DNA of 36,473 bases, from the IMG/VR virus record IMGVR_UViG_3300032084_000655, positions 1 to 36,473 of that record; one strand, written 5' to 3'. Both the position numbers and the translations under genes were made by a program. Shown piece by piece: positions 1 to 36,473 of the stretch; positions within the stretch are counted from its first letter, which is position 1; each line of letters begins with the position of its first letter. The notes below the pieces were generated by a model. It was not told the origin of the DNA. It was given only the letters and a program-made list of their open reading frames with translations, and did no database searches. The stretch is from a virus.

Positions 1-3
1 TTG

Positions 4-888
4 TTACCCTTCTAGGTTTGGTATAGACCCATCAAACACCACAATACCTAGAGTAGTGCTCTTGGAACCTGACTCGTTCTTAACAGTAAAGACTGTTCCT
101 TGGAATCCATTTCTAACCCAGGTAGTATCCCCATCAAAAATGAAATACCTTTCGTAATTTGCTTCAGTGGGGGTTCCCTCTATTAAACCTATTTGATTAG
201 TTGGAACATTTCCAAAGCTAGGGAATCCTACTGTAGCTAGTCCTCCTAGAACAACCTCACTATTAGCATCTCCGAATCCAACAGTAGAGCCTACATCGGT
301 TTTAGTAGCTAGGTCTAGATCAGGAATATCAAAAGCTTCATTAGATGAGAACTCTAAAGAAGGAGTTAGCTCTGTCCCTATGAATGTAAGATCATTAACA
401 GACTGTATATCATTCCACTCCTTATTCTCTGGTTTGATATACATTCCAGGAGAACCTGTAATCATTATGATAAGATCGTATGGGTAAGAGAACCCTATAG
501 GTGCAGCTGGAGAAGTTAGTGGTGCCTGTACTGTTCCTCCGTCCTGTCTGATTTGAGCCTGACCATTACCAAATACATTTGGGCTGGCTTGTATTGTTTC
601 TGCGCCACAAGCTCTGGCATCGTGGAATCTGTGGACTGGGTATCCTCCTGCAAATATGTTTGTACTACCTTCAGACGGGCCTGATGCAACCCCTCCTAGA
701 CCCAAAGGATGAACCACTCCTGGAGGGGGTTTATACACTAAATCAGTTGAAGCTCCTTGAGGTCCTAGGGTTCCTGGCCCAGCTATGGCAATAGGCAATC
801 CATTTACTGTCACTGTATCATAAACAGCAGTGGTTATGGCTCCCCCTCCGTGATCTGAGGTATCTCCTTGTCTGGCTATCTTAGGCAT
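4..888 (-). CDS. PAAR-domain spike-tip protein with C-terminal extension
   Basis: This 294-residue protein begins like a PAAR-repeat protein (MPKIARQGD), with the later signature STNIFAGGYPVHRFHDARA and CGAETIQASPNVFGNG inside about the first 110 residues. PAAR proteins form the sharp cone that caps the trimeric spike of contractile tails and type VI secretion systems and helps pierce the outer membrane. Residues ~120-294 are an extension rich in Gly, Thr, Phe and acidic residues with no family I recognise. It could be a cargo or a structural collar. The start codon overlaps the stop of the upstream cysteine-rich gene by one base (TAATG), which implies translational coupling. It is the last gene of the leftward operon in this window, about 20 kb from the gp5-like spike it would cap. 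Family assignment is firm; the role of the extension is unknown. Confidence 0.88.
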   Translation of the reverse strand: MPKIARQGDTSDHGGGAITTAVYDTVTVNGLPIAIAGPGTLGPQGASTDLVYKPPPGVVHPLGLGGVASGPSEGSTNIFAGGYPVHRFHDARACGAETIQASPNVFGNGQAQIRQDGGTVQAPLTSPAAPIGFSYPYDLIIMITGSPGMYIKPENKEWNDIQSVNDLTFIGTELTPSLEFSSNEAFDIPDLDLATKTDVGSTVGFGDANSEVVLGGLATVGFPSFGNVPTNQIGLIEGTPTEANYERYFIFDGDTTWVRNGFQGTVFTVKNESGSKSTTLGIVVFDGSIPNLEG

Positions 889-3800
889 TAGGGTATTGGC
901 TCTGGTTCTTCGGATTCAGGATCTATATCCAGTCGCTTAATACTAATGGTTGGTATTACATAATCTCTAATGTCATCAATATCTAGCTTGGGGACCTCAG
1001 AAACCTTAGGATATCTTGACGCTACTGTTGGGTTTTCTGCGAACTTACCCAGGAACAGTTTGGACTTTACATCCTCCCAATCCTTAAACTCAGTAAGGAG
1101 TAGGGCTTTTCTTTCAAAAGGAGTTAGAGACTGATAGATACTAGCCCATGAAACCGTATCACCTTTCTTGTTAACAAACTCGGTTCCTCCTGTCTGTAGA
1201 TCACTCATGATCTTAAACAGCTTCTTTCCTGGTAGCTCTCTACGAGGAAGGGGTTCTTCATCTGTTTTATAAGGGTGTATGGCTCCTTTAACATTGTCTT
1301 TTTTGAATCTATATGCAGACTGCTCATTAGTAGGAACATCTCCTACCGCTCCAACACCATAGCCCGTGGCTCTTTCTAGAAGAGGGTGACTAAGAGAAGT
1401 CTTATGCTCAGAAGGTTTTGGGTTGAGTCTGAATATAATCTCTCTTTCGTTGAACTTCGTCTGATACGATCTAGATCTACCAAACATTAGATCATCTCGG
1501 TCAGTAGGAACGATGCCTATATGCCATGGAATTCTTCTTGGGAATATAGGAAGATTATCATAACCTTGGAATACATCTAAGCTGAAATCTTCAAACTCTA
1601 ACAAGGCTTCACCTTTTGCTTCTAAGTGATCGAATAGTGGATCTTCATGATCGACATAGAATTGCATATAAGGGAACGGTTTGTGCTTAACCCACTCGTT
1701 AATCTGCTCCTCATCTTCCATCAATTCAAAAGTTGCCTGAGTATGTCTTACTAAAGCACTTCTTCTAGGTTGATCTTCTAGAGTCTCAGGTAATAACTTC
1801 ATAATGTACACATCAGATCTAGCTGTTGAAGTATCATAGGTTTCTTCGATCAATCTAACCTCAGCGGAATCTACGGTCATGCGAACCTCATAAGGCTCAT
1901 TTAGTTTGTACATTATCTTTGAAAGGTCATCGTAATTAGTTATCAGAGCCTTGTCTTTGTCTGAAGCTATTTCAAAGGTGGCAGCACTAGTTGGATACCT
2001 GTCTCCATCATTAATATAAGTAATGTGTCCAGTCTGATCTGCTTCGTACAAAGTAATACTGTCATCACTAGAAACAGAAACATCTTGGACTGTACCGTCT
2101 GCTTTTATAACCTCTAGTCTCTTATTAACATCGGGAGCTATAACCTTCCATAATCTCATCTGCTCCTTCTCATCATCGTTAGCGTACTTTCTATGGTCTA
2201 GCTCCCTTCCCACATTCACAGCGAAGTTGATAGCGTCCGCTTCGTTACCTGTTGAGTATACTCTAGCTTTGATATCTTCTTCTCGTTGACAGTCCTCAAG
2301 TAGTCTTATGATAAAATCAGTTCCTACTTTATCTAACCTATTCGTTATGATAAGTTCCCTGATGTAAATAAGTATCTCTTTCTTTAAATCAGTTCCGTCA
2401 GGATACCTAGCATTTTCAAGAAGCTTCTTTATATTAAAGTTCAAGCTTCTCTCTATGTTTATAAGAGGAAGACTTCCATAGGGAAGATCCGAGAATGGAA
2501 GCCTGCCCTGGTTCATCTCATGGACGGACTTAATGTAAAGATGTACGGTGTCTGCGAAGAGGTCACTAGGTAGGTCACCTCTGTTTGAAGGAAGGAATTC
2601 ATACGCCTTAGGGTCTCTGTACTTTCTGTTGCTGACAGTAGGATCAAATACCGCCTCCCTATCATTAAATGCGTACTCCCTTCTTACCTTACTGCCATCA
2701 GGGTTGAATGTAAAGTATACTGTAGGATCGTCCTGTTGACCTCCAAAGTTTATTCCTGTAGCATCTACATCCAAACCTCCTCCAGTAAGATCTACCCCCT
2801 TACTACTTGATCCGAAGCTACCGTCAGAACCTATAGGTGTAGTGTTACTATCGCTACAGTAGCTATTACATTGGTTCTCTACTGCATAGTACCAAAGCTC
2901 CTCAGATGTTCCTGGAGGAGTATACCCGAATTGCCCAGTAGTAGGACATGCCTCAAAAGGAAGCGAGTTCAAGTATATGTAGAACTTTACACATGGTAAG
3001 TTCTCACCTAAGCATCTCCATACTTCGCACGATTCCTGACTAACTGTGGGAGGATCAACATCGCTATTAATCGTAGATGTTCTTGGGGAAGTTTTTCCAG
3101 GATCGGAATCGTAATAATCTCTACACAGAAGATCACATCTACTTGGGTTGAAGAAGTAGGGGGTATCCTGGTATGCGAACACTCTATTCGAGGTTGATGG
3201 TGGACATACAGAATAGTTAGATCCCGTTGCTTGGTTTATCTGAGATAGTCTAAGTTCAGCTTGATCGCAAGGTATTCCGTTTGGTCCACAAGTATAAACA
3301 TCACAATAAACAGGACCCTGTGCATCACCTAAGGATTGATCATCACGAACCCCTATAACTATTGGATCTGTAATGATATCATAATCTCCTGCATCAACAT
3401 CGAAGCACTTAATAGTGCATCTTTGCTGACTCCAATAGAGCTTCTCTCCATTGAAAGTGACTGTTTTTCTAGATTGTGGAGATAGACACCCTGTCAAATT
3501 GGCACCTTGAAGGTTAAGATCTGAGATAGGTATAGACAAGGGTTCGCAGAAGCCTAAGGCACATCTATAAAGATCACAGTTGGCAAGGACACCTCCACCA
3601 GGATCAGTCTCAAAACCTCCTGTAGCATCAACTCCGACAACACCGTCACCACATTGCGTAGTGTTGTTACATCTTTGTTTATTTTTAAAGAAGGTTATTC
3701 CATTTGAATTAAAGCTAGGTGGAAGCTGATCGCATGTTTGATATATGCCTCCGTTTATAGAGGATATCAGTCTGTTAAACTGTTCGCAATCTTGTCCGTC

Positions 3801-5960
3801 AATGCAGGCGTATACTTGACATACTACACTTCCGTTATCATCTAGTCCCGTACCTGTAGGAGGGCCAGCGGTTATGCAGTCATTATTACAGTTTGAATCT
3901 GTATAATACTTAGCCCCGTTGTATATGATCTCACCACCTAAAGCATCGTCAATGTAACTACAAGACACAATGCCTAGTTGTAAAGGTGTTTTAGCTGTTG
4001 ATAAGCACTGAGAGTTTACACACCTGAAGAGGTTACAGAAATCATCTAAGACTCCTCCTTGACCTTCATCAAAATCAAAGTCTATTCCTGTGGCATCAAT
4101 AGGATCACAAACAGCATCACATACTAGCTTTTCTTTATAGTAAAGATTTTGTCCTATGGCAATTGTAGTAGGTAGGGAATCACAGGTAGGATAGATAGCC
4201 GAGTTCCACAGAAGATCTATCTCATTGCATTCTCCTTCTACCTGATCGCAGAGATACATTGGACACGATATGTCAGGAAGTATGTCTACATTATCAGGGC
4301 TTGCACATATGTTATCACAGGTATTTTTAAACTTGTAATATGTCTGTCCTTGAGAAAGGAACAGGTTTGGTATGGTATCACAACTGGTATGTGACCCAGG
4401 TATATCTAGAATGTTTAGATTAACTAAACCACAAGGCTGTCCTACTGGAGCGCATCTATAAACTGGGCAGTAAGTTCCTGGATCAACTCCTGTTGTGGTG
4501 GGGTCTATGCCCTCACAGAAGTTATTGCACTGTGTTAGGTTCTTAAAGGTAAGCTGACCGTTTAGATCAAAGCTTCCTGGAAGGCTTTGGCAGTCTGATC
4601 CTGTGGAGGGTACATCGCTTCTAGGGAATGTTACTGGCAAACAAGATCCTAAGGATTCCTTGCACTGATACCCTGTACAGATTTGTTCACAAGAATCATT
4701 GCAATCACTAGAACCGTAATAAGTCTCTCCACCTTGAACAACAAAAGCTCCAGCAGGAGGACAGTCTATATTGTTAGGTTGGAATTGAGCGGGTAAACAG
4801 TTACCTTCAACGCACTTGAAAGCGTCACATGGACAGTTATTAAGGCACTGAGCGTTAGTGGTGTAATAACCATACTGAGCGGCCACCTGATTTATAAGTG
4901 TGCAAGTGGCCTGTTGAGGGTTGTTTAGGTTAAACAGTATGGCCCAGTCAGCAGCAGTTTTATACTCAGCATCACAGTCATAGTTACCCATGCACTTGTA
5001 TAGTCTACACAGTTGCTGAGAAGGTGTTAATGGACCTCCTGGAGTTATAGGGCCACCGCCTCCACCTCCACCGCCTCCACCAATGCAGATATCATCACAA
5101 ACATCTTTGTTTATGTACACCCCAGGTATTACCTGAGCACCCGCTGAACCTGTAGAAGTAGGACAATCATTTCCTGCCCATCCACCTTGTTGGAGGAGAG
5201 CCAAAGACATATTTGCTAGGAAGCATGGAGTGTTTGGAATCTCGCATAGGTATACAGGGCATAGCTTATCACGATCATCTCCAGGAGGACCTACGACAGG
5301 AGGATTTCCACAACACTTACCTCCAGTAGGGCCACCTAGGTTTTTACACTTCGCATTAGATCTCCACAACCCTCCTGCTTCTTGTGGTCCATTCTGATCC
5401 CAGAACTCGTTGCAATCTTTGTAGCAGTTTGATTGCACTGCTCCACATTTAGGAATATCGTATGGGATAGGCTCTAAATCGCAAGTATGAATACCACAAG
5501 ACTGGTTTGGGTTATTGCATGACCACCCGTTGCAGTTTATATTTCCGCAGCAAGACTCACAAGCATTTTGGTCTGAGAATAGTTGCTGTCCTTGCAACCC
5601 TACTAAAGCGGCTACACAATTAGCACCAGCGTCCGTAGAAGGATTACCTCCAGTATCACACGCTCCTACATTAGTTGCTAAATAAGGGCAGGCGTCTGGA
5701 TTGTTATACTCAGAAGGATCTATAAGACCTGGGCATGAAGTTATAATATCATTCCTGCTTACAGGGATAGTTATGCATCCTTCCCCAGCTTGAAGACAAG
5801 CTTTATAAGGACAGTCACCTGGATAAGTTACATCACCACGATCATCGTCATCGTCGTTACCACCACCAAATCCACCACAACAGTCAGGAGGGGGAGGTCC
5901 TACTGTAACATCTCCCCTTCCTGCAAGTTTAAGAATACAGTTGGTAAATACTGAAGCCAT
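888..5960 (-). CDS. Giant cysteine-module virion protein (1690 aa), probably tail appendage
   Basis: I do not recognise this family. Residues 1-50 are low complexity (Pro run, Gly-rich, five Asp in a row). Residues ~50-1035 hold tandem modules of 60-100 residues. Their shape is C-x2-[YFW]-x-C, a third Cys after 3-8 residues, a fourth after 15-30, an aromatic pair, then C-x2-C (one C-x3/4-C variant). Eleven are clear from C234 onward; two diverged ones precede them. A ten-glycine run separates two modules, and linkers repeatedly carry a DATG motif. Residues ~1078-1690 form a separate, almost cysteine-free domain with mixed alpha/beta character and many charged residues. The gene sits between two virion genes, three bases after one and overlapping the PAAR gene by one base, so a tail or baseplate-associated structural role is inferred. 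Each module could form three disulfides, but only after release from the reducing cytoplasm. There is no signal peptide. Confidence 0.8.
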   Translation of the reverse strand: MASVFTNCILKLAGRGDVTVGPPPPDCCGGFGGGNDDDDDRGDVTYPGDCPYKACLQAGEGCITIPVSRNDIITSCPGLIDPSEYNNPDACPYLATNVGACDTGGNPSTDAGANCVAALVGLQGQQLFSDQNACESCCGNINCNGWSCNNPNQSCGIHTCDLEPIPYDIPKCGAVQSNCYKDCNEFWDQNGPQEAGGLWRSNAKCKNLGGPTGGKCCGNPPVVGPPGDDRDKLCPVYLCEIPNTPCFLANMSLALLQQGGWAGNDCPTSTGSAGAQVIPGVYINKDVCDDICIGGGGGGGGGGPITPGGPLTPSQQLCRLYKCMGNYDCDAEYKTAADWAILFNLNNPQQATCTLINQVAAQYGYYTTNAQCLNNCPCDAFKCVEGNCLPAQFQPNNIDCPPAGAFVVQGGETYYGSSDCNDSCEQICTGYQCKESLGSCLPVTFPRSDVPSTGSDCQSLPGSFDLNGQLTFKNLTQCNNFCEGIDPTTTGVDPGTYCPVYRCAPVGQPCGLVNLNILDIPGSHTSCDTIPNLFLSQGQTYYKFKNTCDNICASPDNVDILPDISCPMYLCDQVEGECNEIDLLWNSAIYPTCDSLPTTIAIGQNLYYKEKLVCDAVCDPIDATGIDFDFDEGQGGVLDDFCNLFRCVNSQCLSTAKTPLQLGIVSCSYIDDALGGEIIYNGAKYYTDSNCNNDCITAGPPTGTGLDDNGSVVCQVYACIDGQDCEQFNRLISSINGGIYQTCDQLPPSFNSNGITFFKNKQRCNNTTQCGDGVVGVDATGGFETDPGGGVLANCDLYRCALGFCEPLSIPISDLNLQGANLTGCLSPQSRKTVTFNGEKLYWSQQRCTIKCFDVDAGDYDIITDPIVIGVRDDQSLGDAQGPVYCDVYTCGPNGIPCDQAELRLSQINQATGSNYSVCPPSTSNRVFAYQDTPYFFNPSRCDLLCRDYYDSDPGKTSPRTSTINSDVDPPTVSQESCEVWRCLGENLPCVKFYIYLNSLPFEACPTTGQFGYTPPGTSEELWYYAVENQCNSYCSDSNTTPIGSDGSFGSSSKGVDLTGGGLDVDATGINFGGQQDDPTVYFTFNPDGSKVRREYAFNDREAVFDPTVSNRKYRDPKAYEFLPSNRGDLPSDLFADTVHLYIKSVHEMNQGRLPFSDLPYGSLPLINIERSLNFNIKKLLENARYPDGTDLKKEILIYIRELIITNRLDKVGTDFIIRLLEDCQREEDIKARVYSTGNEADAINFAVNVGRELDHRKYANDDEKEQMRLWKVIAPDVNKRLEVIKADGTVQDVSVSSDDSITLYEADQTGHITYINDGDRYPTSAATFEIASDKDKALITNYDDLSKIMYKLNEPYEVRMTVDSAEVRLIEETYDTSTARSDVYIMKLLPETLEDQPRRSALVRHTQATFELMEDEEQINEWVKHKPFPYMQFYVDHEDPLFDHLEAKGEALLEFEDFSLDVFQGYDNLPIFPRRIPWHIGIVPTDRDDLMFGRSRSYQTKFNEREIIFRLNPKPSEHKTSLSHPLLERATGYGVGAVGDVPTNEQSAYRFKKDNVKGAIHPYKTDEEPLPRRELPGKKLFKIMSDLQTGGTEFVNKKGDTVSWASIYQSLTPFERKALLLTEFKDWEDVKSKLFLGKFAENPTVASRYPKVSEVPKLDIDDIRDYVIPTISIKRLDIDPESEEPEPIP
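2856..5813 (-). repeat. Tandem six-cysteine protein modules
   Basis: This is the coding region for residues ~50-1035 of the 1690-aa protein. Clear module starts include CPVYLC, CRLYKC, CDAFKC, CTGYQC, CPVYRC, CPMYLC, CNLFRC, CQVYAC, CDLYRC, CDVYTC and CEVWRC. Each ends in a pair such as CNNFC, CDNIC, CNNDC or CNSYC. The modules are diverged from each other at DNA level, so this is an old protein repeat rather than a recent tandem duplication. Linkers vary from almost none to ~35 residues. Confidence 0.85.
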
Positions 5961-5963
5961 GTA

Positions 5964-8384
5964 TCACAGTAAGGTTATTGTATTAGAGGTTCCTAGTCCG
6001 ACAGAGGGAGCATATCCTGCTGGATATCCTATAACAGTGAATTGTACAGAAGGATAGGTGCAGTGAAGACTTGGAGCGTAATTAGCATTAGATCCACCAG
6101 AACCTACAACGCCTTGGTTTCCGTGAGAGTAACCGTCATCATAAGTTAAAAGATCATGGGTGACATGGAAGGAGGAGAAAGCATCCTTCTGCCTATCATC
6201 CGTATTGCCATTTGCTAATGTTCCATAACGCGATATATCACCAAACCCTGTTCCTGGGGATCCTGGGCCGTAATCTCTTTCGTCCTTAGCGTATCCATCA
6301 ATTGAGGCGAAGCTACAATAGATTGTAAACCCGTTCTCATCTTTAGCCACATGGATTCCAGCGTATTGCTTCCATCTTGAATTGTTCACTACGCCAGTAT
6401 GCCTAATGTAAGCATCATCGCTAACAGCAGGGACACAGTTCAGGTACTGTACCATAACATCAAAGTGCCCCATCCATGGAACATTAGCCTTGTTTATGTT
6501 TACTCTTTTCCTGACGAAGTAGTGCATACTTCCTGACCTACTACGAGAACCTCCATCGTCCTCGTTATACCCTACAGGTCTAGTTACTGGATCTATAACA
6601 TCTGAAAGATCAGAATCCTTAGAGAATGTTAGAGGCTTATCAGGAACGAACTGCGATAGCCAGATTCTATCATTCCGATACTCGCCAGCAGAGGACTTTG
6701 AAGAAGCCCAGTTGGATACTTCCCACTCAGGTAGCAGAGGAATGGACTGAGTGTTGTAAGGAACAAAACCATTAGACTTTAACCACTCTAGTCGTGCTGC
6801 TGCTGAAGTTGGATTAGATAGGGCGTTATTGGTTTCATTTCCAGCGGCCATTCTAATCAAGGCACCTTCAACACCGTACTTCATTCCACCCATAACAACT
6901 CCAGTACCTACTACCCTAGGCGTTTGTTCAACAGTTGTTTGAAGGCTATCAATATAAGTTCTAACTTTTGTCAGGTTATGTCTAAGTTCTGATTTACCTA
7001 CAGCAGGGTTAGCGAAAGAAAGAGGAGGGTTAGCAGCAGCAATACCAGCCCTTTCGTTGTAAGCCAACTCAGTTGTTCTAAAGAAAGGTCTTATATCAAT
7101 AATGTCATTATTGGTTATCTTGGTAGCACCTTTTCTAACTACAACATAAGCAATAGGAAGAACAGTTTGACCGACCAGTGCTAGGTTTGTTGATTCTAGA
7201 TCCTCTTGAAGAAGAGGAGCCAAGTTCATTAAATCGTCAGGAGAAGGGAAGTTTCCAAACACATTCTCCATACCAACTGTTTGCTGATTCTGATCAACGA
7301 TAGGTGATATGATTTGAGCATTACCCTCAGCATCATAAGGATCGTCTACCTTAAAGTAGTTGTTAGGGTTGGTGGCGTTGGTGCTATAAGCATTGGTTCC
7401 TAGGAAACCTGTGCCGTCTGCTGCCATGTCAATCCCGTCGAAGTTTGGACCTGAGCCTTTAAGACCTATAGCTCCTGCGCCTTTAACTAAACCTAACCTT
7501 GGTGAGGTTATAGTGGTGGGTGCGTTTCCTGAAGGCTTTGCTATTGTCGTAGACTGAGCATCTACAGGATGAGAGTATACGAATAGAAGATCTATTCTAG
7601 TGTTAGGTATAAAGGTAGACTGGTTAGCGTAGTCATCGTCCTCGAACTGAGGAACTGAAATTGATAGAGTGTTCGATACATTTACAATGGATGTTCTAGC
7701 AGTGCCACCCCATCTTCTAGTAAAATCAACTGATAGCTGCTGGAGATCTACCTTAACTGGGTCGTAGTTCTTTGAAGTATTTTTCTGTTTCCATAGCGCC
7801 ATCTTGTTCTTGGGAAGGTTATAAACACCCGCCTGGACATTCTGAACAAATGACCCAGAATCCACTGTCCACTCTAATGAAAGACCTAGCTGACCAGCGG
7901 TTTTGTGATGCTGAACATGGTCGTAAAGACCGTTGTTAGCTATCAGGTTAGCGATTAAATCACCAGAAACTTTTCTAAGGATATCATCACTTATGCTAAT
8001 ATTAATCCTACCTTGAATGTCTTGATCCATTATGGAGTAAGCACTCTTGGTAAGAGTAGCGATGCCTTTTTGATAAGCATCATTGATCCTTGAACTATAT
8101 CTTCCTGGTCTAACGGATACGCTAAATCCATCTCCAGGAGCAAAGGGTTTTAGCTCGGAGAACTCTGCCCTACCTATACCTGAAGTATCTGCCTGGGTAT
8201 CTAACTGATCCTTTAGCCAAAGAATATTCTCCTCTAACTGCTTGATAGGAATGTTGTCAACTTCCCAGTAGTAAGGGTCGTTACTTTTAAAATATCGTAC
8301 AGGTTGAACGAACTTATGTGCGCTCTCTTTCCATTGTTTGCTAGAGTTGGGCATCTGGCCCGATCCGAAGAATTCTTGTGACAT
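5964..8384 (-). CDS. Large tail/baseplate structural protein with shared N-terminal anchor motif
   Basis: This is an 806-residue probable virion protein. Near residues 30-62 it has the motif YFKSNDPYYWEVDNIP followed by QLEEN and LWLKDQL. A diverged copy occurs at the N-terminus of the protein encoded just upstream (FYNWEQDNLP, LEERTDYLWEKL). I read this as a common attachment module that docks both proteins on the baseplate. I recall similar N-termini in structural proteins of marine T4-like phages but cannot verify this here. The middle (residues ~220-480) is beta-rich with Asn/Thr/Ser-rich loops. The C-terminal ~150 residues are Gly/Tyr/Asp-rich, as in fibre or adhesin tips. The start overlaps the upstream stop by one base (TGATG) and is preceded by AGAGGGA as ribosome binding site. 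The precise role (fibre, fibre adaptor or baseplate plate protein) is not resolved. Confidence 0.65.
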   Translation of the reverse strand: MSQEFFGSGQMPNSSKQWKESAHKFVQPVRYFKSNDPYYWEVDNIPIKQLEENILWLKDQLDTQADTSGIGRAEFSELKPFAPGDGFSVSVRPGRYSSRINDAYQKGIATLTKSAYSIMDQDIQGRINISISDDILRKVSGDLIANLIANNGLYDHVQHHKTAGQLGLSLEWTVDSGSFVQNVQAGVYNLPKNKMALWKQKNTSKNYDPVKVDLQQLSVDFTRRWGGTARTSIVNVSNTLSISVPQFEDDDYANQSTFIPNTRIDLLFVYSHPVDAQSTTIAKPSGNAPTTITSPRLGLVKGAGAIGLKGSGPNFDGIDMAADGTGFLGTNAYSTNATNPNNYFKVDDPYDAEGNAQIISPIVDQNQQTVGMENVFGNFPSPDDLMNLAPLLQEDLESTNLALVGQTVLPIAYVVVRKGATKITNNDIIDIRPFFRTTELAYNERAGIAAANPPLSFANPAVGKSELRHNLTKVRTYIDSLQTTVEQTPRVVGTGVVMGGMKYGVEGALIRMAAGNETNNALSNPTSAAARLEWLKSNGFVPYNTQSIPLLPEWEVSNWASSKSSAGEYRNDRIWLSQFVPDKPLTFSKDSDLSDVIDPVTRPVGYNEDDGGSRSRSGSMHYFVRKRVNINKANVPWMGHFDVMVQYLNCVPAVSDDAYIRHTGVVNNSRWKQYAGIHVAKDENGFTIYCSFASIDGYAKDERDYGPGSPGTGFGDISRYGTLANGNTDDRQKDAFSSFHVTHDLLTYDDGYSHGNQGVVGSGGSNANYAPSLHCTYPSVQFTVIGYPAGYAPSVGLGTSNTITLL

Positions 8385-11300
8385 CAGTTATCCCTCTTTA
8401 AATCAAATATGTTAGAAGACTTAAAGCCTCTTCCTAGGCCATCAGTAGTGGGGCTCGCAGACTCTCCCTCTGGGGAAATAGTTGCTCTGTAAATCGTTAC
8501 AAGAGGAGGTCTTCCTAAGAAATTCAGAGAACAGTGTTTAGAGTTAGCAAAGGTGTTTGAAGCAGACTCATCAATAACTACTCGTCTAGCAAAACCTGAA
8601 TCAACAAACCCAGAGGGGTGATAATAACCTGAGGCTGCTAATGTTGCAGAAGGATCAACCCAGCTAGAAGATAATGTATAAAGATCTAAGTGTATACCGG
8701 AAGCAACACTATCAATAGCAGAGCAGCTTCCTGAAAGGAAGTACCCTTGTGACATTAGTTGATAAGGTCTGTTATCCTCTACATTATTACCATCGAATGC
8801 TACAGGAGTTCCTGCTCCAAAGAACAGATCCTTGGCCGCTGAATCAACTGAGAAGTATAGCCTGAAGGGTCCTCTATTTCCTGGATTTTGTAGTCCAAAG
8901 TAGGAATTATTCCCAGACCTCATATTATTAAGAGCCTCAAACTTTGGAGAAAATACGGCGCTGCATTGAACTCCACTTCCAAAGTAATCTAGAACTGATA
9001 GAGTGCTTACATCAGGATGACCAGCAGAAGCATCATAAGGAGCACCTTCAAACGCTTTGTAGGCTACAGCAGACGAATCAAAACCTAGTCCAAAGGCTCC
9101 GTTTTCTTTTGTGAAGGTGGAGTGAGGTCCAACATAGTTTGATAGAGCAGGATAGGTTCCACTTACACTGCAATACGCAGCATCAAGATAAGATCCAGGA
9201 CCAATATTCCATATTCTAAGGTTGTAACACCCGGCATTGTTATCGAGTGCGCTAGGATCGAAGTAAGGCTTATCGGTTAAGGTAGGTCCTGGAATAAAGT
9301 GAACATTAGATACCTTGGCTCTACTTCCATTTAGAACTCTTACGCACATTCCACCAATAGAATAGTTGTTGATGAAATCGTCTTCAGACATACTGTGCCA
9401 AGTATTAGTTAAAATTCCTACATATCTACCCTCACCTATGGCGATTGGGGACTCTGGTGCAGAGTTTGTAGAATCAAACAATGTCTTTGCAGTTGGAAGG
9501 ATAGCAGGATAAGTTAAAGTGTTATCGTTAGGGTTAGGTAAGAAGGTCATAGACCCTGCTGAGAAATACGAGGAAGTATTGAAAGCAAAGTTCTCAGTTC
9601 CAGTACCATAGTCAGCAGAAGATACAGAACCTTGAACCTCGTCCCTATCCCAGAAGGAGTGGTGATCACCCATATCTTCCATGATAATGTTTGATCCGTT
9701 ATTAGCTACTAAGCAAGCCCTAGTAGCATGAAGTTCAACAGCAGTGTGGTTCTGAGAGTCCTGGAGACCCCATCCGCTAACATCAATGTTAGCTCCGTCT
9801 TGTGTCTTATGTGGCTCGAACTTAATTGTAGAGTTTGAATCGGCTAGAGCATCTACACCGAATTGTCCTATTAGAGTAGGACCACTAAATCTACAGCTAG
9901 AGTTGTTGTTAACGGAAATACCTGCGGACTTTACCTGATTTAGAACTCCCTCAGGACCTATCAGTATAGACGCTGCGTACTTGCCTCCTCTGAATACAGC
10001 CTCAGAGTTATTGTTGGCTCTAAGTAAGCATCCGTCCACGAAACTAGATCTCTTATACGAGATTGGAGATGCTGTTCCACCAGGAGCAACAAGTCTTCCG
10101 TAAACTATCTCACACTTGGAGTTGTCTAGGTCAATGCCTGGGCAAGTATTTGATTGAGAGAAGCCTGATACATCGACTCCCATATGGAGAGAGAATGTAG
10201 AGAAGGGTGAACTGATGTAAGCTCTCTCATGCTTCTCTGGTCTGAAGGATGAGTTAACCATCTTAAGGTGTCTTCCATTAGAGCAGAAGCCTATCTGATA
10301 GTTATGAGACAATGTTTGAGTTTCGTTTAAGGAAACCAAAGACTCCCTACCACCAACAGTATTGTATACAACATTGGAGTTAAGAAGATCCATTCCGAAG
10401 TCTTGGTTAAGCTCAACCCACATGTTGTCTAGTCTAAGCGTAGACCCAAACCCTTTAAGTCCGGTCTTATTGCCGTACAGAGATAAGTATCCTTTAAGGT
10501 CTATTGTTGAGTTGCGAGCATCAATTCCAGTAAGGTTATAAGAAGAGTTGATGATGGTGTAATCAGGATCGTCGTTTCTAGATTGACCGCCAGTTAAAAC
10601 GGAGTTATCCAGAAGAATACCCGTATCGTGATTCTGTATGTTGAAGAAATAGTTAAGACCTGAGACATATGTGTCAGTCTTGATTACTATTTCACTATTA
10701 ACGGCCTTAAGACCATAGGTCTTTCTGCTATGTCTGGTCGTGGTGGTAAGAGGCTCATAGTTTCTACTAGAACCAAAACCTCTTCTCAAGTATACCTTTG
10801 AATTTTCTATAAGGCATCCTACTTCTTTAGATCTCATGGACCCGCAGTGCTCCAAGGTCACATTTTCACAGTTAGAAACCTTGATTCCAACTGTGCCGCT
10901 CATTGAAGACTCACTATCATCGTAAGTATAAGGTTCGGAGTAGGAATCCCCTGCGGGGTCAGTGATGAATCCTCTAATAAAAATTGGCCCATCACAGTTT
11001 GATATGTTAATGTGCCTTAAATAGTTTGAGGTAAAGAATCCGTGTATAGGATTATTAGAATTGTTAGGTACAACAGTTCTTCTTATAAATGTACCGTCAG
11101 TCTCAGCAAAGGTAGAGGCATCTAAGGTTTCCCATGTCCCTTCCGATCCTATCCCAGATCTTGCGGCTATAGGATAGAAAGCTTCTAAAGTGTTTAGTTT
11201 GTCATGTATACCATCAGTCATCCTGTCTGGTCTATAAGAAGCCGAGTTGCCGTCATACGCTACCTGACAAAAAACCCTGGCGGGGTACTTTCCTGAAATG

Positions 11301-11860
11301 GATGCTTGGTTGAATTGATCCCCAATATTAGCTGATGCTAATAAACAAGAAGTATCTTGTTGAGTTAGATACATGTCTGTGGAGGATACTGCTACAACGG
11401 TATCTTTTAGAACTGTTCTAGAATAAGAACTTGCGCTATAAGCTGTAAGCTTTAATCTGTTTATAATTTCAAGCTTTCCGTCACCTTCGCACTTAATATT
11501 ATCAAGATCTAGTCCGCCTGCGTCCCCTGAAACACAAACCTCAATAAGGGTGGGCATTCTAATAATTTCAGGAAGTGCCTTGATAGCAGATGAAAGATCA
11601 GTAAAGAAGTTACAACTAACATCTAAATGCGTAGGGATTGAGGAAGATACGGCCAGAACCATACCAGGAAGGGAAGATGTGGGCCACCCAAGCTTCTCCC
11701 ATAAGTAATCGGTGCGCTCCTCTAAATCATATAATGGAAGGTTATCCTGCTCCCAGTTATAGAAAGAGCTAGTGTCGTGCTTGGTTACGAATGGGTTCCA
11801 GTAGTCGCTTAGTAGGACCCCTGAACTTACCGTATATAAATCTTCTGAGTTGAATGCCAT
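8384..11860 (-). CDS. Beta-helix tail fibre/tailspike-like protein
   Basis: This is a protein of 1158 residues starting at MAFNSEDLYTV. The ATG lies one base after the upstream stop (TAAAATG). A TTG eight codons earlier (11884) is possible but less likely. The N-terminal ~60 residues carry the anchor motif shared with the next protein (FYNWEQDNLP, LEERTDYLWEKLG). Most of the chain, roughly residues 280-780, reads as a right-handed parallel beta-helix: short repeating strands with Asn/Ser turns, such as CENVTLEHCGSM, NSTIDLKGYLSLYGN and GSTLRLDNMWVELNQD. Such folds are typical of receptor-binding fibres and polysaccharide-degrading tailspikes. I could not pick out catalytic residues, so lyase or hydrolase activity is not claimed. 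The C-terminal third is Gly/Ser/Ala-rich and may be the trimeric tip. Role inferred: host-surface binding. Confidence 0.72.
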   Translation of the reverse strand: MAFNSEDLYTVSSGVLLSDYWNPFVTKHDTSSFYNWEQDNLPLYDLEERTDYLWEKLGWPTSSLPGMVLAVSSSIPTHLDVSCNFFTDLSSAIKALPEIIRMPTLIEVCVSGDAGGLDLDNIKCEGDGKLEIINRLKLTAYSASSYSRTVLKDTVVAVSSTDMYLTQQDTSCLLASANIGDQFNQASISGKYPARVFCQVAYDGNSASYRPDRMTDGIHDKLNTLEAFYPIAARSGIGSEGTWETLDASTFAETDGTFIRRTVVPNNSNNPIHGFFTSNYLRHINISNCDGPIFIRGFITDPAGDSYSEPYTYDDSESSMSGTVGIKVSNCENVTLEHCGSMRSKEVGCLIENSKVYLRRGFGSSRNYEPLTTTTRHSRKTYGLKAVNSEIVIKTDTYVSGLNYFFNIQNHDTGILLDNSVLTGGQSRNDDPDYTIINSSYNLTGIDARNSTIDLKGYLSLYGNKTGLKGFGSTLRLDNMWVELNQDFGMDLLNSNVVYNTVGGRESLVSLNETQTLSHNYQIGFCSNGRHLKMVNSSFRPEKHERAYISSPFSTFSLHMGVDVSGFSQSNTCPGIDLDNSKCEIVYGRLVAPGGTASPISYKRSSFVDGCLLRANNNSEAVFRGGKYAASILIGPEGVLNQVKSAGISVNNNSSCRFSGPTLIGQFGVDALADSNSTIKFEPHKTQDGANIDVSGWGLQDSQNHTAVELHATRACLVANNGSNIIMEDMGDHHSFWDRDEVQGSVSSADYGTGTENFAFNTSSYFSAGSMTFLPNPNDNTLTYPAILPTAKTLFDSTNSAPESPIAIGEGRYVGILTNTWHSMSEDDFINNYSIGGMCVRVLNGSRAKVSNVHFIPGPTLTDKPYFDPSALDNNAGCYNLRIWNIGPGSYLDAAYCSVSGTYPALSNYVGPHSTFTKENGAFGLGFDSSAVAYKAFEGAPYDASAGHPDVSTLSVLDYFGSGVQCSAVFSPKFEALNNMRSGNNSYFGLQNPGNRGPFRLYFSVDSAAKDLFFGAGTPVAFDGNNVEDNRPYQLMSQGYFLSGSCSAIDSVASGIHLDLYTLSSSWVDPSATLAASGYYHPSGFVDSGFARRVVIDESASNTFANSKHCSLNFLGRPPLVTIYRATISPEGESASPTTDGLGRGFKSSNIFDLKRDN

Positions 11861-11861
11861 T

Positions 11862-12443
11862 TTAGAATTGTATTGTCCAAACAAATATTAACGAGAAGGA
11901 TCTCGTTTTTCTTATACCTGGGAAAGGTCTGTAAGCAACTAGAATCGGTGAGTGAGGATCAAGACCTCTAGGGTTTCTCATGAAGAGACCTATCTCATCA
12001 ATATCTTCGTCAACATTTAATGTGTTAGGGTCCAAGACTAAAGTAAATCTTACCGTAGTTGGAGTTACTTTATGTATATTACTAAACTTTATTCTTGGGA
12101 AGTCTTTTGCGGTCCCTAATGATCCATTTTCTATAGCATTGAATTGCTCTATATTCAAACCCGCATTAGGACCGTAAGCATCCTGAGAAAATTGGTCGTT
12201 TAGCTTGAAAGAGGATGCTCCGTAGTTAGTAATATCTCCACCAGAGCCACAAGCAAAGTTTAGAATCTGATAGCCTAGGATGGATTGGCTACCTGAAGCT
12301 GAGAACAAATGTGATAACGCAACGCCCATACCTGATGTAATGACATTGTTCTCCTCCCACACCAACTCCTTGGTGTGATCATCATCGTAGATCTTCCAGA
12401 TCTCTACATGCCCCTTAGGCTTAAGCTCTTTGGTAACGCTCAT
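11862..12443 (-). CDS. Short member of a three-protein tail-appendage paralogue family
   Basis: This 193-residue protein is clearly related to the two proteins encoded just upstream. All three begin with a [KP]KG-x-V-x-I motif, then NVI/NII/NLI with TSG/TDG/MDG and a small hydrophobic helix (VALSHLF here). They share a C-terminal GLFMRNPR-type motif and an aromatic beta-strand ending (FVWTIQF). Function is unknown. The position between the wedge genes and the fibre genes suggests an adaptor that joins fibres to the baseplate rim. This copy is the simplest: a single compact domain without insertion. It has no good Shine-Dalgarno sequence; an AT-rich TATATAATTAAG element lies 8-19 bases upstream of the ATG. 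The stop sits one base before the next gene's ATG. The family relationship is secure; the role is inferred. Confidence 0.72.
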   Translation of the reverse strand: MSVTKELKPKGHVEIWKIYDDDHTKELVWEENNVITSGMGVALSHLFSASGSQSILGYQILNFACGSGGDITNYGASSFKLNDQFSQDAYGPNAGLNIEQFNAIENGSLGTAKDFPRIKFSNIHKVTPTTVRFTLVLDPNTLNVDEDIDEIGLFMRNPRGLDPHSPILVAYRPFPGIRKTRSFSLIFVWTIQF

Positions 12444-12496
12444 GGCTATACTTAATTATATACTTCTTGTGAATGCTGAAAGCGAGTTTGCTAACC
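12444..12496 (-). promoter_or_regulatory. Intergenic gap with TATATAAT element
   Basis: This 53-base gap is the only non-coding gap of more than a few bases inside the left half of the leftward operon. On the minus strand it contains TATATAATTAAG (12462 down to 12451), close to a T4-type late promoter core (TATAAATA) or a sigma70 -10. The ATG at 12443 follows within 8-12 bases, so a transcript from this element would have almost no leader. Internal promoter function is a guess from composition and position. Confidence 0.35.
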
Positions 12497-13153
12497 TCAT
12501 TGAAAATCTATGGACCAATCTACATCTATGGAGAACTGATCCGTCTTGGTAATTGAATGCTGTAGTATCTTGTAGGCGGATAGGACAGGTCTATCGTCTG
12601 ATCTAAACTTTCTAGGATTTCTTATGAAAAGACCGAACTCCTTAAGATCCTTTCCTATAGCAGCACCCTCATCTATGTTAAGTTTTATATGCATTGCATC
12701 CTCCACAAATCTAGTAGTTGAGGACCTTTCTAGGAATGCAACTGGCTGTTCTTTATAGACATAGGAAAGTTCGTCTGGAGCCAAGAACTGTTCTTCTACC
12801 GCTATTATCTTCTTGTTATCTACATGAACAGTAGTATCAGTCCCGTACTCAGAATAAGTTAAAGGCGCTGAAAGCTCATAAAAGTTATTCTCTACACCCT
12901 CTGGTAGCAAACCTTCCCATCCGTCGAACTGCTCATCTGTGAGTGGGGCAGTATCCACATAAGATTCTGTTCCCATTTGAAAGTATGCGAATTGGAAGTC
13001 TCCTACATTACCATCAAACAGTTCTGAGTTGGTTGTGAAAAGGTTAACCAGTGCTATCCCCAGCCCATCTGTAATTATGTTACACTCTTCAGAGCAGACT
13101 TGCTCTCTGACCCCGTTCTTATAAACTTTTGTTATTGTTACTCTACCTTTCAT
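12497..13153 (-). CDS. Second member of the tail-appendage paralogue family
   Basis: This 218-residue protein starts with MKGRVTITKVYKNG and has the family marks NIITDGLGIALVNLF at residues ~25-40 and KEFGLFIRNPRKF near residue 180. It ends in a beta-strand (FSIDVDWSIDF). Compared with the 193-aa paralogue, the middle (residues ~45-130) is replaced by a longer acidic segment rich in Glu, Asp and Tyr. The gene overlaps the upstream paralogue by four bases (ATGA), typical of coupled translation. It is probably a virion protein that assembles near or with its two paralogues, perhaps as a hetero-oligomeric fibre adaptor. No enzymatic motif is visible. Confidence 0.72.
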   Translation of the reverse strand: MKGRVTITKVYKNGVREQVCSEECNIITDGLGIALVNLFTTNSELFDGNVGDFQFAYFQMGTESYVDTAPLTDEQFDGWEGLLPEGVENNFYELSAPLTYSEYGTDTTVHVDNKKIIAVEEQFLAPDELSYVYKEQPVAFLERSSTTRFVEDAMHIKLNIDEGAAIGKDLKEFGLFIRNPRKFRSDDRPVLSAYKILQHSITKTDQFSIDVDWSIDFQ

Positions 13154-14889
13154 AGGAATTTAAGCCTCCATATAACTTTCACATCTCCGTGATGGTTAAG
13201 ACCTTGATCGGATCCAGAATCCCTAGAAACCACAATGTTGTCATTAAAGGTTTTCCTAGCCATAAGCTTCATTTTAAAAGGGTCACCAGAATCTACATCT
13301 TTATTGTAGGGAGGTTGTATCTTCAGTTCGTTTAGTGTTTTTTGTAGGTCTAGAGTGAATAAGCCTGCCTCAAATATACCTCCGTAGAAGTTAGAAACTA
13401 TCGCATCAGGCTGTGGTATGATCGTTATGCAAGATAACTCTCCAACGGATGAGAAGTCTGAATTGGCTGATACTATAAGCCTACCTGATGCGTCAGCAGT
13501 GTCACCTAAAGTAGGGTAGTAGGCTCTTATAAACCCGTCCTTATCCATAGTTCTTAGCTCTGCATAAGACCCACTAACGCCAACCGCAGATGCCGTTAGA
13601 GAACTGAAATCACCGCCCTCAACAGAGGCTACAGTAATACCGCTTGTTGGTGCATAACATCCTACATGGTAACTTAAATTGTCCGAAGTTATAGAGGATG
13701 CCCCAGCACCCACATCCCAACCTACCAAGTAACTACTTACATAAATATCATCAAAAGAGTTGAAGTTCTTATTATGATACCCGTCTATAACCAAATCGGA
13801 TATAGTTTCAACCGAGTATATTGCGTTAGGCTCAAGCTCAGTGTTTACAGGGTTTGGCATCTCAGGAGCATTAGCTACAGCATTGTACGCTGAGGTATCC
13901 GTGTAAAGAGTTCCTACAGAGTTACTTCCTAGCATTATTCCTGATAATGATACAGGGGCTGAATATTCGGAATAGTCTCCTACATTAGATTCAGCCAAGG
14001 TTGGAACATAATCAGTTGGGAAGTTGCTCATCACGGCCATGGGTCTTGAAACATAAATGCTACCTAGAGAATCTCTAACATCTGGATTTGCAAACCCTAG
14101 TCCTGTGGCATCAAAAGGAAGTGATGGATATATCCTAACCCTATACACGGACCCAGACCCTGTTTCGGATCTAGGAACAACGCAAGCTCTGTACCACCCA
14201 TTACCTAGATTCTTCAGGAACCCCGTTGAGAACTGTGAATTAGTCGTAGTATCTCTGCTGACATCTAGTAGCTCACCATTCCCACTAGAATCCCATTTAA
14301 TTACAAGGTAGGTGTCAGTCCCGTTCTGGTCTATGCCAATCGTACTGTACCTATTTCCATCAACCTTGTCTGGAGGTAGCTCTGGTCTATACTTTAGATC
14401 TAAGGAGAAAGATATCTTATCATCTATTCCATCAGTCTGCTTTCCATTAAAGTAAGTGTCCTGGCATAAGGACTTACCTTCTTTGTCAGTTGATATAGAG
14501 CTTGCTGTTAACAGGAAAACATTACTGGTAGTGTCTGGGGCAGTTACTCCTGATACGGCACTTACGCTTAGATTAAAGCTCTCCCATGCTGCGTTCGTTA
14601 AATCTTCTGAATAGTCTACAGCATTTAGATTATAAAACTTGTGCTTATTCTCAAGGTAACCCAAGGTTCCTTTTCCAAAAGCTAACCCCTGTATCGTATA
14701 GTTAGAAGCATCCAACCTAGATTGATTATCTCCTGTAGACCCACGAACACCCTCAGCAACTATAGAGGAAGGTGTTGTTAGAAGTGAAACCATAGTCTCA
14801 CCAAACCCATCCATGATAAGGTTGTCCTCTTTTAGAATAGTTTTAGCGATGCCATTAACTACCGATATGATCTCTACTTCGCCCTTCAT
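13150..14889 (-). CDS. Long paralogue with inserted carbohydrate-binding-like domain
   Basis: This 579-residue protein has the same N-terminal signature as its two shorter neighbours (MKGEVEIISVVNG, NLIMDGFGETMVSLLTT) and a matching C-terminus (FEAGLFTLDL, ending VIWRLKFL). Between them, about residues 88-300, is an insertion. It resembles the phage galactose/CBM-like module that typically starts YSEDLTNAAWESF, has a central GNGWYRACVV strand and ends YVPTLAES. That module is frequent in phage tail and minor structural proteins and is presumed to bind glycans. Residues ~300-480 are a further Ser/Gly-rich beta region. The start overlaps the stop of the giant wedge gene by one base (TGATG), with GGAG upstream. 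Inferred role: glycan-binding appendage built on the shared adaptor scaffold. Family membership and the insertion are well supported; the ligand is unknown. Confidence 0.75.
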   Translation of the reverse strand: MKGEVEIISVVNGIAKTILKEDNLIMDGFGETMVSLLTTPSSIVAEGVRGSTGDNQSRLDASNYTIQGLAFGKGTLGYLENKHKFYNLNAVDYSEDLTNAAWESFNLSVSAVSGVTAPDTTSNVFLLTASSISTDKEGKSLCQDTYFNGKQTDGIDDKISFSLDLKYRPELPPDKVDGNRYSTIGIDQNGTDTYLVIKWDSSGNGELLDVSRDTTTNSQFSTGFLKNLGNGWYRACVVPRSETGSGSVYRVRIYPSLPFDATGLGFANPDVRDSLGSIYVSRPMAVMSNFPTDYVPTLAESNVGDYSEYSAPVSLSGIMLGSNSVGTLYTDTSAYNAVANAPEMPNPVNTELEPNAIYSVETISDLVIDGYHNKNFNSFDDIYVSSYLVGWDVGAGASSITSDNLSYHVGCYAPTSGITVASVEGGDFSSLTASAVGVSGSYAELRTMDKDGFIRAYYPTLGDTADASGRLIVSANSDFSSVGELSCITIIPQPDAIVSNFYGGIFEAGLFTLDLQKTLNELKIQPPYNKDVDSGDPFKMKLMARKTFNDNIVVSRDSGSDQGLNHHGDVKVIWRLKFL

Positions 14890-17800
14890 CAGTTATAAAA
14901 CTCCAATTCATTATATCTCTTATCAGTAAACCAAGTCGTATCGTTTTGATAAGAGGCTGGGTGTATTCTGTAGTTCATTCTACCACCGCCACTAGTTCCG
15001 TAGAGATCCTCAGTCTCAGAGTTATCTCTAGACGATATTTGTTCAGAAACATATCTAAAGTGTCTGAATGCCCTTAGTATATTCTCAGGCGATATTGGGT
15101 ATTGTACACTTACTTCGGTAACCATGTGACTACCAAGTTCAAGACCCTCCATACCTAAATCATCAGGAGATAACAAGTAGTCTTCTTTTTGAGAAAACTC
15201 TCCCACATACTTCGTGTTATCTATGAACACCTCTGTAGAGGTTGAGTCAGTTAGAAGATCCTCTGTTACCCAACGAGATTTTATGTAAGCATAAACCTTA
15301 GAGTAAAGCCTTGGCTTCTCTGGGGTTTGAATCACTGGAGAAGTAAAGGCGTAGGTAATCTTCTCTCCATCCAGAAGAATCTCCCCATCATCATTTACAT
15401 ACATCTTTGTTCCATTAGGAACTACTGACCCATCAGGCTTGTAGAAAATAACTGATGAAACGGTAGCGTCTTCTGCCTTGGAGAAGTTTGGTATCTCTAC
15501 GACCTCGTTTGTTCTAGTGCAGTAGTTGAAATAGTTATCAACTATCTGCATACCTTTGTAGATCCAGTATTTTCTAGAGGTATCTGCCGTGTCAGACTCC
15601 GAGGAGTACATTGGGAATAGCTCTATCACATAACTCTGATCTAATCTATGCACTTGATTATGAGCTTGGAAGTAGCTTACTGGTACTTTTACTGGTCTGT
15701 TCTTAGTGCTGAACTTTATCTTGTTAACCTTTATATTGCTAGTGTCTAGGGATAACAAGGATAGTTTTGCAGGCTCGCCTGATTCGTAGCAAGGTATTAA
15801 ATTATCTATAAGGCTGTCCTGCTGCATATCGAAAGTATGAGCAAGCTCATTCTTGGTTCTAGATATGCCATTACGGTTTCCTGTTATATAAGATGCATCA
15901 TACATCTTCCAAGTTCCGTCTGGCATGTAGTTCCAGAATACTGTGTTACCATTAGCATCAGTTTCAGGAACAGTGTGAATCCAAACACCTAATGACCCGC
16001 CTCCTATTCTGTTGCTGTATTCCTCAAGGAACTGAGAGCTTACCTCAAAGCTGAAATCATGCTCAGGAACTAGCTTGTTAACCCTAGGACCGTAAGTTCC
16101 TCTAAGCCCGTTATCTGGTCCTATATGATATCTTAATCGAGGCAACCCTTCAACGGATTTCATAGCTATGAGGTTCTTACCGACTAAGTGTGTAGGACCT
16201 CCTAAAATGCTCCTGTCAGATGATAGGTTAAAGCATGATATAGCATTGCGAGACCCTGATCTAGAATCTACAACCTCTACACCACTTAGCATTCCAAAGC
16301 AGCGTCTTTCTGCATTAGTTCCTACATATAAGTCGTTTAGGGTATTACCGTCGTAAAAATCAACTAGACTTGCCGCAGATAAAGAGAAGACATTTTCATC
16401 AGACACAGAGCCTGATATTTTATTATAATCGTTATCGTATTCTGATCCTCTTATAGTTAGCTTTGCATTGTAAGCAAGGGGTCCAAATGCATGTGATATC
16501 ACACTGAGTCCACCGTCTTCTAAAGAGTTTAGCTCTGAATCAGATACAGAGTGGAATCCTAGCTGCTTCAAGTAAGAATCGTATAGTCTATGGATTCCTG
16601 CAAACAAGCTCTTGCACCCTGGCTTGGTTTGTCCAAACTCAAAATCGTAATAGTTTGATATGGAATCCTCCCCTGTGTTGAGTAAGTAGTTGGTTAAGCT
16701 TTCAACGCTATCTCTAAAGGATGAAGTATCTAACAGTCGGCTATTCTGATCATAAATAGCTTTAGCTTTTGCTCTGGTCTTCTCCTCTAACAGTTTGTTA
16801 ATTAGGATTACGACCTCTGACAAATTACTTCTGTCAACAAAGAAATGCTCTGCATCTTTTTCTATACTAGAGGTATTGGCGTAAGTCTGTGCGCCTCTTA
16901 TCTCGTAGCAGGCTGAAGTCTCTACTCCGTTGTATATTGATGAGGAGTCTACTGTTTCACACTTGTCCCATACTCCGCTAACTGGAAATACAACGGGAGT
17001 ATATTCGTATGAGCTTGGTTGCCATCCTAAAGGTAGGTACTCATACAAGGTATCGTCGGACTGATTTGGACTATAAGTTACTGTTGTTGACGAAACCCCG
17101 TTATAAAAACTGGGTTGGTTATACCCTGTTCTAGCGTACCACTCCCCCTTGGTTAAAGTCTTAGAGTGGTTTCTTCTGCGTACCGCCGTTCTTGGTGCCT
17201 CAGCGGTATAGGGTCCTGATGCGGTTAACGGGTTTGTAATAGTGTTAGCCTGACCGAAGATAATCTGCTCTCTTTTAAAGCAGGGCAAGTAACCATGGAT
17301 AATATGAGTCTTGGTAGGATCCTCTACAAAGGAAGGAGTATAAATATCTCTACCCCTTAAACCTAAATCAGGATGCCTCATGTTCAAACTAGAAGCCTGC
17401 CAAGATGCAGCTAGTCCAGAAGGAGATTGAAGCTCGACAACAGCGTATTTAACCTTAGGGAAGAAATAATCTCCTGAAGATATTTGTTCGACTCCGCTTA
17501 TATCAACATGTACTCTAGGTATAGACTTAGCGGGGCTGAAATCTTCTACTGAAGCTAGTGAGTTAGTAAAGTCGTATCGGTTATAGTTTGATGATTGGAA
17601 GAAATCCATATCAAACCCTCCACCCGATACCGTGAAATCAAAGTGAGAGGACTTAGCATTCCACATTGGAAGATACTTAAGTCTTCTCTTATCAAAGCTA
17701 TTGATTATGTAATCGTGATTTGGTGGAGTGTTTAAAACATCCGTGAAGAACAGGAAGGTACTGTTATACTTCTTTATAGGTTGATTACCAGATACTGTAT

Positions 17801-19475
17801 TGCTAAGTACAAATGTCTTAAAAGTATCGACATATTGAGAGCTTACACCTAAGCACTTAAGCTCTTCTGAGAAGAAGTCTACTAAATCCTCATTCAGATC
17901 ACAGTCCGTATAGAACTTCTCCTCCTCCCAAGGTGGTATCTCAAAAGCTCTTCCTCTATAATTGAACCTGAAGCTTCTATCGTCTGGGTTGAACCTATAG
18001 CCTCTAATGTTGAAAAGGTCAGGGAATTTTCTTACTGCTCTTAGCAGTATGTGATCAACAGTATATCTTATATTAATCTCTAGGTTGGCTGGGTCATACT
18101 CTCCGTTATTAAACTCAAGAGATTTTCTGTGTGTCCAGGACTCTAAGCTATCAAACTGTGGTGAAGCCGTAGCTAGAAGATAGAACATTAGCTGAGGAAT
18201 ATAAGACTCATAGAACTCAGATATAGCCTCCTGGAAATCTATACCCGTTCCTGGTAAAATGCTATTGATGAGTGCTATAAGCCCATCCTTAGTACCTTTC
18301 TTCTTGTAAAGGTCTACAGCATTTCTTAGTTGTCTTCTCCAAGATGAAATGTCGTTGTTGTAAAACTTCCATCCAATGATGTCTGCTAAGTATGGAAGTA
18401 ATTCTGGAGGACAGTCATCTATGGATTTCACAGATCTAAGTTTCTCGTTGTACTCATTTATGTCTGCGAACATGAAGGATACCGCCTTCATGAATCTAGA
18501 GAACGGGGCTAATCTACTTTCTGCATCAGGAGCTTGAGATGAATCGAAATACTCTTGAAGTAGATCTCTCATGTAAGTATCATCTCCAGATGAATACTTA
18601 TTACCGTAAATTACATCAATTAGAGTAAGGTATCTATCAAGCTGTTGGCTTCCGCTAGTCCAAGTATCTACTCCAGAAGAATAGCTTGGGTGGATGTAGT
18701 AACCATACAAGGGGGTTCCGTAAATCCATTCTCCTCCGAACTGAACTCCTGATAAACTTCTACCATCTTGGTTATACCAAAGAAACTTAAATACAGTTTT
18801 TATGGCATCATTTAAGGTTAGAGTCTGTCCCTGAAATAGCTTATCGCAATATAAATCAAGAAGGGCTGAAGAGGGGTCGTAGAATTCGAGGGGGGTTGAG
18901 TCTGCTGCTCCGTATCCAGCAGGTTGATTTAAATAATAAAACCACGATAGCGTATCTGATAAATAGTCATGAGTTCCTTGATGAGTATTTGAAAATGCGC
19001 TGGAGGTGGTATCGTCTAAATCAACTAAAACGGGAGGTCTTTTTGATCTAACCCCGAATGCAGGAATGGTTGGTAGAAAGGTTCCTGAAAGGTAACTTTT
19101 AAACTCTTCTGATGTTGAGAAATCAGAAAAAGACTTGCCTACCTTATTAAGTATTTTTAGCTCGAAGTCCCTCGGAGAAAGCTCTGTTAAATTATTCTGG
19201 GGCACGAACAGTGCGGCCAATCCTGAAAAGGTATTTAGATCAAAGTTACCTGCATCAAAGGTGCTTGAAAAGTTTATAGGTCTTCTACCAATAGACTTGT
19301 CGTAACTAGGGTTTGATTGAATACAAGCATTTATGAGGTTAATTATTCCTGCGCTAACCTTGTCTATAGGATTTGTTTCAAACCCACTTAAATCAATATC
19401 CCTCTCCTTGTAAATAGAAGGAGTTAGAATATCAACTATCTCGTCATAGTTTCTTTTGAAGTAGCGATTAGACAT
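14889..19475 (-). CDS. Giant baseplate wedge protein containing a Tail_P2_I (gpI) domain
   Basis: This is a 1528-residue protein. Around residues 340-412 is the hallmark of the P2 gpI/TIGR02242 tail family: an IDDCPPELLPYLADIIGW segment, then WRRQLRNAVDLYKKKGTKDG and a helix ending ILPG. The gene directly follows the gp6/gpJ gene, exactly where gpI sits in P2 and Mu. GpI-type proteins and T4 gp7 are regarded as counterparts in the (gp6)2-gp7 wedge core, and the length here is nearer to gp7 (~1030 aa) than gpI (~180 aa). Residues 1-330 and 450-1528 are beta-rich, with many Asn/Ser/Tyr loops, and show no other domain I recognise. They likely form the peripheral baseplate that anchors the fibres encoded downstream. 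The start overlaps the upstream gene by 8 bases. A perfect TATAAATA lies 6 bases upstream of the ATG. Confidence 0.8.
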   Translation of the reverse strand: MSNRYFKRNYDEIVDILTPSIYKERDIDLSGFETNPIDKVSAGIINLINACIQSNPSYDKSIGRRPINFSSTFDAGNFDLNTFSGLAALFVPQNNLTELSPRDFELKILNKVGKSFSDFSTSEEFKSYLSGTFLPTIPAFGVRSKRPPVLVDLDDTTSSAFSNTHQGTHDYLSDTLSWFYYLNQPAGYGAADSTPLEFYDPSSALLDLYCDKLFQGQTLTLNDAIKTVFKFLWYNQDGRSLSGVQFGGEWIYGTPLYGYYIHPSYSSGVDTWTSGSQQLDRYLTLIDVIYGNKYSSGDDTYMRDLLQEYFDSSQAPDAESRLAPFSRFMKAVSFMFADINEYNEKLRSVKSIDDCPPELLPYLADIIGWKFYNNDISSWRRQLRNAVDLYKKKGTKDGLIALINSILPGTGIDFQEAISEFYESYIPQLMFYLLATASPQFDSLESWTHRKSLEFNNGEYDPANLEINIRYTVDHILLRAVRKFPDLFNIRGYRFNPDDRSFRFNYRGRAFEIPPWEEEKFYTDCDLNEDLVDFFSEELKCLGVSSQYVDTFKTFVLSNTVSGNQPIKKYNSTFLFFTDVLNTPPNHDYIINSFDKRRLKYLPMWNAKSSHFDFTVSGGGFDMDFFQSSNYNRYDFTNSLASVEDFSPAKSIPRVHVDISGVEQISSGDYFFPKVKYAVVELQSPSGLAASWQASSLNMRHPDLGLRGRDIYTPSFVEDPTKTHIIHGYLPCFKREQIIFGQANTITNPLTASGPYTAEAPRTAVRRRNHSKTLTKGEWYARTGYNQPSFYNGVSSTTVTYSPNQSDDTLYEYLPLGWQPSSYEYTPVVFPVSGVWDKCETVDSSSIYNGVETSACYEIRGAQTYANTSSIEKDAEHFFVDRSNLSEVVILINKLLEEKTRAKAKAIYDQNSRLLDTSSFRDSVESLTNYLLNTGEDSISNYYDFEFGQTKPGCKSLFAGIHRLYDSYLKQLGFHSVSDSELNSLEDGGLSVISHAFGPLAYNAKLTIRGSEYDNDYNKISGSVSDENVFSLSAASLVDFYDGNTLNDLYVGTNAERRCFGMLSGVEVVDSRSGSRNAISCFNLSSDRSILGGPTHLVGKNLIAMKSVEGLPRLRYHIGPDNGLRGTYGPRVNKLVPEHDFSFEVSSQFLEEYSNRIGGGSLGVWIHTVPETDANGNTVFWNYMPDGTWKMYDASYITGNRNGISRTKNELAHTFDMQQDSLIDNLIPCYESGEPAKLSLLSLDTSNIKVNKIKFSTKNRPVKVPVSYFQAHNQVHRLDQSYVIELFPMYSSESDTADTSRKYWIYKGMQIVDNYFNYCTRTNEVVEIPNFSKAEDATVSSVIFYKPDGSVVPNGTKMYVNDDGEILLDGEKITYAFTSPVIQTPEKPRLYSKVYAYIKSRWVTEDLLTDSTSTEVFIDNTKYVGEFSQKEDYLLSPDDLGMEGLELGSHMVTEVSVQYPISPENILRAFRHFRYVSEQISSRDNSETEDLYGTSGGGRMNYRIHPASYQNDTTWFTDKRYNELEFYN

Positions 19476-21039
19476 ATTCTATATTTATAACAAGGTTGTT
19501 TAGCTGAAGAATCTCATTGAACTCCAGTCGAATATCGTTATCAAGGTTGTCTACTCGACAGACACGAACTTCGTCTACATTATCGAAGACTGCTCTGTTT
19601 ATATCTGCAAGAAGGACTCGCTCACCAAACTCTCTGTTGTCAACATTGAAGAAGTTGCTTACCTCGGTTGAAGCTTTTCTGATAATCTCACCCTCCTTTG
19701 GCTTGAACTTATCAGATACAGAAATTGTAACAACAAGATCTAAAGTTCTAATAAGACCATCGACTAGTACGATCTCATCAGTTAGCATCTTCTTTCCTTC
19801 AACGGCTTCAAGGAATGCATTCTTAAATGCAATAGATGCTTTCTGTAGTTGATTAGTCGATGCCTTCTCAAGTATGAATAGGTCAACGATGTTAGCTGAT
19901 GAGTAGGATTTTCGTGCGGAGGCTGTTGCTTTGGCTGATGAACCAGTAGGTCCTACGAATCTGGCTGCGAAGGACTTGTAATCATCTAAAGAAACTAGTC
20001 TGTCCTGAGTTCTGAAGTTAAGGGGTCCGTACTTCTTAGCCTTATCAACAGTTTCAGCCTCGGCTCCACCCGTTATGGATTGAATGTTTTCTATCTGAAT
20101 TTGTTTTCCACCCGTTGCTCTTGTAGAAGTATTGATATAGCTTCTAGGAACATTACCTCTTGAACCCCCACCAACTCTGTAAGTTACTACATAATCAGAA
20201 CTGTTTGGAGGAATTACTCCGTTTGTACCGTCTCCAAATATTACAGTAGCACGATAGTCATCATCGTATCGTATTGAGAAGATCTTCTGATCTGTAGAAG
20301 ATGCAGCGTACAGGCTTTCTACTTCAACATATACTCCACTTGTAGTTGTATCGTCAGAGTTTATGAAAACTTGAACACTTCCTTCAATAACAGGACCCTC
20401 AGTCAGACCTATCTCCTTTACATTGTCCACCTCATTGAAAGGTCCTGCTTCCCTTGCGAAACTGCCTTCCAGTAGTGCAAGGTTTGTCCATACGCCAGGA
20501 GCGTCTGCATCGGCGTTCTCTAAAGATATACTTGAATCAGACTTAGGATCGTCTAGTAGACCGTTTGTTATGGTGTATAGTGTATATGTTACTGGCTGAC
20601 CGTCATCGGGAGAAGTAACAGTAATGACCCTGTTCTGTGGTGGAATGGTGTAGTCCGCTGGAGTATCCACAGTAGCTCTTGCCCCTCCTGCCCCAGCTAC
20701 AGGACCTCTTAATCTAATACCTATAAGCTCCAGCAGCTTCCTTACATTAACTCTATCCTTAGCTGTCTTAATGAATGATTCATGAGCCAACATGTCGCTC
20801 TTGTAAGACATGACACTTCCCATATAAGCTACTAGCTCTATGAACATCATACCGAGATCGGACTCTTCAAAGTTATTGTAATCGTTAGGATAAACTGCCT
20901 TTACATAATCAATAAGAGCCTCTCTAAGAGTTGCGAAGTCTGTGGCCGTAAAGTCTACTAAATCTCCTCTGTACTCCTCGTCTACGGGAGATACTTTTAA
21001 GAAGTCTGACTTGGCTGTTGTATATGGGATATTACTCAT
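19468..21039 (-). CDS. Baseplate wedge protein gp6/gpJ (Baseplate_J family)
   Basis: This 523-residue protein has the early conserved helix FEESDLGMMFIELVAYMG at about residues 58-76, followed by AHESF and a VRKLLELIGIRLRGP segment, as in T4 gp6, P2 gpJ and Mu gp47. A FGDGTNGVIPP loop near residues 265-275 is also typical of the family. In contractile phages two copies of gp6 pair with gp7/gpI to form the wedge core that controls the switch from the hexagonal to the star conformation. The gene lies between gp25 (four-base ATGA overlap at its start) and gpI (eight-base overlap at its end), the conserved W-J-I order. It is within the length range of gpJ-like proteins and shorter than T4 gp6 (660 aa). 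Identification is confident. Confidence 0.92.
   Translation of the reverse strand: MSNIPYTTAKSDFLKVSPVDEEYRGDLVDFTATDFATLREALIDYVKAVYPNDYNNFEESDLGMMFIELVAYMGSVMSYKSDMLAHESFIKTAKDRVNVRKLLELIGIRLRGPVAGAGGARATVDTPADYTIPPQNRVITVTSPDDGQPVTYTLYTITNGLLDDPKSDSSISLENADADAPGVWTNLALLEGSFAREAGPFNEVDNVKEIGLTEGPVIEGSVQVFINSDDTTTSGVYVEVESLYAASSTDQKIFSIRYDDDYRATVIFGDGTNGVIPPNSSDYVVTYRVGGGSRGNVPRSYINTSTRATGGKQIQIENIQSITGGAEAETVDKAKKYGPLNFRTQDRLVSLDDYKSFAARFVGPTGSSAKATASARKSYSSANIVDLFILEKASTNQLQKASIAFKNAFLEAVEGKKMLTDEIVLVDGLIRTLDLVVTISVSDKFKPKEGEIIRKASTEVSNFFNVDNREFGERVLLADINRAVFDNVDEVRVCRVDNLDNDIRLEFNEILQLNNLVINIEYV
19482..19489 (-). promoter_or_regulatory. TATAAATA, T4-late-promoter-like octamer
   Basis: The minus strand reads TATAAATA from 19489 to 19482, identical to the T4 late promoter core. 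It lies inside the last codons of the gp6-like gene, six bases upstream of the ATG of the giant wedge gene. If used as in T4, transcription would start at or near the ATG, giving an essentially leaderless message. The octamer also simply encodes part of the peptide VINIEY, so chance is a real alternative. Confidence 0.35.
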
Positions 21040-21476
21040 AGTGTTACCTGCACATCCGCTATGGCGTTAGTGCCCGTATCTACAACGGACAGTTTTATTA
21101 AGATACCTGAAAGACCAGAATACTTAACCGTGTCTACAGGATTCACTTTCAATTCTAAAATCCTAATAGAGGGTAGGTAATTTTCAATGCTCGTTACGAT
21201 GTCGAACTCAATCTGGTTTATGGCGTCTTCGTTGTAAGGATCAAAAAGGAACCTTCGTATACCTATTCCGAAGTTAGGAAGCATCACCCTCTCACCTCTA
21301 TCCGTCAGAAGAAGCTGTGTTATCTGAGACTTGAGAAGGGCAGACCCGTACTCACTGGTCACATAGTTTTTAGTATTTTTTCCAAAGGGATAGCCTACGC
21401 CTAGAACCTTGTCGCTGTTAACAAGAGTTACAGACTTGTCTACCTCCCTACTAGGCTGTGAACCGAACAGTACCAT
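21036..21476 (-). CDS. Baseplate wedge protein gp25/gpW
   Basis: This 146-residue protein matches the GPW_gp25 family. It has the GERVMLPNFGIGIRRFLFD motif near residues 82-100 and a following IEFDIVTSIENYLP helix. Gp25 is the small wedge protein whose lysozyme-like-named but non-enzymatic fold joins the wedge core to the first sheath ring and nucleates sheath polymerisation. Its length is normal for the family (T4 gp25 has 132 residues). The N-terminal ~40 residues include a short extension rich in Lys, Ser and Asp. Start and stop are coupled to neighbours (TGATG overlap with the LamG gene upstream, ATGA with gp6 downstream). Identification is confident. Confidence 0.93.
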   Translation of the reverse strand: MVLFGSQPSREVDKSVTLVNSDKVLGVGYPFGKNTKNYVTSEYGSALLKSQITQLLLTDRGERVMLPNFGIGIRRFLFDPYNEDAINQIEFDIVTSIENYLPSIRILELKVNPVDTVKYSGLSGILIKLSVVDTGTNAIADVQVTL

Positions 21477-24181
21477 CAGACATCAATATCCTCGAAGAAT
21501 CCTTTGTGAGCTATGTAGTTTTTATAAGCTTCACTTATATTTAGAGGCTTACTATAAACTTTAAAACTTCCGATGTGGCCTGTCAATCCGCTGTAGAAAC
21601 CGTGGCCTGTAGACATGAATCCACCAGAGCTTGTGTCTACAGGAATGCCGTCAGTCCACCCCCCACCAACAATCCAAGGAGTGAAGAACACATCATTAAC
21701 TGGGCCGTTGGCTAGGTCTGAGGTCTGTGCGTTAACAAGCTTTGTCCTATCGTAGAAAAAGCTTGGGTTGTCTGAATCTATAGGTGATATGAAGGTAGGG
21801 ATTCTTGCTGGTTCCTTTTCAGGTGTTCCGAAGACCTCGCTATAAGACTTGGATGAAAGAAGTTCTCCATTCAAGAATACTGATATGAGATCGTTTCTCA
21901 CATCCATGGATACGGATAAGTGTTGGAAATCACCAGATAGATCAAGTAGTTTGTAACCGCTAGAAGTGGTTGCTGTGACATCTATCGACATACTAAGGTA
22001 TGTATTAACTTGATTATCACAGTCCCCTGATCTAATAAACTCAACATCGGTTCCATTGATAGACTGAGTTGGAGCAATAAAGAAGCTTACAGAGCTTGTT
22101 GTTGAGGACGCATCTATACCTAAAGTAGAACCGGGGTTTAGATCAGTTCCCCTAGCCTGAACAGATTGCTGGGTTATTTGTGGGTCTCTTGTGAAACCCA
22201 TAAGCATACCTTTAACAGTCTTAGTTCCAAACTGGTTTGATTGTGTCTCTGCGTTTCCTGTGAACGAGCCTCCTATGTTTTCGTTAGCAAGTATTATCTT
22301 GTAGAAATTGAAATCAGTCCAACTTGCGTCCGAAGCCTGAAGGTTCATGTCGGAGGAGGCGTCAGTTCTTTCAAAGAAGTTTGAGGAACCACAGAAGTTT
22401 GGCATGTGAAGCCACATATCAAAAGAACAACCGGAAGTGTTGTACATGAGGTTCTGCATCTCCGGTGTCTGTGGTAACCTTAGATAAGATCCTAGTCCTG
22501 AAGGAGCAAAGGTTCCCACTGAATCATTTAAGTAGGTATACCGCACTATACCGTCTAGCTTTGGAATAGAAAGACCACTGACAAATACTGACTGTAAGCT
22601 CTTTCCTACTAGCTGCGCGTTGTTGTAGCCACCCTCTGTGTAATCGTTTAGAATACTGAACTCGGTTGAGCTAGGCTTCTCTACATCAGGAACTAAGAAA
22701 GAGTAACAAGCTATCAATGCCTTCGTCGTAATATCATCCGTAATAGTTAAAGCAGGTGATGTTGTAGAGGATACCTCGTTCAAGTCTACGATAGACCCTG
22801 TACCTATATCTGCTACTTCGATTGGATCAATTATTGTTCTTCTGTTAGCGTCTGTAGCTCTTACGAAGGTTGGTCTAAGAGGAAGGATAATATCATCAAC
22901 CTCTCCGTGATCAAAGGTCAGTATGCGCTGCTTCTGAATTGATATGTTAAGGTTTATATTACCTAGGTAGGAGAAGTCGTTAACTGGAACTTCCCCAGGT
23001 CTAAAGAAGTTCTGTGTTCCAAACAGGTCCTGAGACTTTACCGCAATCTCTATCTGCTTCTTCCTCTTGTTTATCTTTCTATCGTATTCGTCTAGAGTGC
23101 TAAACAGTTGTTGTTTTATGTTTATGATTAAGGCCGAGTCCTCTGTGTATCCCGAAGCTTCTAGTTTCTGTCTTTGTTTTTTAAGCTCATGGACTGCGAC
23201 ATTCTTCTGACCAAAGAGGGTGGTTAGGAAGGTGTCCTTATCGTAATACTTCTTTAGATTGTCAGAGTCATCAATTTGATTAACATCTAAAATCGTATCA
23301 AAGTATCTCTCAAGTTCCTTAATCGAGAATGAGGTTCCCTTTCCTCCTAGGTTTGCTGGGTGCTCAAGCCTCCACTTGCTAGGGTCTGGGACGAATCCTA
23401 TATCAGCTTCTGACGGTAAAGAACCTCCTTGATATCTCTTGCCCTGGCTATCGTAATACAGCCCGTCCTCTGACAAGAGGTACTGCCCTGATTTGGACTT
23501 AGGAGGCCCGTAGACGAGCCTGAAGATGGGTTCGGGCTCTCCGTCATCTCCTACGGCAGAAGTCGTTATACCGTTCAGTACAGGCTCTCTGGTGGGATCA
23601 GAGACACGCTCCCGAATGATCTCATCAATGTTCGTCAGTTGATTGTTTACGCTTTCAATATAGTTTAAAGCGTTCTGTATTTCAGACTTGGCTACAATCA
23701 GAGAAACCGTAGTAGGATACTTAGGTCCAGAGTTATCGTTGCCCTTGTCGAGCCACTGTTCTACTTGACCAATACAGTCCTCAATCTGCTGTATGAACTC
23801 TTCGGCTACTTGATAGTTCTCCCATAAGGCAGCACCCGCCCCAGCCAAAGCTCCAAGGAACTCCCCTATCTCCCCTAGGAAATCAAGCTCACCATTCTCT
23901 ATACCATTCTTGGAAGATCCTGATAAAAACACTAGCTTACCTGTAGTAGTGTCGAACTCTACGATTCCAGTATCTCTGAATAGTTTCTTTACAGCAGTAG
24001 CCATGGCTGCTTGAGCAGCAGCCTTGCCTTTAATCAAACCCTGAGAGAACCCACCTAGCATAGAGGTTGGCAGTAAACTTAATATTTCCTTACTGAAATC
24101 GACCAAACACTTAGGCGCACCATACTGCATACCTAGTTCACCCAGAGGGTCATTCAGTAGATTTGGATTAAATTTAACCAT
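21476..24181 (-). CDS. Baseplate-associated protein with C-terminal LamG/ConA-like lectin domain
   Basis: This is a 901-residue protein encoded between the spike and gp25 genes, where simple myoviruses have no large gene. Residues ~1-190 are helical, with Ala/Gly-rich stretches and a helix bundle around EFIQQIEDCIGQVEQWL. Residues ~330-395 look like a coiled coil (HELKKQRQKLEAS, EYDRKINKRKKQIEIAV). Residues ~490-895 resemble a concanavalin A/LamG fold: LIACYSFLVPD start, GCSFDMWLHMPNF strand, FQHLSVSMDVRNDLISVFLNG and a GHIGSFKVYSKPLNISEAYK ending. These are the usual landmarks of the LamG_3 family. A glycan-binding or adhesive function of the C-terminal domain is inferred. The helical N-terminus probably attaches it to the hub or wedge. 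The start overlaps the spike gene by eight bases. Confidence 0.7.
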   Translation of the reverse strand: MVKFNPNLLNDPLGELGMQYGAPKCLVDFSKEILSLLPTSMLGGFSQGLIKGKAAAQAAMATAVKKLFRDTGIVEFDTTTGKLVFLSGSSKNGIENGELDFLGEIGEFLGALAGAGAALWENYQVAEEFIQQIEDCIGQVEQWLDKGNDNSGPKYPTTVSLIVAKSEIQNALNYIESVNNQLTNIDEIIRERVSDPTREPVLNGITTSAVGDDGEPEPIFRLVYGPPKSKSGQYLLSEDGLYYDSQGKRYQGGSLPSEADIGFVPDPSKWRLEHPANLGGKGTSFSIKELERYFDTILDVNQIDDSDNLKKYYDKDTFLTTLFGQKNVAVHELKKQRQKLEASGYTEDSALIINIKQQLFSTLDEYDRKINKRKKQIEIAVKSQDLFGTQNFFRPGEVPVNDFSYLGNINLNISIQKQRILTFDHGEVDDIILPLRPTFVRATDANRRTIIDPIEVADIGTGSIVDLNEVSSTTSPALTITDDITTKALIACYSFLVPDVEKPSSTEFSILNDYTEGGYNNAQLVGKSLQSVFVSGLSIPKLDGIVRYTYLNDSVGTFAPSGLGSYLRLPQTPEMQNLMYNTSGCSFDMWLHMPNFCGSSNFFERTDASSDMNLQASDASWTDFNFYKIILANENIGGSFTGNAETQSNQFGTKTVKGMLMGFTRDPQITQQSVQARGTDLNPGSTLGIDASSTTSSVSFFIAPTQSINGTDVEFIRSGDCDNQVNTYLSMSIDVTATTSSGYKLLDLSGDFQHLSVSMDVRNDLISVFLNGELLSSKSYSEVFGTPEKEPARIPTFISPIDSDNPSFFYDRTKLVNAQTSDLANGPVNDVFFTPWIVGGGWTDGIPVDTSSGGFMSTGHGFYSGLTGHIGSFKVYSKPLNISEAYKNYIAHKGFFEDIDV

Positions 24182-25205
24182 TAGATAATGCTCTCTCTTC
24201 GTCGTTAGTTAGCTCTGGTGAAGGAACAGCCACAGTTCCAGGAGGGCCTGGATTGAGGTTTATCTTCGCCCCTTCAATATTTACATCTCCAGCAGCGGCA
24301 ATGTTAATGTTCTGGCCGGATTGCAGGTTTATATCTTTCTCCGCGTTTACATTAACGGAACCGTTTGTTCGTAATTGAATGATTGAGTCAGGTCCGTCTG
24401 CTACAAGAAGTATCCTTGAATCCTCAGCGTTAACCTTTATCACGATATCGTTGTGATAACTCTCCATGTTAATCTGTCCGCAGGCATTATCTTCATCCGA
24501 ATCCTTCATAACATCCTTGCGAGATCTGTTATAAATGTCGATTCTCCTGCCTCCGTCTAAACAAACATGAATAGATCCTTCTAGAGATAGAAGATCTATG
24601 TTCCTTGTAACATTCAACTCAGCAGACTCAGGACCCATAAGCCCTTCATACTGATCCCCTGTCAGCTTTAGCTTATCAAAGCCATTGTTGTTGTATAAAC
24701 CAATGGAATCATTCTGTCCATTGTCAGCGATTATCATCCTGTGATCCGTTGCACCCTTTACTGATACAAACCTTTCATCGTCTGACTCGTTTCTCTTTGA
24801 AGATATTTCAACACCGTTTCCGTCACGGTTATAAAGCCCTATGCTATCCGGGCTGATCGTATGAGAATAAGGGTCAGTCTGCCCGAAGTATGGAATGTGA
24901 TCAGTTAAAGGAGTTTCCTTTATAATCTTATTCTCTAGCTCCTGTTCACTATCAACAACTGTGCTTAGGTAGATCCAATCATCCGCGTTCGCTGGCTTAA
25001 TTATGACTACTAGATCCGTTTCTTTTGGAATAGCGATCAAACCACCCGATGAATATTTAACAGGACTAGAATACTTAACATCAACAATATCGTTGGAATC
25101 AGCAAGTGCTACCTGGAAAGTTCCCGCGCTTCGACCATCAACATTATTAACAACATGACCCACCTTAGCTTGAAAAGAGCCTTTATGTAAATCCTTATAT
25201 TTCAT
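24174..25205 (-). CDS. Central tail spike, gp5/gpV-like, without lysozyme domain
   Basis: This 343-residue protein has an N-terminal ~85 residues that fit the OB-fold found in gp5/VgrG/gpV spikes (KVGHVVNNVDGRSAGTFQVAL start, LVVIIKPANADDWIYLSTV end). A middle region follows with repeated SIGLYN units. The C-terminal end is a strongly repetitive intertwined beta-helix: VNVNAEKDINLQSGQNINIA, AAGDVNIEGAKINLNPG. This architecture forms the membrane-piercing needle. Unlike T4 gp5 there is no inserted lysozyme domain; the chain passes directly from the OB-like part to the stalk. The needle should be capped by the PAAR protein encoded at the left end of the window. The gene overlaps the hub gene stop by one base (TAATG). 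Identification is confident. Confidence 0.88.
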   Translation of the reverse strand: MKYKDLHKGSFQAKVGHVVNNVDGRSAGTFQVALADSNDIVDVKYSSPVKYSSGGLIAIPKETDLVVIIKPANADDWIYLSTVVDSEQELENKIIKETPLTDHIPYFGQTDPYSHTISPDSIGLYNRDGNGVEISSKRNESDDERFVSVKGATDHRMIIADNGQNDSIGLYNNNGFDKLKLTGDQYEGLMGPESAELNVTRNIDLLSLEGSIHVCLDGGRRIDIYNRSRKDVMKDSDEDNACGQINMESYHNDIVIKVNAEDSRILLVADGPDSIIQLRTNGSVNVNAEKDINLQSGQNINIAAAGDVNIEGAKINLNPGPPGTVAVPSPELTNDEERALSNG

Positions 25206-27571
25206 TATTTAAGATCCCTTGAGAATACATTTGAGGTGGTAGAGTCTTTTATAATCGTGAACTCTGAGTACGCATCAGACTCTCCTATAACATGCTTAAA
25301 CCCTACAAATCTCCAGAATCCGCTGTAAATGCTGTTAACCCTATCGTCATCTGCTACCATCTCTACACCATGGCGATTCTTTAGAAATAAACAAAAATCA
25401 TTTATCAAATCTATTTCTGATAAATTATAGTATGGCAAAGTTCTAATAGAAGCTTTGTAAGGTTTTGAAAAAAGCTCATAGAAGTTGTCCATATAACTTG
25501 CTAAAGTTACAGAGGGCGCGGATTCAGAGACATAAGTTAATCCTATGAAAGCGGGGTCAGTTAAGTGATAAAATAACTCTTCTGATAATTTATCCTCGTC
25601 GGTCATTTGAACTCCTAACTTATTTGCTATCTGAGATATTCTTGCCTTGTCTTTAAATAAATCAGAAACATACTTCTTTATGTCTTCCTGTTTCAACTGC
25701 TCTTCATTAGTATCAGAAGCATCTAATAAGAAGTAAACTAATTGTCTTATGGTGCTGCTATAAGTGCTTAGTAAGATACCTTGATTCTGAGTAACGAATG
25801 AAAGCACATTTGGGTTATCAGTATTAGCTCTAAATACTGGGATTCCTAGCTCTGTTAACTGCTGTGCTTCTTTTGATGTTATATGGAAATCATCTGGTAT
25901 TCTAGAGTTTCCTTTATCTCTAAAATCAAAGAAGGCCATTGCTTTTTTCTTTCTCTCTATGATCCTTCTCATTTCGGTGTAATACCCTTCCGAAGCTTGA
26001 GCATGTACATAGGTCAGGTCGCACCCAGGTCCTCCAAGTTTTACATCTATACTTCCTTTGTCTAGCTTGGCATAAATTATAGCTTGTATTAAGTAATCAT
26101 CACCAATGATTAATACAGGAGATGTAGGGTCTGGTACTAGCTTTGGAAAATACTTATTAAGAACTGCTATCTTATCTGCGTTGTTCTCCACTGTAAGTCT
26201 ATTGACAAACCCCGTCCCAGTAATGGTTTTAATATTCTTAAGAAGATCCATTACAGGAGCAAATTTATCATTTACTGTCTGCTCTTTAACATTGTTAGAA
26301 AGTTTTAGAGCGTATCTTTTTCTAATCTGAGTAGTATCGAACCCTTCTTGACCCTCTATTTGAGGCATTTCCTCTGACGATTCTACTGACTCTTTAATTA
26401 AAGACCTCGGTTCCCTAAGATCTCCTATTTCAAGTCCTAATGTAGTGAATATTCGTTTTAATTTAGACTCTAGAACGGCGTCTTTCTCTGTAAATAGTGT
26501 TTCCCTTGTTTTACTAGCCGCATTCAAGGCTGTTTGAATAGCTTCGTCACTAACATCCTGGTCTAAGGAATTTACTATAAATAGAACATTAGCGTATCCT
26601 AGCCTTTTTAAATACTTTCTAATTAGGTTGTATAACGGTTTTTCAATAGGATCCTCTTGATATGCGAACTCAAATTTTAAGTTAACATTAGCTGTCCTAC
26701 TTTTATTAATTCTATTTGATCGGGAACCTGCTACACTTGTACCTCCTCCAAAAGGGGTTCCAAATCCTAAATATTGACTAGCATAGTTTCCAAAATCCTG
26801 AAGATCAGAATAGGTCGTAGGGAATTGGCTTATAATTGGCTGATCATTAATCTTTCTGGCTGAAGCGTAGCTTTGTACTGATTCAGTAACCGTAGCAAAC
26901 CCTAAAGGTTCTTCAACAGAAAATAATTCGTAGTCTTCAGTATTAGAAGTTGTCTTAACCTCGTAATCTCCAACAATATCCGTTCCTACGAACTGAAGTT
27001 CTATCTTATTAGCAGAGTCTAAACCTTCGGAATAAAAAGCGTTACTTATATTTACAATGAAAGGACCAGCCCAGTTCCTACTTTCAGTTCCTAACCCGTA
27101 AGCTAGGTAAAGCTTTGTAGTAGAATATTTTGATACTATATCATCGCGCTCTTCTCTAGTAAAATCTTTCTTTTTACTAGGCTGCACCGTAAGAAGATCT
27201 TGTGTATTTACAGTCGGTGTTTCGTATCCTAGATTATTCTTTCTTGTGTATATTTCTTTTAGCGCATCCTCAAAAGTATAAGCGAACATTGTTTGTAGGA
27301 ATTCACCTAAAGGATCTAAAAGTGTAAGAGAGAACATGCCTCCGTTTGATCCTGAATTTATCTGGTGTAAAAAATCCAGAAACACGCCATCTCCAGGCTT
27401 GAATAAATAAATACTTTGCCCTGAATCCTCTGATTTAGTTCCGAAAGAAAAGAAATCGTTTAGAGCATCTCTACTAAAAGACAAAGCGATATTAGCGGTA
27501 GGGACTAGGTTATCATTACCTGACCTTGATCTACCGTATTCGTTTACTAGCGATATCTTCTGGGCGCTCAT
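25205..27571 (-). CDS. Putative baseplate hub protein (gp27/gp44/gpD-like)
   Basis: This 788-residue protein is assigned mainly by position: it lies directly upstream of the spike and downstream of the gp53-like gene, where Mu gp44, P2 gpD and T4 gp27-type hubs are found. Beta-strand-rich segments support a tube-like fold, including FSLTLLDPLGEFLQTMF near residues 80-96 and AGPFIVNISNAFYS near residues 168-182. The middle (residues ~340-480) is helical and charged. The protein is much longer than T4 gp27 (391 aa), so extra domains decorate it. By eye this gene is more AT-rich than its neighbours. The start overlaps the gp53-like stop by four bases (ATGA). The hub role is likely but not shown by a diagnostic motif. 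Confidence 0.58.
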   Translation of the reverse strand: MSAQKISLVNEYGRSRSGNDNLVPTANIALSFSRDALNDFFSFGTKSEDSGQSIYLFKPGDGVFLDFLHQINSGSNGGMFSLTLLDPLGEFLQTMFAYTFEDALKEIYTRKNNLGYETPTVNTQDLLTVQPSKKKDFTREERDDIVSKYSTTKLYLAYGLGTESRNWAGPFIVNISNAFYSEGLDSANKIELQFVGTDIVGDYEVKTTSNTEDYELFSVEEPLGFATVTESVQSYASARKINDQPIISQFPTTYSDLQDFGNYASQYLGFGTPFGGGTSVAGSRSNRINKSRTANVNLKFEFAYQEDPIEKPLYNLIRKYLKRLGYANVLFIVNSLDQDVSDEAIQTALNAASKTRETLFTEKDAVLESKLKRIFTTLGLEIGDLREPRSLIKESVESSEEMPQIEGQEGFDTTQIRKRYALKLSNNVKEQTVNDKFAPVMDLLKNIKTITGTGFVNRLTVENNADKIAVLNKYFPKLVPDPTSPVLIIGDDYLIQAIIYAKLDKGSIDVKLGGPGCDLTYVHAQASEGYYTEMRRIIERKKKAMAFFDFRDKGNSRIPDDFHITSKEAQQLTELGIPVFRANTDNPNVLSFVTQNQGILLSTYSSTIRQLVYFLLDASDTNEEQLKQEDIKKYVSDLFKDKARISQIANKLGVQMTDEDKLSEELFYHLTDPAFIGLTYVSESAPSVTLASYMDNFYELFSKPYKASIRTLPYYNLSEIDLINDFCLFLKNRHGVEMVADDDRVNSIYSGFWRFVGFKHVIGESDAYSEFTIIKDSTTSNVFSRDLK

Positions 27572-27867
27572 AGCTTAGGGATTCTTATGAAGTCTCCTGT
27601 GTTGAACTTTTCAAACGGATCGTCTATAGCATTGAAATGTAATATAAACCACCAGAACGCAGGAGTATCGTAGAAAGTGTACGATGTAAGGTCTGGTCTG
27701 TTAGCGTGGTAAATAGGAATCTGACCAATCTCATATTGATAGTTGTTAGGAATCTCAGATATTATATCATCCACCTCTGTAGCTAAGGAAGTAGTTATAC
27801 TCTTTCCCTTATGCTTTATCTCCTTAACTCCGTAATCATACCGTGAAGCGTAGTCAGTGGTTTTCAT
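27568..27867 (-). CDS. Small baseplate protein, gp53/LysM-like
   Basis: This 99-residue protein starts at MKTTDYASRYDYG. I chose this ATG because it overlaps the upstream stop in an ATGA junction. An in-frame start 15 codons earlier (27912) would overlap the upstream gene by 49 bases. The C-terminal half has the pattern found in small baseplate proteins such as T4 gp53 and P2 gpX/LysM proteins: YHANRPDLTSYTFYDTP, AFWWFILHFNAIDDPFE and GDFIRIPKL. The aromatic WW/YW pair followed by N and DPFE or DPYY is shared with gp53. Such proteins clamp around the hub-tube junction and link it to the wedges. The position between the tube-junction protein and the hub agrees. Confidence 0.75.
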   Translation of the reverse strand: MKTTDYASRYDYGVKEIKHKGKSITTSLATEVDDIISEIPNNYQYEIGQIPIYHANRPDLTSYTFYDTPAFWWFILHFNAIDDPFEKFNTGDFIRIPKL

Positions 27868-28781
27868 CGTGGGTCCATTCCTTGAGAAGGTGATCCAAGC
27901 ATGGACTCCCATCCACGGAGTCTATACTTTGAATTGTCAGAAGGTCTTACCTCTTTCAGGGTCATCGAGACTGAGATAATTCTTGGAAGCAATGTCTTCT
28001 TATCGTACCCTGCGTTGCCATCGTGAACGATGTTATATGATGTAGCTATGCAAGGAATATCTCTGTACATTAGACCGTGGGTTAAGTGAACTATAGGAGG
28101 ACCTTCTGTTGGATTTGAAGCATTGTTTACTACAGAAGATCTAATAAGGCTGGTCCACTCAGCAATCTTTCTAATAGCCTTAATTCTAACCTCATCAGAG
28201 GCTGGAGTTACATCCACAAGATCATCAAGATTCGATAGACCTGTAAATGAATTAAAGCTCACATCGAAGGCTCTGTTGCTTTGGAACTTTATTAGCTTCT
28301 CACGGTCAGAGAGAAGATCTGCGTACTTAGCCATTTCTTCTTGTACTACACTTGAAGGGATCCCTAACCACTGATCCTGCTCACTTATGGCTGTAGTGGC
28401 GAATGCTTGAGCAGCGCCAAGGAATCTACCGACAGGACCGAAACCTCCTGACCCTTTCAAGTAAGCTTGCTTCATTTGCTCCTGAGTTTTCTGGGCGCAT
28501 AGCTGCTCATCGAAATAGTTCCCATGCTCTAGGATGTTAGGGAGTGTCATATTAAAGTTAACTGTTAGCTCCCTAGAAGTAGCTCCTAAGTATGTGAACA
28601 AGGACCCAGACCTTCCAACGGGGTTATACTCTGCAAGTCTTGAGGACTGTCGTTCATCCACGGAAACATTTTCTATGAACCTAAGAGTTCTGAAGTAAGT
28701 GTTCCCCTGGTTTACATATCTAAACTGAAGCTTAGATCTCTCCTCTAGTTTAGGTTCTATTACTTCTTGTGAAATTGCCAT
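27864..28781 (-). CDS. Putative tail tube-baseplate junction protein (gp48/gp54 or Mu N-like)
   Basis: This is a 305-residue protein. The N-terminal beta-rich part includes RTLRFIENVSVDER and GSLFTYLGATSRELTVNFNM (residues ~32-80). A helical middle runs roughly from 90 to 200. The C-terminal beta part (IPCIATSYNIVHDG, LPRIISVSMTLKEVR) ends in the same manner as T4 gp48 (an LP-x-TFTLEITMREI strand). It follows the tape measure gene by one base and precedes the gp53-like gene, where Mu gp43/N and P2 equivalents lie. These proteins form the first tube-like rings on the hub and start tail tube polymerisation. The assignment rests on position and a loose C-terminal resemblance. Confidence 0.55.
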   Translation of the reverse strand: MAISQEVIEPKLEERSKLQFRYVNQGNTYFRTLRFIENVSVDERQSSRLAEYNPVGRSGSLFTYLGATSRELTVNFNMTLPNILEHGNYFDEQLCAQKTQEQMKQAYLKGSGGFGPVGRFLGAAQAFATTAISEQDQWLGIPSSVVQEEMAKYADLLSDREKLIKFQSNRAFDVSFNSFTGLSNLDDLVDVTPASDEVRIKAIRKIAEWTSLIRSSVVNNASNPTEGPPIVHLTHGLMYRDIPCIATSYNIVHDGNAGYDKKTLLPRIISVSMTLKEVRPSDNSKYRLRGWESMLGSPSQGMDPR

Positions 28782-28782
28782 A

Positions 28783-30339
28783 TCAACTACCTGCTAATTC
28801 TCCTGTAATCCTTCCAAACCTTTGCTCGCTTCCGTTTCTTCTTTGATCGTCTCTCATCTCTGTAAGTATTCTAGCGATCTCTCTACCTTCAGGATTCGAT
28901 CTACGGTTGATTAACGAAAGTTCTCCTATATTTGCTTCCATGAACTTTCTAGCGAACTCATTAAACCTAGTGTCTAGGCTAGGTCTTCTCATCCTATCAA
29001 GCTCTGCTCTTTTAGCTTCCTCTTCTTGAATTCTTAAAGAATCTTGAGCAGACTCATTTATATTCTCAAGATTAGAGAGGCTCATTTTTTGAAAGACTTG
29101 GAGCCCTGCTATACCACCGACGATACCGACTAATCCTAATGTTAGGGCACTAAATCCAGCAGCGTTAACAATGAAGGTAGCAGTGGCAATACCCGCTGCA
29201 ATACCTAAAGCTGTTAAGAGCCCAGCTAAACCTGCTCCAATAACAGCAGCGTTATCCTGTACGAATGCAGCTATTCTGGGAAGATATTCTGTAAAGATTA
29301 CTGAATTAGATAAAGCCTCGATAGCAATTGTTAATGTATTTAAGGTAGCAACTGCTATCTGATCTAAAGGACCTGTTATCCTAGCCTTTAGATCAGATAT
29401 ACTTTTATCAAAGGCGTCCGTTTGTTCTTTGAGTAGTTGCTGTTGAGGGTTTAATTTCTCAGCATTGTACAAAGCTTCTAGAAGCTGAACAAAATCTTGC
29501 CCGAATACATCATAAATAGCTTTTGCGTTTGCTAGTCCCTGTCCTTGAGTCTGATCAGCTAATGCTCTACCTTGATCAATTAATCTTTGTAGGGCTACCG
29601 ATGGATCTACTTGACCTCCTGCAATATCTTGCAGCCCTAAGGCAGCTAGTTTTTCAAAGTTGTTAGGATCGAATACCTTATCAACAAGACTCTGTACATT
29701 ACCTAATGCAGACTTAGGTAGTATCTTAGCAGCTTCAAGTAATATTCCTGAGGACTTTTGAAAGGTATCACCACCTAGAACAGCTAAGTTCAGATTGTTT
29801 GAAAGACTATCTAAAGATCCTACTAGACGATCAATTGAAATACCCTGCTCAATCGAGGTATCCAGAAGACTCTTGTTTAGCTTTGTAAGGTTCTTCTGAG
29901 AAACAATACCATTTCCTATAAGGTTCTCGTTTGTTTTAACAAGAGCCCCCACATCTTGTCCGAGGGTAGAAACCCTGCCCGCTAAATCTAACAATGCTTC
30001 ATTATTAGGATCAAGCCCTGCATCAATTAGCCTTGCTATGTTTTCATTAGCTGCTGCAAATCCTCCATCTAAACTTTGAAGCTGTGCGAAAGTAAGGTCA
30101 GTCGCGTTACTTAGAACCCTATTAGAGCTTATTAGAGACTGCTGTACTGGAATCATCCTTTGTATGGATGATGAAAGCCCAGCCATTGCTTTTGACAGAG
30201 CTTCAATCTGAAATAAGGTCTCAGTTCTTCTGTTTACCTGATCATCAGAAGCGTTAAGATCTGCTCTTCCATTAGGACCAACTCCTAGAGCGTTACTTAG
30301 CTGATTAAGGCCATCTACTACATCCTGTAAGTTTGCCAT
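28783..30339 (-). CDS. Tail tape measure protein
   Basis: This protein is 518 residues long from the ATG at 30339 (MANLQDVVDGLNQL). That start has a strong GGAGGA five bases upstream and is one base after the preceding stop; an earlier in-frame ATG (30375) lies inside the upstream gene. The chain is almost wholly helical. A Gln/Leu/Ser-rich N-terminal half carries heptad-like patterns. A hydrophobic Gly/Ala-rich region lies at ~343-415 (AVIGAGLAGLLTALGIAAG, TLGLVGIVGGIAGLQVF), as in tape measures that later enter or cross the host membrane. A basic, charged C-terminus follows. Using the usual ~0.15 nm per residue, the tail would be near 78 nm, somewhat shorter than T4 (gp29 has 590 residues). 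The position after the chaperone and before the hub genes fits. Confidence 0.78.
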   Translation of the reverse strand: MANLQDVVDGLNQLSNALGVGPNGRADLNASDDQVNRRTETLFQIEALSKAMAGLSSSIQRMIPVQQSLISSNRVLSNATDLTFAQLQSLDGGFAAANENIARLIDAGLDPNNEALLDLAGRVSTLGQDVGALVKTNENLIGNGIVSQKNLTKLNKSLLDTSIEQGISIDRLVGSLDSLSNNLNLAVLGGDTFQKSSGILLEAAKILPKSALGNVQSLVDKVFDPNNFEKLAALGLQDIAGGQVDPSVALQRLIDQGRALADQTQGQGLANAKAIYDVFGQDFVQLLEALYNAEKLNPQQQLLKEQTDAFDKSISDLKARITGPLDQIAVATLNTLTIAIEALSNSVIFTEYLPRIAAFVQDNAAVIGAGLAGLLTALGIAAGIATATFIVNAAGFSALTLGLVGIVGGIAGLQVFQKMSLSNLENINESAQDSLRIQEEEAKRAELDRMRRPSLDTRFNEFARKFMEANIGELSLINRRSNPEGREIARILTEMRDDQRRNGSEQRFGRITGELAGS

Positions 30340-30340
30340 A

Positions 30341-30838
30341 TTAATCCTCCAATGGTGTATCGAATTCAATATCAACAGACCTGAAATCTATCTTGTGGAT
30401 ATCGAATGCTCTGTTCTGAATAAAGGTCCTAAATCTCCTGGGTCCGAATAGAGAAGAGAATAGATTATTTACAACCCCCTTCCCGTAAGTTACAGACCTA
30501 TTCTTATATATTGCACCCAGAATAACTTTAAGGGTTTCAGGACTTGATGGCACAATAGAATAGGCTGCTACTAGCCTGTTCTTCGTAGATAAGTTTATAC
30601 CATAACCTGATGGCATCCTAGAAGTGCCTGATATGATAGCCAAATGCTCCGTGGTTTTAGCTGCATAGGGTTTTTCTGGATTCCTATACTTGAGGTACAC
30701 TAGATCTCCTACCTTTAATGAGGAGTTAGATAGTGTACTTCTACCTACGATCTTAGCCATCTGGACATCATCCTTCTCTCGATCTATACCAGAGAATAAC
30801 GCCTCCCTCAGGAATTTGTAGATTTGTTTTGAAATCAT
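30341..30838 (-). CDS. Unknown small protein encoded upstream of the tape measure
   Basis: This protein is 165 residues from MISKQIYKFLREALFSG. I do not recognise the family. The N-terminus is helical. A central KVGDLVYLKYRNP strand looks like an SH3-type barrel start, and the C-terminal part (FRTFIQNRAFDIHKIDFRSVD) is basic and aromatic. It sits directly upstream of the tape measure, separated by one base, so a tail-assembly or tail-completion role is possible. Neither candidate start has an ideal ribosome binding site. The ATG at 30838 has none. An internal ATG at 30763 (MAKIVGRS) has AAGGA ten bases upstream and would give 140 residues. I kept the longer form because residues 1-25 look like genuine protein. 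It is the first leftward gene after the interrupting plus-strand cassette, so it must have its own promoter or depend on read-through. Confidence 0.6.
   Translation of the reverse strand: MISKQIYKFLREALFSGIDREKDDVQMAKIVGRSTLSNSSLKVGDLVYLKYRNPEKPYAAKTTEHLAIISGTSRMPSGYGINLSTKNRLVAAYSIVPSSPETLKVILGAIYKNRSVTYGKGVVNNLFSSLFGPRRFRTFIQNRAFDIHKIDFRSVDIEFDTPLED
30345..30350 (-). promoter_or_regulatory. Strong Shine-Dalgarno GGAGGA deciding the tape measure start
   Basis: The minus strand reads GGAGGA five bases before ATG 30339, inside the last codons of the upstream gene. This is the best ribosome binding site seen in the window and excludes the longer start at 30375. Confidence 0.8.
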
Positions 30839-30879
30839 GGGGTCAGGCCCGTATAATACATATATTAATATATAGATTA
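30839..30879. promoter_or_regulatory. Divergent promoter region with 14-bp palindrome
   Basis: This 41-base spacer lies between the leftward gene at 30838 and the rightward gene at 30880. It contains TATAATA on the plus strand (30852-30858) and the perfect palindrome ATATATTAATATAT (30860-30873), which offers TATA-like cores on both strands. There is no clear -35 box and no Shine-Dalgarno for either gene. A late-type promoter that needs only a -10-like core could fire in both directions. Confidence 0.5.
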
Positions 30880-31170
30880 ATGAGGAATGCAGATATAGAA
30901 CTAATAGAGTTGTTAGACTTACTAGATTATACATTTAGTGATGATTTTGTAGAGAAATGGAGATATAGGTTCTCTACTAAGTTCATTAAGAATTTTCAAT
31001 ATAGAATACTTAAAAGCCTACAGGAAAAGAAACCTGTAAAAGAGAAGTCCCTATACCTTTACCTTACAAAGAAGTGTAAGTATGCTGAAGAACAGGTTGA
31101 TGATTTCTTTGAGGCTATTGACATAACGCTCTATTATCCGATGGTGATACCATGTACTGCGAAACGATAA
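30880..31170 (+). CDS. Small basic helical protein, first gene of the plus-strand cassette
   Basis: This 96-residue protein starts MRNADIELIELLDLLDY. It is predominantly helical and basic in the centre (FSTKFIKNFQYRILKSLQEKK) and ends YYPMVIPCTAKR. I do not recognise the family. The segment LYLTKKCKYAEEQVDDFFEA followed by YYPMV recalls the middle of T4 gp33 (late transcription co-activator) in length and pattern. However, the hydrophobic C-terminal clamp-binding tail of gp33 is absent, so that identity is only a possibility. The gene begins right after an AT-rich divergent spacer and has no Shine-Dalgarno; a TTG start 17 codons earlier is unlikely. Its end overlaps the nuclease gene by 19 bases, which suggests co-expression with DNA-processing genes. 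Confidence 0.6.
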   Translation: MRNADIELIELLDLLDYTFSDDFVEKWRYRFSTKFIKNFQYRILKSLQEKKPVKEKSLYLYLTKKCKYAEEQVDDFFEAIDITLYYPMVIPCTAKR

Positions 31171-31928
31171 GTAACTCGAAGCGTGAAACTTTCCGTCAGT
31201 GTAGGCTTAAGTATAAATATAACTATGTGAACCGTTACGAAGACACTGACCCAGGGAACACTGGCGCTCTCCACTTTGGATCCTTTATTCATGAGGTGTT
31301 TGAGCATTCCACTAACGCCACCTCCATTGACCAGCTTTGGACTAAGGCTAATGAAATAAAAGATAAGTATAAGTTCCCTGATAAGTATAACAAAGATATA
31401 GAGAAGTGCTTCAAGAACTTCCTTCGGTTCAACGCATCGCTGCCTAAGGAGTCTATTGTCGAGCATCACTTTACCGAGGAGATTGCTGATGGAATCAAAC
31501 ATGAGGGATATATTGACAGGATTATCAAAGCACCGACAGGAGATATTCTTGTGGTCGATTATAAGACATCAAGAAGAGAGAAAACCAAGTTCGAGCTATT
31601 CAATGATCCGCAAGGTAAATCTTATGTCTACGCAGCACACAGACTTACGGGAGTGCCTATTACAAAGATTACCTTCGCACACTACTACCCTCTTAGTAAC
31701 AATCTGGTCGCAGCTACCTATACAGAGGCTACCATTCGACAGCATATTAAGGCTGTGGTAGATGATGTATGGACCATCCGCAAATGCAAGAGCGATGACC
31801 TGTATCCCCAGAAGAATGATTTCTGCAACTGGTGTTCTTACAAATCCATCTGTCCACTCTATAATGACCCAGAGGTGGTCAAGGGACGCCTAGATGAGTG
31901 TAAGACAAGACCGAGACGCAAGAAATGA
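31152..31928 (+). CDS. Cas4/RecB-like PD-(D/E)XK exonuclease with Fe-S cluster
   Basis: This is a 258-residue protein. Nuclease motifs are His47 in GSFIHEVFEH, Asp122 in GYIDRI and Asp136/Lys138 in VVDYKTS, followed by the helix residues FELFNDPQGKSYVYA (the conserved Q/Y motif). Four cysteines are arranged as in Cas4 and AddB-type 4Fe-4S nucleases: Cys17 (FRQCRLKY), then Cys225, Cys228 and Cys234 (FCNWCSYKSIC). All the expected catalytic and cluster ligands are present, so the enzyme should be active on DNA ends. In phages such enzymes take part in recombination and replication or in degrading host DNA. No cas1, cas2 or CRISPR repeats are nearby, so a role in spacer acquisition is not indicated. 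The gene is followed by the primase gene with an ATGA overlap. Confidence 0.9.
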   Translation: MYCETISNSKRETFRQCRLKYKYNYVNRYEDTDPGNTGALHFGSFIHEVFEHSTNATSIDQLWTKANEIKDKYKFPDKYNKDIEKCFKNFLRFNASLPKESIVEHHFTEEIADGIKHEGYIDRIIKAPTGDILVVDYKTSRREKTKFELFNDPQGKSYVYAAHRLTGVPITKITFAHYYPLSNNLVAATYTEATIRQHIKAVVDDVWTIRKCKSDDLYPQKNDFCNWCSYKSICPLYNDPEVVKGRLDECKTRPRRKK

Positions 31929-32848
31929 TTAGAGAGTGGGTACAGCAGAATATCAAGGAAGGACGCTTACAGAGTGGTGGTCGTGAGTGGGTTTGTAACT
32001 CAGTCATCGACACCTCTGATTACAAGCGTCACATGTCCGTCAACCTTGATACTGGTCTGTGGCAGTGCTTCAAGTCTGGTGAGACTGGCAACTTCTACCA
32101 ACTTGTTTCCCTCGTTCGTGGCGTACCCTACCACCGTGGTAAGGAGATCTTCTACAGCTACTGCATTGAGAATGGTAAGCTTCCCGAAGAGTCCACCGCC
32201 CAGATTATCACACCAACCGTACAAAACTTAACACATGAAGAGTTCCAGCAGATCGAAGAGAACAGCACAGCAGATCGTTATGTCCGTAGTCGGAACCTTA
32301 ACCCTGCTCGCTTCTACTATGCTTCTAGTGGTAGATACGCAGGCCGACTCATTATCCCCTTTGAAGATGAGCACGGACTTTTCTACTTCACAGCCAGAGC
32401 CCTCGGAGATCAAACTCCAAAGTATCTCAACCCCCCAAGTGAGGCAGGTGTCAAGTCCTCCCATGTCCTCCTTCCCTTCGATGCAGACAGCACAGACCCT
32501 CTCTTCATCACAGAAGGTGCTATTGACGCTATCGCCCTCAAGGAATGCGGACTCAATGCTACTTGCACCAATGGTTGCTCCCCTTCCCTCATTCAACTAC
32601 GATATCTGCGTGACTATCGAGGTCCAATCGTCGTTGCCTACGACAATGACAGCGCGGGTAGAGAGGGATTAGAAAGGTTTGAGCGTCTACGCAAGCGTTG
32701 CTGTATGCCCACCTTCAACCATGTCTTCCCTCCTGATGGATACAAGGACTGGAATGAGGTGCTAATGGAAGGTGAGGCTATTACAGAAGCCTGCGCTAAG
32801 GAGTACAAGCCCTACGACTGGGCTAACATGGTCCTCAGCGGACTGTGA
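31925..32848 (+). CDS. DnaG-type toprim primase
   Basis: This is a 307-residue protein. Residues ~190-285 form a toprim domain: Glu197 in FITEGAIDAIAL, then VVAYDNDSAGREG with Asp240 and Asp242. The N-terminal ~90 residues resemble the CHC2 zinc-binding domain that reads template sequence: Cys24, His36, Cys48 in LWQCFKSGETGNFYQLVSL. Where the usual last ligand would be (C-x2-C) there is Ser51, so zinc binding is incomplete or uses another residue. Residues 95-190 contain FYYASSGRYAGRLIIPF and FTARALGD, typical of the primase core. No helicase domain is fused, so it would act with a separate replicative helicase. It overlaps the nuclease gene by four bases (ATGA). Codons appear more C-ending than in the flanking structural genes. 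The 3' end overlaps the opposing structural gene by 14 bases. Confidence 0.85.
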   Translation: MIREWVQQNIKEGRLQSGGREWVCNSVIDTSDYKRHMSVNLDTGLWQCFKSGETGNFYQLVSLVRGVPYHRGKEIFYSYCIENGKLPEESTAQIITPTVQNLTHEEFQQIEENSTADRYVRSRNLNPARFYYASSGRYAGRLIIPFEDEHGLFYFTARALGDQTPKYLNPPSEAGVKSSHVLLPFDADSTDPLFITEGAIDAIALKECGLNATCTNGCSPSLIQLRYLRDYRGPIVVAYDNDSAGREGLERFERLRKRCCMPTFNHVFPPDGYKDWNEVLMEGEAITEACAKEYKPYDWANMVLSGL

Positions 32849-33782
32849 AGTACATCATCGGTGAGATGAGTGTCTCACCTAAAACATTATACTTAGCCTC
32901 TACGGAGTAGGTCCCTTGGCCTGCTCCTAAATTTTGTATATCTCCACTTGTGAGAACGGAGGTATCAAAGGATAGTACCATGGTATTATCTGATGTAGTG
33001 GCAATTAGAGAAGAAGTATCTCCATACCCTGAAACCTCTACCCATGAGGGAAGGTTGCTGTCCTCGTTGTGTTTCTTGATTAGGAACTTGGGATCATCCA
33101 CTAGAGATTGAGTAAAGGTGTTTTTTATTGTTTGATCAATGTTCCTGTTCATAACATTGACCTCCGTAGTGACCTTAAGATCAATCACCTCTCCTAAGCG
33201 AACTTCGTTAGGTATTAGCTTGTTTTTTGTACGAACCATTATAGGTTCTGTAGTTACAACAAGGTTATCTTGGAAGAGTTCTACATTGTTGATAATTACC
33301 TGCCAATCTGAATCCTGTGTCATTTTGACAGTCCAGACCTCAATGTAATTACCTGCTCCACTGGCGGTGTTAAGTATGTAGTCTCCATTTATATCTTGAG
33401 ATCTAACACCTATTCGGCTCACACCGTCTAAAACCACACCAAACTGACCAGTGCCTAGCTTGAATATGGAACTAGTAGTAAGTCCTCCTGCTGCGTACTC
33501 AGCGGGGTCAAGGCAATCAGCAACAGTTCCTGCGGTTCCTGAAGTTGCCCATCTAAACTTTAGAGCGGCTCCTGATAAATAAGCCTCATCTACAACCTGA
33601 GAGCTTGCAACTAAAATACTGCTAGGAGAGGTGTTGGCTGCTCTGGTGTGTAGGGTTACTGCACTGATGTCGTAAGGATCTTTGTAAGCCCCATTAGATA
33701 TAAAATTAGCTCTCAGGAGGACCCTGCTTAGGTTTCCTGGGCGATTGTGTCGTTCAACTACCTCTACTCCGTTTAGCTTCAT
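32835..33782 (-). CDS. Unassigned beta-rich structural protein (315 aa)
   Basis: I do not recognise this family. The sequence is rich in Val, Thr, Ser and Asn with alternating strand patterns and no long helices. Examples are VTLHTRAANTSPSS, FKLGTGQFGVVLDG and an Ig-like C-terminal end, GTYSVEAKYNVLG then PMMYFTVR. It follows the tail-assembly chaperone, whose frameshifted extension overlaps its first 29 bases, so it is co-transcribed with the chaperone. In contractile phages this slot between chaperone and tape measure is normally empty, so this is an accessory tail or head-decoration candidate. Its 3' end overlaps the primase gene on the other strand by 14 bases. The AAATG start has no strong Shine-Dalgarno, and translation may depend on ribosomes arriving from the frameshifted chaperone. 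Confidence 0.6.
   Translation of the reverse strand: MKLNGVEVVERHNRPGNLSRVLLRANFISNGAYKDPYDISAVTLHTRAANTSPSSILVASSQVVDEAYLSGAALKFRWATSGTAGTVADCLDPAEYAAGGLTTSSIFKLGTGQFGVVLDGVSRIGVRSQDINGDYILNTASGAGNYIEVWTVKMTQDSDWQVIINNVELFQDNLVVTTEPIMVRTKNKLIPNEVRLGEVIDLKVTTEVNVMNRNIDQTIKNTFTQSLVDDPKFLIKKHNEDSNLPSWVEVSGYGDTSSLIATTSDNTMVLSFDTSVLTSGDIQNLGAGQGTYSVEAKYNVLGETLISPMMYFTVR
32860..32879. terminator. Stem-loop just downstream of the primase gene
   Basis: A perfect 7-bp stem, GGTGAGA and TCTCACC, with a 6-base loop lies 11 bases after the primase stop, inside the 3' coding end of the opposing gene. No T-run follows on the plus strand (TAAAACA), so it is not a canonical intrinsic terminator. It could weaken read-through into the opposing operon or protect the 3' end of the mRNA. 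Confidence 0.4.
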
Positions 33783-33953
33783 TTATGTATTCCTGTTCTG
33801 CCTTCTTTTCATTCATCAGGAACTCTATGAAGCTCATTCTTTCTAGCTGGGTCATGGCTTTCACATCCTGATATGTGAAATTACAGTGCTTTACAAGTAT
33901 ATAGGCTTGATTTAGCAGACCTTCTATATCTTTTCCGTCTACTAACTCGCTGT
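33754..33953 (-). CDS. Frameshift-only C-terminal extension of the tail-assembly chaperone
   Basis: In the -1 frame relative to the gp26-like gene an open frame of 66 codons runs from TAC (33954-33952) to TGA (33756-33754). It encodes a helical, charged segment: GKDIEGLLNQAYILVKH, then FTYQDVKAMTQLERMSFIEF and an EKKAEQEYINEAKR end. A stop (TGA, 33964-33962) precedes it in its own frame, and no ATG, GTG or TTG occurs before the mid-frame ATG. It therefore cannot be made whole except by frameshifting. The fused product would be 297 residues. This is the same logic as lambda G/GT and P2 E/E+E'. The segment resembles the T-type domains that recruit tail tube subunits to the tape measure. It fills an otherwise unexplained gap and overlaps the next gene by 29 bases. 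Confidence 0.82.
33912..33945 (-). other. Stimulatory stem-loop (possible pseudoknot) for frameshifting
   Basis: On the minus strand TTAGTAGAC (33945-33937) pairs with GTCTGCTAA (33920-33912): eight Watson-Crick pairs and one G-U, with a 16-base loop. It starts 8 bases after the slippery run, within the usual 5-9 base spacing. The loop contains ATATAG (33929-33924), which could pair with CTATAT downstream (33904-33899) as an H-type pseudoknot. That second stem is weak, with a single G-C pair. Confidence 0.7.
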
Positions 33954-34646
33954 AAAAAAATCACGGGTTAACGGTAGCGTAATAGGACCGTCGAATCCGC
34001 AGGAATCACACTGGATTCTCACCTCGTTGGTGATGCCATAATCAGCATTAGAAACTACAGAGATTATCTTGGTGATATCTCCAGCAGGGAGTCTCTTAAT
34101 AAACTTAGCGAAGACATCCTTTCTAGTCACATCTTCGATCTTGTTAACAAATCTCCAAAGGTTGTCGCAAAGTTTATCCGAGTCGGAAATGTAATCCTCA
34201 TCCTTTACGCAAGCAGGACGAAGAGTTATTTTTTTCTTGGTTATAGGTAAGACAACCTCCATCTCCTCTTCTTCTAGATACTTAACAGGAAGCTTACTTA
34301 TTTCAATGTTATAGTGCTTCTCGCTACCACAGCTAGGGCACCCGATAATAAACTTATAGGAATCACCGAAAGAGATCTCTCTAAGCTTGAATAGGCAGAA
34401 TACCTTATCAATAACAAGAAGCTCACCCAGATCCTCAACATCTGTGAGACACTTGCTTAGAAGCATTGAGATTACATCCTCGTTACCTTTACCACCTCGA
34501 AGCATTAGCTTCTCTTCCTCAAAGGTGATAGGCTTCATGGTAACCATTCTACCCGAAGGTAGTTTAACATGGATGCTTTCAGAAAGGGGGATGTCCTTTA
34601 GTAGATCGTCTACTAAATCATCCGCTGATTTTTTTTCATCTGACAT
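33942..34646 (-). CDS. Tail-assembly chaperone / gp26-family protein, unshifted form
   Basis: This 234-residue protein resembles the T4_baseplate (gp26-like) family. It has PITFEEEKLMLRGG at residues ~39-52, LLVIDKVFCLFKLREISFGD at ~76-95, and two Cys pairs, C103PSC106 and C213DSC216, that could bind zinc. T4 gp26 is a baseplate hub assembly factor, and similar proteins precede the tape measure in other phages. The frame-0 stop (TAG, 33944-33942) comes three codons after a run of seven T that lets some ribosomes shift to -1 and add 66 residues, so this is the short form of a two-product gene. The start has GGAG seven bases upstream (34657-34654). It is the first leftward gene after the divergent uvsW promoter region. 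Confidence 0.78.
   Translation of the reverse strand: MSDEKKSADDLVDDLLKDIPLSESIHVKLPSGRMVTMKPITFEEEKLMLRGGKGNEDVISMLLSKCLTDVEDLGELLVIDKVFCLFKLREISFGDSYKFIIGCPSCGSEKHYNIEISKLPVKYLEEEEMEVVLPITKKKITLRPACVKDEDYISDSDKLCDNLWRFVNKIEDVTRKDVFAKFIKRLPAGDITKIISVVSNADYGITNEVRIQCDSCGFDGPITLPLTRDFFTAS
33954..33960 (-). other. -1 ribosomal frameshift slippery heptamer T_TTT_TTT
   Basis: The minus strand in frame 0 reads CGT GAT TTT TTT ACA. Two Phe codons preceded by T allow both P- and A-site tRNAs to re-pair one base back (X_XXY_YYZ with all T). The next codon is then TAC in the -1 frame. Frame 0 ends three codons later. An 8-base spacer and a 9-bp stem follow. Confidence 0.8.
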
Positions 34647-34682
34647 AGAAAAACTCCGCTTTATTATAGTCTATAATAAGGT
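34647..34682. promoter_or_regulatory. Divergent promoter region with 19-bp palindrome
   Basis: This 36-base spacer separates the leftward chaperone gene from rightward uvsW. Positions 34661-34679 form TTATTATAG-T-CTATAATAA, with perfect 9-base arms around one central base, so each strand carries CTATAATA. On the plus strand TATAATA (34672-34678) lies only four bases before the uvsW ATG. On the minus strand it lies 15 bases before the chaperone ATG, with GGAG between. It could be a bidirectional late-type promoter core or an operator for a dimeric regulator. Confidence 0.5.
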
Positions 34683-36047
34683 ATGAAAATTGTGATTGGA
34701 ACACAAAAGTCCAAACTCAAGACTGATAATCCTAAGATCCTAAAGGCTCTCAGTGATTTATATAGCTTCAAAATCCCAGGTGCTGAGTTTACACCTGCCT
34801 ATAGGCGTAGACAATGGGACGGTAAGAAGCGTTTCTTTACCAGGGGAGGACAGTTTGGTACTGGTATGCTTCCTTCTATCCTGGCTGATCTAGAGAAGAT
34901 TGAGTGTGTTCCCGACTTGGAGTTCAAGAATGATGCACCTGAAACTGTGGGTATTAAATCTATTTCTCCTTTCACTTATTTTGATTATCAAGAAGAATCA
35001 ATCAAATACGCCCTAGAGAATCATCGCTGTATTATCAAAGCTCCTACGGGTGCAGGCAAAACTTTAATCATGGCGGGGATCGTCAAGTCCCTCATGGGCA
35101 AGAAGATGGTCATCCTCTTCAATGCTAAATCCCTCTTGAAGCAAACTTACGACTTCTTTGTGAACGAGTGTGGGTTTACTAATGTCGGTGTCTGCTTTGG
35201 TGAGGGTTATGAGGATGGTGAGATCATGCTTTGCACTGTCCAGAGCATTGAAAGAATTATCGACAATTATGTCACAGATGCCGAAGTTCTCATGGTTGAC
35301 GAGGTTCATGAGTTTTCCAATGGTGAGTTCACCGTAGCAGCTATTGAGAGCTTCCCTAACGCTCCTTACAGGTACGGTTTCACTGCCACAGTGCCGCAGG
35401 ATCCTATTCCTAGATGGACGCTCATATCGGCGTTTGGACCTATATATACATGTCGGACAACCCAAGATCTGATCGAGGATAATGTCCTGACCAAACCAAT
35501 CATACAAATGCTTCAAGTTCCTGAGTCAGAGGTGGATGATTCAGAGCTAGGATACCGAGGCGTGTATGAAGAACTTATCGTCAACAACGAAACTCGAAAC
35601 AACATGATAAAAGATATCGTAAACGATATCAGATCTAAACATGAACAAGCCAGAATTCTTATACTCGTCAGAGACCTTGAGCACGGTAGAATCCTTCAGG
35701 AGGGAATTGGAGGATCTTGCTATTTCCTTAGAGGTGAGGATGACATCAGCAGTAGGTATTCCACAATACGCAGCTTTACAGAGTGTGGAGACAACTCTAT
35801 CCTCATTGGAACTAAAATTCTCCAAACCGGAGTTAACATACGCGAAATCACACATTTCATCAATGCTAGAGGACTTAAAAGTCCGATTGCAACCATACAG
35901 GCACTCGGACGCTCTCTTCGTCGCCATGACAGTAAGGATGTCGTATTTGTCTATGATTTCATGGATACAGGAAAATATATTGCTGCCCACTCAGCTAAAC
36001 GACTTTCAACCTATGTAAGTGAAGGTCATGAGGTTCACAAGATATGA
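34683..36047 (+). CDS. uvsW: UvsW-type superfamily 2 DNA/RNA helicase
   Basis: This is a 454-residue protein. The N-terminal ~110 residues follow the T4 UvsW pre-domain: a short LSDLYSFKIPGAEFTPAYRRR region, then QWDGKKRFF, and a FDYQEESIKYAL Q-motif region. The helicase core has Walker A APTGAGKT (Lys126), DEVH at 206-209 in LMVDEVHEFS, GFTAT as motif III and IQALGRSLRRHDSK (from Gln406) as motif VI with its arginine fingers. T4 UvsW unwinds R-loops and branched intermediates, shuts off origin-dependent initiation and promotes replication-fork regression. The same role is inferred here. It is slightly shorter than T4 UvsW (~500 aa), with a short C-terminus. The gene overlaps the next small gene by four bases (ATGA). 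AAGG lies very close to the ATG, and a TATAATA only four bases upstream suggests a short or leaderless transcript. Confidence 0.92.
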   Translation: MKIVIGTQKSKLKTDNPKILKALSDLYSFKIPGAEFTPAYRRRQWDGKKRFFTRGGQFGTGMLPSILADLEKIECVPDLEFKNDAPETVGIKSISPFTYFDYQEESIKYALENHRCIIKAPTGAGKTLIMAGIVKSLMGKKMVILFNAKSLLKQTYDFFVNECGFTNVGVCFGEGYEDGEIMLCTVQSIERIIDNYVTDAEVLMVDEVHEFSNGEFTVAAIESFPNAPYRYGFTATVPQDPIPRWTLISAFGPIYTCRTTQDLIEDNVLTKPIIQMLQVPESEVDDSELGYRGVYEELIVNNETRNNMIKDIVNDIRSKHEQARILILVRDLEHGRILQEGIGGSCYFLRGEDDISSRYSTIRSFTECGDNSILIGTKILQTGVNIREITHFINARGLKSPIATIQALGRSLRRHDSKDVVFVYDFMDTGKYIAAHSAKRLSTYVSEGHEVHKI

Positions 36048-36271
36048 AAAGCGAAGAAGAACTTAAAAAGGCAAGAGGGCGTCTAACAGAAGCCGAGATG
36101 GCAACTATTAGATCCCTCAAAGGAACTCTCGAAATGTTTGAGAAGGATCCCTCCATCACCATGATCAAGATGAGAGAGATGCAGAACTTCTACAACACCG
36201 TCCGTGTATTAAAGGATGGCTACATTGAGAAGATTATCAACCTCCTGAAAGAAGGCACTAAACTGGATTGA
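36044..36271 (+). CDS. Small helical protein downstream of uvsW (UvsW.1-like by position)
   Basis: This 75-residue protein is nearly all helix and rich in Lys, Glu and Met: EEELKKARGRLTEAEMATIR, then KMREMQNFYNTVRVLKDGYI. It overlaps uvsW by four bases (ATGA), so the two are co-translated. In T4 a protein of about this size, UvsW.1, is encoded right after uvsW. I assign similarity by position and size only, since I cannot align the two here. It may modulate or bind the helicase. Its 3' end overlaps an opposing gene by 14 bases. Confidence 0.62.
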   Translation: MKSEEELKKARGRLTEAEMATIRSLKGTLEMFEKDPSITMIKMREMQNFYNTVRVLKDGYIEKIINLLKEGTKLD

Positions 36272-36473
36272 TTGGGTTACCAAACTCATCTAGTTCTTCT
36301 GGATACATTTGATCATACTTGTCTTGATCTAGCACGAACTCACCATTGATGAGTTGGTAGCATTGATTGAGTATGTCATGTGGGAATTCACCTTCACCGA
36401 AGAGAGTGTAATCTCCTGGTTGATAGTGAACTGCATCCAGCACATAGAGGTTAGGGCTTAACTTTACATATAA
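36258..36473 (-). CDS. Partial unknown acidic protein, 5' end beyond the window
   Basis: The reading frame is open from the right edge of the window to a TAG at 36260-36258, giving 71 visible codons. A GTG at 36443 is possible as a start, but the codons before it (LYVKLSPNLY) continue naturally, so the gene is probably cut by the window. Visible motifs are YQPGDYTLFGEGEFPHDI and a Tyr/Asp/Glu-rich tail ending EFGNPINPV. No family is recognised. The acidic, proline-containing end is typical of small phage accessory or structural proteins. It converges on the UvsW.1-like gene with a 14-base overlap. Confidence 0.6.
   Translation of the reverse strand, partial: LYVKLSPNLYVLDAVHYQPGDYTLFGEGEFPHDILNQCYQLINGEFVLDQDKYDQMYPEELDEFGNPINPV

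Follow-up and report, generated by a model that had tools for sequence, protein, structure and literature searches.

The lambda gpG/gpGT pair is described by a working model with an abundant short form and a minority long form (PMC5009743), and in T4 both gp26 and gp51 have been counted among the hub assembly chaperones (PMC3004832). The study of Vladimirov, Gautam and Davidson (2022), as represented in PMC10885494, PMC12846349, PMC9603447 and PMC12859696, is prior art for the present work: it is cited for T4-like phages with separate short and fused genes (PMC10885494) and for −1 signals of the poly-T type in the chaperone genes of T4-like phages (PMC12846349). Going by these citations, both the link of gp26 and gp51 to the chaperones and the occurrence of T-run frameshift signals in T4-like chaperones are already in the literature, and the frameshift described here is therefore not a new kind of system. 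The less expected part is the variety of decoding at the junction, above all in the lineages with a +1/−2 extension. A further poly-T case is that of Pseudomonas phage Adele and the Vandenendeviridae, whose chaperone gene has a conserved −1 shift at GTTTTT and an extension that is usually misannotated (PMC12846349). These phages share with the locus described below the poly-T −1 shift and the misannotated extension, but they belong to another family.

We analyzed a stretch of viral DNA of 36,473 nucleotides (IMG/VR record IMGVR_UViG_3300032084_000655; hereafter the window) from a T4-like bacteriophage. In it, a gp26-family gene very probably encodes a gp26/gp51-type (PF12322) tail assembly chaperone of which −1 programmed ribosomal frameshifting gives two forms (Table 1). 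The short form matched PF12322 (T4_baseplate) at 71.7 bits, against a curated cutoff of 24.5, and phrog_150 (baseplate hub) at 2.9e-24. In frame 0 the gene ends with the codons CGT GAT TTT TTT ACA GCG AGT TAG, and the short form thus terminates in ...RDFFTAS. In the −1 frame, a TGA stands immediately 5′ of the slip site (CCG TGA TTT TTT TAC), and the frame is then open over 66 codons, from TAC at 33954 to TGA at 33756-33754; the predicted long form has 231 + 66 = 297 residues. The heptamer, 8-nt spacer, 9-bp stem, 16-nt loop and in-stem stop reported in the first-pass annotation of this DNA agree base for base with the minus strand, and the 66-codon −1 frame, with its stop just 5′ of the slip site and no usable early start, is confirmed in the sequence as well. 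In-phase T_TTT_TTN is rare in the window genes, with just 2 occurrences in 11,911 codons. Shifted frames that stay open for >120 nt do exist at other gene junctions of the window, because there the shifted frame is that of the following gene, which has a start of its own.

Table 1. Features of the chaperone locus and its surroundings (positions in the window; all on the minus strand)
Feature	Position	Strand	Basis
Short tail assembly chaperone (TAC-N, gp26 family), 234 aa, frame 0	33942..34646	-	PF12322, phrog_150, AlphaFold2 model, structural matches
T_TTT_TTT slippery heptamer, in phase with frame 0, 3 codons 5′ of the frame-0 stop	33954..33960	-	sequence and conservation
Frame-0 stop TAG, terminating the short form, inside the 5′ arm of the stem	33942..33944	-	sequence
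−1 extension, 66 codons + TGA, predicted C-terminal domain of the 297-aa long form (TAC-NC, gp51-like)	33754..33954	-	relatives, dN/dS, gp51 homology, model
9-bp stem + 16-nt loop, 8 nt 3′ of the slip site, possible lineage-specific stimulator	33912..33945	-	folding and relatives
CTATAT, proposed pseudoknot partner of loop ATATAG (33929-33924)	33899..33904	-	part of codons for conserved AYIL motif
315-aa conserved gene, start overlapping the extension end	32835..33782	-	syntenic in relatives
Candidate tape-measure-like protein	28783..30375	-	inferred from length, hydrophobic stretch and position

A closely similar arrangement is found in cyanophage (Kyanoviridae) loci such as those of P-SSM7 and P-SSM2, which have the same gene, a T_TTT_TTC slip site and a −1 extension. 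They differ from the window in that the slip site stands 1 codon before the stop instead of 3 and in that a large tail ORF directly downstream begins before the extension ends; gp51 is annotated in records of this type as a separate short ORF.

Relatives were collected with several queries. The window protein as a single IMG/VR query retrieved none, but the 66-aa extension as the lone query retrieved 9 IMG/VR loci, and in all 9 a gp26-like gene with a T-run 3 codons 5′ of its stop precedes the extension, which is in the −1 frame. The short-form profile and a cyanophage query yielded ∼100 more loci, and isolate records were added for breadth. From these we compared 55 non-redundant loci, the window included, that have a −1-frame extension. 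T_TTT_TTN is present in 53 of the 55, the window among them, as TTTTTTC (47 loci), TTTTTTT (5) or TTTTTTG (1), and it lies 1 codon (38 loci), 3 codons (13) or 0 codons (2) 5′ of the frame-0 stop; Phage C48C1 and Agrobacterium phage Atu_ph07 are two further records with the slip heptamer. Among 32 cyanophage sequences, both Phe codons of the slip site are invariant (TTT in 32/32 and TTC in 32/32), and other conserved Phe columns are mostly TTT/TTC mixtures. Since one further Phe column is also invariant, we take codon invariance as support and not as proof, and a test of codon choice gave a weak result, about 10^-2.4 over 7 deep clusters, after correction for relatedness.

The extension itself appears to be a translated domain. 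Its dN/dS is ≤0.19 in most measurable pairs and 0.44 to 0.46 in two distant pairs involving the window, and the remaining two frames of the same DNA contain several stops; as judged from these substitutions, the −1 frame is under purifying selection. In 28 of the 55 loci, among them the window, ATG, GTG and TTG are all absent from the extension frame between −13 and +24. The conserved heptamer and −1 frame, the purifying selection and the lack of starts together support, at the sequence level, the initial proposal of a −1 frameshift in a gp26-family tail chaperone with 234-aa and 297-aa forms.

We weighed three other explanations of the junction. The first is that the extension is a separate small gene, expressed by termination-reinitiation at the frame-0 stop and never fused. 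The two loci of the 55 that lack the heptamer, L122 (Vibrio K364) and L124 (a megaphage, LR756511), speak for such a mode, as in both an ATG overlaps the gp26 stop (TAATG), and their sequences are consistent with coupled translation in place of the frameshift. Several other loci carry the heptamer together with an ATG, and short separate ORFs have been called in the P-SSM2, Rhizobium I46 and Vibrio D482 records. Against a separate gene, conservation reaches into the N-terminal part of the extension even in the window and the 27 other loci that have no start codon there, the T-run is kept even in loci that have an ATG, and the stand-alone homologue, T4 gp51, has both domains in one chain. We regard this explanation as very unlikely. 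Because an ATG is present near the extension start in 19 of the 53 heptamer loci, an additional small reinitiated product is possible in those. The overlapping ATG in the two loci without a heptamer is also the pattern that would be expected if the frameshift were ancestral in the set and had been replaced there.

Even less probable is slippage of RNA polymerase on the T-run, with mRNAs longer or shorter by one base fusing the two frames. Homopolymer runs can cause transcriptional slippage, and the run in the window is a T7; however, in 48 of the 53 loci the run is limited to six T's (TTTTTTC or TTTTTTG), which is fewer than transcriptional slippage usually needs. Moreover, the run is always phased as X_XXY_YYZ with the stop within 0 to 3 codons, as tandem tRNA slippage predicts. 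A sequencing or assembly error in the homopolymer, or a decaying gene, can be set aside almost completely: homopolymers are error-prone, and one metagenomic relative (L103) has a frame-fusing junction two bases shorter, but 53 non-redundant loci share the out-of-frame junction, some of them in isolate genomes that were sequenced separately, and both frames are under purifying selection.

Programmed −1 frameshifting, the reading we retain, also bears on how the related genomes are annotated. The frameshift fusion is annotated in none of the related genome records examined. Public records instead give the extension as a short separate gene, named gp51 or hypothetical, that begins at an internal start codon (L004:3265-3360, L115:2723-2896, L116:2756-2896 and L118:2813-2956). 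The puzzling 31- to 60-aa "gp51" ORFs of cyanophage records would be accounted for as the C-terminal portion of a longer fusion. A simple rule, T_TTT_TTN 0 to 3 codons 5′ of the gp26 stop, could be used for annotation repair, and many records should be fixable with it.

We examined the RNA downstream of the slip site for a stimulatory structure. The arms of the stem in the window, TTAGTAGAC (33945-33937) and GTCTGCTAA (33920-33912), form 9 bp including one G.U pair, and the fold is only mildly better than that of shuffled sequences (z = −1.6 over 64 nt and −2.6 over 52 nt). When 52-nt segments starting 4 nt past the slip site were compared with control segments of the same genes, the mean z was −1.03 after the slip site versus −0.26 in controls, and the share with z ≤ −1.5 was 40% versus 16%. 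Good structures were found in the window and in L011, L012, L019, L020 and L022, with stems comparable to that of the window in L006, L012, L019 and L020. In the closest relatives (L015 to L018), the stem is weak or absent, and the downstream structure is therefore at best a lineage-variable accessory. Thus, of the elements compared among relatives, the heptamer (as T_TTT_TTN) and the −1 frame are kept, but the stem varies by lineage. A pseudoknot between the loop and the downstream CTATAT had also been suggested. The loop ATATAG could pair with CTATAT as described, but we rejected the pseudoknot, because CTATAT lies within the AYIL codons and relatives lack the matching loop, which leaves it without comparative support.

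The AlphaFold2 model of the short form, built from 32 sequences, had a pLDDT of 91.2 and a pTM of 0.85. Among 996 aligned PDB chains, the top three were YqbN (3klu, Z 6.5), Rbstp2171 (3fgx, Z 6.3) and HK97 gp13 (2ob9, Z 5.7), all of them phage tail assembly chaperones (PMC9603447). The matches span 85 to 89 residues, at residues 3 to 103 of the short form, and the next row had a Z of 4.1. These top values are all below 8, where Z alone can reflect merely a common arrangement of elements; chaperones in all of the first three places would nonetheless be hard to attribute to chance. Foldseek alone, run with the short-form model against the PDB, returned nothing significant, and a sequence-profile search of solved structures gave chance matches only for both domains. 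The C-terminal half of the modeled short form resembles zinc-ribbon proteins, a likeness that is consistent with the cysteine pairs CPSC and CDSC. The model of the 66-aa extension is helical (pLDDT 89.7); its fold search against the PDB was uninformative, and in BFVD a cyanophage gp51 leads, weakly (E 0.08). The gp26-type protein differs from the lambda proteins in being larger, with the extra zinc-ribbon-like part, and family searches found no sequence similarity between the two. The slip sequence of lambda G/GT is also different from T_TTT_TTT.

T4 gp26 and gp51 match PF12322 at 215.6 and 177.5 bits, respectively, the latter over residues 1 to 201, and a profile of the extension family matches gp51 at residues 200 to 246 and leaves gp26 unmatched. 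This C-terminal match scored 25 bits, compared with at most 14.8 for 20,000 shuffled versions of that segment; when the profile was run against 12 kb of T4, gp51 was the top ORF by a wide margin. The window extension alone matched phrog_634 weakly (E 0.031); 16 of its 24 aligned relatives matched this family, the best at 7.3e-31. By these profile comparisons, the extension and the C-terminus of T4 gp51 are homologous. Since gp51 thus combines a PF12322 domain with an extension-type C-terminus, it is built like the long form, as gp26 is built like the short form, and gp26 and gp51 correspond to lambda G and GT, respectively. The tie between gp26/gp51 and the G/GT system that had been put forward in the first-pass annotation is borne out by this homology and by the tail assembly chaperones at the top of the structural matches. 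Its description of T4 gp51 as encoded just after gp26 needs amending: the genes are neighbors, but they are divergent, with 26 on the minus and 51 on the plus strand, and gp51 is a separate full-length chaperone and not a downstream piece of 26. T4 therefore resembles the window in domain content, but it has two separate, divergently transcribed genes where the window has one gene whose −1 shift would give both products.

The G/GT frameshift would in this way extend to T4-related phages and their hub chaperones of the gp26 type, and the two-gene arrangement of T4 therefore looks derived, replacing a frameshift. We lean slightly toward a joint reading in which the gp26/gp51 junction is one homologous locus whose decoding has switched among T4-related phages, and in which T4 gp51 is the ancestral frameshifted long form copied into its own gene. 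The decoding modes in this reading would be a −1 shift on T_TTT_TTN (window clade, cyanophages and Straboviridae such as S13, Ci1 and PX29), a +1/−2 shift (SP-15, LIS04, GXN1, Mel-JY01 and two uncultured lineages), a stop-start overlap without a slip site (K364 and one megaphage) and divergent separation (T4).

Individual loci with other junctions were recorded as follows. In SP-15 (L002, 2477-3416), LIS04 (L003, 2489-3434), GXN1 (L123, 1980-2997) and Mel-JY01 (L128, 1351-2431), as well as in L127 and L034, a gp51-like extension occupies the +1 frame relative to gp26 (or, equivalently, the −2 frame). The extension frames of the +1 loci match a profile built without them, that of SP-15 only weakly. 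NCC_CGA_TTY is a candidate site common to SP-15, LIS04 and GXN1; the candidates are a T7 run in Mel-JY01 and TTT_TAA_C, which resembles the RF2 site, in L034. In L103 (2001-2894), a cyanophage-like metagenomic contig, the junction reads TCTTTTTGGTTAGG, 2 bases shorter than in relatives, and gives an in-frame 297-aa fusion, which could be a natural fusion without a short form or an assembly error.

We infer the slippage itself, its rate and the roles of the products in tail assembly, and picture them as follows. Most ribosomes would reach the TAG and produce the 234-aa short form. A minority would slip back one base on T_TTT_TTT, with both Phe tRNAs re-pairing with TTT, and would bypass the stop to produce the 297-aa form, whose C-terminal domain is predicted to be helical and spans 66 aa. 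The roles may parallel those of lambda G/GT, with the short form coating the tape measure protein and tube subunits or hub components being recruited by the long form; both would act on the tape measure and on the tail tube or hub while the tail is being built and would leave afterwards. In T4 the equivalent short and long forms come from two separate genes, 26 and 51, which are divergent.

The chaperone gene is on the same strand as the tape-measure candidate and upstream of it, but the 315-aa gene and two convergent genes lie between, and the chaperone gene is therefore not directly next to the candidate. The candidate itself has no significant family match, and the 315-aa gene has none in Pfam, PHROG or NCBIfam; a gene of 302 to 315 aa is present 3′ of the chaperone in the window-clade relatives L015, L017 and L010. 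By inspection, the two convergent genes (31152-32848, plus strand) are nuclease-like, with a Cys-rich C-terminus, and Toprim-like, and their arrangement is kept in L015 and L017 and partly in L010. On the other side, a gene for a UvsW-like helicase (34683-36047, plus strand; by inspection) is divergent from the gp26 gene and is kept in L015, L017 and L010; T4 uvsW is likewise a near neighbor of 25 and 26. We also note that the tail gene region of the window encodes a 1690-aa protein (888-5960, minus strand) with many spaced Cys-rich repeats.
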